The translations under genes and the position numbers were made by a program. DNA of 64,000 bases. Origin: Kribbella sp. CA-293567. GTDB taxonomy: Bacteria; Actinomycetota; Actinomycetes; Propionibacteriales; Kribbellaceae. Below are positions 1 through 64,000 of the stretch, one piece after another. Below the pieces are notes generated by a model, which did no database searches, was not told the DNA's origin, and was given only the letters and a program-made list of their open reading frames with translations. Where the stretch lies: positions 7,254,001-7,318,000 of the forward strand of contig NZ_CP114065.1 of NCBI RefSeq assembly GCF_027627575.1, read 5' to 3'. The stretch's first letter is position 1. Each line of letters starts with the position of its first letter.

Positions 1-522
1 GAGGTGCAACGCCTGGATCCCGCAGCCGGTCCCGACGTCGAGCGCCCTCCCGGCCTTGATCGGCACGGTCAGCTTCACCAGACTCAGGCTCGCCGGCGCG
101 ATTCCCAGCACGTAGTCCGGCCGCATCGGCTCGCGCCGGCCGTCCAGCCCCGGCGTCAGATCCGCGATCACCCACCAGTACCGGTCGTCTTCCGCGTACG
201 GCCGCAGATCGAGCGCCGCCGCCAGCTGATCCTCGGCCACATTTAAGATGCCTAGGGCAACCAAATCACCGACCACGCCGGGGAACGCCTTCTCCACCGA
301 CTCCAGCGGCACGACCCGTTGCAGCAGGAACAACCGGATCATCGTGTCCAGCGGATCACCCGCGCCGGTCCGTTGGAAGGCAAGCGTCGTCTCGTTGCGC
401 GCCAACGCACCGTTGGCCTGCGGCCCCAACCGCTCCGCCACTCCGTCGACCGTGTACGCCGCTGCCTCGAAGGCACCGCGCAACCGCTCGACCAGCTCCG
501 CACCCAGCACTCGCTCGTCCAT
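1..522 (-). CDS. Class I SAM-dependent methyltransferase, C-terminus cut off by window edge
   Basis: Reading the minus strand from an ATG at 520-522 gives an open frame that runs off the left edge without a stop, so only the first 174 residues are visible. Residues 161-170 read LDVGTGCGIQ, a class I methyltransferase motif I (SAM-binding loop). The roughly 150 residues before it form a separate N-terminal domain, an arrangement known in actinobacterial DNA/protein methyltransferases of the HemK/PrmA-like type. The catalytic (N/D)PPY-type motif would lie outside the window, so base versus protein substrate cannot be decided. It is divergent from the lipoprotein gene at 654 with 131 nt between the starts. 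Confidence 0.75.
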   Translation of the reverse strand, partial: MDERVLGAELVERLRGAFEAAAYTVDGVAERLGPQANGALARNETTLAFQRTGAGDPLDTMIRLFLLQRVVPLESVEKAFPGVVGDLVALGILNVAEDQLAAALDLRPYAEDDRYWWVIADLTPGLDGRREPMRPDYVLGIAPASLSLVKLTVPIKAGRALDVGTGCGIQALHL

Positions 523-653
523 GTCCCCATCCTCGCAGGCCGCCCCACCAGCTGCCCGAAGTTATCCACAGCTTTCGGATTCCTCCGTTCCGGCGGCCGC
601 GACGCTGGCAGAATTCCCAGTGTCAGAAGTCAGCAATTCAAGGGGGAAACGCG

Positions 654-2024
654 ATGAAGACGCGAGTGGGGTGCACGCTGGCCGCCGGGCTGCTGGCGGT
701 GTCGGGGTGCGGGGCGTCAGGTCTGCAGACGGGTGCGGGCACGGTCGAGAAGAAGACTGCCTCGGCCTTCCTCACCACCGCCGAGAGCGACTGGCACCGG
801 CAGGTCGACACGGAGCCCAACCAGAACCTCAGCCCCCAGGCCCGGTGCTACTTCGTCACCGGTGCCGACGGCAAGCAGTCGCTCGGCACGATGGCGTGCG
901 GCCCACTGCGTCGCCTCGGCACCGCCGAGCGTCAGGTCTGGGACATCGCCCGGATCGAGCCCACAGGCGGTGACAAGCCGGGCCTCGAGCTGGCAGACGA
1001 CGAGCAATGGAAGCGGTCACAGCTCCGTCCTGACAGCAGCGCCTTCTGGCGGCCGGACGACAAGCCGGCCGACGGCAACGCCGACGCGCTGGCTGCGCCA
1101 CCCGCCCCTGCCGCGAAGACCGGCCTGACCTCGGTCAGCGGCAAGCGCGAGGTCCTCGACCTGAAACCTGCCACGGACAAGCTGGTCGTCCCCGACGGGA
1201 CTCTCACGCTCAAGGGCGTCGCCACTCCGGAGATCTTCGGTAGCGGCACCGAGGTGCTGGCACCCGCGAGCGGTGAGAAGTTCGTCGCCGCCGTCTTCGG
1301 GACCAGCCCGACCCTTGATCCGCTGACCAACGGCCCGGCGTACGTTCCGGGGAAGACCAAAGGCACCCCGGTGACCAAGTGGACGGTGGACGTCGGCGGT
1401 GAGCAACGTCCGGTGACGGTCTTCTCCGAGGACAGCTCGGCGGCGACCGTCGAGCAGACCTTGCTCGTCTCCGTGCCGAAGGACAGCGCGGAGATCTTGC
1501 TGACCGCGACCAGCGGCTCGGTCGTGCAGTCACTGTCGCTGACCACTGGCAAGCGAACAACGCCCGAGGTCGCCGCCGCGTACTACCGCGCAGGCACTTC
1601 CACCGAGCTGAACAAGGCGCTGCCGACCACCGCCCGAAACCAAGGTCAGTACTTCAAGAGCTCCTTCTCGCTCTCGCTCAAGAAGGCCGTGCTGACTCCC
1701 TGGGATCCGGCCCGCGGCTGGGCACCGCAGGGGAAGGCCTGGGTGCGGGTCGAGATCGGCTCCCGGCTCGACTACACCTACGTCATCTACAGCAGCACCT
1801 GGGTGTCCCCCTTCCTGACGGTGACCGCGGATGGCGCGCCGATCCCTGCCACACAAGGCAATCCGGACGCCGACGTGATCACCTTCGCGGTCCCGGCCAC
1901 CACCAAGACGGTCCAGCTGACCACGAACAGCACGTTGAAGTTCACCAGCAACACGTCCGGTGCCGACCCGATGGCAGGCGCCGTCACCTTCCCGCCGCTG
2001 ACAGCCACCGCGACCTTCCGATGA
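654..2024 (+). CDS. Secreted lipoprotein of unknown function
   Basis: A 456-residue protein with a short charged N-terminus, a hydrophobic segment and a lipobox VSGC, so Cys19 is the predicted lipid-modified residue after signal peptidase II cleavage. The ATG at 654 is preceded by AGGGGG at 641-646, a good ribosome binding site. After an Ala/Pro-rich linker (about residues 140-155) the rest is polar and probably beta-rich, with many Thr/Ser/Val; no catalytic motif is recognisable. It stands alone, divergent from the methyltransferase on its left and convergent with the next gene. It could be a binding lipoprotein or a wall-associated structural protein; function is not assigned. Confidence 0.85.
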   Translation: MKTRVGCTLAAGLLAVSGCGASGLQTGAGTVEKKTASAFLTTAESDWHRQVDTEPNQNLSPQARCYFVTGADGKQSLGTMACGPLRRLGTAERQVWDIARIEPTGGDKPGLELADDEQWKRSQLRPDSSAFWRPDDKPADGNADALAAPPAPAAKTGLTSVSGKREVLDLKPATDKLVVPDGTLTLKGVATPEIFGSGTEVLAPASGEKFVAAVFGTSPTLDPLTNGPAYVPGKTKGTPVTKWTVDVGGEQRPVTVFSEDSSAATVEQTLLVSVPKDSAEILLTATSGSVVQSLSLTTGKRTTPEVAAAYYRAGTSTELNKALPTTARNQGQYFKSSFSLSLKKAVLTPWDPARGWAPQGKAWVRVEIGSRLDYTYVIYSSTWVSPFLTVTADGAPIPATQGNPDADVITFAVPATTKTVQLTTNSTLKFTSNTSGADPMAGAVTFPPLTATATFR

Positions 2025-2057
2025 ACGACCACACCGACCGGCAGGTGGTCGCGACGA

Positions 2058-2921
2058 TCAGGTGGCTGTGGCGGTCGCGTAGAGAACTGTTCCGGATTCG
2101 ATGAACGCGTCGGCGTCCAGTTTGCTCAGCTCACGCTCGGCCTCGGCCAGACACGCAGTACGCCGGTCCGCGGGGAGCTCGGCGATTCGTCTGGCCATCG
2201 CACCGATCACCCGCGAGTGCTCGAGGAACTCAGCCGCCGTCGGCTGGTGCCGGAAGCGCTCGACGGTGATGTCGACAGCACCGAAACCTGCCTTCTGCAA
2301 GGCGATCCCGAGCTTCTCGGGATCGGAGGTGATCTCGTTCGAGGGCATCTGGGGCGACGGGTCAGGCGGAGCGCCGTGCTCGTCGATCACCCGCACCCAC
2401 ACCTCGTACGCCGGGTGCGGGTCATGACCGGACCAGGTGACAGCCCCGAACGAGCCACCCGCCACCAGCGTCCGGCGTACCTCCGAGAGCGCCGACGGGA
2501 GATCAGGAAGATGGAACAGCACGAACGGCATCAACACGGCGTCGAGCACCCCGGAGCGGAAAGGCAACGCCTGAGCATCCGCTGCCACCCGGCCGAACTC
2601 GGCCGGCGCCTGCCGAAGCATCGCCTCGGTCAGGTCCACTCCGATCACCTGAGTCCCTGGAGCCACCCGCCGCAGATGCGACAACAGCAACCCCGGCCCA
2701 CACCCCACCTCGACCAACCGCCGCGCCTGATCCGGACGCCCCGACCCGCTAACCGGGGACGACCCGCCACCAAAGGACCGGTCACCACCGTCCAGGCCAT
2801 CACCGGCCAAGGGCAGGCGGTCGGCGAGGGCTCGTCCGTGGACGGCCAGCGCTTCGGCCCACTTGCCGAGGTAGGCCGTGGCGACCTGGCTGTAGTTGGC
2901 GCGAATGTCCGCGGTGGTCAT
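2058..2921 (-). CDS. Class I SAM-dependent methyltransferase (Methyltransf_11 type)
   Basis: This 287-residue protein has motif I VEVGCGPGLLL at residues 70-80, followed by an acidic strand end (VIGVDLTEAML) and a motif IV-like LDAVLMPFVLFHLPD, the layout of small-molecule methyltransferases of the UbiE/Methyltransf_11 group. Residues about 38-66 are a Gly/Asp/Ser-rich insertion before the SAM domain, which is unusual. The gene lies 7 nt downstream of the DUF2785 gene and is probably co-transcribed with it. The methyl acceptor cannot be inferred from the context. Confidence 0.85.
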   Translation of the reverse strand: MTTADIRANYSQVATAYLGKWAEALAVHGRALADRLPLAGDGLDGGDRSFGGGSSPVSGSGRPDQARRLVEVGCGPGLLLSHLRRVAPGTQVIGVDLTEAMLRQAPAEFGRVAADAQALPFRSGVLDAVLMPFVLFHLPDLPSALSEVRRTLVAGGSFGAVTWSGHDPHPAYEVWVRVIDEHGAPPDPSPQMPSNEITSDPEKLGIALQKAGFGAVDITVERFRHQPTAAEFLEHSRVIGAMARRIAELPADRRTACLAEAERELSKLDADAFIESGTVLYATATAT

Positions 2922-2928
2922 GCCGGTG

Positions 2929-3723
2929 TCAGAAGTAGTACGGGGTGGCGGCGCGGAAGACTTCCAGCAGTTTGGCCTTCACCTCGTCGCCGTGCGGGAT
3001 CTGCACGTTCGGGTGCTCGTCGTCGAGGCGGACACCGTGGTCGACCAGGAGGTGAACCACGCGCAGAGTGCGGAGCGTGTTCGAGATCTCCGGCGCGAAA
3101 CCGGCGGTCGGGGTGGTGACGACGGCCCGGACCGCCGGATCGAGCCAGCCGAGCGCGTCCTCCTTCGACAGATCCGGCCGGGTCAGCGCGACGCCCAGGG
3201 CGACGCCGAGCCGATCGTCCTCCAGATCACGCAGCACGTACTCCGTCGGCGTCAGGAGCCGTCCCACGCCCAGCCGGAGCATCTGAACGGGCTCGACGGC
3301 CGGAACCCGCGCCAGAGCCCCCAGCAGGTCGCTCCCGTGCGCGACGGCGTGCAACCAGCCGAGCTTGGGGTCGAAGCCGCGCAGATCCTCCTCCGCGACG
3401 TACCAGCGCTCGAACGGCGGCACCCAGGCCGGCTCGAAGACGCCCTCGGACACGATCGCGTCGAGGATCAGCGGGGCGAACGTCCGGGCCTGGATCTCCG
3501 GATCGGCGAACCGGCCCACCATCTCGTCGCCGAGCGCCCGCAGCGCGTCGGTGTCGAGCACTCCTTCACCGATCCAGGTGGCGAGCGTCGAGTAGGCCTG
3601 CCCGTCCCGGACCACTGGATCGGGCGACCGGAGCATCCCGGACAACTCGGCCACCAACTCGTCGACCGGACGCCCGGCCGGTACGGCGAACCCGTTCGCG
3701 CGGACCTGCGCCCAATCGGTCAT
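2929..3723 (-). CDS. DUF2785 domain-containing protein
   Basis: The start at 3721-3723 gives a 264-residue protein beginning MTDWAQVRANG; an in-frame codon 20 residues upstream is possible but adds a Gly-rich stretch with no similarity to the family. The helical, repeat-like sequence with the pattern DLLGALARVPAV and LGWLHAVAHGSDLL is characteristic of DUF2785 proteins, in which HAHGxD-type motifs recur. Their biochemical role is unknown. It is the first gene of a likely two-gene transcript with the downstream methyltransferase (7 nt gap). No signal peptide or membrane segment is present, so it is probably cytoplasmic. Confidence 0.8.
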   Translation of the reverse strand: MTDWAQVRANGFAVPAGRPVDELVAELSGMLRSPDPVVRDGQAYSTLATWIGEGVLDTDALRALGDEMVGRFADPEIQARTFAPLILDAIVSEGVFEPAWVPPFERWYVAEEDLRGFDPKLGWLHAVAHGSDLLGALARVPAVEPVQMLRLGVGRLLTPTEYVLRDLEDDRLGVALGVALTRPDLSKEDALGWLDPAVRAVVTTPTAGFAPEISNTLRTLRVVHLLVDHGVRLDDEHPNVQIPHGDEVKAKLLEVFRAATPYYF

Positions 3724-3921
3724 GCCCCGCAGGCTAACAAAGCCACCACCCGGCCCGACAGTGACCGTCCGTGGCGACAGCAAGATCCGTCCCGTTGCGG
3801 TCCCGACACTTTTGTTGCCACCGCGCTTCGACCTTTGCAGCTACCTGCAGAACGCCTTGTCGCGCCGCCGGCTCCCGACATTTGCTCGAGGCACCTTTTC
3901 GACCGAAGGAGCGGGGTTCTG

Positions 3922-4767
3922 ATGCGTTTTCTCAGACCGGTACTTGCCGTAGCGACTTCTTTCGCCGTCTGTCTGGCGGGCAGCCAGCTCGCAGCAGCCA
4001 CCGAGCAGAGCACCGGATCGGTGGTGCAGCGTGCACTCGACCGGCGCGGACCGGAGCCGACAGGTCCGGCTCGGCCGACGGTCGACGTCCAGGCGCAGGC
4101 CAAGAGCCTGACCGTGTCTGCGGCCGGTACTTCGCACACGATCACTCCGACGGATCGGAGGAACTCGGTGGTGCGTGCCCTGCCGGATGGCGGTCAGGTG
4201 ATCACGGTCCTGCGCCGCGGCGACAGTACGCAGTACGACTTGAGCCTTGCGCCGGGATGGCAACTGACCAGGTCCGGTGCCGGGTTCCTGATCACCAAGC
4301 CGGGGACGGAACTCACCGGCGTGATCCAGGCGCCTTGGGCGATCGACGCCGCCGGCCGGTCGCTGCGCACCTGGTACGAGACGACCTCGGCCAACCGGCT
4401 CGTCCAGCACGTCGACACGACCGGTGCTCGCTACCCGATCGCCATGGACCCGAAGCTGACCTACGGCCGCGGCGTCTACCTGAACCTGACCGGGGTCGAG
4501 GTCCAGGGCATCCTCAGCGTGATCATCGGCGGCGGCGGTGTGATCACCTACATCAGCTGCCAAGGGGTGGCCAAGCTCCCGGTCCAGCTCAAGAAGGTGG
4601 TCCAGGTGCTGTGCAAGGTGACCGGCGCGGCCGCGGCGGTGACGATCCGGAGCATTCTCGACGCGCTCAAGAGTCTTGGTGAGATCGACAGCTTCGCCTG
4701 CTACCAGAAACGGATCGTGCCGAACCAGGGCGAGTGGGGGATCGTGAACGGCAAGAACTGCCGCTGA
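3922..4767 (+). CDS. Secreted protein of unknown function
   Basis: The ATG at 3922 follows a GAAGGAG ribosome binding site at about 3905-3911; the same frame is open far upstream, but that extension overlaps the opposite-strand DUF2785 gene and is not credible. The 281-residue product starts with a typical Sec signal peptide (residues 1-25, ending LAAA). The middle is beta-rich and polar; residues about 190-245 contain a Gly/Val/Ile-rich hydrophobic segment with three Cys, and two more Cys occur near the end, suggesting disulfides. I do not recognise the family. A strong hairpin follows 9 nt after the stop codon. Confidence 0.8.
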   Translation: MRFLRPVLAVATSFAVCLAGSQLAAATEQSTGSVVQRALDRRGPEPTGPARPTVDVQAQAKSLTVSAAGTSHTITPTDRRNSVVRALPDGGQVITVLRRGDSTQYDLSLAPGWQLTRSGAGFLITKPGTELTGVIQAPWAIDAAGRSLRTWYETTSANRLVQHVDTTGARYPIAMDPKLTYGRGVYLNLTGVEVQGILSVIIGGGGVITYISCQGVAKLPVQLKKVVQVLCKVTGAAAAVTIRSILDALKSLGEIDSFACYQKRIVPNQGEWGIVNGKNCR

Positions 4768-4775
4768 GACGGGTA

Positions 4776-4819
4776 ACGGCCCGCGGGACAGCCGGCGAAC
4801 CAGCTGTTCCACGGGCCGT
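4776..4819. terminator. Hairpin terminator between convergent genes
   Basis: Arms at 4776-4792 and 4803-4819 are complementary over 17 positions with two mismatches, around a 10-nt loop. It lies between the secreted protein gene (ends 4767) and the ABC permease gene (ends 4890) and could stop transcription from both sides, although no long U-run follows on either strand. Confidence 0.65.
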
Positions 4820-4889
4820 AGCGGCCAGGACCCCTCAGCCCGGCCGGGCCTCGCACCGCCGGGCAGCGAAGCCACCCGGCGGCCGTCTG

Positions 4890-5648
4890 TCAGGCGTCGC
4901 GCTTCTTCGCGACCACCAGGGAGATGACCAGCAGGCCGATCGCCCAGGCGGCGAAGTAGATCAGCGACCAGGTCGGCGACATCACCGAGGTGGAGGCGCT
5001 GTCCGAGCCGGGGTTGATGCCCTGCTCACCGCTGATGAACCAGTTCACCCGGGAGAACGGGCCCCAGTCACCGATGAACTCGCCGACCTTGGGGATCGCC
5101 AGGCCGATACCTTCCAGCAGCAGCGGCCAGCAGATCACGATCGCGATCGCGCCGGCGCTCTGCCGGACCAGGATGCCGACCGCGACCGCGATGATCGCGG
5201 CCAGGAAGTACACCACGCCGATTCCGAGCACGGCGCGCCAGTCGGCGCCGGTCTTCAGCGCGAGGTCCGCTTCCGGGACCAGCACGGTGCCCAGACCCCA
5301 GGCGCCGAAGGCGGTGATCAGGCCGACCACGGCGCTGAGGCCGGCGGCCACCAGCGTCTTCGACAGCAGGATCGGGATCCGCTTGGGCACCGACAGGAAG
5401 CTGGTCCGGATGGTCCCGAACCGGTACTCCGTGGTGACGGCGAGGGTCGCCATCACCATCATCACCATCAGGCCGAAGTTGTAGGTGCCCTGGGTGTCCA
5501 CCGGCCGGAAGGCCGAGGAGATGTCGTCCGGCGCGAAGACGAAGCCGAGCGTCATGAAGCCGTCGGCCAGCACCAGGGCGAGCACCATGCACCACCAGGG
5601 TGAGCGGGTGCTGAAGAGCTTGATCCGCTCCACGGTGACCAGGGACAT
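4890..5648 (-). CDS. ABC-2 type transporter permease
   Basis: A 252-residue integral membrane protein with about six hydrophobic segments (roughly residues 17-40, 58-75, 103-125, 140-162, 165-185 and 220-245). The N-terminal MSLVTVERIKLFSTRSPWW is the usual amphipathic entry helix of ABC-2 permeases in the drug/antibiotic exporter group. Its start codon overlaps the stop of the ATPase gene, so the two are translated as a coupled pair and should assemble as a 2+2 exporter in the cytoplasmic membrane. The substrate is unknown. The gene ends 71 nt from the shared hairpin terminator. Confidence 0.88.
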   Translation of the reverse strand: MSLVTVERIKLFSTRSPWWCMVLALVLADGFMTLGFVFAPDDISSAFRPVDTQGTYNFGLMVMMVMATLAVTTEYRFGTIRTSFLSVPKRIPILLSKTLVAAGLSAVVGLITAFGAWGLGTVLVPEADLALKTGADWRAVLGIGVVYFLAAIIAVAVGILVRQSAGAIAIVICWPLLLEGIGLAIPKVGEFIGDWGPFSRVNWFISGEQGINPGSDSASTSVMSPTWSLIYFAAWAIGLLVISLVVAKKRDA

Positions 5649-6628
5649 CAGTTCTTCTCCTCTTCTGCCACGACGATCTCGGCGGGCGGCACCGGAGGTG
5701 CCTGCTGCGAGTCGTGCGCGTGGTACTGGACCGAGTCACCGGTCATCTGCATGAAGGCGGCCTCCAGCGAACCGCGCTGCAGGCTCAGCTCGTGCAGGAC
5801 GATGCCCTGGGCCGCGGCCGTCTCGCCGATCGAGTCGGTGGTGATCTCGCCGTCGACGTAGAGCACCTTGCCCTCGTCCACGAGGTCCTCGATCCGGGTG
5901 ACCAGGTTGCCCTGCTGCAGGATGCTCTGCAGCTGGTCGAGCTGCGGGCTGCGCACCTTGATGCTGCTCCCGCTGGCGTTGTCGACGAACTGCTTGGTGG
6001 TGGTCTGCGAGATCAGCCGTCCGCGGCCGATCACCACCAGCTCCTCGGCGGTCAGCGCCATCTCCGACAACAGGTGGCTGGAGACGAAGACCGTCCGGCC
6101 CTCGTCGGCCAGCCGGTGCATGAACTTTCGGATCCAGACGATGCCCTCGGGATCGAGGCCGTTGACCGGCTCGTCGAAGAGCAGGATCTCCGGGTCGCCC
6201 AGCAGGGCGCCGGCGATACCGAGCCGCTGCGACATACCGAGCGAGTAGGCACCGGCGCGTTTGCCGGCCACCTGGGTCAGGCCGACGGCGTCCAGGACCT
6301 CGTCCACCCGCCGCTTCGGCAGCTTGTTGGAGGCCGCCATCCAGGACAGGTGGGCGCGTGCCGACCGGTTCGGGTGCACCCACTTGGCGTCCAGCAGCGC
6401 GCCGACCTTGCTGAGCGGCTGCTTGAGGTCGCTGTAGTGCTGACCGTCGATCCGGACGTCACCGGAGGTCGGAGTGTCCAGGCCCAGGATCATCCGCATG
6501 GTGGTCGACTTGCCGGCCCCGTTCGGGCCGAGGAAGCCGGTCACCTTGCCGGGCTTCACCTCGAAGGTGAGGTTGTCAACGGCAACGGTTGGGCCGTAAC
6601 GCTTGGTGAGGCCTTTTGCCTCGATCAT
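5648..6628 (-). CDS. ABC transporter ATP-binding protein
   Basis: A 326-residue ATPase with Walker A GPNGAGKST at 34-42, signature YSLGMSQR at about 128-135, Walker B EILLFDEP at about 147-154, and the conserved switch His in VFVSSHLLSEM. It belongs to the ABC-2 drug/bacteriocin exporter class (CcmA/DrrA-like). The C-terminal 80 residues form the extra domain seen in such ATPases and end in a Pro-rich acidic tail. A GAGGAG ribosome binding site precedes the ATG. It is the first gene of the two-gene operon with the permease, overlapping by one nucleotide. Confidence 0.92.
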   Translation of the reverse strand: MIEAKGLTKRYGPTVAVDNLTFEVKPGKVTGFLGPNGAGKSTTMRMILGLDTPTSGDVRIDGQHYSDLKQPLSKVGALLDAKWVHPNRSARAHLSWMAASNKLPKRRVDEVLDAVGLTQVAGKRAGAYSLGMSQRLGIAGALLGDPEILLFDEPVNGLDPEGIVWIRKFMHRLADEGRTVFVSSHLLSEMALTAEELVVIGRGRLISQTTTKQFVDNASGSSIKVRSPQLDQLQSILQQGNLVTRIEDLVDEGKVLYVDGEITTDSIGETAAAQGIVLHELSLQRGSLEAAFMQMTGDSVQYHAHDSQQAPPVPPAEIVVAEEEKN

Positions 6629-6944
6629 CCCGTACTCCTCGTTCGGTGGCGCGCCAGTGATTTCATGGGCGGGCTGTGCTCTCCTCAGTATCGAGGTCCG
6701 GCTGGGTCAACACATCGGACCCCGGGCTGACCCGGTGTGTCCTCCCTCAGGTGGATTCTGCCGTTCGCCCGGCCGGGGTCGCCATCGGTTGACTCCCTGA
6801 CCCACCCCCGACCCTCCCGTACTCCGGCCGGCGGCGCATCCGACCAAAGTCGCGACCGGGTGGCCGATCGTCTTGCCCAGCAGGGGAAATCCATCGATCA
6901 CCGATGGAAGTGACTTCCAGTTGAGAGCTACGCCGGCCAAAAGG
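6629..6944. other. Intergenic region upstream of the ABC exporter operon
   Basis: These 316 bases carry the ribosome binding site and presumably the minus-strand promoter of the ABC exporter. Short frames on both strands exist here, but they have no ribosome binding site and no recognisable product. A TTGACC hexamer is present on the minus strand, but I found no well-spaced -10 partner. Nothing else is supported. Confidence 0.4.
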
Positions 6945-6980
6945 CGAGAGGCCCGCCGGACGGATCCGGCGGGCCTCTCG
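6945..6980 (-). terminator. Strong hairpin terminator downstream of the pyrophosphatase gene
   Basis: Perfect 15-bp inverted repeat, CGAGAGGCCCGCCGG at 6945-6959 and its complement at 6966-6980, with a 6-nt loop. It lies 18 nt past the stop codon of the pyrophosphatase gene on the minus strand. The minus-strand side is followed by TTTTGG, a short U tract. Confidence 0.85.
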
Positions 6981-6998
6981 GCGTACTGCGTCAGACGG

Positions 6999-9302
6999 TC
7001 AGGCCGCGACGTTGGCCTCGGCCGGGGTGTCGGAGATGACCGACTCCCGGCGCTTCGAGACGACCACGGCCGCGACGATGATGGCCACCGCTACCAGCGC
7101 GATGGCGATCCGCAGGCCGGTGTTGGTGTCCTCGCCGATCGCCGACATGCCGACGACGGCCGGTGCGATCAGCACGGAGACCAGGTTCATCACCTTGATC
7201 AGCGGGTTGATGGCCGGACCGGCGGTGTCCTTGAACGGGTCGCCCACGGTGTCACCGATGATGGTGGCCTCGTGTGCCGGCGAGCCCTTGCCGCCGTGGT
7301 TGCCGTCCTCGACCAGCTTCTTCGCGTTGTCCCAGGCGCCACCGGAGTTGGCCAGGAAGACGGCCATCAGGGTGCCGCTGGCGATCGCGCCGGCCAGGTA
7401 GCCGGCCAGCGCCGAGGCGCCCAGACCGAAACCGACCGCGATCGGTGCCGCGATGGCGAGCACGCCCGGTGTCGCCAGCTCCCGCAGCGAGTCGCGGGTG
7501 CAGATGTCGACGACCTTGCCGTACTCCGGCTTGCCGGTGCCCTCCATGATGCCCGGGATGTCGCGGAACTGGCGACGGACCTCGTAGACGACCGCACCCG
7601 CCGCGCGACCGACCGCGTTGATCAGCAGGCCGGAGAACATGAACACGACGGCCGCACCGATGATCAGGCCGACCAGCGTGGACGGGTCGAAGACCAGCGC
7701 GTCCATGTTGAAGGCGGCGTCACCGGCGTCGTTCAGCACCGAGTAGATCGAGTCGGTGTAGGACCCGAACAGCGCGGTCGCCGCGAGCACCGCGGTGGCG
7801 ATCGCGATGCCCTTGGTGATCGCCTTGGTGGTGTTGCCGACGGCGTCCAGCTCGGTCAGGATCTGGGCCGCTTCGCCGTCCACGTCACCGGACATCTCGG
7901 CGATGCCCTGCGCGTTGTCGGAGACCGGGCCGAAGGTGTCCATCGCGACGATGACGCCGACGGTGGTCAGCAGACCACAACCGGCCAGCGCGATCGCGAA
8001 CAGCGCGACCACGCCGCCGCCGCCGACCAGGAAGGCGCCGTACACGGCGGCTGCGATCACCAGGGCGGTGTAGACGGCCGACTCGAAGCCGACCGAGATG
8101 CCCGACAGGATCACGGTGGCCGCACCGGTCATCGACGTCTTGCCGACGTCCTGGACCGGCTTGTCCTCGGTACCGGTGTAGTAGCCGGTCAGCGCCAGGA
8201 TGACCGCTGCCAGCACGATTCCGATGATCACCGAGACGGTGGCGATGACGCGCGGGTCGCCGTCGTTGGCGGCGATCGCGTCGGTGGCGCCGGTCAGGCC
8301 GGCGAAGTCGCCCGGCAGGTAGACGTAGGCCGCCACCGTACAGAGCACGGCCGAGATCAGCGCCGAGATGTAGAAGGACCGGTTGATCGTGCGCAGGCCG
8401 TTCTCGCCGGCCCGCGGCTTGGTCAGGTAGACACCGATCGCCGCGGTCAGCACACCGATGGCCGGCACGATCAGCGGGAAGATCAGGCCCTGCTCGCCGA
8501 AGGCGGCCTTGCCCAGGATCAGCGAGGCGACCAGCATCACGGCGTAGGACTCGAACAGGTCCGCGGCCATGCCGGCGCAGTCACCGACGTTGTCGCCCAC
8601 GTTGTCGGCGATGGTCGCCGCGTTGCGGGGGTCGTCCTCGGGGATGTTCTGCTCGACCTTGCCGACCAGGTCGGCGCCGACGTCGGCGGCCTTGGTGAAG
8701 ATACCGCCGCCGACCCGCATGAACATCGCCAGCATCGCGGCACCGAAGCCGAAGCCCTCGAGCACGGTGGGAGCGTCACCCTTGAAGAAGAACACCACCG
8801 TGGCGGCGCCGAACAGGCCGAGACCCACCGTCGCCATCCCCACGGCACCACCGGTCCGGAACGCGACCCGCATGGCGGGCTCACGTCCCTCGGCCCGCGC
8901 GGCGGCGGCGACGCGGACGTTGGCCCGGGTCGCGAGCCACATGCCGAGGTAGCCGATGACGGCGGAGAAGCCCGCGCCGATCAGGAAGAAGACCGATCGG
9001 AAGATCTTCAGCGTGGTCTCGTTGCCGTCGCCGTGCACCGGCAACAGGAACAACAGCAGGAACGCCACCACAGCGAAGATCGACAGCGTCTTGAACTGCC
9101 GGGACAGGTAGGCCGAAGCGCCTTCCTGTACCGCCACCGCGATCGCCTTCATGTTCTCGGTGCCATCGTTCGCGGCAAGCACCTGACGGCGGAACACCAT
9201 CGCCATGGCGACCGCGAAGATCGCGATCGCTCCGACGACGATGACCACCGTGGTGTTGCTCGACGAAAGATCCACCGCTTGTACAGCAAGCAGCCGGGAC
9301 AT
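6999..9302 (-). CDS. hppA: K+-independent membrane H+-translocating pyrophosphatase
   Basis: A 767-residue polytopic protein (about 16 membrane segments) that couples hydrolysis of cytosolic pyrophosphate to proton export. The substrate-binding motif DVGADLVGKVE is at residues 207-217, followed by the DNVGDNVGDCAGMAADLFESY-type loop of acidic Mg-PPi ligands. Near residue 485 the sequence reads GNTTKA; Lys at this point is the known mark of the K+-independent H+-pumping class, where K+-dependent enzymes have Ala. AAGGAGG precedes the start. In Streptomyces the same gene also neighbours bldG and the helicase found here, so this is conserved synteny. Confidence 0.97.
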   Translation of the reverse strand: MSRLLAVQAVDLSSSNTTVVIVVGAIAIFAVAMAMVFRRQVLAANDGTENMKAIAVAVQEGASAYLSRQFKTLSIFAVVAFLLLFLLPVHGDGNETTLKIFRSVFFLIGAGFSAVIGYLGMWLATRANVRVAAAARAEGREPAMRVAFRTGGAVGMATVGLGLFGAATVVFFFKGDAPTVLEGFGFGAAMLAMFMRVGGGIFTKAADVGADLVGKVEQNIPEDDPRNAATIADNVGDNVGDCAGMAADLFESYAVMLVASLILGKAAFGEQGLIFPLIVPAIGVLTAAIGVYLTKPRAGENGLRTINRSFYISALISAVLCTVAAYVYLPGDFAGLTGATDAIAANDGDPRVIATVSVIIGIVLAAVILALTGYYTGTEDKPVQDVGKTSMTGAATVILSGISVGFESAVYTALVIAAAVYGAFLVGGGGVVALFAIALAGCGLLTTVGVIVAMDTFGPVSDNAQGIAEMSGDVDGEAAQILTELDAVGNTTKAITKGIAIATAVLAATALFGSYTDSIYSVLNDAGDAAFNMDALVFDPSTLVGLIIGAAVVFMFSGLLINAVGRAAGAVVYEVRRQFRDIPGIMEGTGKPEYGKVVDICTRDSLRELATPGVLAIAAPIAVGFGLGASALAGYLAGAIASGTLMAVFLANSGGAWDNAKKLVEDGNHGGKGSPAHEATIIGDTVGDPFKDTAGPAINPLIKVMNLVSVLIAPAVVGMSAIGEDTNTGLRIAIALVAVAIIVAAVVVSKRRESVISDTPAEANVAA

Positions 9303-9540
9303 CCGTCCTCCTTGTAGGCAACCCTCAGGACTGAACGGCCCCCGTACTGCCGTGGTCGTTGGGTTGAGAATTACGACACAGCGCCAATGGCCTGACGCGG
9401 TGGGTCACTCTAACGGGTGAACGACCAGACCTGATGGCAGGGTGGTCTACGCCACACCCGGTACCGATGGGATGCGGTTCACCCGCTGTGACCGTGGGGA
9501 CACCTTCCCGGCGCCGCCCACGATCGGGGTCCGGATCGCC

Positions 9541-9900
9541 TCAGATGGCCGAGGCGACGTCCGGGTGGATCTCGAAGACCTTGGTCAGGCCGGTGATCCG
9601 GAAGATCTTCAGCAGTCGTTCCTGGGTGCAGACCAGCGACAGCGAGCCGTCGTGGGTGCGCACCCGTTTCAGTCCGCCGACCAGGACACCGAGGCCGGTG
9701 GAGTCCAGGAACTCCACCCTTTCCAGGTCGACGACGAGGTCGTAGTGCCCTCCGTCGACCAGTGTGACGATGGTTTCGCGGAGCTTCGGCGCGGTGTAGA
9801 CATCGATCTCCCCACCCACCTCGACGACGGTGCGCCCACCCTCTGTGCGCGTCGTCAGCGACAGATCCACTTCGGCCTCCGATCCCGTGAACTGTTGCAT
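9541..9900 (-). CDS. bldG: STAS-domain anti-sigma factor antagonist, BldG-like
   Basis: A 119-residue single-domain STAS protein. The phosphorylation loop reads [13 protein letters not shown] with Ser67 as the expected phospho-acceptor, nearly the signature of Streptomyces BldG, which releases sigma factors by binding unphosphorylated to an anti-sigma factor and controls development and stress responses. The position between the pyrophosphatase gene and the divergent helicase gene matches the Streptomyces bldG locus. Unlike that locus as I recall it, no anti-sigma kinase gene follows: only 238 nt separate this stop from the start of the pyrophosphatase gene. The symbol is assigned from sequence and synteny and should be read as BldG-like. 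Confidence 0.85.
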
Positions 9901-10076
9901 TCAACCATGTACGGACCGTGAGTAGGGCCGTGTGCGAAAACTCTTTCATTTCGGCGCATCCCGCGTCGAGTCGGCCGGCCAAAGTGACGTGTGCATTCGC
10001 ATTTGCACCCGCTTTGCGCATCCGCTCGTGCACTCTCGGATACCGGCTGTCGGTGCCCTTGACTAGGGTCGTTGCC

Positions 10077-12383
10077 GTGAGTGGGGCAGCCGACATCCTC
10101 AAGCGTCTCGCCGCGGGACCGGGCCGCGCCGAGCGGCTGACGCACGTCGAGTCCGTGCCGGCGCGAGTAGGTCAAACGAGTGATTGGCCGCGCTGGGTTC
10201 CGCCGGAGGTGCTCAGCCAACTCGCCGATGCCGGTATCGAGCGGCCCTGGACCCACCAGGTCGCCACCGCCGAGGCGGCGTACGGCGGCAAGCACGTGGT
10301 CGTCGCGACCGGTACGGCGTCCGGCAAGTCGCTGGGCTACCTGCTGCCGGCCTTCACCACCTTGAGCATCGCGCACGCGGCGTCGCCCCACCGGCGGACG
10401 GCGTCCGTTCTGTACCTGTCCCCCACCAAGGCGCTGGCCCACGACCAGTTGCGCGCGGTCTCGGCGTACTCGGTGCCGGGCCTGCGCGCGACGACCCTCG
10501 ACGGCGACTCGGAGCGCAGCGAGCGGGACTGGGCCCGCGATCACGCCACCTATGTACTGAGCAACCCGGACATGATGCACCGGTCCTTGCTGCCGAACCA
10601 CCAACGCTGGGCCAGGTTCCTGGGTTCCTTGCAGTACGTCGTGGTCGACGAGTGTCATCACTACCGAGGCGTGTTCGGCGCGCATGTCGCCGGCGTACTG
10701 CGCCGCCTGCGCCGCGTCTGCGCGCAGTACGGGGCACATCCGATCTTCGTCTGCGCATCGGCGACCGTGGCGGAGCCGGCGGTCTCCGGGGAGCGCCTCA
10801 CCGGCCTGCCGATGGTGGAGGTGCTGCAGGACGGCTCGCCCCGCGGCGGCATCTCCTTCGGTTTGTGGGAGCCGCCCCTCACCTCGCTACGCGGCGAGAA
10901 CGGAGCCCCCGTACGCCGGTCCGCCCCGGCCGAGGTCGCCGACCTGCTGACCGACCTCGTCGTGTCGGGCGTCAGAACAGTGGCGTTCGTCAGGTCCCGG
11001 CGAGGAGCCGAGTCCGTCGCGATGACCGCTCGCGACAACCTGACCGAGATCGACCCTTCACTGAGCGAACAGGTCTCGGCGTACCGGGCCGGCTATCTCC
11101 CGGAGGAGCGGCGGCGACTCGAGAGCATGCTGCAGAGCGGTGAGCTGACCGGAGTGGCCGCGACCAACGCACTCGAGCTCGGGATAGATATCGCCGGGCT
11201 CGACGCAGTACTACTGTCGGGCTGGCCGGGCACCCGTGCCTCGCTCTGGCAGCAAGCAGGACGCGCAGGACGATCGGGCGGCGACGCCTTGGCTCTACTG
11301 GTCGCTCGCGACGACCCGCTCGACACCTATCTGGTGCGGCACCCCGCGGCGATCTTCGGGCGACCTGTCGAGGCGACGGTCTTCAATCCCGAGAACCCCT
11401 ATGTCCTCGGGCCGCAGCTCTGCGCCGCGGCCCAGGAGCTGCCGCTGACTCCGGACGACTACGAGGTCTTCGGCGCGACCACCGAGAGCGTCATCAAGCA
11501 GCTCGTCAAGCAAGGGCTGCTGCGGGAGCGACCCCATGGCTGGTTCTGGACCAGGCGGGACCGGGCGGTCGACGCGATCGACATCCGCTCGGCCGGCGGC
11601 AAGACGGTGCAGATCGTCGAGGACCAGACCGGACGCCTGCTCGGCACTGTCGACGGCGGCTCGGCACATGCGAGCGTGCACGCCGGAGCTGTCTACGTGC
11701 ACGCCGGTGAGTCCTACCTGGTGCGCACGCTCGACCTGGAGAGCCACGCGGCCATCGTGGAGCCGGCGTCGCCGGACTACACCACCTTCGCGCGCGACGT
11801 CACCGAGATCAGCATCCTGGCCACCGAGGAGAGCCGTCAGTGGGGCGCGGCCGAGCTGTCCCGCGGCTGGGTCCAGGTCACCAACCAGGTGATCTCCTTC
11901 CAGCGCAAGCAACTCGTCACCGGCGACGTGCTCGACGAGCAGCCTCTGGACCTGCCCGAGCGCACCCTGCGGACCAAGGCGGTCTGGTGGACGATGCCCG
12001 ACCAACTGATCGAGGAGCTCGGGCTGAGCGACGTACCAGGAGCCGCTCATGCGGCGGAGCACGCGTCGATCGGACTACTGCCGCTGTTCGCCACCTGCGA
12101 CCGGTGGGACATCGGCGGCGTCTCCACCGCCAAGCACGCCGACACCGGCCGGCTCACCGTCTTCGTCTACGACGGGCATCCCGGTGGCGCCGGCTTCGCC
12201 GAACACGGGTACGCCGCGGCGCGTGAGTGGTTGACCGCGACACGGGAAGCGATTGCACACTGTGAGTGCGTTGACGGATGCCCGTCGTGCGTACAGTCAC
12301 CCAAATGTGGGAACGGGAACAACCCGCTCGACAAAGGCGGCGCCGTGGCGCTGCTTACCGCACTCCTTCGCAGTGAGGCCTGA
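10077..12383 (+). CDS. DECH-box helicase of the helicase/secretion neighbourhood family (MrfA/YprA-like)
   Basis: A 768-residue superfamily 2 helicase. Walker A ATGTASGKS lies at 77-85, motif II is DECHHY at about 190, and motif III reads ASAT. The C-terminal third carries a Cys cluster, HCECVDGCPSCVQSPKC near residues 728-744, typical of the DUF1998 zinc-binding region of MrfA-type DNA repair helicases. I chose GTG at 10077: a TAGGGT element at 10064-10069 lies 7 nt before it, fitting a leaderless transcript, while the upstream open extension overlaps the BldG promoter region. The family is named for its constant proximity to Tad-like secretion genes, which occur here 6 kb downstream. Confidence 0.92.
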   Translation: MSGAADILKRLAAGPGRAERLTHVESVPARVGQTSDWPRWVPPEVLSQLADAGIERPWTHQVATAEAAYGGKHVVVATGTASGKSLGYLLPAFTTLSIAHAASPHRRTASVLYLSPTKALAHDQLRAVSAYSVPGLRATTLDGDSERSERDWARDHATYVLSNPDMMHRSLLPNHQRWARFLGSLQYVVVDECHHYRGVFGAHVAGVLRRLRRVCAQYGAHPIFVCASATVAEPAVSGERLTGLPMVEVLQDGSPRGGISFGLWEPPLTSLRGENGAPVRRSAPAEVADLLTDLVVSGVRTVAFVRSRRGAESVAMTARDNLTEIDPSLSEQVSAYRAGYLPEERRRLESMLQSGELTGVAATNALELGIDIAGLDAVLLSGWPGTRASLWQQAGRAGRSGGDALALLVARDDPLDTYLVRHPAAIFGRPVEATVFNPENPYVLGPQLCAAAQELPLTPDDYEVFGATTESVIKQLVKQGLLRERPHGWFWTRRDRAVDAIDIRSAGGKTVQIVEDQTGRLLGTVDGGSAHASVHAGAVYVHAGESYLVRTLDLESHAAIVEPASPDYTTFARDVTEISILATEESRQWGAAELSRGWVQVTNQVISFQRKQLVTGDVLDEQPLDLPERTLRTKAVWWTMPDQLIEELGLSDVPGAAHAAEHASIGLLPLFATCDRWDIGGVSTAKHADTGRLTVFVYDGHPGGAGFAEHGYAAAREWLTATREAIAHCECVDGCPSCVQSPKCGNGNNPLDKGGAVALLTALLRSEA

Positions 12384-12422
12384 AACCTCCAGCACCAGGC
12401 TGCTGGAAGAAAGGCAGCGATC

Positions 12423-12926
12423 ATGCTGGCTCTCGGAATCGTCCTGATCGTCCTTGCCGTCCTGTTCGGCCTGGGCGTCTCGGTCTCGTCCGGCGACTCG
12501 ACCACGATGTCGGTGTTCGGCGTCGACTTCGGACTCGCCGTCCCCACTCTGTTCTTCCTCGGCGCCGCCGCCGGGATCGCCATCACCCTCGGCCTGTGGC
12601 TGACGAAGAAGGGACTCAGCCGCGGCTACCGCCGGCACAAGGAAGTACGCCAGCTCCGCCAGAAGGTGGCCGCCGCCCCCACCGCGGACGGCGACGCTCA
12701 CGGCACCCACGACTCGCGCGACGCCGGCGAGGCGCACGGGCCGGACTCCCGGGAAGACGTCGACACCGCCGGTACTCCGGTCGGACGTCACGCCGCCGAC
12801 CCGGCCTCCACGGATCGTCCCGCCGACGATCCCGACAGCCGGACGGTGGACCTCTCGGCAGGTGACCGGCTGGCCACCGATCGGCACACCGTTGCCGAGG
12901 GCCCCGATTCGAAGCAACCGCACTGA
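12423..12926 (+). CDS. Small membrane protein with long acidic C-terminal tail
   Basis: A 167-residue protein with two membrane segments (about 2-22 and 38-60), a basic stretch (KKGLSRGYRRHKEVRQLRQK) just inside the membrane and a disordered Asp/His/Ala/Thr-rich tail of about 85 residues. The layout resembles small LapA-like envelope proteins, but I see no diagnostic motif. It starts 39 nt after the helicase stop with AGAAAGG upstream and is probably co-transcribed. The tail is rich in DSR, DPADD and HGTHD-type polar runs and looks intrinsically unstructured. Function unknown. Confidence 0.8.
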   Translation: MLALGIVLIVLAVLFGLGVSVSSGDSTTMSVFGVDFGLAVPTLFFLGAAAGIAITLGLWLTKKGLSRGYRRHKEVRQLRQKVAAAPTADGDAHGTHDSRDAGEAHGPDSREDVDTAGTPVGRHAADPASTDRPADDPDSRTVDLSAGDRLATDRHTVAEGPDSKQPH

Positions 12927-12940
12927 CGCCCGCCAGCTGA

Positions 12941-12974
12941 GCCGGTTTCACCTTCTCCGGAAGCTGAAACCGGC
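12941..12974 (+). terminator. Hairpin terminator
   Basis: Perfect 10-bp inverted repeat GCCGGTTTCA at 12941-12950 and its complement at 12965-12974 with a 14-nt loop, 14 nt after the stop of the small membrane protein gene. It closes the helicase transcript; no U-run follows. Confidence 0.65.
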
Positions 12975-13360
12975 CATCCGGGGAACGTGCCCCCGAGCCA
13001 GAACTGTTGTAAAGTATCGATCCTGGCACAGCCGCCGCTCAGCCGCGGCACGGCCAGCACGCAGGCGCATATCGATGCCCTGCGCAACGATTGACCGATG
13101 GCAGTTAGTTGCCATTGGCATCAAGTTCCCGCTGATCTCGATAGCCACCCCCGACGGACCTGTGCACTACTGGTCGTGGCGTCAACGTCGCGTTGAGTCA
13201 CCATCGGCCTTCCGGGCCCACCGCCTCCTCGATCGGGGGATCGACCCGCAGTCAGCCCCAGTACCTGGGCCTGCCGCGGTTCCGGAACCGGTGCACGCGC
13301 TTTCGCTTCGGGGTCCCGACGACCTGACGCCGCGAGATGGCACGACCTCTGGAGGTTGTC
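12975..13360. other. Noncoding upstream region of the ricin-like secreted protein gene
   Basis: This 386-nt stretch holds a relatively AT-rich patch, TTGTAAAGTATCG at about 13009-13021, containing a plausible -10 (TAAAGT), and a perfect 12-bp palindrome GGTTCCGGAACC at 13278-13289 that could be an operator for the gene at 13361. A 99-codon frame beginning ATG at 13075 has no ribosome binding site and does not show the strong third-position GC preference of its neighbours, so it is not called. Confidence 0.4.
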
Positions 13361-14122
13361 TTGATCATCCGTAAGATTCTGAGCCGCACCGGCGTCACGG
13401 TCCTCGCCGTCAGCGTCGCCCTGGCCACCGCGATCCCCGCTCAGGCGGCGGCCCCGGCACCGGCCGACCCACCGGGCGTCGAGGTCGGCGTGGTGAAGCA
13501 GATCGCCAACCGCGCGGACACCCGGTACTGCCTGACCTTCGTCACGTCCAACAAGGTCCCGATGGCGGTGATGATGGCTTGCGCTCCGGGCAAGGAGGGC
13601 AAGACGCAGGAATGGGTGATGACCGACAAGGGCCAGTTGCAGGTCGCGATGAGCAAGAGCGTCGGTGGCGCCCTTGCCCGGACCGGAGCCTGCCTGGACA
13701 CCGGTGCGGACCTGGTCGCCACTCCGAAGGGTGCACCGGTCCTGGTGCTGCCCTGCCGGGACGGTGACGGACAGAAGTGGAACTACGACGAGACCTCCGG
13801 GTCGTTCGTCAACGCAGCGAACGGAATGGCACTCAGCTCGCTGCTCGGCAAGGGCGTGAAGAAGCAGGCGCAGCCGACCGGCGCCCAGTCGGCCAGCGGG
13901 GCGACGTACCAGGGCTGGAGCGCTCTGCCGCTGCCGGGTCTGGACATCCTCGGCGCGGTACTGGCACTCGTGAACGCACTACTGGCATCGCTGGGCCTGG
14001 CCCTGCCGCTGCCGATCGCGAACGCCGCGACGAGCCTGTTCAGCCTGATCCAGGCCAAGAGTCCGGTTCCGGCCCAGATGACGACTCTGCCCAAGCAGAT
14101 GATGCAGCTGGCCCAGAGGTAA
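13361..14122 (+). CDS. Secreted protein with ricin-type beta-trefoil-like region
   Basis: The start is TTG at 13361, preceded by GGAGG at 13351-13355 (5-nt spacing); an ATG 24 nt upstream overlaps that site and gives a poorer signal. The 253-residue product has a Sec signal peptide (about 1-29, ending PAQA). Residues about 45-150 contain paired Cys and the CLDTGADL ... VLPCRDGDGQKW pattern of ricin-type carbohydrate-binding trefoil repeats, including the QxW-like element QKWNYD. The C-terminal 80 residues hold a hydrophobic Leu/Ala-rich segment (about 195-230), possibly a membrane anchor. A strong terminator follows. It is probably an extracellular sugar-binding or wall-associated protein. 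Confidence 0.8.
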   Translation: MIIRKILSRTGVTVLAVSVALATAIPAQAAAPAPADPPGVEVGVVKQIANRADTRYCLTFVTSNKVPMAVMMACAPGKEGKTQEWVMTDKGQLQVAMSKSVGGALARTGACLDTGADLVATPKGAPVLVLPCRDGDGQKWNYDETSGSFVNAANGMALSSLLGKGVKKQAQPTGAQSASGATYQGWSALPLPGLDILGAVLALVNALLASLGLALPLPIANAATSLFSLIQAKSPVPAQMTTLPKQMMQLAQR

Positions 14123-14149
14123 TCAGGAGGATCCTCAGCCACACAGAGG

Positions 14150-14184
14150 AGGGCCGGCCCCGACAGACTGTCGGGGCCGGCCCT
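14150..14184. terminator. Strong bidirectional terminator
   Basis: Perfect 16-bp stem AGGGCCGGCCCCGACA at 14150-14165 and its complement at 14169-14184, with a 3-nt loop, followed on the plus strand by TTCCTTTC. It ends the ricin-like gene (plus strand) and can also end the short transcript reading the opposite way through the 24-codon ORF at 14274-14348. Confidence 0.85.
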
Positions 14185-14273
14185 TTCCTTTCGGTTCATG
14201 AACCGCGGTGGTCAGATTCTCAGTGGTAGGCGATCCGCTGCTTGCGCGTCAGCGGAGATGCCCCGTCGGGTGG

Positions 14274-14348
14274 TCACCACCAGCAGTGGTGGTGCCAGTG
14301 GTGCCAGTGGTAGCCACCGAGCAGGTCGTGGAGAAGTCCTCCGAGCAT
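14274..14348 (-). CDS. 24-residue His/Trp-rich micropeptide, unrecognised
   Basis: On the minus strand an ATG at 14346-14348 opens a 24-codon frame ending TGA at 14274-14276. A near-perfect Shine-Dalgarno GGAGGTGA sits with GGAGG 9 nt before the ATG, and a TTGAGT-17-TAGATA promoter lies about 65 nt upstream, so this looks like a dedicated transcription unit closed by the hairpin at 14150-14184. The peptide has a hydrophobic Leu/Gly N-terminal half and then HWHHWHHHCWW, giving seven His, four Trp and one Cys in total. Such a cluster could bind transition metals or act at a membrane, but I recognise no family. It could instead be a regulatory leader, though no gene follows on that strand. Confidence 0.6.
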   Translation of the reverse strand: MLGGLLHDLLGGYHWHHWHHHCWW

Positions 14349-14412
14349 TTGTCTTCACCTCCGATCCGATGATCCGATCGGCACTGACGCTACCTCCCGT
14401 TCTCACGGTCTG

Positions 14413-14441
14413 TATCTACCCAGCTACTCTTTGTGACTCAA
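14413..14441 (-). promoter_or_regulatory. Sigma-70-like promoter for the 24-residue His/Trp-rich ORF
   Basis: On the minus strand TTGAGT (14436-14441) and TAGATA (14413-14418) are separated by exactly 17 nt, in a patch of lower GC than its surroundings. Transcription would start near 14406, leaving a leader of about 58 nt that contains the strong ribosome binding site of the 14348 start. Confidence 0.6.
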
Positions 14442-14625
14442 CCGCGAGCGAGCTTTAACTTTTCCGCAACGCGTTGCGCCTGGATCGGACTTGACGCCGA
14501 CCGGCCACTTCCGGGTGGTAGCCGAGGGCAACGCTTGACGGGCCGCTCGGGAGGCTTCACAAAGTTCCTGACGGGGTGCCAAGGTGAACCGGCACTGACT
14601 GCACCGACCCGCGAGGAGCCTTCTG

Positions 14626-14757
14626 ATGCGACGTAGTCCGCGCTTGTTCCAGCCAGCCGTACTCGGCTCGGCCGGTGTGCGGCCGGTGGTCGCGGAGAAC
14701 CGTGTCCTGCTGTACTCCGGCGAACTGCGGGCTCGTCAGCCTTTCGTGGCCTACTGA
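14626..14757 (+). CDS. 43-residue protein translationally coupled to the PHP hydrolase gene
   Basis: ATG at 14626 has GAGGAG at 14613-14618 (7-nt spacing). The frame encodes 43 residues (MRRSPRLFQP at the start, ARQPFVAY at the end) and its TGA overlaps the ATG of the downstream PHP-domain gene in a TGATG junction. The downstream gene has no ribosome binding site of its own, so ribosomes ending here probably reinitiate there. The peptide is basic and lacks a signal peptide; no family is recognised. It may be a genuine small protein or mainly a coupling device. Confidence 0.6.
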   Translation: MRRSPRLFQPAVLGSAGVRPVVAENRVLLYSGELRARQPFVAY

Positions 14758-16007
14758 TGGCGGTCACGACGTACCGGCAACGCTGGACGCTCGACGACCG
14801 GGCCGAGTCGGTCTGGCACTCGTTGCCGGTCGACATCCCGCCAGGCTGCCCCGGGCTGTCGGTGACGCTGACTGTGCCCAACGTCGAAGGTGCGGTGGTT
14901 GACCTCGGCTGCGAGGGCGCCGACGGCTGGCGCGGGTGGTCCGGCGGCGCGCGACAGACCTTCGCCATTACTCCGACCGCCGCCACCCCCGGCTACCTGG
15001 CCGGCGAACTGGAGCCCGGCATCTGGTTCGTGGTGATCGGCCTGCACCGCGTGCCGCTCGACGGCGTCGAGCTGGTCGTCGAAGCAGTCACCGGCCCGGT
15101 CTCGGTCATCCCCGGCCTCGACGGGTACGCCGCGCTGACGGCGGCTGTCGGCGTACCGGCTCGGCCGCCGCGTCGCGTGCTACCTGCTGCCGACGGACTG
15201 CGGTGGATCGCAGGCGACTTCCACGCGCACTCGCTGCACTCGGACGGCTCCACCCCGATCGCGAACCTGGCCGCCTTGGGCGTCTCGGCGGGGCTCGATG
15301 TCATGGCGATCACCGACCACAACACCGAGGCTCACCACTTGGAACTCCCGGGACTGGGCCGGCGGTTCGGCATCGGCTTGATTCCAGGCCAGGAGGTGAC
15401 CACCGACACCGGTCACGCGAACGCCTTCGGCGAGATCGGCGTCATCGACTTCCGCCGGCCGGCCTCCACGTGGGTGACCGAGGTGGCCCGCCGCGGCGGC
15501 CTTCTCTCGATCAACCACCCCCTGAGCGGCGACTGCGCCTGGCGCCACCCGCTCCCCGAACACCCACCCCTCGCTGAGGTCTGGCACTCCTCCTGGCTCG
15601 ACCACCGCTGGGGTGGACCGGTCGCCTGGTGGCAGGCCTGGGGCCTCGGCGCTACCACTCCCATTGGTGGTAGTGACTACCACAACCCCAGCTCCCTCAC
15701 CACGCCTGGTATCCCGACCACCTGGCTGGCCATCGACGCGTCCGCCGAGGCCCCCGACGAACTCGTCCCCGCCGTGCTGGAAGCCCTGGCCGCCGGCCGC
15801 ACCGCGATCTCGGCCGGCTACGACGCCCCCGTCGTCCTCCACAACGCCAACGAACTCGTCGTCATCGACGCCCCCAACACCCTGCTGCTGACCCCCGACG
15901 GCGCCCGCCACTCCATCAGCTCGTCGTACGAGACTGTGCCGGCCCCCGTTGCCACCGGCACAGTCCTCATGACCCACGACAACCGAGTCCTCTCTCTCAC
16001 CAACTGA
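14757..16007 (+). CDS. CehA/McbA-type PHP-domain metallohydrolase
   Basis: A 416-residue protein. Residues 1-145 form a beta-sandwich-like N-terminal domain. The PHP domain begins with FHAHSLHSDG at about residues 156-165 and continues with ITDHN at about 184-188, ISINHP-like SINHPLSGD and GGSDYHN, all metal-ligand motifs of the polymerase-and-histidinol-phosphatase fold. Members hydrolyse phosphoesters or, in CehA/McbA, carbamate esters; the substrate here cannot be told. No signal peptide is visible, so it should be cytoplasmic. Translation depends on the overlapping 43-codon ORF upstream. Confidence 0.87.
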   Translation: MAVTTYRQRWTLDDRAESVWHSLPVDIPPGCPGLSVTLTVPNVEGAVVDLGCEGADGWRGWSGGARQTFAITPTAATPGYLAGELEPGIWFVVIGLHRVPLDGVELVVEAVTGPVSVIPGLDGYAALTAAVGVPARPPRRVLPAADGLRWIAGDFHAHSLHSDGSTPIANLAALGVSAGLDVMAITDHNTEAHHLELPGLGRRFGIGLIPGQEVTTDTGHANAFGEIGVIDFRRPASTWVTEVARRGGLLSINHPLSGDCAWRHPLPEHPPLAEVWHSSWLDHRWGGPVAWWQAWGLGATTPIGGSDYHNPSSLTTPGIPTTWLAIDASAEAPDELVPAVLEALAAGRTAISAGYDAPVVLHNANELVVIDAPNTLLLTPDGARHSISSSYETVPAPVATGTVLMTHDNRVLSLTN

Positions 16008-16145
16008 GACCGGTCAACGGCCGGACCTCCCATCGGTCTTCGAGCTTCGGGTGATGCTGACGGCTTCGACTTTGGGCGATGCGGTAACTGCGCTGGGCAA
16101 TCCCGGATGAATCCGGACGGTCCCGGCGTGGTGCGGGCGCTGCCC

Positions 16146-16178
16146 GGTCGCGATCTGGTCGCAATCTGGTAGAGATGT
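16146..16178 (+). repeat. Three 11-bp direct repeats upstream of the response regulator gene
   Basis: GGTCGCGATCT (16146-16156), GGTCGCAATCT (16157-16167) and a weaker GGTAGAGATGT (16168-16178) follow each other without gaps. The 11-bp period places the units on one face of the helix, as in tandem regulator sites of OmpR- or SARP-type proteins. They lie about 115 nt before the gene at 16292. Confidence 0.45.
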
Positions 16179-16291
16179 GCCGTTGATGTGGACGGCGTGA
16201 GTTTCGGCCATCCATGATCTGGACCCGATGTCTTGCCCATCTCCTCCCGGACGCACTTCCCCGGCGCCCGGACGGCCCCCCGGAGGCTCGT

Positions 16292-16912
16292 TTGCCCGAC
16301 CGCATCCGGCTGCTCCTGGTCGATGACCAGATCCTCAGCCGAGGCGTGCTCAGAAGCGGTCTGGAACGCGAGCAGGATCTGGAGGTCGTTGCCGAACTCA
16401 ACCGCACCGACGACGTGGTCCGCGCCGCGAAACAGCACCGCGCCAACGTCGCACTGGTCGACACCGCCGGTCCCGGCAGCAACAGCATCACCGTCACCAC
16501 CGAGCTGCGTTCGTCGATGCCGGAGTGCCGCGTCGTCATGCTCACCACCTTCGGCCGCCCCGGCCACCTGCGTCGCGGCCTCGAAGCCGGCGCCAAGGGT
16601 TTCGCCCTCAAAGGCAGCCCCGCTCCCCAGCTCGCCGACGCCGTACGCCGGGTGCACCTCGGCCTCCGAGTCGTCGACGCCGACCTCCGAGCCGAAACTC
16701 TCCAGTACACCGAGACTCCCCTGAACGACGGCGAGACCGACACCCTCCGAGCGGCCCGCAACGGCGGAACCATCGCCCTGATGGCCCGCAACCTCCAGGT
16801 CTCCGAACGAGTCGTCCGCACCCGACTGTGGTCCGCCATCGGCAAAACCGGTGCCCGCACCCGAGCCGACGCCATCCAGATAGCCGACCGCAACGGCTGG
16901 CTCCTCGACTGA
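16292..16912 (+). CDS. NarL-type response regulator with degenerate output domain
   Basis: TTG at 16292 has GGAGG at 16282-16286 and yields a 206-residue protein of normal NarL-family length. The receiver domain has the acidic pair D11/D12, phospho-acceptor Asp57 (ALVDTAG), switch Thr near 85 and Lys107 (ALKGS), so it should be phosphorylatable. The C-terminal 60 residues occupy the place of a LuxR helix-turn-helix, but the usual LTxRExEVL start and TVKxH recognition helix are replaced by LNDGETDTLRA and RVVRTRLWSAI, so DNA binding may be altered or lost. No sensor kinase gene is adjacent. Confidence 0.82.
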   Translation: MPDRIRLLLVDDQILSRGVLRSGLEREQDLEVVAELNRTDDVVRAAKQHRANVALVDTAGPGSNSITVTTELRSSMPECRVVMLTTFGRPGHLRRGLEAGAKGFALKGSPAPQLADAVRRVHLGLRVVDADLRAETLQYTETPLNDGETDTLRAARNGGTIALMARNLQVSERVVRTRLWSAIGKTGARTRADAIQIADRNGWLLD

Positions 16913-16971
16913 CCCGGCGTGCGAAGCTGAGTTGAGTCACAGGTTGGGTCGTTCGACCGGGAGGTGCTGAG

Positions 16972-17364
16972 GTGTCCAGCAAGTTCACCGAGCTGGCGAT
17001 CGACTGTGCCGATCCGCAAGCTCTCGCTCAGTTCTGGTGTGCCGTTCTCGGCTACGAAGTACTGGACACGGAGGAAGCGGACGGCGCCATCAGCATCGGC
17101 TCTCCGCTGGCGCCCGAGGGCAAGGCGCATCCTGGACCGGTGCCACCGATCCTGACCTTCGCACCGGTACCCGAAGGCAAGGTCGTCAAGAACAGACTCC
17201 ACCTCGACCTCAATCCCACCGACCGGGACCAAGCCGAAGAGGTCCGCCGCCTGCTCGATCTCGGTGCCCGCCACGCTGACGTCGGTCAAGGTGACCGGAG
17301 CTGGGTGACCCTCGCCGACCCGGAGGGCAACGAGTTCTGCATCCTGGCCAGCCGTCAGCCCTAG
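16972..17364 (+). CDS. VOC (glyoxalase-like) family protein
   Basis: A 130-residue protein with the paired beta-alpha-beta-beta-beta pattern of the vicinal-oxygen-chelate fold: FTELAIDCADPQALAQFW at the start, LHLDLNPTDR in the middle and WVTLADPEGNEFCIL near the end, typical of the Glyoxalase_6 group common in actinomycetes. The start is GTG at 16972 after a GGGAGG site. Proteins of this group range from lyases to antibiotic-binding resistance proteins, and the ligand cannot be inferred. It is a single-gene unit 59 nt after the response regulator. Confidence 0.85.
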   Translation: MSSKFTELAIDCADPQALAQFWCAVLGYEVLDTEEADGAISIGSPLAPEGKAHPGPVPPILTFAPVPEGKVVKNRLHLDLNPTDRDQAEEVRRLLDLGARHADVGQGDRSWVTLADPEGNEFCILASRQP

Positions 17365-17430
17365 CCGCACACCGAACCGACCAGCGCCGGCGATCGGACT
17401 CCGCGACCCCATCCTGGCCGCCAGCACCAG

Positions 17431-17545
17431 CGGCTGGGGTGTCGAGAGGTGTTGGTCGCGTCGGGGCCTGCTGCTGGGGTGGCGAGAGGTGTTGGTCAGG
17501 ACTCGCGGCTGGGTGTTGAAAGGTAGTGGTGGCGTCGGGTCCTGC
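17431..17545. repeat. Three imperfect tandem repeats of about 35-40 bp
   Basis: Blocks beginning near 17433, 17473 and 17508 share GCTGGG(G)TG, a (G/A)AGAGGTGTTGGT-like core and TCGGG(G/T)CCTGC. They lie just beyond the stop of the NYN-like gene, in a region without a supported gene. The repeats could reflect replication slippage or the decayed Pro-rich C-terminus of a formerly longer protein on the minus strand. Confidence 0.5.
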
Positions 17546-17562
17546 GGCTGCGCAGGTGTGTG

Positions 17563-18024
17563 TCAGGTGGGGAGTTGGGTCCAGAGCCAGTTGGGTCCTT
17601 CGGTTTCGGCGCCCAGGGGGGTGAGGCGAGCTCGGAGGGCTCGGTCGGCGGTGATGACGGTGATCGAGCGGTTGGCGTCTGCTGTGGATGCTGCTGCGAC
17701 GAAGTCGACGATGGCGTCGTCGCCTGAGCCCACGGCCAGGATGAGGTGGAGGGCGGGGAAGTCGGGGTCCGTTGGGGTGCTGGTGACTGCGGCTTTGGCT
17801 GCTCCCTCCAGTACTACGGCGATTTCGGTGGGAACGTCGAGGAGGGGCGGCAGGCTTTCCAGTTGGGTGAGCAGGCGGCGGGCCGCGCCGGGCCGGTCTC
17901 GCCACCAGCCGTCTGGGCGGGAGCCGACGACGTTGGCCGCGTCGATGACCAGCAGATGGGTGGGACTGTCAGCATCGCCGCCGATTGGGCTGTGAGCATC
18001 GCCGCCGGTTGGGTTGTCCGTCAC
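17563..18024 (-). CDS. NYN/PIN-like nuclease-domain protein
   Basis: A 153-residue protein starting at GTG (18022-18024). After a short repetitive Gly/Asp N-terminus the core begins LLVIDAANVVG with Asp28, followed by conserved acidic motifs GSGDDAIVDFV and VITADRALR. This pattern (DxANV, DD, TxDRxLR) is that of NYN/PIN-fold ribonucleases such as YacP/Rae1, in which the acidic residues bind metal. It starts 4 nt after the stop of the TadE-like gene and is probably the last gene of the TadE sub-operon. Its substrate and any link to the Tad system are unknown. Confidence 0.7.
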   Translation of the reverse strand: MTDNPTGGDAHSPIGGDADSPTHLLVIDAANVVGSRPDGWWRDRPGAARRLLTQLESLPPLLDVPTEIAVVLEGAAKAAVTSTPTDPDFPALHLILAVGSGDDAIVDFVAAASTADANRSITVITADRALRARLTPLGAETEGPNWLWTQLPT

Positions 18025-18028
18025 CTGG

Positions 18029-18412
18029 CTAGTTTGCTCCTTCCATTGGCCCGGCTCGGGCTTCGGCAGTCAGTACCGGCGTGCCGAGCATTCCCCACTG
18101 CAGTTCTACGGCCACCAGGATGGTGACTGTTTCGCCGAGCAGTTGGCAGTCACGTAGCTCGACTTGTTGTGCACTGGCGACCTGGGCTGCTGCAGCGCAG
18201 GCGCCGACAGTGGTGGCGGAGCCCGATGCGGAGATTTGTAGCGCTTGTGCTGCGCTGAGGGCTGCTAGGTCTGCTGCTGCATCAGCTCGGTGGTGACCGA
18301 CGGAGACCGCGGCCCACAGCACGCCCACCAGACAGCCTCCTAGTAGGACGAAAGTGATGCCGATTGCCAGCAGGCTTGCGCTTCCTCGGTCGTCAGTTGG
18401 CTGTGTGGGCAT
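18029..18412 (-). CDS. TadE-like protein of the helicase/secretion neighbourhood
   Basis: ATG at 18410-18412 gives 127 residues beginning MPTQPTDDRGSASLLA; an upstream extension of the frame lies inside the preceding gene and is rejected. One hydrophobic segment follows the DRGSAS motif (about residues 12-36), then HHRADAAADLAALSAAQAL and two Cys, the hallmark of the Rv3654c-type TadE-like proteins found with the DECH helicase. The protein should be a pseudopilin-like or membrane-anchored assembly factor. Its start overlaps the end of the TadE gene by 20 nt, indicating coupled translation. Confidence 0.82.
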   Translation of the reverse strand: MPTQPTDDRGSASLLAIGITFVLLGGCLVGVLWAAVSVGHHRADAAADLAALSAAQALQISASGSATTVGACAAAAQVASAQQVELRDCQLLGETVTILVAVELQWGMLGTPVLTAEARAGPMEGAN

Positions 18413-18800
18413 AAGGGAGGGCAGGCTGCTCAGCGTGGATAGTGGCGTCCGCATGGATGTCGAGTTGTGGCAGCGACCGCAGTACGCCGGGCGCGGCAGC
18501 TGGAGCGGCAGCGACTCGGACGTGAATGGTGGAGCCGGTCTGGTTGATGGTGATCGCGGCACCTTTCGGAGCGGATCGTTGACCTAGCTGGCGTGCACTC
18601 TCGATCGACTCACCGCGGGCGGCGGCTCTGGCGGTGTCGCGCGCGGCGTCGATGCAGCGGATGTTCGTGACGACTACACCGACCAGCCACAGACCGAAAG
18701 CCAGCAAGGCCAGCAGAACAGGCAGAACGAAGGCGGCTTCGGCGGTGATCGCGCCGCGGTCGGATCGGGCTCGAGAGTGGGATCGGGACCGGCTGAGCAT
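18393..18800 (-). CDS. TadE-family pilus assembly protein
   Basis: A 135-residue protein with a basic Ser/Arg-rich N-terminus and the motif DRGAITAEAAFVLPV at about residues 14-28, leading into a single long hydrophobic helix, as in TadE pseudopilins (prepilin-like cleavage before the helix). The remainder, exposed outside the membrane, contains the conserved CIDAARDTARAAARG helix. It lies 91 nt downstream of the DUF4244 gene and overlaps the next gene by 20 nt. Confidence 0.88.
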   Translation of the reverse strand: MLSRSRSHSRARSDRGAITAEAAFVLPVLLALLAFGLWLVGVVVTNIRCIDAARDTARAAARGESIESARQLGQRSAPKGAAITINQTGSTIHVRVAAAPAAAPGVLRSLPQLDIHADATIHAEQPALPYAHTAN

Positions 18801-18891
18801 GCGATGACTCCTTTCGATCGGGTGGGCCGGCCGCGGCGTGAGGGGAGACGCCGCGGCCGGGACTGGGGGACGGAACCGACTGGGTCGGCAG

Positions 18892-19101
18892 TCAGATTTG
18901 GACGCCGTCCATGCCGGCGGCCTTCAGGGCGTAGTTGATGATCGCCTTGAGCATCGCCGTCACCGCAGGCGACTTGAGCAGGGCGATGAGAATGCCACCG
19001 AGGCCACAGGCCGCCACGATGCTGACGGCGTACTCCGCGGTGGCGGCGCCGCGCTCACTGCGGTGACGGAAGCGGCGAACGGAAACCAGCGCCTTGGACA
19101 T
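18892..19101 (-). CDS. DUF4244 Flp-like small membrane protein
   Basis: The ATG at 19099-19101 is preceded by AGGAGG with 5-nt spacing, giving 69 residues; longer frames upstream cross the YciI gene and are not credible. The sequence SERGAATAEYAVS followed by a Gly/Ile/Leu-rich helix matches DUF4244 (Rv3656c-like) and resembles Flp prepilins, with cleavage expected near the Gly before AATAEY. It is the probable major pilin-like subunit of this reduced Tad system. It heads the second half of the locus, after the opposite-strand YciI gene. Confidence 0.88.
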   Translation of the reverse strand: MSKALVSVRRFRHRSERGAATAEYAVSIVAACGLGGILIALLKSPAVTAMLKAIINYALKAAGMDGVQI

Positions 19102-19246
19102 GTCGACCTCCTGATCTGCGATCCGGCTGTTCCGGATCGGCTTACTGACAAGGTGCCGTCGTCGACACCCTTGCAGAGAAGGACTTTCTGGCCTGGGGAC
19201 AACTCCCCGAGACCCGATGCCAGCGCGACTCGAAAGCAGGGCTAAC

Positions 19247-19558
19247 GTGACCGGCATGTTTGTTCTGGAGCTGACCTACACCGCACCGCTGGATCGCGTC
19301 GACGAGCACATGGCTGATCACTTGAGCTGGGTGAAGGCGCAGTACGACGCCGGAGTCTTCCTGGCATCAGGGCGGAAAGAACCCCGCGACGGCGGTGTGA
19401 TTATTGCTCTTGGCAATGATCGGCCGGCCATGGAGACGCTGCTGGCGGGCGATCCTTTCGTCGTGGCAGGAGTTTGCGACTACCGGGTGACGCAGTTCTT
19501 CGCCACGACTGTCACCGCGGGCCTGGAGCGGCTCAAGGAGTCGTTGCCTTCAGCCTAG
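19247..19558 (+). CDS. YciI-family protein
   Basis: A 103-residue alpha/beta protein with the YciI signature: LELTYTAPLDRVDEHMADHLSWV at the start (conserved His in the DHLSWV segment) and GGVIIALG. YciI-like proteins adopt a ferredoxin-like fold; enzymatic function is mostly unknown. GTG at 19247 has AGGG 5 nt upstream and is preferred over the ATG at 19256. It is the only plus-strand gene inside the Tad locus, separating tadC from the DUF4244 gene, and its last 9 nt overlap the end of tadC. Confidence 0.85.
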   Translation: MTGMFVLELTYTAPLDRVDEHMADHLSWVKAQYDAGVFLASGRKEPRDGGVIIALGNDRPAMETLLAGDPFVVAGVCDYRVTQFFATTVTAGLERLKESLPSA

Positions 19559-20383
19559 GAAGCTGAGCAGGCCCGAAAGGGAACTGGCGATAGTGGGCAC
19601 GATGCCGAGCAGGACGAACGCGGGCAGGAAGCAGAGACCCAGCGGGACCACCGACCGCGATTCGACCGCGCGGGCGTGCTCCTCCGCGGTCCAGCGGCGG
19701 GCTTGCCGGGTGTCGTTGGCTTGGTGTTCGAGGATGCCGGCCAGTGGCGCGCCGGAGCGGAGTGCTCGTTGGGTGGCACGGGCGAACGTGGCGCAGGCGG
19801 GCTCCTTGAGCAGGCAGGACCAGGCGTCGATCGGGTCAGCGCCGAGACTCAGGCGGCGCTCGACTTCGGCCAGCAGATCCGCGAGTGGGCCTCCGAGAGA
19901 TTGCGCGACGACGGCGATCGAGGCTTGCGGTGGACGCCCAGCTCGAAGGCAGGCGGCGAGAAGGTCGACTGCCAGGGGCAGGTCGGCGACCAACTGCGCC
20001 GTACGTCGGCGCGTGGCCGCGGGTTCCAGTCGGCTGAGAACTGCCGGGGTGGCGAGGAAGACAAGCGCCGCGGGAAGCAGGCCTGCGGCCAGGCCGAGGA
20101 CGAGAAGAACTGCGGACGCAGCCAGGGCGGCAACCGTGAGGTGACGCCGACGAGTGGCTGGTGGCACCTGCTTTGTGGATACGAGACTGAACGGCCAGCA
20201 CTTGGTGAGAGGCCGATGCCTTCCTAGCCGCCGACGCCCGGGTGGAGTTGGCAGGAGGAGCACGAGCGCCAGAGCCGCAGCCAAGGCCGGGAGAAGCGCG
20301 CTCGGCACGGCGATCGGAAACGAGGGCGTCGGCGGAAGGGAGTGGGGCGCGGCGATCATCACGGTCAGCGTTGGGGTGAGCAT
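19550..20383 (-). CDS. tadC: TadC-like type II secretion system F-family membrane protein
   Basis: A 277-residue membrane protein with hydrophobic segments near residues 20-45, 85-115 and 245-275, and a cytoplasmic T2SSF domain between them (LPLAVDLLAACLRAGRPP, a characteristic helix, then RRLSLGADPIDAW). This is the shorter of the two platform proteins and pairs with TadB to form the inner-membrane base that connects the ATPase to pilin extrusion. It starts 3 nt after the tadB stop and is co-transcribed with cpaE-tadA-tadB. Confidence 0.87.
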   Translation of the reverse strand: MLTPTLTVMIAAPHSLPPTPSFPIAVPSALLPALAAALALVLLLPTPPGRRRLGRHRPLTKCWPFSLVSTKQVPPATRRRHLTVAALAASAVLLVLGLAAGLLPAALVFLATPAVLSRLEPAATRRRTAQLVADLPLAVDLLAACLRAGRPPQASIAVVAQSLGGPLADLLAEVERRLSLGADPIDAWSCLLKEPACATFARATQRALRSGAPLAGILEHQANDTRQARRWTAEEHARAVESRSVVPLGLCFLPAFVLLGIVPTIASSLSGLLSFLG

Positions 20384-20386
20384 CGG

Positions 20387-21376
20387 TCAGGTGGCTTGGC
20401 GGGAGCGGCGGCTGGGTTCCCATGGAGGTCTGGTTTGGTGGTTGGTCCAGTGAAGGCCAACAGTGATGAGAGCCAGACCCAAGGCCAGGCAGAGCCAGCC
20501 CGGTGGGGTCTGGGTGAGGAACGTCAGCGGGTCGGCGCCAAGGGCATAACCGAGGGCTGTGCCGAAGGCGGGGAGGACTGCGAGCAGGCGGGCAGTGGCT
20601 CGTGGGGCGGCGATGCCGGCGGTGATCTGGCGGCGGATCATCTCGTCGGCCCGAAGTGAGTTGGCCAGGCGTTCGGTGATCTGGGCGAAGGCGGCGCCGG
20701 ATTCGTCGGCTACTCGCCAGGCCGCAGAGAGCGCTCGGAGCCCTTCGTTTCCTGGGGGTTCGGCCAGAAGGTCGAGGAGTGCGGGCACGTCGCCGCCGAG
20801 TTTGGCGGCGGCCGAGGCCACCTCGAGGTCGGGGCAGACTGTGGCGGCGCCTTCGAGGGCGGCTGCCGGTGGGCGGCCGGCGCCCAACTCGGCGGCCAGG
20901 ACGTCGCAGGCCTCGATGACGGCGGATCGTTTGGCCGTGGCGGCTCGCGCTTGGAGGGTGCGTGCACGTTGGCTGATGACCACTGCAGCGATGGCGCCTG
21001 CCGTCAGGGCGATCACGATCACCGATGGGTCGGCCGAGGCGGTGATCAAGATGCCTAGAGCAACTATTGCGGTGATTGTGCCGAGGCGCCGGGCTGTCGA
21101 ACGGGTGAAGGCAGCGGAACCACTCGAGAGCTGAGATCGACCGCGTTGCCACGGTGGAGTCGAAGCATGCGTCAGCGCTGACCCGGGCGCGAACGCAGAC
21201 CCAGGCGTACGCGCAGACCCAGGTGTACGCGCAGACCCAGCCGTACGTGCGGACCCAGGCGTAGGCCGGGTTCGGCGTTGGGGAGTAGGCGCGTCGAGGC
21301 GGTGCAGAGCGCGAGTAGGTGTTGGCAACAGTGCCAGGACGGTGATCAAGGCCAGCAGTGCGGTCACGGTCGGCAT
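20387..21376 (-). CDS. tadB: TadB-like type II secretion system F-family membrane protein
   Basis: A 329-residue platform protein. The start overlaps the tadA stop by one nucleotide. Residues 1-25 are hydrophobic, residues about 35-70 form a low-complexity region of repeated GSARTP units encoded by 18-bp repeats, and membrane segments follow at about 95-130, with the T2SSF domain (SAVIEACDVLAAELGAGRPP) and two C-terminal membrane helices. With TadC it forms the inner-membrane platform of the Tad/Flp apparatus. The repeat-coded insert lies in what should be a loop and is not a usual part of the family. Confidence 0.87.
   Translation of the reverse strand: MPTVTALLALITVLALLPTPTRALHRLDAPTPQRRTRPTPGSARTAGSARTPGSARTPGSAFAPGSALTHASTPPWQRGRSQLSSGSAAFTRSTARRLGTITAIVALGILITASADPSVIVIALTAGAIAAVVISQRARTLQARAATAKRSAVIEACDVLAAELGAGRPPAAALEGAATVCPDLEVASAAAKLGGDVPALLDLLAEPPGNEGLRALSAAWRVADESGAAFAQITERLANSLRADEMIRRQITAGIAAPRATARLLAVLPAFGTALGYALGADPLTFLTQTPPGWLCLALGLALITVGLHWTNHQTRPPWEPSRRSRQAT
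21195..21266 (-). repeat. Four 18-bp tandem repeats inside tadB
   Basis: Units of GCAGACCCAGGCGTACGC start at 21195, 21213, 21231 and 21249, with one or a few changes in later copies. In frame they encode hexapeptides related to GSARTP, so changes in copy number would lengthen or shorten TadB without a frameshift. Confidence 0.8.
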
Positions 21377-22533
21377 CAGGCTGCTCCGGCGAGGTGGTGG
21401 GTGAACAGGGTCGCGCCCGGGTGGAACCTCGGCGGACCGGTGGGAGTGAACTCGATGGCGGGGATGGTGACGGCCTGGCCGGTGGGAGTGCGGGTGACGG
21501 CTCGGATCTCGGCTATTCGGCGGACGCCGGTAGGTCCCCGGGTCAGATGGATCACCGCTTGGAGGGCCGAGGAGATCTGACTGTGGATGGCTTCCCGGGT
21601 CAGTCCGGCCAGTGCGCCCAGTGCCTCCAGACGCGCTGGGATGTCAGCGGCCGAGTTCGCGTGGACCGTGCCGCAACCGCCTTCGTGGCCGGTGTTGAGG
21701 GCGCTCAGCAGGTCGACCACCTCGGCGCCCCGGACCTCGCCGACGACCAGACGATCGGGGCGCATCCGCAGGGCTTGACGGACCAGGTCGCGCAGGGAGA
21801 TCTCGCCCGCGCCCTCGACGTTGGGTGGTCGGGCTTCCAGGCGGATCACGTGCGGGTGATCGGGATGAAGCTCACCGGCGTCCTCGACCAGGACCAGGCG
21901 ATCATCGGGATCGGCCAACGACAGCAGAGAGTTCAGCAGGGTGGTTTTGCCCGTCCCGGTGCCGCCGCTGATCAGGAAGGCGACCCGAGCCAGCAGGAGA
22001 TCTCGCAGGAGAGGAGCGCCCCCGGCCGGAAGCGAGCCCGCGGCGACCAGTTCGTCGAGGGTGAAGATCTTGCGTGAGGGGATCCGCAGCGAGAGGCAGG
22101 TGCCGGGGGCGGCGATCGGGGACAGGACAGCGTGGAAGCGAGTGCCGTCGGGAAGCCGGACATCGACGTACGGCGTGGCGTCGTCGAGGCGGCGACCGGC
22201 GGCTGCAGCCAGGCGCGTGGCGAGCCGGCGAACGGCTGCCTCGTCGCCGGTCGGAAGCGAGATGCGTTCGAGGCCCGAGCCGCGGTCGATGAAGACTTCG
22301 TTGGGTCCGTTGACGAGGATGTCGGTGATCCCAGGCTCTGTCAGCAAGCCGTCGAGCGGGCCGGCGCCGAGCGCGTCGCGACGCAGCGCCTCCATCACGG
22401 CGAGCACGGTCGAGTCGCCGAAGAGGTGTCCGTCGGCACGCAGCACCGCGGCGACCCGGGCAGCGGTCGGCTCGGCTCCGTGCGCGGCGAGAGTGGTGCG
22501 GACGCGTTCGAGCAGGTCGGTGGAGATGTTCAT
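21376..22533 (-). CDS. tadA: TadA/CpaF-family secretion ATPase
   Basis: A 385-residue VirB11/TadA-type ATPase that powers pilin assembly. Visible landmarks are [16 protein letters not shown] in the N-terminal domain (about 69-84), Walker [11 protein letters not shown] at 189-198, Walker B-like [12 protein letters not shown], and the His box GTVHANS. The first four nucleotides overlap the end of the cpaE-like gene and its stop overlaps the tadB start by one base. It belongs to the clade found with the DECH helicase in actinobacteria. Confidence 0.93.
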
Positions 22534-23654
22534 GCCGCGAGCGATCCGTAGAGACCGAACAGCTCGAGTATGTCGGTGGCTGCCCGTCCCAACGCGCTGC
22601 GTGGCCGGGGATCGAAGCGGCCCTCGTCCAGCAGCGAAGGCAGGTCGCGCTCGAACCCGAGCTTGGCAGCCAACGGCAACGACAGGTGGTCCGCGACGTC
22701 GAGAGCGGACAACCCGTTGAGCCCAGGCTCCCTGGCCACCACGCGCAGATCGTGGGCAACCTCCCGCAACGGCGCGACCAGCCGGGCCGCGGCAGCACAG
22801 GAACGCACGTCACGAGGAACCACCACCAGCGTCGAGGTCGCGCGGACGAACGCCTCCTCGGCGGCCGGATCAGATCGTCGCGGCAGATCGACGACGACCA
22901 GATCGCTGCTGCGTTGGGCCGCACCCAGCACCGATCTCATCGCCTCCGGTGGCAGAGCCGCGACGTCCGATCTGTCCCAGGACAGGACCGCGAGCCCGTC
23001 GACGAGCGGCAGCGCTGCTCGCAGGGCACCCGCGCTGACCCGGCCTGCGGCGTTCAGCAACGCGGGCCAGCGGGACCCTTCGCAGGCCTCGCTACCCAGC
23101 ACCAGCTCTATGCCGCCGCCCAGCGGGTCACCGTCGATCAGCATGCTGCGCAAGCCATACCTGCCGGCGGTGACCGCGACGGCGGCGGCGAGCGTGGTCG
23201 CGCCAGCCCCACCACAGCCGCCTACGAAAGCCAGCGTGACGGCCGTCCTGACACCGCCGTCGAGGGCGTCGGCCAGCTTGTCGCCGAGCACGCTTTCGTC
23301 GGCTGGTAAGCCGAACACACCTTCAGCGCCGATCGCGAGGGCGTGGCGATAGGCCGCCGCTTCCCCGGCTTCCGGATCGGCAGCAACCACCCGCCCGCGC
23401 CCGCCGAACGCACGCGTGGCGACCAGCACACCTGAGCGGCGGACCGGTTGCGAGCGGGCCAGCGGCTCGGCCAGATCCTGGCCGACCACCACGAGAGTGG
23501 CGGTCTGCCAGTTGCGGCGCAGCCCGAGGAGATCTCGCTCCACGCGCGGCGTCACCTCGGCGGCCGCGGCGAGGCGGAGCAGGTCGTCCAGCAGCAGCTC
23601 GTCGGCGGTGGCCAGCAGGACGGCCGGCGCAGGCATCGAAAGAAGGTTGTCCAT
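22530..23654 (-). CDS. CpaE/Ssd-like septum-site-determining protein with degenerate P-loop
   Basis: A 374-residue MinD/ParA-superfamily protein, the first gene of the Tad operon and similar in position to mycobacterial Rv3660c (ssd). Residues 1-135 are a receiver-like domain. The ATPase domain begins at about 138, but the expected KGGxGKTT loop reads GGCGGAGATT at 145-154: both lysines of the deviant Walker A are missing, so ATP hydrolysis is doubtful. The later motifs LIDGDPLGGGIEL and VVVDLPRR remain. Family members localise Tad machinery or affect septum placement. No clear ribosome binding site precedes the ATG at 23654; a second start at 23636 is possible. Confidence 0.85.
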   Translation of the reverse strand: MDNLLSMPAPAVLLATADELLLDDLLRLAAAAEVTPRVERDLLGLRRNWQTATLVVVGQDLAEPLARSQPVRRSGVLVATRAFGGRGRVVAADPEAGEAAAYRHALAIGAEGVFGLPADESVLGDKLADALDGGVRTAVTLAFVGGCGGAGATTLAAAVAVTAGRYGLRSMLIDGDPLGGGIELVLGSEACEGSRWPALLNAAGRVSAGALRAALPLVDGLAVLSWDRSDVAALPPEAMRSVLGAAQRSSDLVVVDLPRRSDPAAEEAFVRATSTLVVVPRDVRSCAAAARLVAPLREVAHDLRVVAREPGLNGLSALDVADHLSLPLAAKLGFERDLPSLLDEGRFDPRPRSALGRAATDILELFGLYGSLAA

Positions 23655-23845
23655 GCCCTAGAAGGTGCCGTCGTTCGAGCCCCGCGGCGCAAGAAATACC
23701 CAGCCTGTGGAGAACTGTCGGATCTCCGTCACCAGCGGCAACCCGCCATCGCGACCCGGAGACCTGCGGCAGCCGAAGAGCTACGGTTCGTTTCGAAGAG
23801 TCTTTAACTAAGTTTCTCTCAGAAGGCTCAGAAGTCGTCCACTCG

Positions 23846-23864
23846 TGGACATCAACTGGACATC
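23846..23864 (+). promoter_or_regulatory. Direct repeat upstream of the first chitinase gene
   Basis: TGGACATC occurs at 23846-23853 and again at 23857-23864, an 11-bp centre-to-centre spacing, about 40-55 nt before the chitinase start and next to an AT-rich patch at about 23795-23825 that may hold the promoter. Direct repeats at chitinase promoters are known in Streptomyces, but these do not match that sequence. Confidence 0.45.
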
Positions 23865-23901
23865 CGTGCAGTGCTCAGCTCCTAAATGGAGGACCCGCCC
23901 C

Positions 23902-25662
<1,761 letters not shown>

Positions 25663-25690
25663 TCACGTACCGCCCTCTGATCGGAGCATG

Positions 25691-27247
25691 ATGAAACGCA
25701 AGAAGATCACGATCGCGATCGCCGCGATCGCGGCAGCAGTGACCTCCTTCCTGGTCGCGCCGGCCGCCCAGGCCGCGCCGGTGAGCGCCTCGTTCACCAA
25801 GGTGTCGGACTGGGGCAGCGGATTCGAGGGCAAGGTGACCGTCACCAACGGCACCTCCGCCGCGATCAGCACCTGGTCGATCGCCCTGGACTTCCCGTCC
25901 GGCTACAACGTCAGCAGCTCGTGGGACGCGGTCCGCAGTACCAGCGGGCTGACCCACACGTTCACCCCGCCGACTTGGGCAGGGCCTCTCGCCCCCGGGG
26001 CCAGTGTCACCTTCGGCTTCAACGGCAGCCCGGGCAACTTCCCTGGCATCGCCGCCTGCCGCCTCAACGGCGGATCCTGTACTGGCGGAGGCGGCGGGAC
26101 AGTCCCCGGCGCACCCAGCGGACTGGCCGGTACTTCGACCGCCTCGTCCGTGACCCTCAACTGGTCGGCTGCTAGCGGAGCCACCAGCTACAACGTCTAC
26201 CGCAACGGCAGCAAGGTCGGTACGCCGACCGGTACGTCGTACACGGACTCCGGGCTGACCGCCAACACGGCGTACAGCTATCAGGTCAGTGGTTCGAACA
26301 GTGCGGGCGAAGGCGCCAAGAGCGGCGCCGTCTCCGTGACGACCAAGACCGGCGGCACCGATCCCGACCCGGGCGGCACCCGCAGGGCAGCGCCGTACCT
26401 CTACATGGGCTGGGGCGACCCGCCGAACCCGGCCACGGTCATGAACGCAACGGGCATCAAGTGGTTCACGATGGCCTTCATCCTGTCGTCCGGCGGCTGC
26501 AACCCGGCCTGGGACGGCGTACGGCCGCTGCAGGGCAGTGCTGATGCCACCGCGATCGCGCAGATCCGTGCGGCCGGCGGCGACATCGTGCCGTCGATCG
26601 GCGGCTGGAGCGGTAACAAGCTCGGTCCGAACTGCAGTACGCCGGAAGCACTGGCCGGCGCCTACCAGAAGGTCATCAGCGCCTACAACCTGAAGGCGAT
26701 CGACGTCGACATCGAGAACTCCGACGAGTTCGAGAACGAGGTCGTCCAGGACCGGATCCTGACCGCGCTGAAGATCGTCAAGCAGAACAACCCCGGGATC
26801 CAGACGATCCTGACCTTCGGCACCTCGACCACCGGCCCGAACTACTGGGGCAACCGGCTGATCGAGCGGTCCAAGGCGCTCGACGCGAACATCGACATCT
26901 TCACCCTGATGCCGTTCAACTTCAGTAGCGCCAACATCTATACCGACACGGTCGGCTCGTCGGTCGGCCTGAACAACAAGCTGAAGTCCGTCTTCGGCTG
27001 GACCACCGCCCAGGCCTACGCCCACCAGGGCATCTCCGGCATGAACGGTCTGTCCGACCAGCAGGAGCTGACCACCGCGGCCGCCTGGCAGAACATCACC
27101 AACTGGTCCAAGACCAACGGGATCGGGCGACTGGCGTTCTGGTCGGTCAACCGCGACCGTGGCTGCGCGGGCGGCGGCGTCGTCGCCAACTGCAGCGGGA
27201 TCGCCCAGTCCGACTGGGAGTTCACCCGCATCACCGCAGGGTTCTAG
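25691..27247 (+). CDS. Secreted GH18 chitinase with N-terminal CBM2 and Fn3 domain
   Basis: Two adjacent ATG codons exist at 25688 and 25691; the second is better placed relative to GGAG at 25683-25686. The 518-residue enzyme has a signal peptide (about 1-28), a CBM2 domain (about 30-120, with VSDWGSGFEGKVTVTN and NGSPGNFPG), a Gly linker, a fibronectin type III domain (about 136-220) and a GH18 domain of the ChiC/ChiD-like type (about 232-518). The catalytic motif reads AIDVDIEN near residue 337, retaining the DxDxE core. Non-chitin specificity is possible because CBM2 also binds cellulose. A perfect hairpin follows. Confidence 0.92.
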   Translation: MKRKKITIAIAAIAAAVTSFLVAPAAQAAPVSASFTKVSDWGSGFEGKVTVTNGTSAAISTWSIALDFPSGYNVSSSWDAVRSTSGLTHTFTPPTWAGPLAPGASVTFGFNGSPGNFPGIAACRLNGGSCTGGGGGTVPGAPSGLAGTSTASSVTLNWSAASGATSYNVYRNGSKVGTPTGTSYTDSGLTANTAYSYQVSGSNSAGEGAKSGAVSVTTKTGGTDPDPGGTRRAAPYLYMGWGDPPNPATVMNATGIKWFTMAFILSSGGCNPAWDGVRPLQGSADATAIAQIRAAGGDIVPSIGGWSGNKLGPNCSTPEALAGAYQKVISAYNLKAIDVDIENSDEFENEVVQDRILTALKIVKQNNPGIQTILTFGTSTTGPNYWGNRLIERSKALDANIDIFTLMPFNFSSANIYTDTVGSSVGLNNKLKSVFGWTTAQAYAHQGISGMNGLSDQQELTTAAAWQNITNWSKTNGIGRLAFWSVNRDRGCAGGGVVANCSGIAQSDWEFTRITAGF

Positions 27248-27252
27248 AACCG

Positions 27253-27287
27253 GTACTGCGGCGGGCCTCGGTGGCCCGCCGCAGTAC
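27253..27287. terminator. Strong hairpin terminator between convergent genes
   Basis: Perfect 15-bp stem GTACTGCGGCGGGCC at 27253-27267 with its complement at 27273-27287 and a 5-nt loop. It begins 6 nt after the chitinase stop and lies 23 nt before the end of the convergent SGNH hydrolase gene. Confidence 0.85.
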
Positions 27288-27309
27288 CCGGCACGTTGTC
27301 GGAAAAGAG

Positions 27310-28044
27310 TCAGCCGGCCTTGATCGCCTGAACGATCAGCTCGTTGCGGGCGTCCTGGCCGTACGGCACCGAGGTGTGGATGCCTCCCCGCACGTAGGTG
27401 CCCAGCCGGGTCGGCTTGGCCGCCAGCCACTCGGCCCAGCGGACGATCCGCAGGTTCGGGTAGCGCCGCTGCGCGTCTGCCAGTTGCAGGTTGACCCACG
27501 CGCTGTTGCGCTGGTCGGCCAGCTGCACCGTGGCACCCAGTCCGGGCCGCGCGACCTGGGTGTTCACCCAGAACACGGTGGTCCGGCTCCCGACGATGCT
27601 CATCGCCCGGTCGATCTGCCCGGCCATCGCGGGTGGTGTGAAGACGTCGTTGGTACCGCACGACATCACCACCCGGCGGGGCAGCCCGTAGGCCGCCTTC
27701 CAGTTGGCCAACTCGTCGACGGTCTCCTTCGTCGGCCGGCCCGACCAGTTGTTCACCGCCAGATCGAGGCTCAGCGTGTTCATCAGCCGGATCGACAGCG
27801 CCTTCCCATCCTGTACGCCGATGCTGTCGCCGAACATGAACACCCCGTTGGCCGCCAGCACCCGCTGGATCGTCGCCGCCGGCGCTATCGCTTTGGTCAG
27901 GTGCTTCCACGCACCCAGGTCTCCCGATCCGTACCCGCCCGCTGCCGCGGTGCCGGTCGTCGCCACCGTCGACGCCGCTGCCACCGCCCCAGCCAGGAAC
28001 ACTTGCCGTCGATTGGGCCTCACGCCACTCAAAAGCTTCCTCAC
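27310..28044 (-). CDS. SGNH/GDSL-type esterase with Tat-like signal
   Basis: A GTG start at 28044 gives a 244-residue protein whose N-terminus has adjacent arginines before a hydrophobic stretch (PNRRQVFLAGAVAAAS), a Tat-like signal. Catalytic blocks are FGDSIG near residue 70 (nucleophile Ser), SCGTNDVF (block III with Asn) and GGIHTSVPYG (block V His). SGNH enzymes deacylate or de-esterify glycans and lipids; next to chitinases an extracellular role on polysaccharide or acetyl esters is plausible. The frame continues 42 codons upstream without start support. Confidence 0.83.
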   Translation of the reverse strand: MRKLLSGVRPNRRQVFLAGAVAAASTVATTGTAAAGGYGSGDLGAWKHLTKAIAPAATIQRVLAANGVFMFGDSIGVQDGKALSIRLMNTLSLDLAVNNWSGRPTKETVDELANWKAAYGLPRRVVMSCGTNDVFTPPAMAGQIDRAMSIVGSRTTVFWVNTQVARPGLGATVQLADQRNSAWVNLQLADAQRRYPNLRIVRWAEWLAAKPTRLGTYVRGGIHTSVPYGQDARNELIVQAIKAG

Positions 28045-28180
28045 GCCGCAGACCCTATAGACGTCCAGAGTCTTCGCTTGAAACAACCGCCCGAGTCGGG
28101 CCCCATCACCGGCAGCACTGTCTGTTGTTCTTGTCACTTGCGCTTCGGGTGGCCGGCACCCCGACGGCATAGTCGGCTGT

Positions 28181-29383
28181 GTGCAGACTGCTCCGGCGCG
28201 TGGCTATCTACCTGGCGAGGCGGGGTACCGGCGGTTGTCGGTGGCGTTGTTCGCAGCAGGCCTGGCCACCTTTGCGATGCTCTACAGCACGCAGGCGTTA
28301 CTGCCGGAGCTGGCGCGGGTGTTCCAGGTCTCCCCCGGCCAGAGTGCGTTCAGTGTGTCGGTGGCAACCCTCGGACTCGGAGTCGCCTTGCTGGCGGCAG
28401 GCGCGGTCTCGGAGGTCGTCGGGCGGACGAAAGTGATGCGCTGGTCGGTAGCGGCGGCAGCGGTGATGGCTTCGTTGTGTGTCGTGGCACCCAGTTGGCA
28501 CGTGCTGCTGGCATTTCGAGGCGTGCAAGGTGTGGCCCTCGCGGGATTGCCGGCGGTCGCCGTGGCGTACCTGCGCGAGGAAGTCGACGACAGCAGCTTG
28601 GCCAGAGCGAGTGGCCTCTACATCGCCGGTACGGCGGTCGGCGGGATGACCGGACGCCTGGTAGCCGGTGGCCTGGCCGACCTCGGTGGTTGGCGGCTGG
28701 CGCTGGGCGGCATCGCGGCAATGGGAGTGATCTGCGCAGTACTGGTTGCCGTCCTCTTGCCGGAGTCGCAACACTTCGTCCGGGCGCAGGGCGGTCGCCA
28801 AACGCTGAGAGTGCTCAAGGATCCGGCGTTGCTGGCTCTGTACGGGATGGCCGCTACGGGGATGGGTGCGTTCGTGGCCGTCTACAACGCGACAGGCTTC
28901 CGGCTGGCTGCCGAGCCGTACGGGCTGGGACCGGGACTGGCCGGTCTGGTGTTCGCTGTCTACCTGGTGGGATCCGCGGCGTCAGCGGTAGCCGGACGGC
29001 TCGCTGACAGATACAGCAGGAGAGCGGTGGTGCCGGTCGGGTGCCTGGTGACCCTGACAGGAGTCGCGATCACTCTGGCGTCGCCACTGCCCTTGGTGGT
29101 GGCTGGGCTGGCAGTGATGACGGCAGGGTTCTTCGCCGTCCACGGTGTCGCCAGCGGGTGGGTCGCAGTACGGGCGCATGCAGGTGGAGGCGGGACCGGG
29201 CAGGCTGCCAGCTTCTATCTCTTCGCGTACTACCTGGGTTCTTCCGTCTTCGGCGGCCTGGCCGGTACTGCGTGGACGCACGCCGCCTGGCCCGGTGTTG
29301 CAGCCGAAGCAGGCGCCCTGCTACTCATCACTCTCGTCCTAACCCTGCTGTTGAGGCGCAGCGCCAAACTGACCACCCACTAG
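28181..29383 (+). CDS. MFS transporter (12-TM, YnfM/AraJ-like)
   Basis: A 400-residue transporter with about twelve membrane segments. The loop 2-3 motif reads SEVVGRTKVMR and the segment after TM5 (GLYIAGTAVGGMTGR) matches MFS efflux proteins of the YnfM group. The GTG start at 28181 has a CATAGT -10-like element 7 nt upstream (28168-28173) and no ribosome binding site, suggesting a leaderless message. It is divergent from the SGNH hydrolase gene and its last 4 nt overlap the end of the regulator gene. Substrate unknown. Confidence 0.88.
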   Translation: MQTAPARGYLPGEAGYRRLSVALFAAGLATFAMLYSTQALLPELARVFQVSPGQSAFSVSVATLGLGVALLAAGAVSEVVGRTKVMRWSVAAAAVMASLCVVAPSWHVLLAFRGVQGVALAGLPAVAVAYLREEVDDSSLARASGLYIAGTAVGGMTGRLVAGGLADLGGWRLALGGIAAMGVICAVLVAVLLPESQHFVRAQGGRQTLRVLKDPALLALYGMAATGMGAFVAVYNATGFRLAAEPYGLGPGLAGLVFAVYLVGSAASAVAGRLADRYSRRAVVPVGCLVTLTGVAITLASPLPLVVAGLAVMTAGFFAVHGVASGWVAVRAHAGGGGTGQAASFYLFAYYLGSSVFGGLAGTAWTHAAWPGVAAEAGALLLITLVLTLLLRRSAKLTTH

Positions 29384-30306
29384 GTCAGCAGACCACGCTG
29401 GCCCGCCCGCAGCCCGGCTTGGAAACGAGTGGTCGCGTCGAGAGCCTTCAGAATGCGTTGCATCCGGCGCTCGACTGTCCGCTGCGCCACACCGAGCCGA
29501 CGAGCTATCGCCTGATCGGTGAGACCGGCGGCCGCGAGAGCGAGCAGTTGCTGGTCCTCGAAGCTCAGCGGACCATCCGAAGCCGACGGCGACAGCGGGC
29601 TCGCCTGCTGCCAGAGCAGTTCGAACAACCGCAGTAGCCCGTCGAGCAAGGTCGACGGGCCCATCTCGATCAGCTCCTGCCCGGACTGCAGCAGCCCTGT
29701 CCGCTTGTCGGCGACCACCAACTTCAGCGGTACGTCGCGAAGCATCCGGCAGCTAGGCCCGGCACTCCGGGCAGCAGCGAGTTCCGCGGGCTCAACAAGC
29801 GCGGCCATGTCGTAGATCGTCCGGTAGGCGACTCCATGCGCCCGCCGCGGCTCGATCGGCAGTACGACGAACGGCGGCTTGTCCAGCACCAGCACTTCCG
29901 TCTGAGCGCTTTGCTGGGCCTGGTAGAACCGCTGCGCCATCGCCTGCTGTCCGCGAATCACTGTGAACGGCCCGGCCTCGCGTCGCGACCGGAACTCCTC
30001 GGTGAGCGCAGCAGCCCCGAGTCGCGCCTGCACGATCGCAGCCTGCTTGCGAAGGGCCAGCAGTTCCACAGCCGCCTCCGGAACGGCAGGCGTGTAGCGG
30101 GCCGGGCGTCCCGGAGCACGGGACGCCAGCCCCAGTGCCAGGAGTGACTGGAGGTGCCGGGTCACCCGTGCGGCGGCCCAGCCCGTGTCACTCGCCAGCT
30201 CTGTCGTAGTGGCCTCCGGCCGGGCCAGAAGCACCCGGTAGAGCTGCTCGTCCTCCGAGCAGACACCAAGCGCTTCCAGCACCGGAGCGGGTCGGTAGTC
30301 GTGCAT
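29380..30306 (-). CDS. Two-domain transcriptional regulator, winged helix plus LuxR-type HTH
   Basis: A 308-residue regulator. The N-terminal 75 residues form a TrmB-like winged helix (TTTELASDTGWAAARVTRHLQSL), the centre resembles the TrmB/phospholipase-D-like sensor region, and the C-terminus carries a LuxR-type helix-turn-helix (LALAAAGLTDQAIARRLGVAQRTVERRMQRIL). This architecture is common in actinomycetes. It lies 2 nt from the third chitinase gene, being immediately downstream of it on the same strand, so both could share a transcript and the regulator may control chitinase or transporter genes (inference). Confidence 0.85.
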   Translation of the reverse strand: MHDYRPAPVLEALGVCSEDEQLYRVLLARPEATTTELASDTGWAAARVTRHLQSLLALGLASRAPGRPARYTPAVPEAAVELLALRKQAAIVQARLGAAALTEEFRSRREAGPFTVIRGQQAMAQRFYQAQQSAQTEVLVLDKPPFVVLPIEPRRAHGVAYRTIYDMAALVEPAELAAARSAGPSCRMLRDVPLKLVVADKRTGLLQSGQELIEMGPSTLLDGLLRLFELLWQQASPLSPSASDGPLSFEDQQLLALAAAGLTDQAIARRLGVAQRTVERRMQRILKALDATTRFQAGLRAGQRGLLT

Positions 30307-30308
30307 GG

Positions 30309-32015
30309 TCAGGGCAGCGAGTGGACGTGAGCGCCGACCTGGTTGGCGAACTGGTTGCCGTTCAGCGCGTCCCAGTTGGTCGACCAGGTCATCGCGCCTC
30401 GCAGCGTGGGCCAGGTGGTGGTCGGCTTGAAGTTGCCGCAGTTGGTGCCCTTGGTCAGGCAGTCCAGCGCGTTGTTGACGATCGTCGGCGATACGTAGCC
30501 GCTCCCGGCGCCGCGGGTGGAGGCCGGCAGCCCCAGGCCGACCTGGTCGGGCCGGAGACCGTTCTGCAGCATGATGCAGGCCTGGGCGGTGAGGAAGTCC
30601 ACCGAGCCCTGCGAGTAGACCTGCCCGTTGCAGCCGTTCATCGCGCCGGAGTTGTAGTACTGCACGTTGACGATGGTCAGGATGTCCTTGATCGCCAGCG
30701 CCAGCTTGAAGTACTCGAACGAGGTGGCCTGCATGTCGATCGTCTGCGGCGCCATGGTGATGATCAGCCCGCTGCCGAAGGTGCCGCGCAGGGTCCGCAG
30801 CGCCTGTCCCATGTACTGCGCGTTGACGCCGTTCTCCAGGTCGATGTCGATCCCGTTGAAGCCGTACTCGCGCAGCACCGACTGGGCCGTGGCGGCGAAG
30901 TTGGCGGCGGCCGTCGCGCTGGCCACCGAGATGGTGCCCTTCTCACCGCCGACGGACAGGATGACCTTCTTGCCGGCCGCCTGCTTGGCGGCGATGTCCG
31001 CCTTGAACTGCGCCACCGTGTAGCCGTTCAGGCCGGCGCTGTCGAGGTTGAAGGTGATGCCACCCGGCCGGGCGGCGTCCGCGTCGGCGAAGGCGACCGC
31101 GATCAGGTCGTAGGCCGCGGGGACGTCGGAGATCTTCTGGACCGTCGCGCCGTTGTTGAAGTTCTGCCAGTAGCCGGTCAGGACGTGCTTGGGCAGGTTG
31201 CCCGGCGGCGGCTCGACCGGCCCGCTGGACGTCGTACCGGAGACCGCCGCGCCGTACGGCGAGCAGTTGCCGGCCGCGTCACAGGCCCGCACCTTGAAGC
31301 TGTACGCCGTACTCGGGCTGAGGCCGCTCGCGGTCCAGCTCGTCACGTTGCCCACGCTCTGCGGGGCGTCGGAGCCGCGGACCACGTCGTACCGGCTGAC
31401 GCCGTTGGCGTCCGAGGCGGCCGACCAGTTCAGCCGCAGCGAGCTCGAGGTCGGGCTGCCGACCGTGAGGCCACCCGGCGTGGTCGGAGGAGTCGTGTCC
31501 GGCGGCGGCCCGGTGCCACCCGGTCCGTCCAGCACCACGTCGTCCGCCTGGTACGCCGGTAGTCCGTACCAGCCGTGCAGGTAGACCGTCACCGTGCTGG
31601 TGGACGCGTTGGTGGTGAAGGTGGTGGTCAGCTGGGCCCAGCCGGTGCTGGAGGTCCAGGTGCTGGTGCCACCCTCGGCGCCGAGGTAGACGTTCGAACC
31701 CTTCACCCAGGCCGACAGCGTGTACGTCGAGCTCGGCTTGACCGAGACCGACGTGCTGCACCGGGCGTTGTCACCCGAGGTGGGAGTGCCCTGCAGCTGG
31801 TAGGTGCCGGTGTGAGCCGAGCCGCTGACGGCAGCTCCCGATCCGGCCGTGCAGGACCAGCCGGCGAGAGTGCCGGACTCGAAGGTCCCGTTGGTGACGA
31901 GGTTGGTCGCCGCGGAGCTGGCCTGGGTGATCAGGACCAGGCCGCTGATGGCGAGAAGCAGGGCTGACAGGACGGAGATGACCGCGGTGTGGGGGCGGTT
32001 CGTACGCGGGTTCAT
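30309..32015 (-). CDS. Secreted GH18 chitinase with N-terminal carbohydrate-binding and Fn3 domains
   Basis: ATG at 32013-32015 yields 568 residues: signal peptide (about 1-36), a CBM4/9-like beta-sandwich (about 37-165, NLVTNGTFESGTLAGWSC), a Pro/Thr linker, an Fn3 domain (about 180-260) and a GH18 domain (about 272-568) with NGIDIDLEN near residue 387; Glu of the DxDxE motif is kept. It is of the bacterial chitinase C/D type. There is no ribosome binding site, and a TTGACA-17-CACTTT promoter ends 7 nt before the ATG, which implies a leaderless transcript. Two LacI-family operator-like sites lie just upstream. Confidence 0.92.
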   Translation of the reverse strand: MNPRTNRPHTAVISVLSALLLAISGLVLITQASSAATNLVTNGTFESGTLAGWSCTAGSGAAVSGSAHTGTYQLQGTPTSGDNARCSTSVSVKPSSTYTLSAWVKGSNVYLGAEGGTSTWTSSTGWAQLTTTFTTNASTSTVTVYLHGWYGLPAYQADDVVLDGPGGTGPPPDTTPPTTPGGLTVGSPTSSSLRLNWSAASDANGVSRYDVVRGSDAPQSVGNVTSWTASGLSPSTAYSFKVRACDAAGNCSPYGAAVSGTTSSGPVEPPPGNLPKHVLTGYWQNFNNGATVQKISDVPAAYDLIAVAFADADAARPGGITFNLDSAGLNGYTVAQFKADIAAKQAAGKKVILSVGGEKGTISVASATAAANFAATAQSVLREYGFNGIDIDLENGVNAQYMGQALRTLRGTFGSGLIITMAPQTIDMQATSFEYFKLALAIKDILTIVNVQYYNSGAMNGCNGQVYSQGSVDFLTAQACIMLQNGLRPDQVGLGLPASTRGAGSGYVSPTIVNNALDCLTKGTNCGNFKPTTTWPTLRGAMTWSTNWDALNGNQFANQVGAHVHSLP

Positions 32016-32022
32016 GTGACAC

Positions 32023-32051
32023 AAAGTGTGACTAGGCAACTACATTGTCAA
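32023..32051 (-). promoter_or_regulatory. Candidate leaderless promoter of the third chitinase gene
   Basis: On the minus strand a consensus -35 TTGACA (32046-32051) and a weak -10 CACTTT (32023-32028) are 17 nt apart; transcription would start at or next to the ATG at 32015. The -10 is only a partial match, so the start point is tentative. Confidence 0.5.
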
Positions 32052-32065
32052 GACCCTGCATAAAG

Positions 32066-32079
32066 TGGGAACGCTCTCA
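32066..32079. promoter_or_regulatory. CebR/LacI-family operator-like palindrome
   Basis: TGGGAACGCTCTCA matches 12 of 14 positions of the Streptomyces CebR operator TGGGAGCGCTCCCA, including the central CG. It sits 15 nt upstream of the -35 hexamer of the chitinase promoter, where a LacI-family repressor could control sugar-responsive expression. Confidence 0.5.
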
Positions 32080-32162
32080 CGCTCAAGAAAACTGAAATCT
32101 ATATGGCTTTTTGAGGTTCAGTGGGCGACATCTGCCCGAACACGGGCAGGAAGCGGGATTTG

Positions 32163-32176
32163 GGTAAGCGCTTGCA
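32163..32176. promoter_or_regulatory. Second LacI-family operator-like palindrome
   Basis: GGTAAGCGCTTGCA contains the perfect 8-bp palindrome AAGCGCTT with the central CG typical of LacI-family sites. It is about 97 nt upstream of the first site, between the 6C RNA and the chitinase promoter. Confidence 0.42.
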
Positions 32177-32229
32177 GCATCAGGATTCGCGGCCTCGGAT
32201 GCTTGGCTGCCGGCCGTCACCTGGAGGAG

Positions 32230-32336
32230 GAAAGGCGACGGCCCCCGGCGGGGGGGGTGACCGGGGGCCGTCTTCGGCCACGGGCTCGGGGGGAGGAGCC
32301 GGGGGCCGATCAGGAGGCGACAGTCTGCCACTGTCG
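32230..32336 (-). ncRNA. 6C small RNA
   Basis: Read on the minus strand, this segment folds into three hairpins: a 5' stem CGACAGT/ACTGTCG (from 32336), a stem GGCTC/GAGCC (32283-32300) whose loop holds six consecutive C, and a 12-bp stem GACGGCCCCCGG/CCGGGGGCCGTC (32237-32272) whose loop holds eight C, followed by a CCUUU tract. Two hairpins with C6-or-longer loops define the actinobacterial 6C RNA. A TACATT -10 at 32342-32347 would start it near 32336. The position, divergent from a HAD phosphatase gene, matches the mycobacterial 6C RNA (B11) next to Rv3661. In mycobacteria and corynebacteria such RNAs affect growth through C-rich loops pairing with G-rich targets. Confidence 0.87.
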
Positions 32337-32537
32337 AGGAGAATGTACCCCCCGAGTCCGGGTCTCACACATCTCAGTTCCATTGCAACCGAGTGCCTGT
32401 AGAACCGGTGCCGGAAACTCGATCGAAGCCTTCCGAGCCAGTGTCACTGTCACACTGCTCAACAGTCTAACGGGAGACCCGCGTACACGAAAGCCCGGGC
32501 CCCTCGGCGTTTCGCGAGCCGCCCTATGCTCGTCGGT

Positions 32538-33356
32538 ATGGAGCACCTGGGCACGCCCCGATCGGCCGCCTTCTTCGATCTCGACAAGACGATCATCGCC
32601 CGCTCCAGCACGCTGGCCTTCTCCCGCCCGTTCTACGCCGGCGGGCTGATCAACCGGCGGACCGTACTGCGCAGCACCTACGCCCAGTTCGTCTACCTGC
32701 TCGGTGGCGCCGACCACGACCAGATGGAGCGGATGCGGGAGTACCTGTCCGCTATGTGCACGGGCTGGGACGTGCAGACCGTCCGCGCGATCGTGGCCGA
32801 CACCCTGCACCACATCGTCGAGCCGATGATCTACGACGAGGCGGTGTCGCTGATCGAGGAGCACCACGCGGCCGGCCGGGACGTGGTGATCGTCTCCACC
32901 TCCGGGGCCGAGGTGGTCGAGCCGATCGGCGCGATGCTCGGCGCCGACAAGGTGATCGCCACCAGGATGGTCGTTGCTGACGGCAAGTACACCGGCGAGA
33001 TCTCGGAGTACGCCTACGGCCCGCGCAAGGCGAGCGCGATCACCGAGCTGGCCGCAGCGGAAGGCTATGACCTGCAGGCTTCCTACGCCTACTCCGACTC
33101 GATCACCGACGAGCCGATGCTGGCGGCCGTGGGTCATCCGTTCGCGGCCAATCCGGACAAGGCGCTTCGCCGGCTGGCCACCGAGCGCTGCTGGCCGGTG
33201 CTCGACTTCAGCAAACCGGTGGCCCTCGCCGAGCGCACCAGGTTCCACGAGGTCCGTCGGCCGGCGGTCGCCGCATCCGTGCTCGGTGTCGGCATGGCCG
33301 CGGCCGGCGCCCTCCTGTACGCCGCCCGCCGGCGCGCGCGGCCGGCCGGAAGTTGA
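32538..33356 (+). CDS. HAD-IB family phosphatase with C-terminal membrane segment
   Basis: A 272-residue protein with HAD motif I FFDLDKT at 12-18 (Asp14 nucleophile), motif II VIVSTSG, conserved Lys in PRKASAI and motif IV YSDSITDEPML, the SerB-like HAD-IB arrangement. A hydrophobic stretch close to the C-terminus (about 243-264) followed by RRRARR suggests a membrane anchor. ATG at 32538 is preferred because TATGCT at 32525-32530 is 7 nt upstream and no ribosome binding site exists; ATG at 32526 overlaps that element. It corresponds in position and type to mycobacterial Rv3661. Substrate unknown. Confidence 0.88.
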   Translation: MEHLGTPRSAAFFDLDKTIIARSSTLAFSRPFYAGGLINRRTVLRSTYAQFVYLLGGADHDQMERMREYLSAMCTGWDVQTVRAIVADTLHHIVEPMIYDEAVSLIEEHHAAGRDVVIVSTSGAEVVEPIGAMLGADKVIATRMVVADGKYTGEISEYAYGPRKASAITELAAAEGYDLQASYAYSDSITDEPMLAAVGHPFAANPDKALRRLATERCWPVLDFSKPVALAERTRFHEVRRPAVAASVLGVGMAAAGALLYAARRRARPAGS

Positions 33357-33399
33357 GGCCGGCTCCGTTCTTCTCAGCTTCATGAAGGTCGCGTAAGCC

Positions 33400-33626
33400 C
33401 TTCCCCTGAAGGGATCCGAAGAGTACAAAGGAACTACGAAGGATCTTCGGATCCGGTAGAGAATCGCACGGCAGTCAGGTACCCACGCGGCGACCAGCCC
33501 ATCCCAACCGGGCAGCGCGACCCCAGACTTCGGCCAACGCCGAAACCGTGGGGCGGCAGACAAGGTGCACGCTTGGTAACCAGGATGACGTGCCAGCGAC
33601 GGCGCTCTCTTCGGAGAGCGCCGTTC
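33400..33626 (+). ncRNA. Candidate Ms1/MTS2823-type small RNA
   Basis: The 280-nt gap between the HAD gene and the next gene is highly structured without coding potential: a 9-bp stem GGATCCGAA/TTCGGATCC (33412-33420 with 33446-33454), a hairpin TTCGGC-CAAC-GCCGAA inside a CCCCA/TGGGG stem (about 33523-33554), and a UUCG-capped terminator at 33599-33624. In mycobacteria the abundant RNA-polymerase-binding RNA Ms1 (MTS2823) lies exactly between the Rv3661 and Rv3662c homologues, the same neighbours as here, and a homologue is reported in Streptomyces at this locus. Identity rests on synteny and structure; the 5' end is approximate. Confidence 0.68.
33599..33624 (+). terminator. UUCG-tetraloop terminator of the Ms1-like RNA
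   Basis: Perfect 11-bp stem ACGGCGCTCTC (33599-33609) and its complement (33614-33624) around loop TTCG. It is 13 nt from the end of the convergent gene at 33637, so it may serve both strands. Confidence 0.8.
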
Positions 33627-33636
33627 GCATGTTCTG

Positions 33637-34419
33637 CTACCCAGCCGGGTTGTTGAGCGGTGAACGCTCGGCGGAGAGCGCGATCACTTCACAACTCCGC
33701 AGTAGCCAGGCCTGGACGCCGACCAGCCCACCGCTCGCGTAGTCGCGCAAACCCTGCGGGTACGAGCCCGCCAGCTCGTGGTGACCGACCTCGGGCACCG
33801 TGACCGACAACGGGTCGATGCCCTTGGCAATCAACACCGCGCGCTCGGCGGCTCGCGCCACCAGCCCGTTGGCGGTCGGAAAAGGCCGCAGTACCGCGAT
33901 CTCCGCGTGCACGATCGCGGCCACCACCAGCCCCGGCGCGCTGGTCGGCCGGCTCAGCGCCTGGGCCAGTCCGCTCAGTCGCTCCCACATCTCGTCGGCG
34001 GGCGGTGCCGGCCGGAGGCCAGGGATGTCGTCCGGGATCGGCTCGCGGCCGGTCCGGACGTGGCCCATCTGGTCCTCGCTGCCGAGATCGGCCGCCGCCA
34101 ACTGGTGAAGTCTGGTCCAGACCTGTACCGGCGCCGTGGTCACCCGTGGCGCGAGGCTCATCAGCTCACCGGTCATCCGGACAGCTCCGGCCGCCAGACC
34201 GTCACCGTCGCCCCGGCGTACCTCTTCGAGCGTCGACGGACTGCCGGCCAGCGCCGCCGAGGCATGGGCGCCCCGTAACAACGCCTCGGCCGTCATGTCC
34301 GCGCTGACCTTCCGCAGCCCGCGGTCGCGCAACAGCACGTCGACCCCGTCCCGGGCCGCCCTGGCCGCCGAGCCGACCCCTTCGAGTCCTGCCAGCGGTT
34401 CGAACACGTCAGAGGTCAT
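33637..34419 (-). CDS. Fic-like protein with degenerate active site (Rv3662c-like)
   Basis: A 260-residue helical protein similar in place to mycobacterial Rv3662c. The C-terminal half has the helix-loop-helix of the Fic fold, but the AMPylation motif HPFxxGNGR reads LRPFPTANGL near residues 184-193: the catalytic His is Arg and the last Arg is Leu. The upstream GAHASAALAG segment resembles the start of the Fic domain. The enzyme is therefore probably inactive in AMP transfer or has another role. It is divergent from the glycosyltransferase gene by 26 nt. Confidence 0.7.
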   Translation of the reverse strand: MTSDVFEPLAGLEGVGSAARAARDGVDVLLRDRGLRKVSADMTAEALLRGAHASAALAGSPSTLEEVRRGDGDGLAAGAVRMTGELMSLAPRVTTAPVQVWTRLHQLAAADLGSEDQMGHVRTGREPIPDDIPGLRPAPPADEMWERLSGLAQALSRPTSAPGLVVAAIVHAEIAVLRPFPTANGLVARAAERAVLIAKGIDPLSVTVPEVGHHELAGSYPQGLRDYASGGLVGVQAWLLRSCEVIALSAERSPLNNPAG

Positions 34420-34445
34420 GGAACCGCACTCTAGGATGACGTCTC

Positions 34446-36668
34446 ATGGCCGCCAGCACCGACTCCGCCGGGTCCCCCCGGTTCAGCATCGTGGTCCCGT
34501 GTCATGCGTCACGGGCCTGGCTGCGGCCGTGCCTGGATTCGGTACTGAGCCAGTCCTGCGCCGACTTCGAGATCATCGCGGTCGACGATGCCAGTCCGGA
34601 CGGCAGTGACCGCATCCTGGACGAGTACGCCGCCGCCGACCCGCGGGTCCGGGTGCTGCACCTGAGCGAGAACGTCGGGCTCGGACTGGCCCGCAACGCC
34701 GGCCTGAAGGAGTGCCGCGGCGACTACGTGCTCTTCCTGGACGCCGACGACACCTACCGGCCCGGCTCGCTCGAGGCGATCGCCCGGCGGATCGAGGCGA
34801 CCGGACGGCCGGACATCGTGATGTTCGACTACGAGCGGATCCACTGGGACGGCCGGGTGGTCCGCAACCAGCGGCACGACGCGTTCGCCCGCGAGGGCGA
34901 CGGCGTCTTCACCGCGGCCGAGCGGCCGGTCTTCCTGACCTTCCTCGAGGTGGTCTGGAACAAGGCGATCCGGCGCGACTTCCTCACCCTGCACGGCTTC
35001 GTCTTCACCGCCGGGTTCTACGAGGACGCGCCGTGGACCTACTCGACGATGCTGACCGCGGAGCGGATCGCCACCCTGGACCAGGTGGTCGTGCACTACC
35101 GGCAGCACCGCACCGGCGGCAACATCCACGCCACCGCCACCCGGCAGCAGTTCGACATCTTCGACCAGTACGACCGGGTGCACGCCTTCATCACCTCCGA
35201 CCCGGCCCTCGCCGGCTGGCGGCGGTTCGCCTTCGACCGGTCGCTGGACCACATCCTGGCCGTCCTGGACAAGCCCGAACGGGTGCATCCGGACGACCGG
35301 GCGGAGTTCTTCCACGCCGCGGCCGCCTTCGCCAAGCGCTGGAAGCCCGAGGGGTACGTCGTCGACCGGACCCGGCGCGGCTTCCGCCGCTGGCAGATCG
35401 TGCACGACGACTACGCGACGTACTGCACGCTGAAGCTGAGCGCCAAGGTGCTGAGCGTGCCCAGCCCGCGCAAGGCGGTCGGCAAACTGCTGCACCGCGA
35501 CCTCGACCCGAACCTCGCGCTCTACGGCGCCTACTGGTTCAAGCAGTACGCCTGCAACCCCCGGGCGATCTACGAGAAGGCCACCGAGCTCGCGCCCCAG
35601 CTGCGCGGTGTCTGGGTGATCGACGCCGACCACGTCGCGGCGATTCCCGAAGGCGTCGAGTACGTCGTCGCGGGCTCCCCGGCGTACGCGAAGCTCTGCG
35701 CCAAGGCGACGTACTTCATCAGCAACATGAACCTGCCGAAGGAGCTCGAGAAGCGCGAGGGGCAGATCCACCTGCAGACCCAGCACGGTACGCCGCTGAA
35801 GACGATGGGCACCGATCTGCGGCACTACCCGGTCGCGGCGAAGGACCTCGACCTGGACGAGCTGATGCGGCAGGTCGACCGGTGGGACTTCAACCTGTCC
35901 GCCAACCGGTACTCGTCGGAGATCTGGGAACGCACCTACCCCGCGCACTTCGAGGAACTGGAGTACGGGTTCCCCCGCAACGACCGGCTGGTGAACGCGA
36001 CGCTGGACGACGTCCGGGCGATCCGCGCGTCCTTCGGCTTCGACGACTCCCACCTGGTGGTGTTCTACGCGCCGACCTTCCGCGACGGCGTCGACTCGGT
36101 TCGTACGCCGTCCGGGCTGGTCGACCTCGGTGGCGACGGCATCCACCTGGACCTCGACCGGCTGGCCGCCGCGGCCGGCGAGCACGGCCGGGTGCTGGTG
36201 CGGACGCACTACTCGCTCTCGAAGCACCCGTCGGCCCGGTCGCCCCGGGTGGTGGACGTCTCCGAGCATCCCCGGGTCGAGGACCTGATGCTCGCGGCCG
36301 ACGTGCTGATCTCGGACTACTCGTCGATCAGCTTCGACTACGCCAACCTCGACCGGCCGATCGTGCTGCTGGTCGACGACCTGGGCAGCTACGACCACAA
36401 CCGCGGGACGTACTTCGACATCACCGCCTTCCCGCCCGGACTGGTGGCACGCTCGCCGGAGGAGTTGCTGTCCGCGTTGCAGACCGGCGCCTTCGCGAAG
36501 GCCGAGGCGGCCAAGCACCGGCAGCTGTTCCGGGAGAAGTTCTGCGAGTTCGACGACGGCCGCGCGGCCGAGCGGGTGGTCCGCCGGCTCTTCCTCGGCG
36601 AGACCGACCTGCCGCCGATCACTCCGCTGGCCGACCGGCACCCGGCTCCGTCACCCCATCGGCTCTGA
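34446..36668 (+). CDS. Bifunctional GT2 glycosyltransferase / CDP-glycerol glycerophosphotransferase
   Basis: A 740-residue two-domain enzyme. The N-terminal GT-A domain (about 15-270) starts SIVVPCHASRAWLRPCL and has the metal-binding FLDADD near 97-102. The C-terminal domain (about 370-720) is TagF/TagB-like: QTQHGTPLK near 445, FYAPTFRDG, and SDYSSISFDYANLDRP near 623, which contain the His, Asp and Ser residues of CDP-polyol phosphotransferases. It should add a sugar and a polyol-phosphate to a teichoic-acid-type polymer at the inner membrane face. TAGGAT at 34432-34437 lies 8 nt before the ATG with no ribosome binding site, so the message is probably leaderless. Confidence 0.9.
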   Translation: MAASTDSAGSPRFSIVVPCHASRAWLRPCLDSVLSQSCADFEIIAVDDASPDGSDRILDEYAAADPRVRVLHLSENVGLGLARNAGLKECRGDYVLFLDADDTYRPGSLEAIARRIEATGRPDIVMFDYERIHWDGRVVRNQRHDAFAREGDGVFTAAERPVFLTFLEVVWNKAIRRDFLTLHGFVFTAGFYEDAPWTYSTMLTAERIATLDQVVVHYRQHRTGGNIHATATRQQFDIFDQYDRVHAFITSDPALAGWRRFAFDRSLDHILAVLDKPERVHPDDRAEFFHAAAAFAKRWKPEGYVVDRTRRGFRRWQIVHDDYATYCTLKLSAKVLSVPSPRKAVGKLLHRDLDPNLALYGAYWFKQYACNPRAIYEKATELAPQLRGVWVIDADHVAAIPEGVEYVVAGSPAYAKLCAKATYFISNMNLPKELEKREGQIHLQTQHGTPLKTMGTDLRHYPVAAKDLDLDELMRQVDRWDFNLSANRYSSEIWERTYPAHFEELEYGFPRNDRLVNATLDDVRAIRASFGFDDSHLVVFYAPTFRDGVDSVRTPSGLVDLGGDGIHLDLDRLAAAAGEHGRVLVRTHYSLSKHPSARSPRVVDVSEHPRVEDLMLAADVLISDYSSISFDYANLDRPIVLLVDDLGSYDHNRGTYFDITAFPPGLVARSPEELLSALQTGAFAKAEAAKHRQLFREKFCEFDDGRAAERVVRRLFLGETDLPPITPLADRHPAPSPHRL

Positions 36669-36680
36669 CCGGTTCTCGTG

Positions 36681-36686
36681 CATAAT
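36681..36686 (+). promoter_or_regulatory. -10 element of the argS leader transcript
   Basis: CATAAT lies exactly 7 nt before the ATG of the arginine-rich leader ORF at 36694. Transcription from it would begin on or beside that ATG, making the leader ORF leaderless; no convincing -35 hexamer is seen. Confidence 0.55.
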
Positions 36687-36693
36687 GGTCGGC

Positions 36694-36765
36694 ATGTCGA
36701 CCAGCCCGGTGATCGTGAGCGCCTTGCGCGATCGCTCCGGCCTGCGACGACGACGCACTGTCTGA
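36694..36765 (+). CDS. Arginine-rich 23-residue leader peptide of argS
   Basis: ATG at 36694 to TGA at 36763-36765 encodes 23 residues, six of them Arg, with the run CGA CGA CGA CGC at codons 18-21. CGA is a rare Arg codon in high-GC actinobacteria, so translation of this run should be sensitive to charged tRNA-Arg. The -10 element 7 nt upstream suggests leaderless initiation. The ORF ends 45 nt before argS, and its Arg codons overlap an RNA segment able to pair with the argS ribosome-binding region. I read it as an attenuator peptide; it has no visible function as a protein. Confidence 0.72.
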   Translation: MSTSPVIVSALRDRSGLRRRRTV

Positions 36766-36803
36766 ACACCTCAGCCCTGTTCCGGTGCCTCGTCCTGAAG
36801 GAC
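36749..36803 (+). promoter_or_regulatory. Candidate translational attenuator of argS
   Basis: Two alternative pairings are visible. A small hairpin GTCC-TGAA-GGAC (36792-36803) covers the argS Shine-Dalgarno AAGGA (36798-36802). A longer pairing joins GACGACGCAC (36749-36758, within the Arg codons) to GTGCCTCGTC (36785-36794) with 9 of 10 matches and uses the left arm of that hairpin. A ribosome stalled on the Arg codons would change which structure forms. The direction of control is inferred, not shown. Confidence 0.5.
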
Positions 36804-36810
36804 TTCTGTC

Positions 36811-38595
36811 ATGTCCGCTGTGCTGTCCATTCTTGCCACCAGACTCTCCGACGCCGTCACGGCCGCCTTCGGCGCGCAGTACGGCGTACTCGATCCTGAA
36901 CTGCGGGCGGCGACCAGGCCCGAGTTCGGTCATTTCCAGACCAACCTCGCGCTGCGGCTCGCGCAGCAGTTGCCGGAGGAGCTCCGGCAGCCACCCCGTG
37001 CGATCGCTCAACAGCTGGTGGCCGCGCTCGACCTGACCGGGATCTGCGAACCGGCCCAGATCGCGGGACCAGGGTTCGTGAACCTCACGTTGCTGCCGTC
37101 GACCCTTGCGGCCGGCGTCAACGAGCCGATCGCTTTCGCATCGCGCGGCGAGCGCGTGGTGGTCGACTACTCACAGCCCAACGTCGCGAAACAGATGCAC
37201 GTCGGCCACCTGCGGTCGACCGTGATCGGCGACGCCCTGTGCAACGTACTGCGGTTCGTGGGGTACGACGTCGTCCGGCAGAACCACGTCGGCGACTGGG
37301 GTACCCAGTTCGGCATGATGGTCGAGCAGGTGCTGTTCGAGGGACTGGCGGTGGAATCCCTTGATATCGAGGGGCTGCAGCAGCTCTACCAGCGCGGCCG
37401 GAAGCATTTTGATGCCGACGGCAACTTTGCGGACCTGTCCCGGGCGCGGGTGGTGCGGCTGCAGTCGGGTGACGCGGAGACGCTGGCGATCTGGCGGCAG
37501 ATGGTCGAGGTGTCGCTGGTCGAGTTCGACCGCATCTATGCCCAGCTGGGATCGCCCTTGACGCGCGCCGAGGTCGTCGGCGAAAGCGCCTACAATGACC
37601 GATTGCAAGGGGTTGTGGACGATCTGACAACGGAAGGGCTGCTGACGGAATCGGACGGGGCGCTGTGTGCGTTCCTGCCCGGGTTCGCCGGACGGGACGG
37701 TACGCCGCTGCCGGTGATCGTGCGGAAGTCCGATGGCGGGTTCGGCTACAGCGCGACCGACCTGGCGGCGGTGCGACATCGGGTCGACGAGCTGGCGGCG
37801 GACCGGATCGTCTATGTGGTCGATCATCGGCAGGGGCTGCACTTCCAGCAGATCTTCGCGCTCTGCCGGGCGGCCGGGTGGTTGCCGGACGGGGTCCGTG
37901 CCGAACATGTTGCCTTTGGCACCGTCCTGGGCACGGACGGGAAGCCGTTCAAGACCAGGGACGGCGGCACCGTGCGGCTGGCGTGGCTGCTGGACGGAGC
38001 GGTGGCACGGGCCAGAGCGCTGCTCGACGAGCGGCACGGCGACGACGGCGCCCGGACGGTCGGCGGTGGTGGCGCAGGCAGCAGTGAGGGCGTACGAGCT
38101 GCCGGTGGGATGGATGTCGCGACGAGAGCGGCCGTCGCCGGCGCGGTGGGGATCGGCGCGATCAAGTACGCCGATCTGTCCAGCGACCGGATCAACGACT
38201 ACGTGTTCGATCTCGACCGCATGGTGGCGATGAACGGCAACACCGGACCGTACCTGCAGTACGCGCACGCCCGGCTCTCCCGGCTACTCGCCAAGGCCGG
38301 TGAAGCTCCTGGCAAGGTCACCGTGCTCACCGAGCCGGCCGAGCAGCGGTTGGCGTTGCTGTTGAGCGGGTTCGACGACTGCGTCGTACAGGTCGCGGAG
38401 ACTCTGCAGCCACATCGCTTGTGCACCTACCTGTTCGAGGTGGCCAGCGCACTGTCCGCGTTCTACGAGCAGTGCCCGGTGTTGAGCAGCACGGGTGAGA
38501 CGAGAGCCAGCCGGCTGGCCTTGTGCGCGGCGACCCGGGACGTGTTGCAGGATGGGCTGAACCTGCTGGGCATCGACGCGCCCGGGACGATGTGA
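36811..38595 (+). CDS. argS: Arginine--tRNA ligase
   Basis: A 594-residue class I synthetase charging tRNA-Arg. The N-terminal Add1-like domain is followed by the signature QPNVAKQMHVGHLRST, with HVGH at about 130-133 (HIGH motif). The KMSKS region is reduced to KPFKTRDGG near 378, as in many ArgRS enzymes, and the C-terminal DALR domain is present (NTGPYLQYAHARLSRLL). Residues about 409-433 are a Gly/Asp/Ala-rich insertion just after the KMSKS region, unusual in length. Translation starts at ATG 36811 with AAGGA 8 nt upstream. It is preceded by an Arg-rich leader and followed 17 nt later by the esterase gene. Confidence 0.95.
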   Translation: MSAVLSILATRLSDAVTAAFGAQYGVLDPELRAATRPEFGHFQTNLALRLAQQLPEELRQPPRAIAQQLVAALDLTGICEPAQIAGPGFVNLTLLPSTLAAGVNEPIAFASRGERVVVDYSQPNVAKQMHVGHLRSTVIGDALCNVLRFVGYDVVRQNHVGDWGTQFGMMVEQVLFEGLAVESLDIEGLQQLYQRGRKHFDADGNFADLSRARVVRLQSGDAETLAIWRQMVEVSLVEFDRIYAQLGSPLTRAEVVGESAYNDRLQGVVDDLTTEGLLTESDGALCAFLPGFAGRDGTPLPVIVRKSDGGFGYSATDLAAVRHRVDELAADRIVYVVDHRQGLHFQQIFALCRAAGWLPDGVRAEHVAFGTVLGTDGKPFKTRDGGTVRLAWLLDGAVARARALLDERHGDDGARTVGGGGAGSSEGVRAAGGMDVATRAAVAGAVGIGAIKYADLSSDRINDYVFDLDRMVAMNGNTGPYLQYAHARLSRLLAKAGEAPGKVTVLTEPAEQRLALLLSGFDDCVVQVAETLQPHRLCTYLFEVASALSAFYEQCPVLSSTGETRASRLALCAATRDVLQDGLNLLGIDAPGTM

Positions 38596-38612
38596 ACCGA
38601 GAGGACTCGCCG

Positions 38613-39647
38613 ATGCTGCCATGGTCCGCGGAGCTGGCCGGACGGTTCGACCAGACCACGTTCGACAGCGCCTTCCTGCGCGACAACCCGCTCGGCGATC
38701 CGCACGAGCGGCCGGTACTCGTCTACCTGCCGCCCGGCTACGACGAGTCGGACCAGCGCTATCCCTCCATCTACGTGGCGATGGGCTACACCGGTCACTC
38801 CGGCATGTGGTTCAACCGGACGCCGTTCCGCCAGCCCTATCCGGAGTTGCTCGACGCGATGTTCGCGACCGGTGACGTGCCGCCGGCCATCGTCGTGTTC
38901 GTCGACGCCTGGACGCGACTCGGCGGCAGCCAGTACCTCGACTCGCCCGGCACCGGCCGCTACCACTCGTACCTGTGCGACGAGATCGTCCCGTACGTCG
39001 ACGCGCGCTACCGCACCATCGCGGATCGCGACCACCGCGCGATCACCGGCAAGTCCAGCGGTGGGTACGCCGCGATGGTGACTCCACTGTTGCGCCCGGA
39101 CGTGTTCGGCGCACTGGCCACCCACGCCGGCGATGCCGCGTTCGAGGTCTGCTACCAGCCGGAGTTCCCGCTGCGGGCCCGGCAACTGCGCGACCAGCAC
39201 GACGGGTCCTACCCGAAGTTCTTCGCCGACTTCGAGAGCCGGGTCGGCCGGGCGACGCGGCAGGACCTGGAGTTCCTGGAGATGTACGGGTACGCCGCGG
39301 CGTACTCGGCCGAGCCGGACGGCACCGTGCTGCTCCCCTACGACGATCTGGGTCAGGTGGTTCCGGAGATCTGGGAACGCTGGCTGAGCCGCGACCCCGT
39401 ACGGATGGTCACCACCGAGCCCCGGTACGCCGAGGCGCTGCGCTCGCTGCGGGCGATCTGGGTCGACGCGGGCCGGCAGGACGAGTACTACCTCGATCTC
39501 GGCGCGGCCGCCTTCCATCGCGCCGCGCTGGCGGCCGGCGTACCGGAGGAGCGGTTGTCCTTCGAGCTGTTCGAGGGCGGCCACGGTGGTATCGAGTACC
39601 GCTATCCGCTGGCGGTCGGCTGGCTCAGCCGGCAGCTGACCGGTTAA
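38613..39647 (+). CDS. Enterochelin-esterase-like alpha/beta hydrolase
   Basis: ATG at 38613 with GAGAGG 8 nt upstream gives 344 residues. The fold is that of the esterase D/Fes family: VLVYLPPGYDESDQRYP, nucleophile elbow GKSSGG with Ser148, acid region VDAGRQDEYYLD near 290 and catalytic His in EGGHGGIEYR near 329. No signal peptide is visible. The start is 17 nt after argS, so the two may be co-transcribed although functionally unrelated. The substrate could be a siderophore, an acyl-glycan or a xenobiotic ester; it is not assigned. Confidence 0.87.
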   Translation: MLPWSAELAGRFDQTTFDSAFLRDNPLGDPHERPVLVYLPPGYDESDQRYPSIYVAMGYTGHSGMWFNRTPFRQPYPELLDAMFATGDVPPAIVVFVDAWTRLGGSQYLDSPGTGRYHSYLCDEIVPYVDARYRTIADRDHRAITGKSSGGYAAMVTPLLRPDVFGALATHAGDAAFEVCYQPEFPLRARQLRDQHDGSYPKFFADFESRVGRATRQDLEFLEMYGYAAAYSAEPDGTVLLPYDDLGQVVPEIWERWLSRDPVRMVTTEPRYAEALRSLRAIWVDAGRQDEYYLDLGAAAFHRAALAAGVPEERLSFELFEGGHGGIEYRYPLAVGWLSRQLTG

Positions 39648-39688
39648 ATCAGGTGCCGGTCCGGCGCCTCGGCCCTACCGTTCTCGGT

Positions 39689-40666
39689 ATGGGGACGTTT
39701 CCGGAGTGGGTGCAGGCACGGCCGATCGAGAAGACCGACACCGCTGAGTGGGCGGCGCTGCTCAACGACGTACAAGAGGCCGATCAGAATGGCGAGAACT
39801 ACGACGCCGACGACCTGATCGAGGAGCTCAGCGATCCGAAGCTGGACTGTGAGCGGGACACGGTCGGGCTGTGGGACGGCGGCACGATGGTGGGCTACGC
39901 CGTGCTGCACTGGCGGGCGCACCTGGTCGACGTGGATCGGCTCAACACCGACGCCGGCGTGCGGCCGGCTTGGCGCCGTCGCGGTCTCGGACGAGCGCTG
40001 ATGAGCTGGATGATCGGGCGCGCCGGTGAGCTGCACGAGGAGCACCACCCGGAGGTCGCCGAGGCTGAGCTCAACGCCGGCGCGATCAGCACCAATGCCG
40101 GTGCCGCCGCGCTGTTCGGCTCGTTCGGCTTCGAGGAGGCGCGGTACTTCTTCGAGATGAAGCGGCCCTTCGACACCCCGATTCCGGCGGCCGAGCTACC
40201 GGACGGGCTGCGGCTGGTGCCGTTCGGACCGGAGTACGACGAGGCGTTGCGGCTGGTCCACAACGAGGCCTTCATGGATCACTGGGGTTCGACGCCGAAG
40301 GACGAGGAGACCTGGAAGGTGTGGTTCACCGGGTCGCGCGCGTTCCGGCCGGGGATCAGCTTCCTGGTGCTCGACGGGGACGCCATCGTCGCCTACGCGA
40401 ACGGCTTCGAGTACGAGGCCGACACCGCTGTGACGGGGATCCGCGAGGTGTACGTCGGTCAGGTCGGCACGGTCCGGTCGCATCGAGGGCGCGGGCTGGC
40501 CGGGGTCGCCTTGTCGGCGCTGATGCGCGAGGCGGAGCGCACCGGGTTCAAGCGCGCCTCGCTCGGCGTCGACGCCGACAACCCGACCGGCGCTCTCGGT
40601 CTCTACGAGCGGCTCGGCTTCCAGCAGCATGCCAAGTCGATCACCTACCGCCTGCCGCTGACCTGA
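39689..40666 (+). CDS. Tandem-GNAT acetyltransferase
   Basis: A 325-residue protein made of two GNAT domains. The acetyl-CoA loops are WRRRGLGRALM near residue 95 and HRGRGLAGVAL near 270, each followed by a NPTGALGLYERLGF- or STNAGAAALFGSFGF-type motif. The tandem layout is like mycothiol synthase MshD, but the sequence around the substrate site differs and I do not assign that role. ATG at 39689 follows TACCGT at 39676-39681 by 7 nt without a ribosome binding site (leaderless type). The same frame is open far upstream, but that part is antisense-like and overlaps the esterase gene. Confidence 0.87.
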   Translation: MGTFPEWVQARPIEKTDTAEWAALLNDVQEADQNGENYDADDLIEELSDPKLDCERDTVGLWDGGTMVGYAVLHWRAHLVDVDRLNTDAGVRPAWRRRGLGRALMSWMIGRAGELHEEHHPEVAEAELNAGAISTNAGAAALFGSFGFEEARYFFEMKRPFDTPIPAAELPDGLRLVPFGPEYDEALRLVHNEAFMDHWGSTPKDEETWKVWFTGSRAFRPGISFLVLDGDAIVAYANGFEYEADTAVTGIREVYVGQVGTVRSHRGRGLAGVALSALMREAERTGFKRASLGVDADNPTGALGLYERLGFQQHAKSITYRLPLT

Positions 40667-40692
40667 GTCAGCGACAGGCGACAGGTCCGCGA

Positions 40693-42186
40693 TCAGAGCT
40701 CGACCGGGATCTCTTCCCTCGCGACGACGGCTGCCGGGGTCTTCCGACGAGCCCACGGGCGGACACCGAGGACGATCACGGCCAGGGTGAGAGCCGCGTA
40801 GACGGCTGACCCGACGAAGGCCGCGTGCACGCCGTCGGTCAGCACCTCGCGGGCGTGTTCGACCGGGTTCCTCGAGGCCGCGTCCGAGTTGCGGCTCGCC
40901 GTACCGAAGATCGTGACCAGGATGCCGAGGCCCAGGGCCCCGCCGACCTGCTGCAGGACGTTCAGCATGCCGGAGGCCGCCCCGGCATCCGCGGGCTGTA
41001 CGCCGGCCAGCGCGCGCCCGGTCAGCGGGATGAAGATCATCCCGGCGCCGAACCCGAACAGGATCAGCGGCCCGACGACGCCGCCGAGGTAGCTGCTCTC
41101 CTCGGAGACCCGGGTCAGCCACAGCATCCCGGCCAGCACCAGCAGCGAACCGGTGATCATCAGCCTTCCGCCGTCGATCCGGCCTAGCAGTCGCGGCACG
41201 ATCCGCGACGAGGTGAAGAGCAGACCGGTCATCGGCAGGAACGCCAGTCCTGCCTGCAACGGGCTGAAGTTCAGCACTCCCTGCAGGTACTGCGTGAGGA
41301 AGAAGAACATCCCGAACATGGTGCCGACCACCAGCAGCATGGTCGCGTACGCCGCGACCCGGTCGGTGTCGGCGAACAACCGCAGCGGAACGATCGGGTG
41401 GCTGACCCGGCGCTCGATCAGCACGAACCCGGCGAGCAGCAGGACGCCGGCCAGGAACGCGCCGCGGACCTCGTTCGACGACCAGCCGACCTCGGCGACC
41501 CGGATGAAGCCGTAGACCACCGAGGTGATGCCGAGCGTCGACGTGAGCGCACCGGCGACGTCGAACTTGCCCTTCTCGGGCGGCGTCTCGGACAGCACCT
41601 GCCGGGCCGCGAAGACCAGGCCGATACCGATCGGCACGTTGATGAAGAGCCCCCAGCGCCACGACACCCAGTCGGTCAGCATGCCGCCGACGACCAGGCC
41701 GACGCTCGCGCCGCCGGAGGAGACCAGGCTGTAGAGACCGAGAGCCTTCAAGCGCTCCGGGCCCTCGCGGAAGGTGAGCATGAGCAGGGTCAGGGCGGCG
41801 GGCGCTGCGATGGCACCACCGATGCCCTGCAGGACGCGGGCCGCCAGTAGCAGTTCGGCGTTCGGGGCGAGTCCACCGAGCAGCGAGGCGGCGGTGAAGA
41901 CGCTGACGCCGGTGATGAACACCCGGCGGCGGCCGAGCAGGTCGCCGGCCCGGGCACCGAGCAGCAGCAGCCCGCCGAAGGCGAGGGCGTAGGCGTTCTG
42001 GACCCAGGACAGACTCGCCGGACTGAAGTCGAGCGCGTGCTGGATCTTGGGCATCGCGATGTTCACCACGGTGCCGTCGAGAATCACCATCAACTGGGTG
42101 ATCAGGATGACTGCGAGGACGACCCCCGGCCGCCGGGCGGGCGTGCGGGTCCCGGCACCGGGCGGCGCGGCGGATGTTGCCGACAT
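40693..42186 (-). CDS. MFS drug transporter, DHA2 (EmrB/QacA) family, 14 TM
   Basis: A 497-residue exporter with fourteen hydrophobic segments. Landmarks are TQLMVILDGTVVNIAMP in TM1 (conserved DxT), the loop motif RAGDLLGRRRVF, and antiporter motif C in TM5 (SGGASVGLVVGGMLTD). The family exports drugs using the proton gradient. It is transcribed divergently from a TetR regulator gene 155 nt away, the usual arrangement for a drug-responsive efflux pair, and that intergenic region contains candidate operators. Confidence 0.92.
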   Translation of the reverse strand: MSATSAAPPGAGTRTPARRPGVVLAVILITQLMVILDGTVVNIAMPKIQHALDFSPASLSWVQNAYALAFGGLLLLGARAGDLLGRRRVFITGVSVFTAASLLGGLAPNAELLLAARVLQGIGGAIAAPAALTLLMLTFREGPERLKALGLYSLVSSGGASVGLVVGGMLTDWVSWRWGLFINVPIGIGLVFAARQVLSETPPEKGKFDVAGALTSTLGITSVVYGFIRVAEVGWSSNEVRGAFLAGVLLLAGFVLIERRVSHPIVPLRLFADTDRVAAYATMLLVVGTMFGMFFFLTQYLQGVLNFSPLQAGLAFLPMTGLLFTSSRIVPRLLGRIDGGRLMITGSLLVLAGMLWLTRVSEESSYLGGVVGPLILFGFGAGMIFIPLTGRALAGVQPADAGAASGMLNVLQQVGGALGLGILVTIFGTASRNSDAASRNPVEHAREVLTDGVHAAFVGSAVYAALTLAVIVLGVRPWARRKTPAAVVAREEIPVEL

Positions 42187-42245
42187 AGTGTGACTTGCTC
42201 CTTACCCCGATGGGGCTAGAGTGGAAACCAATGAAGTGGAGTGCT

Positions 42246-42267
42246 CCTCCGGATCACCATACGGAGG
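42246..42267. promoter_or_regulatory. Candidate TetR operator between efflux pump and regulator
   Basis: CCTCCG (42246-42251) and CGGAGG (42262-42267) form an inverted repeat with a 10-nt spacer, a spacing suited to a TetR dimer. A second symmetrical element, CCCC-GAT-GGGG, is at 42205-42215, closer to the transporter start. Confidence 0.4.
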
Positions 42268-42341
42268 CTCCCTCCGCTTTTCAAGTGACTATCCGTGCCG
42301 TTTGCTCGGCACCTCGGACGACGAAGCGGCGGGAGGGCCGG

Positions 42342-42911
42342 ATGACCTCGACACCACTTCCGACGACGCGGCCCGCCCGGGCCGACGCCGCCCGGAACTA
42401 CGACCTACTGGTCGCGGCCGGACGGGAGGCCTTCGCCGAGCACGGCACCGACGCCTCACTGGAGGAGATCGCCCGCCGGGCCGGCGTCGGCATCGGCACG
42501 CTCTACCGGCGCTTCCCGAACCGGACCGCGCTGCTGGAGGCCGTCTACGTCGACGAGATCCAGTCGGTCTGCAACCGGGCCTACGGCTTCGCCGACGAGC
42601 TCGGCCCGTACGACGCACTGGCCGCCTGGCTGCGCAGCTTCGTCGACTACAGCGTCTCGAAGAAGAGCCTGGCCGGCGAGCTGACTGTTGCCCTTGGCAA
42701 GGACTCGGAGTTCTTCACCGCCTGCAAGACCAACGTTCGCGACGCCGGCGAGCTGCTGCTCGAAGCGGCCAAGGCGGACGGGTCGGTCCGGCCGGAGCTG
42801 CAACTGATGGACATCCTGCGACTGGTCGGCGGGATCACGATGGGCCGCGACATGTCTCGCGAGCAGGCCGGCCGGTTGCTCGAGATCGTGCTGGCCGGGC
42901 TCAGAGCCTGA
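42342..42911 (+). CDS. TetR-family transcriptional regulator
   Basis: ATG at 42342 with GGGAGGG just upstream gives 189 residues. The N-terminal helix-turn-helix is canonical (TDASLEEIARRAGVGIGTLYRRFPNRTALLEAVY), followed by an all-helical ligand domain with a TetR_C-like SKKSLAGELTVALGKD stretch. It is divergent from the EmrB-type pump and most likely represses it until a substrate drug binds. The two genes are separated by 155 nt that include inverted repeats. Confidence 0.9.
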   Translation: MTSTPLPTTRPARADAARNYDLLVAAGREAFAEHGTDASLEEIARRAGVGIGTLYRRFPNRTALLEAVYVDEIQSVCNRAYGFADELGPYDALAAWLRSFVDYSVSKKSLAGELTVALGKDSEFFTACKTNVRDAGELLLEAAKADGSVRPELQLMDILRLVGGITMGRDMSREQAGRLLEIVLAGLRA

Positions 42912-42934
42912 GGTCCGGGACCTGAGCTCTCAGT

Positions 42935-43477
42935 TCAGCGCTTGATCGGCTTGACCGCGTCCAGGTACGGCGCGGTCGCGTCGGCTTCGACGTACTGCAA
43001 CCGGTCCTTCGGCAGCGGCCATGGCACAGCAACCTGCGGATCGAAGAGGTTGAGCACCGTCCTCGGTGCGTCGGGAGACCAGTGGGCGGTCAGCAGGTAG
43101 GTGTAGACCGTATTGGGCTCGAGCGTGCAGAACGAGTGCCCGCACCCCTCGGGCAGGAAGATCCCCTGCCCTGGGGTGAGCTCGAAGGTCTCCAGCCGAC
43201 CGAAGGCCGGGCCGTCGCGCAGATCCACGATCGCGGTGAACAGCCAGCCCGCTGCCGGGGAGATGTAACGGTCCCAGGCTTCCGCGTGAATGCCGCGGGT
43301 GATGCCGACGTCAGCGGTGTAAGCGACGTTGTTCTGCACGAAGTCGACCTCGGGGAACCCCTGGCCGACCAGTTTCGCCTGGTGGAAGCTCTCCTTGAAC
43401 CAGCCCTGCGGAGTCTCGATCACCTCCAGTTCGACGTGCAGAAGGCCCGGGATGCTGGTCTGCTCGACGGTCGGCAT
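42935..43477 (-). CDS. dTDP-4-dehydrorhamnose 3,5-epimerase-like protein (RmlC family)
   Basis: A 180-residue cupin with the RmlC pattern: GITRGIH with catalytic His64, the WLFTAIVDLRDG segment with the conserved Asp, IFLPEGCGHSF, and YTYLLTAHWSPDAPRTV near the C-terminus. It should epimerise a dTDP-4-keto-6-deoxysugar. No rmlA, B or D gene is adjacent, so it may serve a pathway elsewhere or a dideoxysugar made by the WecE-type enzymes 20 kb away. TAGGCT 7 nt upstream of ATG 43477 suggests a leaderless message. Confidence 0.85.
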   Translation of the reverse strand: MPTVEQTSIPGLLHVELEVIETPQGWFKESFHQAKLVGQGFPEVDFVQNNVAYTADVGITRGIHAEAWDRYISPAAGWLFTAIVDLRDGPAFGRLETFELTPGQGIFLPEGCGHSFCTLEPNTVYTYLLTAHWSPDAPRTVLNLFDPQVAVPWPLPKDRLQYVEADATAPYLDAVKPIKR

Positions 43478-43487
43478 GCCGCGCAGC

Positions 43488-44696
43488 CTACCGGCGTACC
43501 GCGGGGCGAGCTTGGAGTTGAGCCTGATCAGCGGCAGTCAGCCCGGCCTCCCAGCCGGCGCCGTTGGTGATCCGGGTCCGCCGGGTGACGGTGTCCGGGA
43601 AGAGCTTGGTGAACAGCTTCTCCACCTGCTCCTCCCGCCTGGACAGCACCGGCAGCAACCGCCCGGCATCCTCGGCCGGCACAGCAGCCTGCGTCGCCTC
43701 CGCGGTCGCCTGAAGCCGCTCGCCGATGCGTTGCGCGTAGGCCATCAGGAACGACTGACGGAAGGATCGGGTGCGCGACTCGCCGTACCGGCCGATGTGC
43801 TTGCCAGCGGCAAGCATCGCGCGGTTCGCCTGCACCAGCAGCGAAGTACTGAGCAACTCGGTCAGTTGCAGGTCGAGCTCCGCGCCGACGATGGTGACGA
43901 CGGCGAGCTGCTCCATCGAGACGGTGCGGCACCGGTTGGCCGAGGCGACGGCTCCGACCAGCTGGGCCTTCGCGGAGACATAGGGGGTCTCCACCCAGAT
44001 CCGCCGGGCACCGGAGTCGTCCGGCAGGTCGAGTCCGGGATCCGCGTCGACCAGCGCCTGGTCGAGCGAGAACTTGGCCATCAGCTCCTGCGCCTTGCCC
44101 GACAGGGCTTCCGCCTCGTCCGGGAAGTCGGTTGCCTCCGCCTTCGCCAGTAGGGCTCTGATCCGCGCGAGCATCTTGTCGTTCGGAACCGCGGAGGTCG
44201 CCGCGCGGGCTCGCACCGGTGCCCCGGGCAACGGGAAGAGCCGGGCGAGGCCAGGCAGCGACTGCAGGAAGCCCGCGACCGTGAGTGCGGTGTGCAGAGC
44301 CAGGTAGCGGCCGAGTCGCTGGTCGGCTGCCCAGGCGGTCAACCGCAGTTCGGCGTACGGCGGGGCGATGTCGAAGTCGGTCAACTGGTCCAGCCAGCGT
44401 GGGTCGATCTCCTGGTACGCACGGTGCTCGGACGCGATCACCGCCAGCAGCAACGGCTCCGTCCCCGTCTCCAGGCGCCGCCGAGCATGCTGAACCACGT
44501 CGCCCGGCGTCCAGCCGCGCTCCCACGCCGAGCGTGTCAGCCTCTCCAGGAAGGTTTGCAGGCTCCGGTCGACCTGCGGCTGATCCCGCTCGTCGTATCC
44601 ACCCAGCAGCGCCAGGTATCCCTCGGCTTGCCCGTCGTCACGGGCGACGGCGGCCGCGGCCGACGGCAACAGTTCCTGAAGCTCCTGATCACTCAC
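43488..44696 (-). CDS. DUF2786 domain-containing protein
   Basis: A 402-residue protein of unknown function. The DUF2786 signature lies in the centre at about residues 175-215 (MLARIRALLAKAEATDFPDEA then ALSGKAQELMAKFSLDQAL), followed by a domain of the usual DUF7168 type. The N-terminal 150 residues are helical. No motif for catalysis is visible; DUF2786 proteins are often phage- or stress-associated. The downstream RmlC-like gene starts 10 nt after this stop but has its own leaderless-type promoter element. Confidence 0.83.
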   Translation of the reverse strand: MSDQELQELLPSAAAAVARDDGQAEGYLALLGGYDERDQPQVDRSLQTFLERLTRSAWERGWTPGDVVQHARRRLETGTEPLLLAVIASEHRAYQEIDPRWLDQLTDFDIAPPYAELRLTAWAADQRLGRYLALHTALTVAGFLQSLPGLARLFPLPGAPVRARAATSAVPNDKMLARIRALLAKAEATDFPDEAEALSGKAQELMAKFSLDQALVDADPGLDLPDDSGARRIWVETPYVSAKAQLVGAVASANRCRTVSMEQLAVVTIVGAELDLQLTELLSTSLLVQANRAMLAAGKHIGRYGESRTRSFRQSFLMAYAQRIGERLQATAEATQAAVPAEDAGRLLPVLSRREEQVEKLFTKLFPDTVTRRTRITNGAGWEAGLTAADQAQLQARPAVRR

Positions 44697-44764
44697 CCGG
44701 ACGAGTCTGGCACCCGATCCACCCGGACCCCAAAGCCGCCCGAACGCCCTGTGGACAACTCACC

Positions 44765-45511
44765 TCAGATCGACGCGGCACCGTCGATCACCAGCACCTG
44801 ACCGTTCACGTTGGTGTTCTCCAGCAACAACATCCGGACCACCGGGACGACCTCTTCCGGCTCGGTCAGGTGACCGGTCGGCGTCCGGCGGACGATCTGG
44901 TCGAGCTGGGTCTGACCGAGCACGGCCGACATCTCCGAGGCGAAGAACCCCGGGGCGACGGAGTTGACCAGCACCCGGCCACCCAGTTCGCGAGCCATCG
45001 AACGGGTCGCGGCGTCCATCCCGCCCTTCGTCGCGGAGTACGCGACCAGTCCCGGGTAGCCACGCTGCGCGCAGATCGAGGTGACGTTGACGATCCGGCC
45101 CTTCAGCCCCTTCGCGAGCATCCGGCGGAGCACGAACCGGGTCAGCAGCAGGGGCGAGGTCAGGTTGGTCTCGATGATGGCGGCCAACTGCTCGGCCGAG
45201 GTGTGCACGTGCAGCGAGTCCTGTCCGACGGCCGCGTTGTTCACCAGTCCGTCGATCGGGCCGAGTTCGGCCTCGACCTCCTTGACGAAGGCCTGGGTCG
45301 CGTTGGCATCCGTCACGTCCACTGAGCCGACGTGCAACTGCCCGGGGTACTTCGTCGCCAGCGCCGTCAGCTCGGCGGTGACGGTCCGGGCGAACGCGGC
45401 CACCTTCACGCCGGAGGCCAGCAGCTCGGTGACGATCGCCAGCCCGAGACCCCGCGAACCGCCGGAGACGAGCACCACCGAGGACGGCGGTACTGCGGTG
45501 AGGTCAGACAT
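44765..45511 (-). CDS. SDR-family 3-oxoacyl-ACP reductase-like protein
   Basis: A 248-residue short-chain dehydrogenase with the NAD(P)-binding GGSRGLG at 17-23, NNAA motif, catalytic Ser in NVTSICAQ and Tyr/Lys in AYSATKGG near 155-160. The FabG-like sequence together with its ACP partner suggests reduction of an acyl-ACP keto group. Its first 8 nt overlap the end of the AMP-ligase gene, so it is the last gene of a tight cassette with the ligase and the carrier protein. Confidence 0.88.
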   Translation of the reverse strand: MSDLTAVPPSSVVLVSGGSRGLGLAIVTELLASGVKVAAFARTVTAELTALATKYPGQLHVGSVDVTDANATQAFVKEVEAELGPIDGLVNNAAVGQDSLHVHTSAEQLAAIIETNLTSPLLLTRFVLRRMLAKGLKGRIVNVTSICAQRGYPGLVAYSATKGGMDAATRSMARELGGRVLVNSVAPGFFASEMSAVLGQTQLDQIVRRTPTGHLTEPEEVVPVVRMLLLENTNVNGQVLVIDGAASI

Positions 45512-46760
45512 CGCTCTTCAACGTCTCCTTCTGCGGAATCTCGGCCAGGAACTTGATCCGCCGCGGTACGCCGTAGTCCGGCAGGCGGTTGGAGCACCAC
45601 TGCACCAGGTCCTGGTCGGTGATCGGCCCGAGCGCGGGACTGGCCACCACCTCGGCGGCGACCATCCGGCCGACCAGCGGCGCCTTGCGGGCGAACACCC
45701 GCGCCCAGGCGACGCCCGGGTGAGCCATCAGCACGTTGCGGACCAGGCCCGCCGACACCTTCGAACCACCGACGTTGATCTCGTCGGTGTCGAGCCGGCC
45801 GGTGATCAGCACCCGGTCACCGGCGAACTCGACCCGGTCACCGGTCCGCACGGCGCCGTCCAACCCGGCGCCGTGGTGCGGTGAGGTGATCACCAGTTCG
45901 TCACCGTCGACGGAGATGACCGGCCGCTCGTCCTCCGGGCCGGGCTCGCGGTCCAGCCAGGCCTTGGGGAAACCGGCCTGGCCGTCGTGCACCACGATCG
46001 AGGCACCGACCTCGGAGGAGGCGTAGATCCAGGAGACCCGGGCCTTCGGGAAGATCTCCCGCAGCCGGTCGAGGATGGTCTGGTCCACCGGTTCGCCGCC
46101 GAGCGTGATCTGCTCCAGCGGCACCTCGGCCAGCGCCTCGGTGTCGCGGTAGATCGTCTGCCGCCAGAAGGTCGGCGTACCGGAGGCCGCGGTGACGCCG
46201 TGCTCGGCCGCGATGGACGGCCAGATCTCCAGCTCGGACGGCTCGATCACGACCAGGCCCTGATAGGCCTGGGTCAGCGACATCGTTACCACCTGCCACC
46301 AGGCGTAGGTGCCAGGCGAGTACGGCAGCAGCCAAGTTCGCGGTTGCTGCTGGGTGGTGACGGTGGTCAGCGACTCGAGCGTGTGGCCGATCCGGGTCGG
46401 GCGGCCGGTGGAGCCGGAGGTGAGCAGCCAGGCACGGCCGGATTCCTCTACCCGCTTGAGTTTCGCGGGCTCGACGGAGTGTTCGTCGCCCTTCGCGATG
46501 ACGATCGCGAAACCGGAGTCGGCGAGCTCCTCGCGCATGCTCAGGTCGACCCGCGAGGTGGTGGCGACGAGCAACTCGGTGCCGTGCACGGCGTGGTGCC
46601 GGACGGCGGCCAGCGCGTCGGCGCCGTTGTCGACCAGCACCGCGGCCGGCGACGGCAGCTGCGGAAGCTTGTGCAAAGTGCGCCACGTCGCGGTCCTGCC
46701 GCCGGCGACGACGGTGTTGTCGTCACCGATCAGGGCGGTGGACCGGCGCCGCGTGGTCAC
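45504..46760 (-). CDS. AMP-binding acyl-CoA synthetase/acyl-ACP ligase
   Basis: A 418-residue adenylate-forming enzyme, shorter than the usual 500+ because the N-terminal region is compact. Motif A3 LLTSGSTGRPT, A5 YASSEVG, A7 RTGDRVEF, A8 ITGRLDTDEINVGG and the C-terminal Lys segment PQKETLKSDV (A10) are all present, so the enzyme should be active. It overlaps the carrier-protein gene by 4 nt and the SDR gene by 8 nt. It probably activates a carboxylic acid and loads it on the adjacent carrier protein. Confidence 0.87.
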   Translation of the reverse strand: MTTRRRSTALIGDDNTVVAGGRTATWRTLHKLPQLPSPAAVLVDNGADALAAVRHHAVHGTELLVATTSRVDLSMREELADSGFAIVIAKGDEHSVEPAKLKRVEESGRAWLLTSGSTGRPTRIGHTLESLTTVTTQQQPRTWLLPYSPGTYAWWQVVTMSLTQAYQGLVVIEPSELEIWPSIAAEHGVTAASGTPTFWRQTIYRDTEALAEVPLEQITLGGEPVDQTILDRLREIFPKARVSWIYASSEVGASIVVHDGQAGFPKAWLDREPGPEDERPVISVDGDELVITSPHHGAGLDGAVRTGDRVEFAGDRVLITGRLDTDEINVGGSKVSAGLVRNVLMAHPGVAWARVFARKAPLVGRMVAAEVVASPALGPITDQDLVQWCSNRLPDYGVPRRIKFLAEIPQKETLKSDV

Positions 46761-47008
46761 GCCGACTGGAGCTGCTCGATGAAGTCCAGCACGTCGCCGA
46801 CCTTGGCGATCTGGCGCAGCCCGGGGGCGTCGAAGTTCAGCTCGTCACCGATCTCGTCCTCGACCCGGAGGGCCAGCTCGGAGAAGTCCAGCGAGCGGAA
46901 CCCGATCTCCCGCAGGTCGGCGCCGTCGTCGGCCGGCAGGGTCTTGCCCTGTGCCTCCAGCACCGCTCCCATCAGGTCCCGGATCTGCTCCCGCGTCAGC
47001 TCAGCCAT
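46757..47008 (-). CDS. Acyl carrier protein
   Basis: ATG at 47006-47008 gives an 83-residue acidic protein with the four-helix pattern of acyl carrier proteins. The phosphopantetheine attachment site is Ser39 in GFRSLDFSELALRVEDEIG. A longer frame upstream is not supported: a TAGGCT -10-like element lies 8 nt before this ATG. It overlaps the ligase gene by 4 nt and starts the carrier/ligase/reductase cassette. No AcpS is seen nearby, so the housekeeping transferase would activate it. Confidence 0.88.
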   Translation of the reverse strand: MAELTREQIRDLMGAVLEAQGKTLPADDGADLREIGFRSLDFSELALRVEDEIGDELNFDAPGLRQIAKVGDVLDFIEQLQSA

Positions 47009-47083
47009 GACCACAGAGCCTAGGGCATGCCCGGCGGGCCGCTGCAGTCGCGAGCAGGTGCTCGGTGCGGGCGCCGACACGGG

Positions 47084-47278
47084 CTACCGCACCTCGGCAG
47101 CCGGATCGGGACCGGCCTCCGGTACGGCGCCGGGCGCGGTACCGGAGAGTTTGCGGCGGACCCGCCGGACCCGGTCACGGATCTCCCAGCCGACCAGGGC
47201 GATCATCGGAGCCGCGGCGGCGAGCGCGGCGAGCAACATCTCCTCGACCGGAAATCCTGCGAGGTGCTGGGCAGGCAT
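47084..47278 (-). CDS. Small single-pass membrane protein
   Basis: A 64-residue protein with a very good ribosome binding site (GGGAGGT 6 nt before the ATG at 47278). Residues about 12-31 form a hydrophobic helix, followed by a basic segment RDRVRRVRRKL and a Pro/Ala-rich tail. No family is recognised. It lies 75 nt upstream of the acyl carrier protein gene on the same strand and is divergent from the polytopic membrane gene at 47479. Confidence 0.7.
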   Translation of the reverse strand: MPAQHLAGFPVEEMLLAALAAAAPMIALVGWEIRDRVRRVRRKLSGTAPGAVPEAGPDPAAEVR

Positions 47279-47478
47279 GACGTGACCTCCCGTGCGCTGT
47301 GTGACGGACCAGGGGGAGTTCGCCTACTCAGTGTAGGCGTGGGCCGTCGCCTGGTAAACGGCTCATACACTGTTGACCGTTTGTCAGCGATGGATGTGAC
47401 AGCAGTAGTGACGTGCAGCGAACTTTTCGTCGTCCGGGGCACTCTTCCGTCTGCGTGGACGCGACCGAGAGGACCGGT

Positions 47479-50235
47479 ATGACGAGACCAGGACGGGCGA
47501 TGGGGCTTGCCTCGATGGTGAGCCTGCCCGTGCTTCCGCTCGCCTGGTTCATCGCGTTGCAGGACCACGCGCCGTGGATGCCGGCTGCCTATCTCGGCTA
47601 TCTGCTGCTGGTGATCGCCGTCCCCGGCACGTTGTTCTGGCGCCGGCTGACCGGCGGCACCGGCTGGTTCACCGTCGACGTCGCCCTCGGCACGTCGTTC
47701 GGTCTGGCGGTCGAGGCGCTGATCTATCCGGTCGTCCGGTACTTCGACATCCCGCTCGCCGTTCTGGTGATGCCGGCGCTCGCGATGGGGGTCTATCGCG
47801 CGTTCCCGCAGAGCAAGCTGCCGGTGAAGCCGACGCCGTGGTGGGCGATGGCCGGCGTGATGCTGGCCGTCGGCGTGGTCGCGGCCTGGTTCGTCCGGGT
47901 CGGGTCGCAGCTGATCCCGATCGACGGTCCCGCCGCGTTGCGCTCCGACACCGACGCCTCACGCAACCTGGCGCTGGCGGCCGAGCTGACTCATCACTTC
48001 CCGCCGCAGCTCCCCTACGCCTCCGGCCGGCCGCTCACGAGCCATTTCGCCGTCTACGACCACCTTGCGTCGGCGCACTGGATCACCAGCGTCGAACTCG
48101 ACGTACTGACCCAGCGGATGGCTCCTCTCGCTTTCCTTCTCCTTACTGTCCTTGGCGCGGCAGCGGTCGGTGTGGTGCTCACCGGACGAGCGGTGGCGGC
48201 CCCGATCGCCGCTGGGCTCACTGTGGCCGCAGGTGAGCTTGCTGCCTGGCCGTGGGCCGTCGATGCCAGGCTCTTCAACGACAGCCCGTTCTCGCTGGGT
48301 CAGCTGACCAACCCGTCGCAGGCGTTTTCCACTGTGCTGATGCTGCCGCTGATAGCCGTGACGCCCATGCTGCTACGCCGCAAGCCGACACAGACGCGTG
48401 CGCACGTCATCGGCATGCTGGTGGCGGCGACTGTGCTCATCGCGGCCATCTCTGCGACCAAGGCCTCCGCACTCCCCGTGTACGCCGCCGGACTGGCCGC
48501 CGCTTGGGTCTACCTGACAGTGCAGGCCCGTCGGCTCAACCTGCGAGCGCTGGTGCTCGGGGTGGGAATCGCGGCCTGCTACGCCTTCACCTTCTTCGTC
48601 GTACTGCGGCGCTCGCCGTCCGGTATCGAGTTCAAGCCCGGCAAGACGTTCCGGCACCTGATGGATGTGATGACCCCGCTGCACACCACCGCCGCGGTGC
48701 TGGTGATCGCGAGCATCGTGGTGATCGGCTGGTTGATGCCCGCGGTCGGCGCCCTGCTGATCAAGCGGCGCTTGCCACGCGATCCGATGGTTCTGTTCCT
48801 GCTGGTGGGTCTGATGGCGTCGGTGATCGCAGCCGGTCTGCTGTACGACGCCGGCCAGACACAGGTGTTCTTCGTCCGTACCGGCTTCGTCTACGGCGTT
48901 CTGCTCGCCACCTGGGGCCTGGGGTCGCTCGACCGAAAGCAGTACTACGTCGCCGCCGCGGGGTTGCTGATCGGCGCCGCCGCGATCTACTGGGGCCGCT
49001 ACCGGTCCGAAGAGTCGTGCACGACTGCGAACTGTTTCGCTCAGCCGATCGTGGTCGCGCTGGTCATCGCTGTCATCGGAGCCGGTGCGCTGGGGCTGTT
49101 GCTGCGGCTGAAGCGGCGGATGTGGGCAGTGGTGGCCGTCGCGGTCGCGCTGGGGTTGACGGTGTCGCCGACGATGGCGTCGCTGAAGGAGTTCGCCGCG
49201 CCTCCGCTGACGGCGTACGAGTCGATTGCTCCGGGCGGGATCGAGGGAGCCCGCTTCATCCGGCGCAACTCGGGGCCGAACGATCTGATCGCCACGAACA
49301 TCCACTGCCGGCGGGCGGATGCCGATCGCTGCTTCACCGGCTCGTACTGGATCGCCGGGTACGCCGAGCGGCGGGTGCTGGTGGAAGGCTGGGCCTACAA
49401 CCAGCGCGTCGACGACAGCTATGCGGGCGACGAGAAGGTCCAGGGCACCTACTGGGACCTGGAGCGGCGCCGGCTGAACGACCAGGCGTTCACCGAGCCG
49501 ACGCGAGAGCTGCTGGAGACGCTGCGGACGCGGTACGGCGTCCAGTGGTTGCTGGCCGACGAGCGAGTCGGCACGCCCCCGGACGCACTGGAGAAGCTGG
49601 CACCGCTGCGCTTCCACTACGGGACGGTCCGCATCTACCAGGTCGGCCCGCCGCCGTCAGCCACCCCGTTCCCGCCACAGAACCCCTGCCCGACCGAAAC
49701 CCCCGGCGGATCCCCAAGCCCGGGCTTCCCATCGCAGACCCCAGGCGGTTTCCCAACCCAGACCCCGGGCTTCCCATCGCAGACCCCGGGCGGAAACCCG
49801 AGCCAGACACCGGGCGGTTTCCCCACGCAAACCCCGGGCGCACTGCCGAGCCAGACACCTGGCGGTCTCCCGACCCAATCCCCCGGCGGGGTTCCCAGCC
49901 AGAACCCGGGAGCGTCCCAGTCCCCTGGTTCGTCGCAGACCCCGGGCGGTTTCCAGAGCAAAACCCCAGGCGGCTTCTCAGCCCAACCCCCGGCCGGAGG
50001 CGCGCCGCTGGCTCCGGAGGCACCCACGGAGACTCCCGGCGCACTGCCGAGCCAGACGCCGTCACCGACGACCAGCCCCTGCACGCCGCCAACACCCAGC
50101 GGTACGCCGTCCCAGACACCGGGCGGCTTCCCGAGCCAAACTCCCGGCGGCCTGCCCACTCAGACGCCTGGCGGTCTCCCGTCCTCCCAGACGCCTGGTG
50201 GGTCGCCGTCACCCAGCTTCACGCCTCAGCCGTAG
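47479..50235 (+). CDS. Polytopic GT-C-like membrane protein with repetitive Pro/Thr/Gly tail
   Basis: ATG at 47479 is preceded by AGAGGA. The 918-residue protein has about twelve to thirteen membrane segments within residues 1-575, an external loop with a conserved-looking SDTDASRNLALAAEL motif, and a soluble region at about 585-730 (GIEGARFIRRNSGPNDLIATN, YGVQWLLADERVG) resembling the extracytoplasmic domain of GT-C glycosyltransferases. Residues 733-918 are low-complexity repeats based on QTPGG(F/L)P. The role is probably transfer or modification of lipid-linked glycans, but the family is not certain. The tail may cross the wall. Confidence 0.8.
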   Translation: MTRPGRAMGLASMVSLPVLPLAWFIALQDHAPWMPAAYLGYLLLVIAVPGTLFWRRLTGGTGWFTVDVALGTSFGLAVEALIYPVVRYFDIPLAVLVMPALAMGVYRAFPQSKLPVKPTPWWAMAGVMLAVGVVAAWFVRVGSQLIPIDGPAALRSDTDASRNLALAAELTHHFPPQLPYASGRPLTSHFAVYDHLASAHWITSVELDVLTQRMAPLAFLLLTVLGAAAVGVVLTGRAVAAPIAAGLTVAAGELAAWPWAVDARLFNDSPFSLGQLTNPSQAFSTVLMLPLIAVTPMLLRRKPTQTRAHVIGMLVAATVLIAAISATKASALPVYAAGLAAAWVYLTVQARRLNLRALVLGVGIAACYAFTFFVVLRRSPSGIEFKPGKTFRHLMDVMTPLHTTAAVLVIASIVVIGWLMPAVGALLIKRRLPRDPMVLFLLVGLMASVIAAGLLYDAGQTQVFFVRTGFVYGVLLATWGLGSLDRKQYYVAAAGLLIGAAAIYWGRYRSEESCTTANCFAQPIVVALVIAVIGAGALGLLLRLKRRMWAVVAVAVALGLTVSPTMASLKEFAAPPLTAYESIAPGGIEGARFIRRNSGPNDLIATNIHCRRADADRCFTGSYWIAGYAERRVLVEGWAYNQRVDDSYAGDEKVQGTYWDLERRRLNDQAFTEPTRELLETLRTRYGVQWLLADERVGTPPDALEKLAPLRFHYGTVRIYQVGPPPSATPFPPQNPCPTETPGGSPSPGFPSQTPGGFPTQTPGFPSQTPGGNPSQTPGGFPTQTPGALPSQTPGGLPTQSPGGVPSQNPGASQSPGSSQTPGGFQSKTPGGFSAQPPAGGAPLAPEAPTETPGALPSQTPSPTTSPCTPPTPSGTPSQTPGGFPSQTPGGLPTQTPGGLPSSQTPGGSPSPSFTPQP
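49680..50230 (+). repeat. Degenerate tandem repeats coding for the QTPGG tail
   Basis: About twenty imperfect units with the core CAGACNCCNGGCGG encode (S/T)QTPGG(F/L)P-type octapeptides interrupted by Pro/Ser/Glu-rich spacers. The repeats occupy the whole 3' end of the membrane-protein gene and stop at its stop codon. Confidence 0.85.
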
Positions 50236-50262
50236 CCTCAGCGATCACTCAGGGCTGATCGA

Positions 50263-50622
50263 TCAGCGGGTCTCGCAAGGCAGGCCACCGCTGGTGAAGC
50301 TGCCGTCCGAGTTGTGCCGCCACACCTGCGCGCAGACCTTCGTCCCACGGGCCGGGTAGCGCTCCCAGGTCTTGCGGCGGACGTCGCCGGCCCGCCAGGT
50401 GTACGGACCGTCGGTGTCGTGCACTCCCGGGTAGAACATGTCCATGTGGTAGGTCCCGGTCACACACCCCGACTGGTGCTGGGTGACCGGCCGCCCGCTG
50501 CCGTCGAAGGTGATGAAGACACACCCGTTCGATCCCGCCGAGGCCGTCGTCGTCATCGTCAGCGCGGAAGCCGCCATCACCGCGCCGGCCACGGCCACGC
50601 GCACAACATTCCTCTTGCTCAT
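50263..50622 (-). CDS. Small secreted protein with four cysteines
   Basis: ATG at 50620-50622 (AAGGGG 8 nt upstream) gives 119 residues with a Sec signal peptide (about 1-29, ending ASA). The mature part has four Cys (CVFITFDG, SGCVTG, KVCAQVW, LPCETR), which could form two disulfides, and several Trp/Tyr. No family is recognised. It is convergent with the repeat-tailed membrane protein gene (27 nt between stops). It may be an extracellular inhibitor or binding protein; function unassigned. Confidence 0.78.
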   Translation of the reverse strand: MSKRNVVRVAVAGAVMAASALTMTTTASAGSNGCVFITFDGSGRPVTQHQSGCVTGTYHMDMFYPGVHDTDGPYTWRAGDVRRKTWERYPARGTKVCAQVWRHNSDGSFTSGGLPCETR

Positions 50623-50767
50623 CTGTCGATACCCCTTCGTTTCGTTGGTCAACTCGCACCAAGAAACTACGGATCGTCACCGACGAGAGCCCAACAGTTT
50701 GAGTCTCGTCAAAGCAACACAACTGCGATCCAGTCGCAGATCCGCCGCAACATCCAGCTGCAGTCCC

Positions 50768-52324
50768 TCACCCGAGGGTAGGGAGGGGGAGGCTCTGGTT
50801 GGCGGCTCGATCGAGAGCTGTGACGGAGTACAGGTAGTGGCGCCCTTGGACTGCCGTGGTGTCGACGAAGCTGGTGCCGCGCAGCGTCGTGAGGAGGTTG
50901 CGGGCGTCGTTGTCGGCGCACCAGTCACCAGCCGCCAGGTCACGCCGATAGATCGCGTACGACGTCGTGTCGCGCGAGGTCGGCTTCCACTGCAGCTTCA
51001 CGCCGGCACTCGTCCGCGAAGCCCGCAGCGCGTGGACCGGCAGCGGTGCACGCGAGTCGAGCGACGGCATCGCCGGGATGAGCGCGGGGCGGGTGTACCA
51101 GGTGCTGTTGAGCAGACTCGTGGCGCCGAGCCGATCCGCGCGGACGTCCTTGGCGGAGAAGTAGATGTCGCCCTTGACCTCAGGAACCGTGGTGTTGAAG
51201 GCCAGATGGTCGCTCAGCTCGGCCGGGTCGGACCAGTCCGGGGACTGCGTCGACGTACCGACCTTGTACGTCGCCTGCCCGATGTACAGATGCACGCGAG
51301 TACCGCGCACCTGCTCGGCCCACCACGGCACGATCTTGTTGTAGTCGGCCGGAGCGAACCCGCCGGCCCAGTAGACCTGCGGCACGATGTAGTCGATCCA
51401 CTCCTCCCGCACCCACCGCCGGGTGTCGGCAGCGAGATCGTCGTACGTCTGCACGCCTGCGGTCGTGTCCGAGCCGAGGGGATCGGTCGCCTTGTTCCGC
51501 CAGACGGCGAACGGCGAGATGCCGAACTTCACCCACGGCTTGACCGCCTTGATCCGCTGCTGCAGCTCCTGGATCAGCAGGTCGATGTTGTTGCGCCGCC
51601 ACGCGGCCACGGTCGGGAAGCCGTCGCCGTACTGCGCGTAGGTGGCCGCGTCGTCGAACACCTGCCCCGCGACCGGATACGGATAGAAGTAGTCGTCGAA
51701 GTGCACCCCGTCGAGGTCGTAGTTCGCGACGGCGTCCATGATCGCGTCCTCGACCAGCTTGCGGGCCGCGGGGATCCCCGGGTTGTAGTAGAGCTTGCCG
51801 CCGTATGTGACCACCCAGTCCGGATGGAGCCGGGCCGGATGCGTCGGCACCAGCGCGTTGAGGTTGGTGCCCATCGACAGCCGGTAGGGGTTGAACCAGC
51901 CGTGCAGCTCGAGGTTGCGCTTGTGCGCCTCGGCGACGGCGAAGGCCAGCGGGTCGTAGCCCGGGTCGCCGCCCTGCGTGCCGGTCAGGTACTGCGACCA
52001 CGGCTCGACCTTCGACGGCCAGAAGGCGTCGGCGGTCGGGCGGATCTGCAGGATGACCGCGTTGTGGCGCTGGCGAACGGCATCCTCGAACCAGCCGATC
52101 AGCTCGGCCTTCTGCTGTTCGGCGGTCAGCCCGGTCCGGGACGGCCAGTCGATGTTGACCACCGAGGACACCCAGGCGGCCCGGAACTGGCGCAGCGGGG
52201 TGTCGGCGGCCGGCGTACAGGCCGAGGTCGTCGTGGGCTCCACGGCACCAGCTGTACCAGTGAAGGCGCCGATCAGCAGACAGGCCGACGCGGTGAGCAG
52301 GCCTGCGATCCGCCAGGGTTTCAT
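50768..52324 (-). CDS. Secreted GHL10-type family 10-like glycosyl hydrolase with C-terminal Fn3-like domain
   Basis: A 518-residue protein with a signal peptide (about 1-27). The catalytic TIM-barrel domain (about 45-400) belongs to GHL10/DUF187: FRAAWVSSVVNIDWPS, ILQIRPTADAFWPSKVEPWS, LELHGWFNPYR, YDLDGVHFDDYFYPYP and VPQVYWAGGF are typical. Homologous enzymes include DigH, which cleaves denuded peptidoglycan glycan strands. The C-terminal 110 residues resemble an Fn3 domain (HALRASRTSAGVKLQWKPT). GGAG lies 6 nt before the ATG. A wall-hydrolase role is plausible next to envelope-glycan genes. Confidence 0.88.
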   Translation of the reverse strand: MKPWRIAGLLTASACLLIGAFTGTAGAVEPTTTSACTPAADTPLRQFRAAWVSSVVNIDWPSRTGLTAEQQKAELIGWFEDAVRQRHNAVILQIRPTADAFWPSKVEPWSQYLTGTQGGDPGYDPLAFAVAEAHKRNLELHGWFNPYRLSMGTNLNALVPTHPARLHPDWVVTYGGKLYYNPGIPAARKLVEDAIMDAVANYDLDGVHFDDYFYPYPVAGQVFDDAATYAQYGDGFPTVAAWRRNNIDLLIQELQQRIKAVKPWVKFGISPFAVWRNKATDPLGSDTTAGVQTYDDLAADTRRWVREEWIDYIVPQVYWAGGFAPADYNKIVPWWAEQVRGTRVHLYIGQATYKVGTSTQSPDWSDPAELSDHLAFNTTVPEVKGDIYFSAKDVRADRLGATSLLNSTWYTRPALIPAMPSLDSRAPLPVHALRASRTSAGVKLQWKPTSRDTTSYAIYRRDLAAGDWCADNDARNLLTTLRGTSFVDTTAVQGRHYLYSVTALDRAANQSLPLPTLG

Positions 52325-52410
52325 GTCACTCTCCGACTGATTCCGTGGTTGAAGTCGAAAAATAGTTACACAGTTGGGCCCGGCACAGAAGAGGTCGGTA
52401 CGGTTGGGCC

Positions 52411-52935
52411 ATGCTGCGCCAGGCGACGGACGACGACGTCGACACCATCCGGGCCCTGCGCAACCAGCAGGCCAACCGCGACGTCAGCATCACCACCCAC
52501 GAGATCTCCGCCGACGAGCATGCCGGCTGGTGGGCCAGGACCGCGGTCGATCCGGCCCGGCGGGTGCTGATCTACGAACGCGACGGCCGCACCGCCGGAG
52601 TGGTGAACTTCTTCGATCTCGAGCCGGCCTCGTCGCCGGCCACCGGCGCCTGGGGTTTCTTCCTCGACGCCGACGGGCTGGCCGGGACCGGCGAGACGCT
52701 GCCCGCGTGGATCGAGGTGATGAAGGAGGCCACCGGCTACGCCTTCGACACCCTCGGCCTCGACGAGCTGACCGGTGAGGTGCTCGAGCACAACACCGTC
52801 GTACGGCAGATGAACCGGCGCTTCCGCTTCACCGAGGGCGAGCCGGAGCTCCGGTCCGCCGGCGGGCGCGAGGTCACCGTGCTGCCGATCAAGCTGGCCA
52901 GGGCAGACCGCCGTCAACCGAAGGAGCAGAGATGA
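52411..52935 (+). CDS. GNAT acetyltransferase, PseH-like
   Basis: A 174-residue GNAT protein of the RimJ/PseH type (LRQATDDDVDTIRALRNQQANR at the start, then VVNFFDLEPAS). It overlaps the PseI-type synthase gene by 4 nt, and in pseudaminic acid pathways the UDP-4-amino-sugar N-acetyltransferase PseH acts three steps before PseI, so this role is likely. TACGGT at 52399-52404 lies 6 nt before the ATG and no ribosome binding site is seen. No PseB, PseC, PseG or PseF gene is in the window; they may lie beyond the edge. Confidence 0.75.
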   Translation: MLRQATDDDVDTIRALRNQQANRDVSITTHEISADEHAGWWARTAVDPARRVLIYERDGRTAGVVNFFDLEPASSPATGAWGFFLDADGLAGTGETLPAWIEVMKEATGYAFDTLGLDELTGEVLEHNTVVRQMNRRFRFTEGEPELRSAGGREVTVLPIKLARADRRQPKEQR

Positions 52936-53990
52936 GCGCCACCCGGACCATCGATTTCGGGGGCGTCCCGATCGGCCCGGAGCACCGGCCGCTGGTGATC
53001 GCGGAGATGTCGGGCAACCACAACGGTGACTTCGAGCGGGCCAAGGAGATCGTCCGGGCGATGGGCGACACCGGCGTCCAGGCGCTGAAGCTGCAGGCCT
53101 ACACGGCCGACACGATGACGCTCGACGTCGACCTGCCCGCGTTCCGGCTGCCGGGTGACCACAAGCTGTGGGCCGATCGGCACCTGCACGAGCTGTACGA
53201 AGAGGCGCACACGCCGTGGTCCTGGTTCGAGCCGCTGTTCGAGCTGGCGAACTCGCTCGGCATGGTCGCCTTCGCGTCGCCGTTCGACCAGACCGCGATC
53301 GATCTGCTGGAGAAGCTGAACGTCCCGGCCTACAAGGTCGCCTCGAACGAGATCGGCGACCTGCCCTTGGTCCGCGCCATGGCCGCGACCGGCAAGCCGG
53401 TGATCATCTCCACCGGATCGGCGACGCTGACCGATATCGACGCTGCTGTCCGGGCCGCTCGCTCCACCGGCAACGAGCAGCTCGTCGTCCTCTCCTGTAC
53501 GGCGAGCTACCCGGCCCCCGCCGACCAGTCGAACCTCCGCGGCATCCCGGTCCTGCGCGACGCGCTCGGCGTACAGGTCGGCCTGTCCGACCACACGATG
53601 GGCATCGGCGCCTCGATCGCGGCCGTCGCCCTCGGCGCGACGGTGATCGAGAAGCACGTCACCCTGTCCCGCTCCGACGGCGGCGTCGACTCCGCCTTCT
53701 CCCTCGAGCCGCCCGAGGTCCGGGCCCTGGTCGAAGGCACCACCATCGCCCACGAGGCCCTCGGTGAGCCGACCATCGGCCCGAAACAGGCCGAGCAGAA
53801 CGTACTGCGCTTCCGCCGCTCCCTCTACGTCACCCGCGACGTGCAGGCCGGCGAGCTCGTCTCCCCCGACAACGTCCGCTCGGTCCGCCCCGCCGGCGGA
53901 CTCCAGCCGGACGCCTACTCCACAGTCGAGGGCCGCCCGTTCCGCACCGACGTACCGGCCGGAACCGCCCTGACCTGGGACTTGCTCTGA
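52932..53990 (+). CDS. pseI: Pseudaminic acid synthase (NeuB/PseI family)
   Basis: A 352-residue NeuB-family enzyme condensing a 6-deoxy-2,4-diacetamido hexose with phosphoenolpyruvate. The sequence VIAEMSGNHNGDFERAKEIV and LKLQAYTADTMTLD is typical of PseI rather than sialic acid synthase (which has EIGxNHNG). The TIM barrel contains the metal and PEP ligands (YKVASNEIGDLP, GLSDHTMG, EKHVTL) and the C-terminal 60 residues are an SAF/antifreeze-like domain (YVTRDVQAGELVSPDNVRSVRP). AAGGAG precedes the ATG. It is co-translated with the PseH-like gene. Confidence 0.88.
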   Translation: MSATRTIDFGGVPIGPEHRPLVIAEMSGNHNGDFERAKEIVRAMGDTGVQALKLQAYTADTMTLDVDLPAFRLPGDHKLWADRHLHELYEEAHTPWSWFEPLFELANSLGMVAFASPFDQTAIDLLEKLNVPAYKVASNEIGDLPLVRAMAATGKPVIISTGSATLTDIDAAVRAARSTGNEQLVVLSCTASYPAPADQSNLRGIPVLRDALGVQVGLSDHTMGIGASIAAVALGATVIEKHVTLSRSDGGVDSAFSLEPPEVRALVEGTTIAHEALGEPTIGPKQAEQNVLRFRRSLYVTRDVQAGELVSPDNVRSVRPAGGLQPDAYSTVEGRPFRTDVPAGTALTWDLL

Positions 53991-54000
53991 CCAGCTACCT

Positions 54001-54753
54001 CTAACGCAACTGCGCCGCAGCCCGATCCCGGATGATTCGGGCGAAGGCAAGGAAGTCGGCCTCGGATCCGACCCGGCCGAAAGCCCGAACCTCACCCGCG
54101 TAGGTAGGAGTGCGGAAGAACAGAGTTCGTTCGACCCACGACCGGCCGGCTTTCGGGTAGGTCCTGACGATGTACCGCGACCCGGCGCCGAACTCGGTCA
54201 GCGGGCGCTCCTCGATCGACGCCTGGGCCGTCCCTGAGCCGACTGAGATCCGGCGGCATTCGGGCGCCGACTTGAAGCGAAGACGGTGATAGCGTTCCGC
54301 CTCCGCGCCGGTCAGCTCGTACAGAACGGCGTTGACGAAGGCCTCCGTACCGGCGGCGCCTACTTCGGCGGTACCGAGGGCCGCTGGGGTGTCGGACCGG
54401 AAGCTTGCCACCGACTCGACCGTGAAGCCACCGGTCCGGATCATCGCGCGACAGCTCTGCGGTTCCACCGTCAGCCCGGCCAACGGGTCCTCGCGCTGGC
54501 GCATGGTCCGGAGATCGATGAAGTGGCTACCCACGTCGAGGCGTTGACGCAAATACGTCGTCGGCAGGGCGGCCTGGAGCTGGCTGGCCTCGAAGCGGTA
54601 CTGCGGAGGATCGGGCGTGCTGCTCGCAGTTTTCGTGCTGGCGGCCTGAGCCCCAGATGCGGACGAGGGCGCGGTGGAGCGGCAGGCCGACAGCAGGAGG
54701 GCGGCGGCCAGCATCACGGCGAGGCAGCGTGCGTGGCCGGAAGGAATAGTCAT
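54001..54753 (-). CDS. Lipoprotein of unknown function
   Basis: ATG at 54751-54753 gives 250 residues with lipobox LLSAC (Cys near position 24). After a Ser/Ala/Thr linker the mature domain is about 190 residues with two Cys (QSCRAMI, PECRRIS) probably bonded, similar in general form to DUF3558 or PknH-sensor-like lipoproteins, but no firm match. GATTAT at 54761-54766 lies 7 nt before the ATG, indicating a leaderless message. It is divergent from the GT2 gene at 54812. Confidence 0.8.
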   Translation of the reverse strand: MTIPSGHARCLAVMLAAALLLSACRSTAPSSASGAQAASTKTASSTPDPPQYRFEASQLQAALPTTYLRQRLDVGSHFIDLRTMRQREDPLAGLTVEPQSCRAMIRTGGFTVESVASFRSDTPAALGTAEVGAAGTEAFVNAVLYELTGAEAERYHRLRFKSAPECRRISVGSGTAQASIEERPLTEFGAGSRYIVRTYPKAGRSWVERTLFFRTPTYAGEVRAFGRVGSEADFLAFARIIRDRAAAQLR

Positions 54754-54811
54754 CAGTGGAATAATCGCACCGGTCGATCCTTCGTTACTGGATCCCACGG
54801 GAAGGCTGGCT

Positions 54812-55765
54812 GTGCTCGTCTCTGTTGTGGTGCCGTGCTACCGGTCGGCGGCGACCCTGCCGCGGCTGGTGGAGGGGCTGGTCGAGGTTCTGCCGGGGGC
54901 GACGACCGGGTTCGAGATCGTGCTGGTGGTGGACGGCAGTCCGGACGACACCTGGCCGGTCGCGAGCGAACTGGCCGACAAGTACGCCGAGGTCCGGGCG
55001 ATGCGGCTGGCGCGGAACTACGGGCAGCACAACGCGTTGATCGCGGGCGTGCGCAACGCGCGGTACGAGGTCGTCGTGACGATGGACGACGATCTGCAGC
55101 ATCCCGCCGACCAGGTGCCGGTGCTGCTGCGGGCGCTGACCGACGACGTCGACCTGGTGTACGGCGTACCGGCCGAGGAGGAGCACGGGTTCGCCCGGAG
55201 CTTCTCGTCGCGGCTGGTCAAGGGCGCGCTGGCGTCGGCGATGGCGGTGCGCGACGCCCGGTCGATCAGCGCGTTCCGGGCCTTCCGGACCTTCCTGCGG
55301 GACGGGTTCGACGGGCTGGACGGCCCGCACGCCTCGGTCGACGTGGCGCTGTCCTGGTCGACCACCCGGATCGCGCAGACCACCGTCCGGATGGAGTCAC
55401 GGGCGGCCGGCCAGTCGAACTACACGACCTGGATGCTGATGAAGCACGCGCTCACGCTGATCACCGGGTACTCCGTGGAACCGCTGCGGCTGGTCGGCTA
55501 TCTCGGCTTCATCTGCGCCGTCTTCGGGGTCGGGCTGTTCGGCGTGATCATCGTCAAGTACGTCACCGGCGCGACCACGGTGGCCGGATTCACCACGATC
55601 GCGTCGATGGTGGCGTTGTTCTCCGGTGCCCAGATGCTGGCCCTCGGCGTCCTGGGCGAGTACGTCGGACGCCTGCACTCCGGCTCGATGGGCCGGCCGA
55701 CGTACGTGATTCGTGAGCGGACCGACGTGGACGCCCACCCCGACATCAAGCGTGAGGTCGACTGA
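54812..55765 (+). CDS. GT2 polyprenyl-phosphate glycosyltransferase (DPM1/ArnC-like)
   Basis: GTG at 54812 with GGGAAGG 6 nt upstream gives 317 residues. The GT-A domain begins VSVVVPCYR and contains the DDDLQH motif near 92-97 that binds metal-nucleotide, followed by FAVRSFS-type acceptor loops. Two hydrophobic helices near 230-255 and 262-285 anchor it in the membrane, as in ArnC/GtrB/DPM1-like enzymes that load a sugar onto undecaprenyl phosphate. It precedes the fusion gene by 1 nt and is co-transcribed with it. Confidence 0.87.
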   Translation: MLVSVVVPCYRSAATLPRLVEGLVEVLPGATTGFEIVLVVDGSPDDTWPVASELADKYAEVRAMRLARNYGQHNALIAGVRNARYEVVVTMDDDLQHPADQVPVLLRALTDDVDLVYGVPAEEEHGFARSFSSRLVKGALASAMAVRDARSISAFRAFRTFLRDGFDGLDGPHASVDVALSWSTTRIAQTTVRMESRAAGQSNYTTWMLMKHALTLITGYSVEPLRLVGYLGFICAVFGVGLFGVIIVKYVTGATTVAGFTTIASMVALFSGAQMLALGVLGEYVGRLHSGSMGRPTYVIRERTDVDAHPDIKREVD

Positions 55766-55766
55766 G

Positions 55767-57251
55767 ATGGACTACCTGCTCTTCCCGGGCCGGCACCACG
55801 TGCTGACCCGGTTCCAGGCGGAGTTCCTGCGCCGGTACGACGCGACGATCGTCTGGGCGGTCACCTCGGCCAACCACCACACCACCAAACGCAACCCGGT
55901 GCCCTTCGACCGGCGGGAGGCCGCGATCGAGCGGCTCAGCGTGGCGGTCGGAATCCGGTCGCTGGTGATCGGTGTGGTCGACACCCCACCCACTGACGAC
56001 TTCGCCGATGTCACCATCAAGGCGGTCGAGGCCGGTACCGACGACCAGGTCCAGCTGCATCCGGGCAACACGATCGTCGCCTGTTCGACACCGGAGGTGG
56101 CCAAACTCTACGAACAGCTCGGCTACCAGGTGATCGGCGTCGAGCCCGAGGACCAGCACCGGCCCTGGGACGTGCTGCTGATGATTGCTGAGGGCAACAA
56201 CGATTGGCGGAAGCTGGCCCATCCGGCCACCGTGGACGTCTTCGACCGCTACCACCTGGACGCGCACATCCAGCGCTGCGTGAACGACCCGGTGGTCGGT
56301 GACGACGGCGGGCTCACCACCACCCGCGACTACAAGACCTACGCCGATGCCTTCGAGACCGCGGCCGACCGGAAATGGCTGCAGCTCAAGGACTTCGTCC
56401 GGCCCGGGCGGATCCTCGACATCGGTTGCGCGACCGGCGCCACGCTGCAACTGGTCGACGCCGACCCTCGCTTCCACGAGTCCGACCTGATCGGGGTCGA
56501 GGTCGCCCGGCACCTGTACGCCGAATGCGTGCACAAGAAGGAGCAAGGGCTCTTCCAGAACCCGAACGTCTACTTCTACCAGCGCAACATGCTCGGCTCG
56601 GCGGTCTTCCCGGCGCGCTCGATCGACACCACCCTCACGCTGGCCCTGACCCACGAGATCTGGTCGTACGCCGACGGCTCGCGCCCGGACACCGTGCAGC
56701 GTTTCGCCGACGGGCTGTTCGCGCACACGGCACCGGGTGGCGTCTGGGTGAACTCCGACGTCTGCGGTCCGGCCGAGCCGGAGCGCAGCGTCGTACTGGC
56801 GCTGGACGACAGCGACGGGGAGAACCCGGACGCGCCGGCCGAGCTGGAGGCGCTGGCCGACCCGGCGGCGTACATCCGCAGGTTGTCCACCAGGGCACGG
56901 TTCTTCCAGTTCGCCCAGGACTTCCGGCGGAACGCGTCCGTGCCGTTCGAGTACTCCGTCCGCGGCGGCGAGCTGGTACTGCGGCTGGCCGACGCGATGG
57001 ACTTCCTGACCCGCAAGGACTATGTGGACAACTGGCTGAGCGAGACCCACGAGCAGTTCTGCGGGCTGAACTTCGCCGGCTGGTCGGAGATCGCCGAGAA
57101 CGCCGGCTTCACCGTCGACCCGGCGTCGAAGGCGTGGCGGAACGACTGGGTGATCGAGAACCGGATCGCCCCGGTCGCGTCCCTCAGCTCGCTCCAGGGT
57201 GAACCGGTCGACTGGCCGGACACCCATCAGCTGCTGATCGCGCGCCGTTAG
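55767..57251 (+). CDS. Nucleotidyltransferase-methyltransferase fusion protein
   Basis: A 494-residue protein of two enzyme domains. Residues 1-165 resemble the NMN adenylyltransferase/cytidylyltransferase fold: LLFPGRHHVLTRFQ stands for the GRFQPxHxGH loop and SANHHTTKRNPVPFDRREAAI for the SxxSHTxxNPFxxxER motif. After a helical stretch, a class I methyltransferase domain starts with ILDIGCATGATLQL near 216-229. I know of no named family with this order. The position one base after a GT2 gene suggests activation and methylation of a sugar or polyol head group (inference). It overlaps the convergent gene by 4 nt. Confidence 0.8.
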   Translation: MDYLLFPGRHHVLTRFQAEFLRRYDATIVWAVTSANHHTTKRNPVPFDRREAAIERLSVAVGIRSLVIGVVDTPPTDDFADVTIKAVEAGTDDQVQLHPGNTIVACSTPEVAKLYEQLGYQVIGVEPEDQHRPWDVLLMIAEGNNDWRKLAHPATVDVFDRYHLDAHIQRCVNDPVVGDDGGLTTTRDYKTYADAFETAADRKWLQLKDFVRPGRILDIGCATGATLQLVDADPRFHESDLIGVEVARHLYAECVHKKEQGLFQNPNVYFYQRNMLGSAVFPARSIDTTLTLALTHEIWSYADGSRPDTVQRFADGLFAHTAPGGVWVNSDVCGPAEPERSVVLALDDSDGENPDAPAELEALADPAAYIRRLSTRARFFQFAQDFRRNASVPFEYSVRGGELVLRLADAMDFLTRKDYVDNWLSETHEQFCGLNFAGWSEIAENAGFTVDPASKAWRNDWVIENRIAPVASLSSLQGEPVDWPDTHQLLIARR

Positions 57252-58978
57252 AAGCGGTTGCCCAGCTTCTTCTGCAGCCGGCGCTTGACCTTGTAGGCGA
57301 ACTTGCGCGGGTTGCGGATCAGCGCGGCCTTGCGGATCAGCGTGGTGACGGCGAAGGCGCGGGAGTTGCGGAAGCGGGTGCGCTCGGCGTTCGCTTTCTG
57401 CACCTGCAGGCGCAGCTCCCGCAGCCGGGTCTCGCGGGTCTTGAGCGCCTTGTCGCGGAAGCCGAGCGTGCGCTCGAGACCGAACACGTGCCCCTGCAGC
57501 TCGAACAGTTCGCGCCTCGCCCGCTCGGCGTCGGCGAGGGCGGTCCGTACGTCGGGCGCCTGGATCTCGGCCGTTCCGAGCGCGGCGGTCAGCGCGCCGG
57601 CGATTTCCTTGCCGCTGGCAACTTCCGCGTCGGGGACGCCGGACATTGCCAGCCAGGTGCTGACGAGGTCGTCCCCGATCATCCACGGCGGCCAGGGGTG
57701 ACGGCGGTGGTTGTCGATCAGGCGCGCGTGGAAGCGCTGCCAGGCTGCTGCCAGCAGGTCGGTGCGGGACGCGTCGGCGGTCCAGCCCGATACGCCGAAA
57801 CCGAAGGAGTCGCCGTCGATGGCGATGTCGTCCCAGCGGAGGACGACCTGACCGGTCTGCGCGAGGGCCCATTCGCCGAGGCGCGCGGCCAGTGCGCGGA
57901 ACGCGGGCACATCCTCGGCGGCGGCCAGCCGGTGGAGCACGGTCTCGACGCTGATACCGCCGGAGACTTCGGCCGGGACGACCGCTGCGTCGTAGACGAC
58001 ACCACGGATCGAAGGCCGGGGCGTCGCGTCGGCAACCTCACCAGCGTCGTCACCTGCCGAGGTGTCGGTGACCCGGGCAGCAATCGACCAACCAACCTCT
58101 GACGCGGTGGGTGTCTGGGTTGCGGTGAGGACGGCGGGGCCGGCGTCGCTGTAGATCGTGTGCTTGACGGGGAGGCCGGTGACCGCCAGCCAGCCGCTCG
58201 AGGTCGAGGCCAGGAGGCCGGCTCGGGAGGCTGAATCCGCGGCTTCCGCGATCGGGGCGAGGAGCGGGATGTCGGTAGACTCCAGCGCCTGCGTGGCCAG
58301 GCGGGCCGGCAGGGTTCCTGGTCGCGCGGCCGCCGCGACGTCGACTGCCAGCAAGGTCTTGTCGGCGAAGGACGAATAGATGCTCTGCAACGGCAGACCG
58401 ACCCGGTTGAGTTCAGCGGCCAGTTGGACCGCGGAGACCGGGCGGGCCGGGTCGTCGTGCAGCGGGCGCCACTCGTCGTCGCCGTGACGGTCCAGCGGTG
58501 GGCGGCGATCGAGCAGGCTGGTGAGGGCGAACTCGTTCTCCAAGCCCAGCACCAGCACGGTTTCCGGCGTACAGAGTGCGCCGAGGGAGTCGAGGCGCTC
58601 CGGCCAGGTGAGGTCGTCGCTGTCGTAGCCCAGCACCCGGTCCAGCCCGTCGACGGCGACGACCGCCTCGTACGCCGGACCGCTGAGGCCGTCGAGTGCG
58701 CCCGCGATCACCTGCAGGCCGGGGAACTGCTCGGCCAGCGCGGAGGCGTCCGAGACAGAGCGGACCAGCATCGTCGCGCTCGACGCCTGCTCGACCGCGA
58801 CGGCGACGAGGTCGGCCGCGTGCGGGCCGACGATCAAGGTGCGTGCCCCAGCAGGGAGTACGTCGGTCAGCAGCGCCCGGAGCACCGGGCCGCCGACGGC
58901 ACCGCGCTTGCCGCTGTAGTCGCTCCACGGCTGCATCTCACCGCGAACCACCTCGACGGCCAGCTGGTTGTCAGACAC
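57248..58978 (-). CDS. Large protein with Rossmann-like N-terminus and basic coiled-coil C-terminus
   Basis: A 576-residue protein. Residues about 40-180 resemble a degenerate class I methyltransferase fold (TLIVGPHAADLVAVAVEQA in place of motif I, without the GxGxG pattern). Residues about 480-560 are a heptad-like coiled coil (ERARRELFELQGHVFGLERTL then LRELRLQVQKANAERTRF), and the end is very basic (RNPRKFAYKVKRRLQKKLGNRF). Such a C-terminal basic helix occurs in proteins tethered to membranes or glycan synthases. Function unknown; it is the last gene of the wecE operon and overlaps the previous gene by 8 nt. Confidence 0.75.
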   Translation of the reverse strand: MSDNQLAVEVVRGEMQPWSDYSGKRGAVGGPVLRALLTDVLPAGARTLIVGPHAADLVAVAVEQASSATMLVRSVSDASALAEQFPGLQVIAGALDGLSGPAYEAVVAVDGLDRVLGYDSDDLTWPERLDSLGALCTPETVLVLGLENEFALTSLLDRRPPLDRHGDDEWRPLHDDPARPVSAVQLAAELNRVGLPLQSIYSSFADKTLLAVDVAAAARPGTLPARLATQALESTDIPLLAPIAEAADSASRAGLLASTSSGWLAVTGLPVKHTIYSDAGPAVLTATQTPTASEVGWSIAARVTDTSAGDDAGEVADATPRPSIRGVVYDAAVVPAEVSGGISVETVLHRLAAAEDVPAFRALAARLGEWALAQTGQVVLRWDDIAIDGDSFGFGVSGWTADASRTDLLAAAWQRFHARLIDNHRRHPWPPWMIGDDLVSTWLAMSGVPDAEVASGKEIAGALTAALGTAEIQAPDVRTALADAERARRELFELQGHVFGLERTLGFRDKALKTRETRLRELRLQVQKANAERTRFRNSRAFAVTTLIRKAALIRNPRKFAYKVKRRLQKKLGNRF

Positions 58979-59801
58979 GTTCTCTCCAATCGAACAACAT
59001 CCGCAGTTCGGCGGGCGGCATCAGCCACGGCACGCCGAGTTCCAGCTCGGTGGTCGCCCGCGCGGCCGCCAGGTCGATCTCCTTGCCCAGCAGTTCGGGC
59101 CACAGCCGCGCGATCCGCGCCTCGCCGCCGAACAGCGGGTTCTCGCCGGCCATCTGCATCGGATCGCCGTACACGGCCGGTTCGCAACCCGCCGCGATCC
59201 CGTAGAAGACCGCGGTCGACAGCCTGTTCGCCGCCACCCGCTTGTGCTTGCGCAGCTCCGCGAGCTGTTTGTAGAGGAAGCGCGGATCCGTGCCCTCGTA
59301 GGAGAATCCTCGCCGCCCGAAGGAGACCACCCGGAACCCGGCGTCCTCGTAGGACTTGCGGATCTCCGGCCGGTCGTACTCGGTGTAGTACAGGCTGAAG
59401 GTGACCGGCCCGGGCTCGGTCTCGCGGATCTCGTCGATCAGGCGCTTGTGGTCGCCCTCGATCTTGCCGCCCTCCCAGCCGTGGAACAGGAACCAGAGCG
59501 TGCCTTCCCGCTCCTCCTCCGGCACCACGCCGAGCTCGGGCTCGAGGTCGAGCAGATAGAGGAACGGCGCGCCGATGCTGTGGTAGTTCCGCCGGCCGAG
59601 CGCGTGCCCGCGGCGACGCGGGGCGTCGCTCCAGGTGAACCGCCAGGCGCCGTCGTAGAACTCGTGCACGGGGTTCCAGCCGTCGCCGATGTTCCAGCCG
59701 TGCTGCAGGTAGCCGCGCAGGCGGGGCGGGTACTCGTCGTTCAGCCCGGCGTACCGGGCCAGGATGTGCGCCTGACCGTAGTAGTGATTGTGATGGTGCA
59801 T
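58971..59801 (-). CDS. Hypothetical protein of the glycan cluster, glycosyltransferase-like
   Basis: ATG at 59799-59801 overlaps the stop of the GT2 gene upstream, and 276 residues follow. The N-terminus is MHHHNHYYGQAHILARYAGL; later segments such as NYHSIGAPFLYLLD, ENPLFGGEARIARLWPELLG and TVFYGIAAGCEPAVYGDP resemble C-terminal parts of capsule/teichoic polymer transferases (nucleotide-sugar-binding GAxGxxP-like loop), but I cannot name a family. No signal peptide or membrane helix. Context in a coupled five-gene operon argues for a sugar or polyol-phosphate transferase (inference). Confidence 0.65.
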   Translation of the reverse strand: MHHHNHYYGQAHILARYAGLNDEYPPRLRGYLQHGWNIGDGWNPVHEFYDGAWRFTWSDAPRRRGHALGRRNYHSIGAPFLYLLDLEPELGVVPEEEREGTLWFLFHGWEGGKIEGDHKRLIDEIRETEPGPVTFSLYYTEYDRPEIRKSYEDAGFRVVSFGRRGFSYEGTDPRFLYKQLAELRKHKRVAANRLSTAVFYGIAAGCEPAVYGDPMQMAGENPLFGGEARIARLWPELLGKEIDLAAARATTELELGVPWLMPPAELRMLFDWRERV

Positions 59802-62122
59802 CAGCGAACCTCGACGTGAAGAGTGCCTGCGTGCGGCCGGACTCCGAGCGTGTGCCCGGCTTGCTCGATCACCAGCGGCAACCGGCCGGCCAGGAACGGC
59901 TCGCACTGCACCGCCTGCGCCGAACCGTCCGCGGCGACCGCGAACAGCACCCAGTCCGCCAGACTCGCCAGCGGATCGACCGCGTGGGCGACCGGATTGT
60001 CCGGGACCAGCGCGGGCAGCTTCACCGAAGCCGTCCAGTTCCCGTCCGACAGCCTACTGCGGCAGGCCACGTCCAGGTGGTCGTCGGAGTCGTCCAGATA
60101 GCGCCGCCAGCTGAAACTGTGGGTGACCTCGGTCAACGGCCCACTGATCCGCAGTTCGTTGCGCTCAGCAACGACCGCGGCCCGGTCGGCGACCACCCGG
60201 GAGGGACCTTCGTGCAGGTTGACGTAGCCGCCGGTCGAGCGGGTCAGCGAGATCAGCCGGCCCTTCTCCAAGTGGTTGGCGGCCTGTTCGTCGGCCGTCC
60301 ACAGCAGCAGCTTCTCGGTGCCGTCGCTGCCGACCAGCCGGAACGCCCAGGTGGTGCGCTGGCTGAACGGGTCGTCGGGGTTGGTCTCCGCGATGATCGG
60401 ACCGAACGGGATCCGTACGCTGAACCGCCGGTCGCTCGACAGCTCGACCGGCAGTACCTGGTCCTGTCCCGACAGTGGCCTGGTCAGCTGGAGGCTGGGA
60501 TCGTCCAGAGTGGCCGGCAGCCGGCCACGCAGCACAAGGGCGTCCTCGTACTGCTCGACGGAGGTCAACCGGCAAGGGTCGACCATCCGGCGCAGTACGA
60601 ACGCGCCGTCGGCCCCGGGACCGGGCTGGACCCAGCTGCTCGGGGAGATCCAGTTGCCGGGCGGCCAGCCGGGACTGCCGGCCTTCTGGCCTCGCAGTCT
60701 TCCTTCCCGCCGCGCCTTCCCCGACTTCATCCGTACGGCGAAGTGCGCCGGTACTCCGGTCGCGTTCAGCTTCGCCAGCAGCGGCTTGTCGAGGCGTACC
60801 TCGAACCCGACCGGAGCCATGTCGCCGTGCGAGTCGGTGGCGTCGTACCGGCGGACGGCCAGCGGCGTCTCGGTGCCGTCGACGACCAGCGCGATGCGCA
60901 GGACCGACGAGGCGTCCGTGGCCAGGTGGCGGATCTCGGCGGTGCCCTTGATCGACAGGCCGCCGTCGCGCCAAGCGACCTCCTGCACGGTCGTCGCGAG
61001 CGTCAGCTCACGCGCCGGCAACTGGTAGAGCGAGCGCGGGATCGCCGTGTTCGGCTCGTGCACGCCCGGGTAGTTGTGCTCGAAGTGCCGGCGCCGGCCC
61101 GGTTTGGCCAGTGCGCGTGCACCCCCACGTAGCCCGCCGTCGTTGCGGAAGTTCGCCAGCCGGCGGAGCAGGTCGACATCCCCTGCGCGCAGCGCGGCGT
61201 GCTGCAGCCGGTCGTAGCCGTGGGCCCTCGCGAGCACCGAGCCGTCCAGCCGGTCGAGGAACCGGGAGGCGAGCTGCACCAGCTCCTGCTCCTCGGTCTC
61301 CGGCACGGTGCCGAACGCCATCATCAGCGTCAGCATGTCGATCTGGGTGAAGTGCGAGTGCACGCGCCGCCTGATCTCGCCCAGCCCCGCCTGCCCCGAG
61401 TCGATCAGGTCGAGCACGAGCTCGGCCGAGGTGACCCGGTCGGCCAGGTTGCCGAACTGGAACTTCTGCTGGGTGATCGACTCGCCGGACTCGCGCTCGC
61501 GCCAGTAGTAGACCGGCACCGCCAGCGCGTCGACGGTGACCGCGTCCAGATGCGCCTGCAGAGTGACCGGGTAGTCCTCGTAGCGGATCGCGGGGAACCG
61601 GTAGCCGTGCTCGTCCCAGAAGGACCGCCGGTAGACCTTGTTCCAGACCATCCGGTCGAGGATCAGGTCGGGCGTCTCGATCACGTGGGTGGCGATCCGG
61701 TCCTTGGCGAACGGCAGCCGGTGGATCCACGACGGCCGGACGCCGGCACTGTTGTTGAACCGCCGCGCGTTGCCGCCGGCCAGGCAGGAGCCGGTCTCGT
61801 CCAGGCTGTGGATCAACCGCTCGAAGCCGTGCCGGCTGACCAGGTCGTCGCTGTCGACGAAGGTCAGGTACTCACCGCGGGCTTCCCGTACGCCGGTGTT
61901 GCGGGCCGGTCCGAGCCCCTGGTTGTGCTGCTCGACGATCCGGAACCGGGAGTCGCGGGCGCAGACCCCCTTGGCGATCGCCGCGCTGTCGTCCGGCGAT
62001 CCGTCGTCGACCAGGATCGCCTCGAAGTCGGCGAAGGTCTGCCGGGCGATCGAATCGAGGCAGGCCCCGATGTACTCCCCGACGTTGTAGAACGGCACAA
62101 CCACGCTCAGCCGCGGCGTCAC
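59801..62122 (-). CDS. GT2 glycosyltransferase with long beta-rich C-terminal region (TarS/TarP-like layout)
   Basis: A 773-residue enzyme. The N-terminal GT-A domain (about 1-270) has SVVVPFYNVGEYIGACL, ILVDDGSPD and FVDSDD near residues 90-95. A helical linker precedes a C-terminal half (about 370-773) that is beta-rich with repeated Ig-like segments, an arrangement reminiscent of TarS/TarP enzymes that decorate wall teichoic acid. It starts 38 nt after the WecD-like gene and overlaps the next gene by one base. It probably glycosylates the polymer repeat. Confidence 0.87.
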   Translation of the reverse strand: MTPRLSVVVPFYNVGEYIGACLDSIARQTFADFEAILVDDGSPDDSAAIAKGVCARDSRFRIVEQHNQGLGPARNTGVREARGEYLTFVDSDDLVSRHGFERLIHSLDETGSCLAGGNARRFNNSAGVRPSWIHRLPFAKDRIATHVIETPDLILDRMVWNKVYRRSFWDEHGYRFPAIRYEDYPVTLQAHLDAVTVDALAVPVYYWRERESGESITQQKFQFGNLADRVTSAELVLDLIDSGQAGLGEIRRRVHSHFTQIDMLTLMMAFGTVPETEEQELVQLASRFLDRLDGSVLARAHGYDRLQHAALRAGDVDLLRRLANFRNDGGLRGGARALAKPGRRRHFEHNYPGVHEPNTAIPRSLYQLPARELTLATTVQEVAWRDGGLSIKGTAEIRHLATDASSVLRIALVVDGTETPLAVRRYDATDSHGDMAPVGFEVRLDKPLLAKLNATGVPAHFAVRMKSGKARREGRLRGQKAGSPGWPPGNWISPSSWVQPGPGADGAFVLRRMVDPCRLTSVEQYEDALVLRGRLPATLDDPSLQLTRPLSGQDQVLPVELSSDRRFSVRIPFGPIIAETNPDDPFSQRTTWAFRLVGSDGTEKLLLWTADEQAANHLEKGRLISLTRSTGGYVNLHEGPSRVVADRAAVVAERNELRISGPLTEVTHSFSWRRYLDDSDDHLDVACRSRLSDGNWTASVKLPALVPDNPVAHAVDPLASLADWVLFAVAADGSAQAVQCEPFLAGRLPLVIEQAGHTLGVRPHAGTLHVEVR

Positions 62123-62160
62123 AACTGCTTCGGTCTCCTCGGCTCAGTCTTTCCGGTTCG

Positions 62161-62925
62161 TCATGCTAGCAGTAGCCGATCGGCTACTAAGTGCACTGTC
62201 AGCAGGGTATGCACAGGCTCGAACCCGTACCTCGCCCATGCCCTCTGCACCCCAGTGTTATGTCCCTGCGTGGAGATCACCAACCGCGTGCCGGTACTGG
62301 CATCTTCGACCGCTGCGAGCAGGTGCCCGTACCGCCCGCGGCCCTGCTCGGCCGGAACCACCCCGGCAAGCTGGACCTCGGTCCACGACCGCTGCTGGTC
62401 GACCGTCGCCAGAGCGAGCACCCGGCGATCCGGCCCACGCAGTACGACGGCACCTGACTCGGCGACGCTGCGCCGGGCCCACTCCTGATACCCGGCCAGT
62501 GCCTCCGAGCGCTTGAACAGCGGGTTGGCGCAGTAGTGGTTGCCGTAGTCGCCGAAAATGTCGCCGACCAGGTCGTCCACGAGGCCGTCGTCGACCTCCT
62601 TCTCCAGGCTGGCGTTGAACCCGGCCAGCGGTGCCGGGCGACGCCCCTTGCCGACCGGTAGCGCCCAGTACACAAGGCTGTCCGCGAGCAGCGCCGTCCG
62701 CGACCCGGTGGCGAGCGCCGCGAACCAGGTCACCTCACGGGCGGGGTAGCGCAGTACGACGACGTCGGCGGAGGACTTGTCGACAGCGGCGAGCACCTCG
62801 TCGAGCGGCGTACCGGCTGAGGCCGACACGGAGATGCGGTCGACCGAGACGCCGAAACGCTTCGCCTCGTACTCCCCCGGCGTACTGGTCAGCTCGCCGG
62901 CTTCCAGGGCGTCGTACCAGCTCAT
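62161..62925 (-). CDS. WecD-like GNAT acetyltransferase for a 4-amino-4,6-dideoxyhexose
   Basis: A 254-residue protein with a N-terminal domain and a C-terminal GNAT domain containing the acetyl-CoA loop AEQGRGRYGHLLAAVE and the closing motif STQGHNTGVQRAWARYGFEPV. The segment FGDYGNHYCANPLFKRSEALAGYQEWARR is characteristic of the dTDP-fucosamine acetyltransferase (WecD/RffC) type. It overlaps the transaminase gene by 4 nt, the step directly before acetylation, so the product should be dTDP-4-acetamido-4,6-dideoxyhexose. Sugar identity (galacto or gluco) cannot be decided. Confidence 0.8.
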   Translation of the reverse strand: MSWYDALEAGELTSTPGEYEAKRFGVSVDRISVSASAGTPLDEVLAAVDKSSADVVVLRYPAREVTWFAALATGSRTALLADSLVYWALPVGKGRRPAPLAGFNASLEKEVDDGLVDDLVGDIFGDYGNHYCANPLFKRSEALAGYQEWARRSVAESGAVVLRGPDRRVLALATVDQQRSWTEVQLAGVVPAEQGRGRYGHLLAAVEDASTGTRLVISTQGHNTGVQRAWARYGFEPVHTLLTVHLVADRLLLA

Positions 62926-64000
62926 GCGGCCACCAGGTCGTAGGAGGTGACGCCCTCGATCACCCGTGTCTGTTCAGCCGCTGTCAGTTGGCTGAACAGA
63001 GGCAGCCGCACGAGTCTGTCGCTGACCCGGTCGGTGACCTCGCAGCCGCCCGGCGCGACTCGGCCATAGCGTTCACCGGCTGGTGACGAGTGCAGCGGGA
63101 CGTAGTGGAACGGTGCGCTGATGTTGAGCTCCCGCAGGTGGGCTATCAGGCCTTGCTGATCCTCGTGTGTCGGCATCAGCAAGTAGTAAAGGTGTGCTGG
63201 ATGCGCACACTCGGCAGGCACGGTCGGTACGCCGACACCTCGCGACGCGGCCCAGACGGCGAGCTCCTCGTCGTACCGCTGCCAGATCGCGTACCGAGGC
63301 GCCTGGATCTGCTCGAACTGCTCCAACTGGGCCGTCAGAAAGGCGGCCAGCGGATCGGCCGGCAGGTAGCTGGAACCGATGTCGACCCAGCGGTACTTGT
63401 CCACCTGGCCGCGGAAGAACTGGCTGCGGTTCGTGCCCTTCTCCCGGATCACCTCGGCCCGCTCGACCAGGCCGGCGTCGTTGAGCACCAGCGCGCCCCC
63501 TTCACCGCAGTGCACGTTCTTGGTCCCGTGGAACGACTGCGTCGCCATCAACCCGAAGGAGCCGAGCGGGCGACCGCGGTACGACCCGCCGAGCCCGTGC
63601 GCGTTGTCCTCGATCACTGCCAGCCCGTACTTCGCCGCGACCGCCTGCACCTCGTCCATCGCGGCCGCGACACCCGCGTAGTGGACCACCACGATCGCCT
63701 TCGTCCGAGCGGTGACAGCGGCCTCCAGCCGGGTCTCGTCCAGGTTCAGCGTGTCCGGCCGGATGTCGACGAAGACGGGGACCGCGCCCCGCAGTACGTA
63801 GGCGTTGGCGGTGGAGACGAAGGTGAACGACGGCATGATCACCTCGTCCCCCGGCGCGAGGTCGAGCAGCAACGCGGTCAGCTCCAGCGCGTGCGTGCAC
63901 GAGGTGGTCAGCAACGACGCGATGCCGCCGGTGAGCTTGGTGATCAGCTCGGTCGCGCGAGCCGTGAACGGACCGTCACCCGTGACGGCGGCAGAGCTGA
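62922..64000 (-). CDS. wecE: dTDP-4-amino-4,6-dideoxygalactose transaminase (WecE/RffA), N-terminus cut off by window edge
   Basis: Open frame from 64000 leftward to the stop at 62922, about 359 residues visible; the true start is outside. Reading before the first in-frame Met-like codon continues the family sequence (GDGPFTARATELI, then LLTTSCTHALE), so the gene clearly extends past the edge. PLP-binding Lys lies in SFHGTKNVHCGEGGA, and FTFVSTANAYVLRGA, IREKGTNRSQFFRGQVDKY and FHYVPLHSSPAGERYG are diagnostic of WecE, a PLP-dependent DegT/DnrJ enzyme that aminates dTDP-4-keto-6-deoxyglucose. It heads the downstream glycan operon. Confidence 0.9.
   Translation of the reverse strand, partial: SSAAVTGDGPFTARATELITKLTGGIASLLTTSCTHALELTALLLDLAPGDEVIMPSFTFVSTANAYVLRGAVPVFVDIRPDTLNLDETRLEAAVTARTKAIVVVHYAGVAAAMDEVQAVAAKYGLAVIEDNAHGLGGSYRGRPLGSFGLMATQSFHGTKNVHCGEGGALVLNDAGLVERAEVIREKGTNRSQFFRGQVDKYRWVDIGSSYLPADPLAAFLTAQLEQFEQIQAPRYAIWQRYDEELAVWAASRGVGVPTVPAECAHPAHLYYLLMPTHEDQQGLIAHLRELNISAPFHYVPLHSSPAGERYGRVAPGGCEVTDRVSDRLVRLPLFSQLTAAEQTRVIEGVTSYDLVAA

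Follow-up and report, generated by a model that had tools for sequence, protein, structure and literature searches.

A probable arginine-codon leader peptide upstream of an auxiliary arginyl-tRNA synthetase gene in Kribbella

The window, i.e., the whole stretch of 64,000 nucleotides of Kribbella sp. CA-293567 that was analysed, contains an arginyl-tRNA synthetase gene, argS, preceded on the same plus strand by a short open reading frame rich in arginine codons. A -10 hexamer, CATAAT (36681-36686), lies 7 nt upstream of the ATG of this leader ORF (36694-36765), a leaderless geometry. The ORF, identified by reading the sequence and by its conservation in Kribbella, consists of 23 codons (MSTSPVIVSALRDRSGLRRRRTV) followed by TGA (36763-36765). 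Six of its codons specify Arg, and four of them, CGA CGA CGA CGC, form an uninterrupted run at codons 18-21 (36745-36756), which is conserved in Kribbella and is the presumed sensor. A spacer of 45 nt separates the leader TGA from the ATG of argS (36811) and includes the argS Shine-Dalgarno sequence GAAGGAC (36797-36803), whose GGAC can also pair with GTCC at 36813-36816, across the start codon. Because a second in-frame ATG, at 36685, overlaps the -10 hexamer, the assignment of the start to position 36694 rests on promoter geometry. This layout had been described in a first-pass annotation of the DNA, and direct reading of the sequence, with the segments rechecked, agrees with its coordinates.

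The argS gene (36811-38595) encodes a protein of 594 amino acids with the signatures HVGH and KPFKTR, which matches TIGR00456 with 457.3 bits (cut-off 261.65) as well as Pfam; judged by these matches, it is a full ArgRS. The primary argS is found elsewhere in the same 7.6-Mb genome, at C1:2365955-2367511, and matches the window gene in two pieces (33-34%). By this comparison, the window argS is an auxiliary copy. A primary argS was also present in each of the 16 other genomes examined for it, of which 13 have an Arg leader and 3 lack one. One Kribbella genome carries a third, more distant ArgRS-like gene (G030:C1:2198626-2200338; 50-55% identity). With regard to a mobile origin, a plasmid collection, the only collection searched with that stretch, held no similar DNA. 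An anti-phage role of the auxiliary ArgRS was considered and set aside, as PADLOC gave no match. A protein encoded on the minus strand of the window, at 33637-34419, has a Fic/DOC match of 23.6 bits, just below the Pfam cut-off of 24 bits.

Short ATG ORFs in the window offer 292 start-codon readings (145 on the plus and 147 on the minus strand). Four consecutive Arg codons occur in 5 of them, corresponding to three distinct ORFs, and in two of these, at 36694 and 12305, the ATG also follows a -10-like hexamer at a distance of 6-8 nt. Judged from the window alone, this combination is uncommon but not unique. The fold of the leader region as a single sequence is likewise unremarkable (z -1.21). 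The decisive evidence for the putative leader is its conservation.

The upstream DNA was read in all 38 Kribbella genomes (30 loci and 8 regions). A close copy of the auxiliary argS was found in each of the 38 genomes searched, with a best E value of 3e-179 or lower. The -10 hexamer is CATAAT in 33 genomes and CATACT in 5, and it precedes the leader ATG by 7 nt in 37 of the 38 and by 6 nt in the remaining one. An intact leader with at least three consecutive Arg codons near its stop was present in 37/38 genomes. Poor conservation of the Arg run among relatives, which the first-pass annotation had named as an argument against its own proposal, was thus not what we observed: 37 of 38 Kribbella genomes retain the run, and other families have different Arg leaders. 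The exception is L059 (G018), in which a one-base insertion abolishes the Arg frame and fuses the leader in frame with argS; as read from its sequence, L059 is a natural loss of the presumed sensor. The possibility that the leader is merely the N-terminal part of argS was ruled out, since a stop codon and a gap of 41-57 nt separate the two in 37/38 Kribbella genomes, the fusion being confined to L059. The N-terminal half of the leader varies across the genus, and is gone altogether in the minimal leaders MRRRRTA (L147), MTRRRQTA (L148) and MRRRQTA (L152); the C-terminal T-V or T-A is mostly conserved.

An exact pattern, consisting of CATAAT, 6-8 nt, ATG, 24-54 nt and CGACGACGA, occurs once in each of 29 of the 38 Kribbella genomes, always at the argS leader, and the reversed control pattern occurs in none of the 38. 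In the nine genomes without the exact pattern, the hexamer is CATACT, the leader is minimal or the CGA run is shorter. No other gene under the same leader was found by the exact pattern, either in the 29 genomes that hold it or in the other 9; a looser pattern gave one further site in the genome of the window, with 3 mismatches. A record titled Streptomyces sp. SID13031 (L005 / L051, G028) carries the Kribbella locus, and its genome was placed in the genus of the window; the title is probably wrong.

Part of the leader also takes part in an RNA structure. Segment A (36749-36760), which lies within the Arg codons and the next two codons, pairs as the 5' arm of a long stem with segment D (36783-36794), the 3' arm, which ends 2 nt before the Shine-Dalgarno sequence. 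The stem surrounds an inner hairpin formed by GAACA (36764-36768), which overlaps the leader stop, and TGTTC (36778-36782). The first-pass annotation had drawn a pairing of 36749-36758 with 36785-36794 in 9 of 10 positions; that pairing is indeed there, and the helix extends by 36759-36760 with 36783-36784. Compensatory changes among Kribbella genomes support this pairing between the Arg codons and the nucleotides that precede the Shine-Dalgarno sequence. In an alignment of 38 Kribbella sequences (37 distinct), two-sided changes occur in four A:D pairs and 11 cells; shuffles average 1.0 for each, and 1 and 0 of 500 shuffles came as high. The cognate A:D duplexes have a mean energy of -16.24 kcal/mol versus -14.89 kcal/mol for permuted ones (34 unique pairs; 0/5000 permutations as low). 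The shuffle and permutation counts, here and below, are not probabilities, because the relatedness of the genomes is ignored in them. When the A:D partners were slid against each other by 1-3 columns, 0-1 double-change pairs remained.

RNAalifold, to which no structure was supplied, recovered 11 of the 17 drawn pairs, three of them with double changes, and added a four-pair helix between the Shine-Dalgarno sequence and the start codon region (columns 78-81 with 92-95), which has no two-sided changes. Because a second Kribbella group has a shorter D, the outer pair 9-58 is unpaired in 18 of the 37 rows and the outer pair 10-57 in 22. In the inner hairpin, four pairs are invariant and the fifth is paired in 34 of 37 distinct rows, so that it carries no covariation information. 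Helix A:D is still kept in L148 and L152, where the fourth codon of the run is no longer Arg. These comparisons support the view that the leader codons join an RNA structure near the regulated signal in Kribbella. Two further observations concern the same region. The loop of the inner hairpin (36769-36777; CCTCAGCCC after GAACA) resembles an anti-Shine-Dalgarno sequence and is fairly well conserved in Kribbella, for which we found no reason; and L074 carries about 13 extra nt between D and the Shine-Dalgarno sequence, compared with its near relatives.

The codons of the leader are themselves unusual. CGA accounts for 110 of 203 Arg codons in the Kribbella leaders, and for 20 of 1139 (about 2%) in the parts of argS that were read. 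In all 37 intact Kribbella leaders the run opens with CGA, its first three codons being CGA-CGA-CGA in 36 of these and CGA-CGA-CGC in one. Since this first CGA is always kept, although helix A:D as drawn includes it in L076 alone, the identity of the codon seems to matter in its own right. Among the leader groups outside Kribbella, the CGA share of Arg codons in leader versus argS is 44% vs 4% in M1, 43% vs 3% in KN, 14% vs 2% in M2, and 14% vs 0/68 in M3.

Different Arg-rich leaders precede the same type of argS in Planosporangium (L109), in the Kineococcus family (Kineosporiaceae; L110, L142-L145) and in many Micromonosporaceae, the family to which Planosporangium belongs. What the leaders of these other families have in common is Arg richness, not peptide sequence. 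One genome of a further family (L157), kept outside the tallies, has the Arg-rich leader MSRPRAPRRTAMVADRRPALRRLRRPVR, with CATACT 7 nt before its ATG. The score of a locus was the highest number of Arg in any 12 codons of the short ORFs lying up to 260 nt upstream, and 40 dinucleotide shuffles of each locus served as control. At least 5 Arg in 12 codons were found at 33 of 38 Kribbella loci (6.6 in shuffles), 32 of 50 Micromonosporaceae loci (7.5 expected) and all 5 Kineococcus-family loci (0.8 expected). The other Actinomycetes showed no excess of Arg-rich ORFs at the auxiliary argS type (10/82; 10.1 expected). At the primary argS, the same scan gave 4/17 (1.9 expected), a small excess that cannot be called real. 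The 50 Micromonosporaceae loci are L109, 29 further loci and 20 hand-picked down the list, 220 of 300 genomes having a match; the five Kineococcus-family loci are all the matches among its 12 genomes; and the 82 others were taken from the 122 class genomes, out of 394, that gave a match, plus L111, L112 and L154 (a third ArgRS copy in one Kribbella genome), and include L101, a Micromonosporaceae duplicate with a leader.

A -10-like hexamer 6-7 nt before an in-frame start was found in all 21 leaders examined from groups M2 (8/8), M3 (7/7) and KN (6/6), in a test with a background of 3.7% per position that allows several starts per ORF and leaves out L113, L130, L135, L137 and L212; the leaderless geometry was seen in 0/9 leaders of M1. 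Pairing between the leader end and the spacer reached an individual p<0.05 in 13/37 Kribbella leaders, and in the four groups outside Kribbella (1/9, 0/8, 0/7 and 0/6) it was not above that of shuffled spacers. Such pairing was therefore rejected as a general feature. On a quick ArgRS tree of 78 sequences, with Kribbella thinned to 10, labels assigned by hand and L059 counted as having a leader, the leader label changes 5 times, versus a mean of 26.3 when shuffled. The history of the leader would be either one of several gains or one of old presence with losses.

Taken together, these data make it probable that the Kribbella locus encodes a leaderless Arg-codon leader peptide that controls the auxiliary argS by ribosome-mediated attenuation. 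Attenuation by charged tRNA-Arg fits because the frame, the position, the CGA run and the promoter are conserved, and because the downstream gene is an Arg synthetase. From the promoter geometry, transcription would start at or beside the leader ATG, and a ribosome would translate the 23-codon ORF. When Arg-tRNA is well charged, this ribosome would clear the CGA run, terminate and leave; A would then pair with D before the argS Shine-Dalgarno sequence, forming the long stem around the inner hairpin that the compensatory changes support, and this stem would inhibit argS. If arginine is limiting or the primary ArgRS is inhibited, so that little tRNA-Arg is charged, the ribosome would be expected to stall on the CGA codons and cover A; the stem would then stay open and argS expression would go up, a sign we infer from known leaders of this type. 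The A:D stem would act on ribosome loading or on transcription.

The first-pass annotation had proposed another read-out, in which a 4-bp hairpin, GTCC-TGAA-GGAC (36792-36803), covers the Shine-Dalgarno sequence. This hairpin is present and is exclusive with the end of A:D. Drawn in this way, A:D would keep D off the Shine-Dalgarno sequence, with argS on at read-through and off at an Arg stall; i.e., a stalled ribosome would free D and favour the hairpin. We consider this unlikely, as the sign is wrong for a synthetase, which would be shut off when its product is scarce. For 37 of the 38 Kribbella genomes, a putative helix of at least 4 bp joining D to the Shine-Dalgarno sequence can be drawn, which speaks for the proposal, but this is a raw count, not set against chance, and such helices are short, at 4-6 bp, most of them containing 1-3 G-C pairs. 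In equilibrium folding with a ribosome at the first Arg codon, opening of the Shine-Dalgarno sequence becomes easier in 4/37 Kribbella leaders and is on average 0.86 kcal/mol harder, again as the proposal has it, and opening of a longer RBS window becomes easier in 9/37 and is on average 0.53 kcal/mol harder. A third window (-18 to -4), computed for 12 chosen Kribbella leaders, tends the opposite way, opening being 0.6-0.9 kcal/mol easier on average when the run is occupied; this window does not discriminate, however, because a ribosome at the leader stop codon, which also covers A, gives the same effect (1.1 kcal/mol easier). For the other leader groups, the mean changes in this third window are near zero. 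Mutually exclusive structures can be drawn, but ribosome-constrained equilibrium folding gives no clear switch and does not support unmasking of the Shine-Dalgarno sequence by this route. Of the earlier interpretation, the link between an Arg-codon leader and argS is supported and the Shine-Dalgarno switch is not; the auxiliary status of argS had been missed. Transcription attenuation, a sub-case of the attenuation model that we favour and distinct from it in the read-out alone, would have A:D and a pyrimidine-rich tail act as a terminator that the stalled ribosome prevents. It is consistent with a stable, covarying A:D whose segment A lies inside the sensor codons, and with the run of five U at the stem end in L148 and L152. 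We nevertheless regard it as rather improbable, since no run of U comes after the window stem, where the next 8 bases are CTGAAGGA, and the tails in Kribbella are otherwise short and mixed. A classical terminator, i.e., a GC-rich hairpin and U tract before the gene, was not found in the window. Consensus scans of window positions 36600-36900 and of L148 gave no sigma-70 promoter with a -35 element and no terminator, the terminator scan covering loops of 3-8 nt and hence being blind to the A:D stem. Because the Shine-Dalgarno switch has the wrong sign, the folding does not discriminate and the window stem lacks a U tract, we favour the simpler proposition that a stalled ribosome keeps A:D from forming.

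Two other explanations do not involve the charging of Arg-tRNA. R-X-R motifs promote macrolide-dependent stalling, and a leader that senses a drug or undergoes nascent-chain arrest could explain both the consecutive Arg residues and the mostly conserved C-terminal T-V or T-A. Erythromycin also raises argS in M. abscessus, for which the accessible part of that report gives no argS leader (PMC4974804). Such a sensor is nonetheless very unlikely, given that the downstream gene is an Arg synthetase, that the leaders of other families are alike in Arg richness and not in peptide sequence, and that the preference for rare CGA is relevant to the tRNA or the RNA, not to the peptide. We find it hardly credible, finally, that there is no regulator at all and that the ORF is a chance product of GC-rich CGA repeats serving the RNA stem alone. 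Although GC-rich shuffles do yield some Arg-rich ORFs (the 6.6 of 38 given above) and A overlaps the Arg codons, the frame, the start, the stop and the -10 hexamer are all conserved, the first CGA is outside the helix as drawn except in L076, Arg leaders occur in families without detectable pairing, and the other Actinomycetes show no excess. As to known RNA families, Rfam gave none at the gathering score in the window, nor any in five loci with E values of up to 0.5, and a T-box or other known RNA family was ruled out on this ground.

The Kribbella leader has the form of an amino-acid-codon leader, i.e., a short upstream ORF in which several codons in succession specify the amino acid that the downstream gene handles. 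In design it comes closest to the leaderless polycysteine ORFs of mycobacteria and to the trpS and leuS attenuators predicted for Streptomyces, and in function to the auxiliary TrpRS1 of Streptomyces; none of these senses arginine. Vecchione and Sello are said to have placed the auxiliary trpRS1 of Streptomyces coelicolor under ribosome-mediated attenuation in 2010. Like the Kribbella argS, trpRS1 is a second synthetase gene, and it is inducible under this reported attenuation, with Trp in place of Arg. We know of no ArgRS inhibitor resistance for the Kribbella auxiliary ArgRS. An inducible back-up synthetase fits the arrangement and would be comparable to TrpRS1, which is indolmycin-resistant (PMC9437257). 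The polycysteine ORFs (Canestrari et al. 2020, as cited in PMC13236596, PMC9031893 and PMC9094748) are, like the Kribbella leader, actinobacterial leaderless short ORFs with a one-amino-acid codon run before a gene, and their downstream gene responds to that amino acid, as we propose by analogy for Kribbella. As described in these sources, they have a Cys run and a cysteine synthesis target, whereas the Kribbella leader has an Arg run and an auxiliary aminoacyl-tRNA synthetase, and its codons, unlike theirs, pair with a stretch beside the Shine-Dalgarno sequence. The Kribbella leader may thus work like the polycysteine attenuators, but it is not a member of that class: the leaderless geometry, as read from sequence, is found in 38/38 Kribbella genomes, and the run is of Arg, not Cys.

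The trpS and leuS attenuators predicted for Streptomyces (Seliverstov et al. 2005, PMC1262725) also place an amino-acid-codon leader before a synthetase gene in Actinobacteria, but unlike the Kribbella leader they are of the classical kind, built from a terminator and an antiterminator hairpin. The main text of that study, as far as it is available, does not contain 'argS' and gives no structures for other pathways in Actinobacteria; it does mention arginine T-boxes in other bacteria (PMC1262725). A T-box, like our proposal for Kribbella, is an RNA control of arginine genes by tRNA charging, but it binds the tRNA directly and without a leader peptide, and the Kribbella locus has no Rfam match. 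The ilvB1 attenuator of Mycobacterium tuberculosis is likewise described as an actinobacterial leader ORF with regulatory codons, followed by a U-tract terminator and an antiterminator (PMC13236596), neither of which was found at the Kribbella locus. In the literature searched, which takes in few subscription papers, no Arg-codon leader was found for any bacterium, nor any such leader of argS. The fungal arginine attenuator peptide also answers to arginine, as proposed for the Kribbella leader, but it is eukaryotic, senses arginine via the nascent peptide, lowers expression and is not known to contain an Arg codon run.

Amino-acid-codon leaders are known for several amino acids, and Kribbella would add an arginine version. 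Its architecture is simple, being leaderless and reduced in the extreme to M-R-R-R-R-T-A, and it is found genus-wide, and in different forms in other families, before a spare synthetase. A wider reading, which we offer tentatively as possible, is that sensors of Arg-tRNA charging arose several times before one type of auxiliary ArgRS across the Actinomycetes, using deliberately slow CGA codons. The arrangement would then imply natural inhibitors or analogues in soil that disable the primary ArgRS. With the leader in view, both the purpose of the auxiliary ArgRS and a possible choice of CGA for sensitivity to tRNA charging become directly testable.

A separate observation concerns eight Micromonosporaceae loci (L119, L121-L123, L128, L131, L141 and L101). 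These have a strong hairpin between leader and argS, together with other segments complementary to one another, among them the sequence in front of argS, and the computed cost of opening their RBS region is 12-18 kcal/mol.
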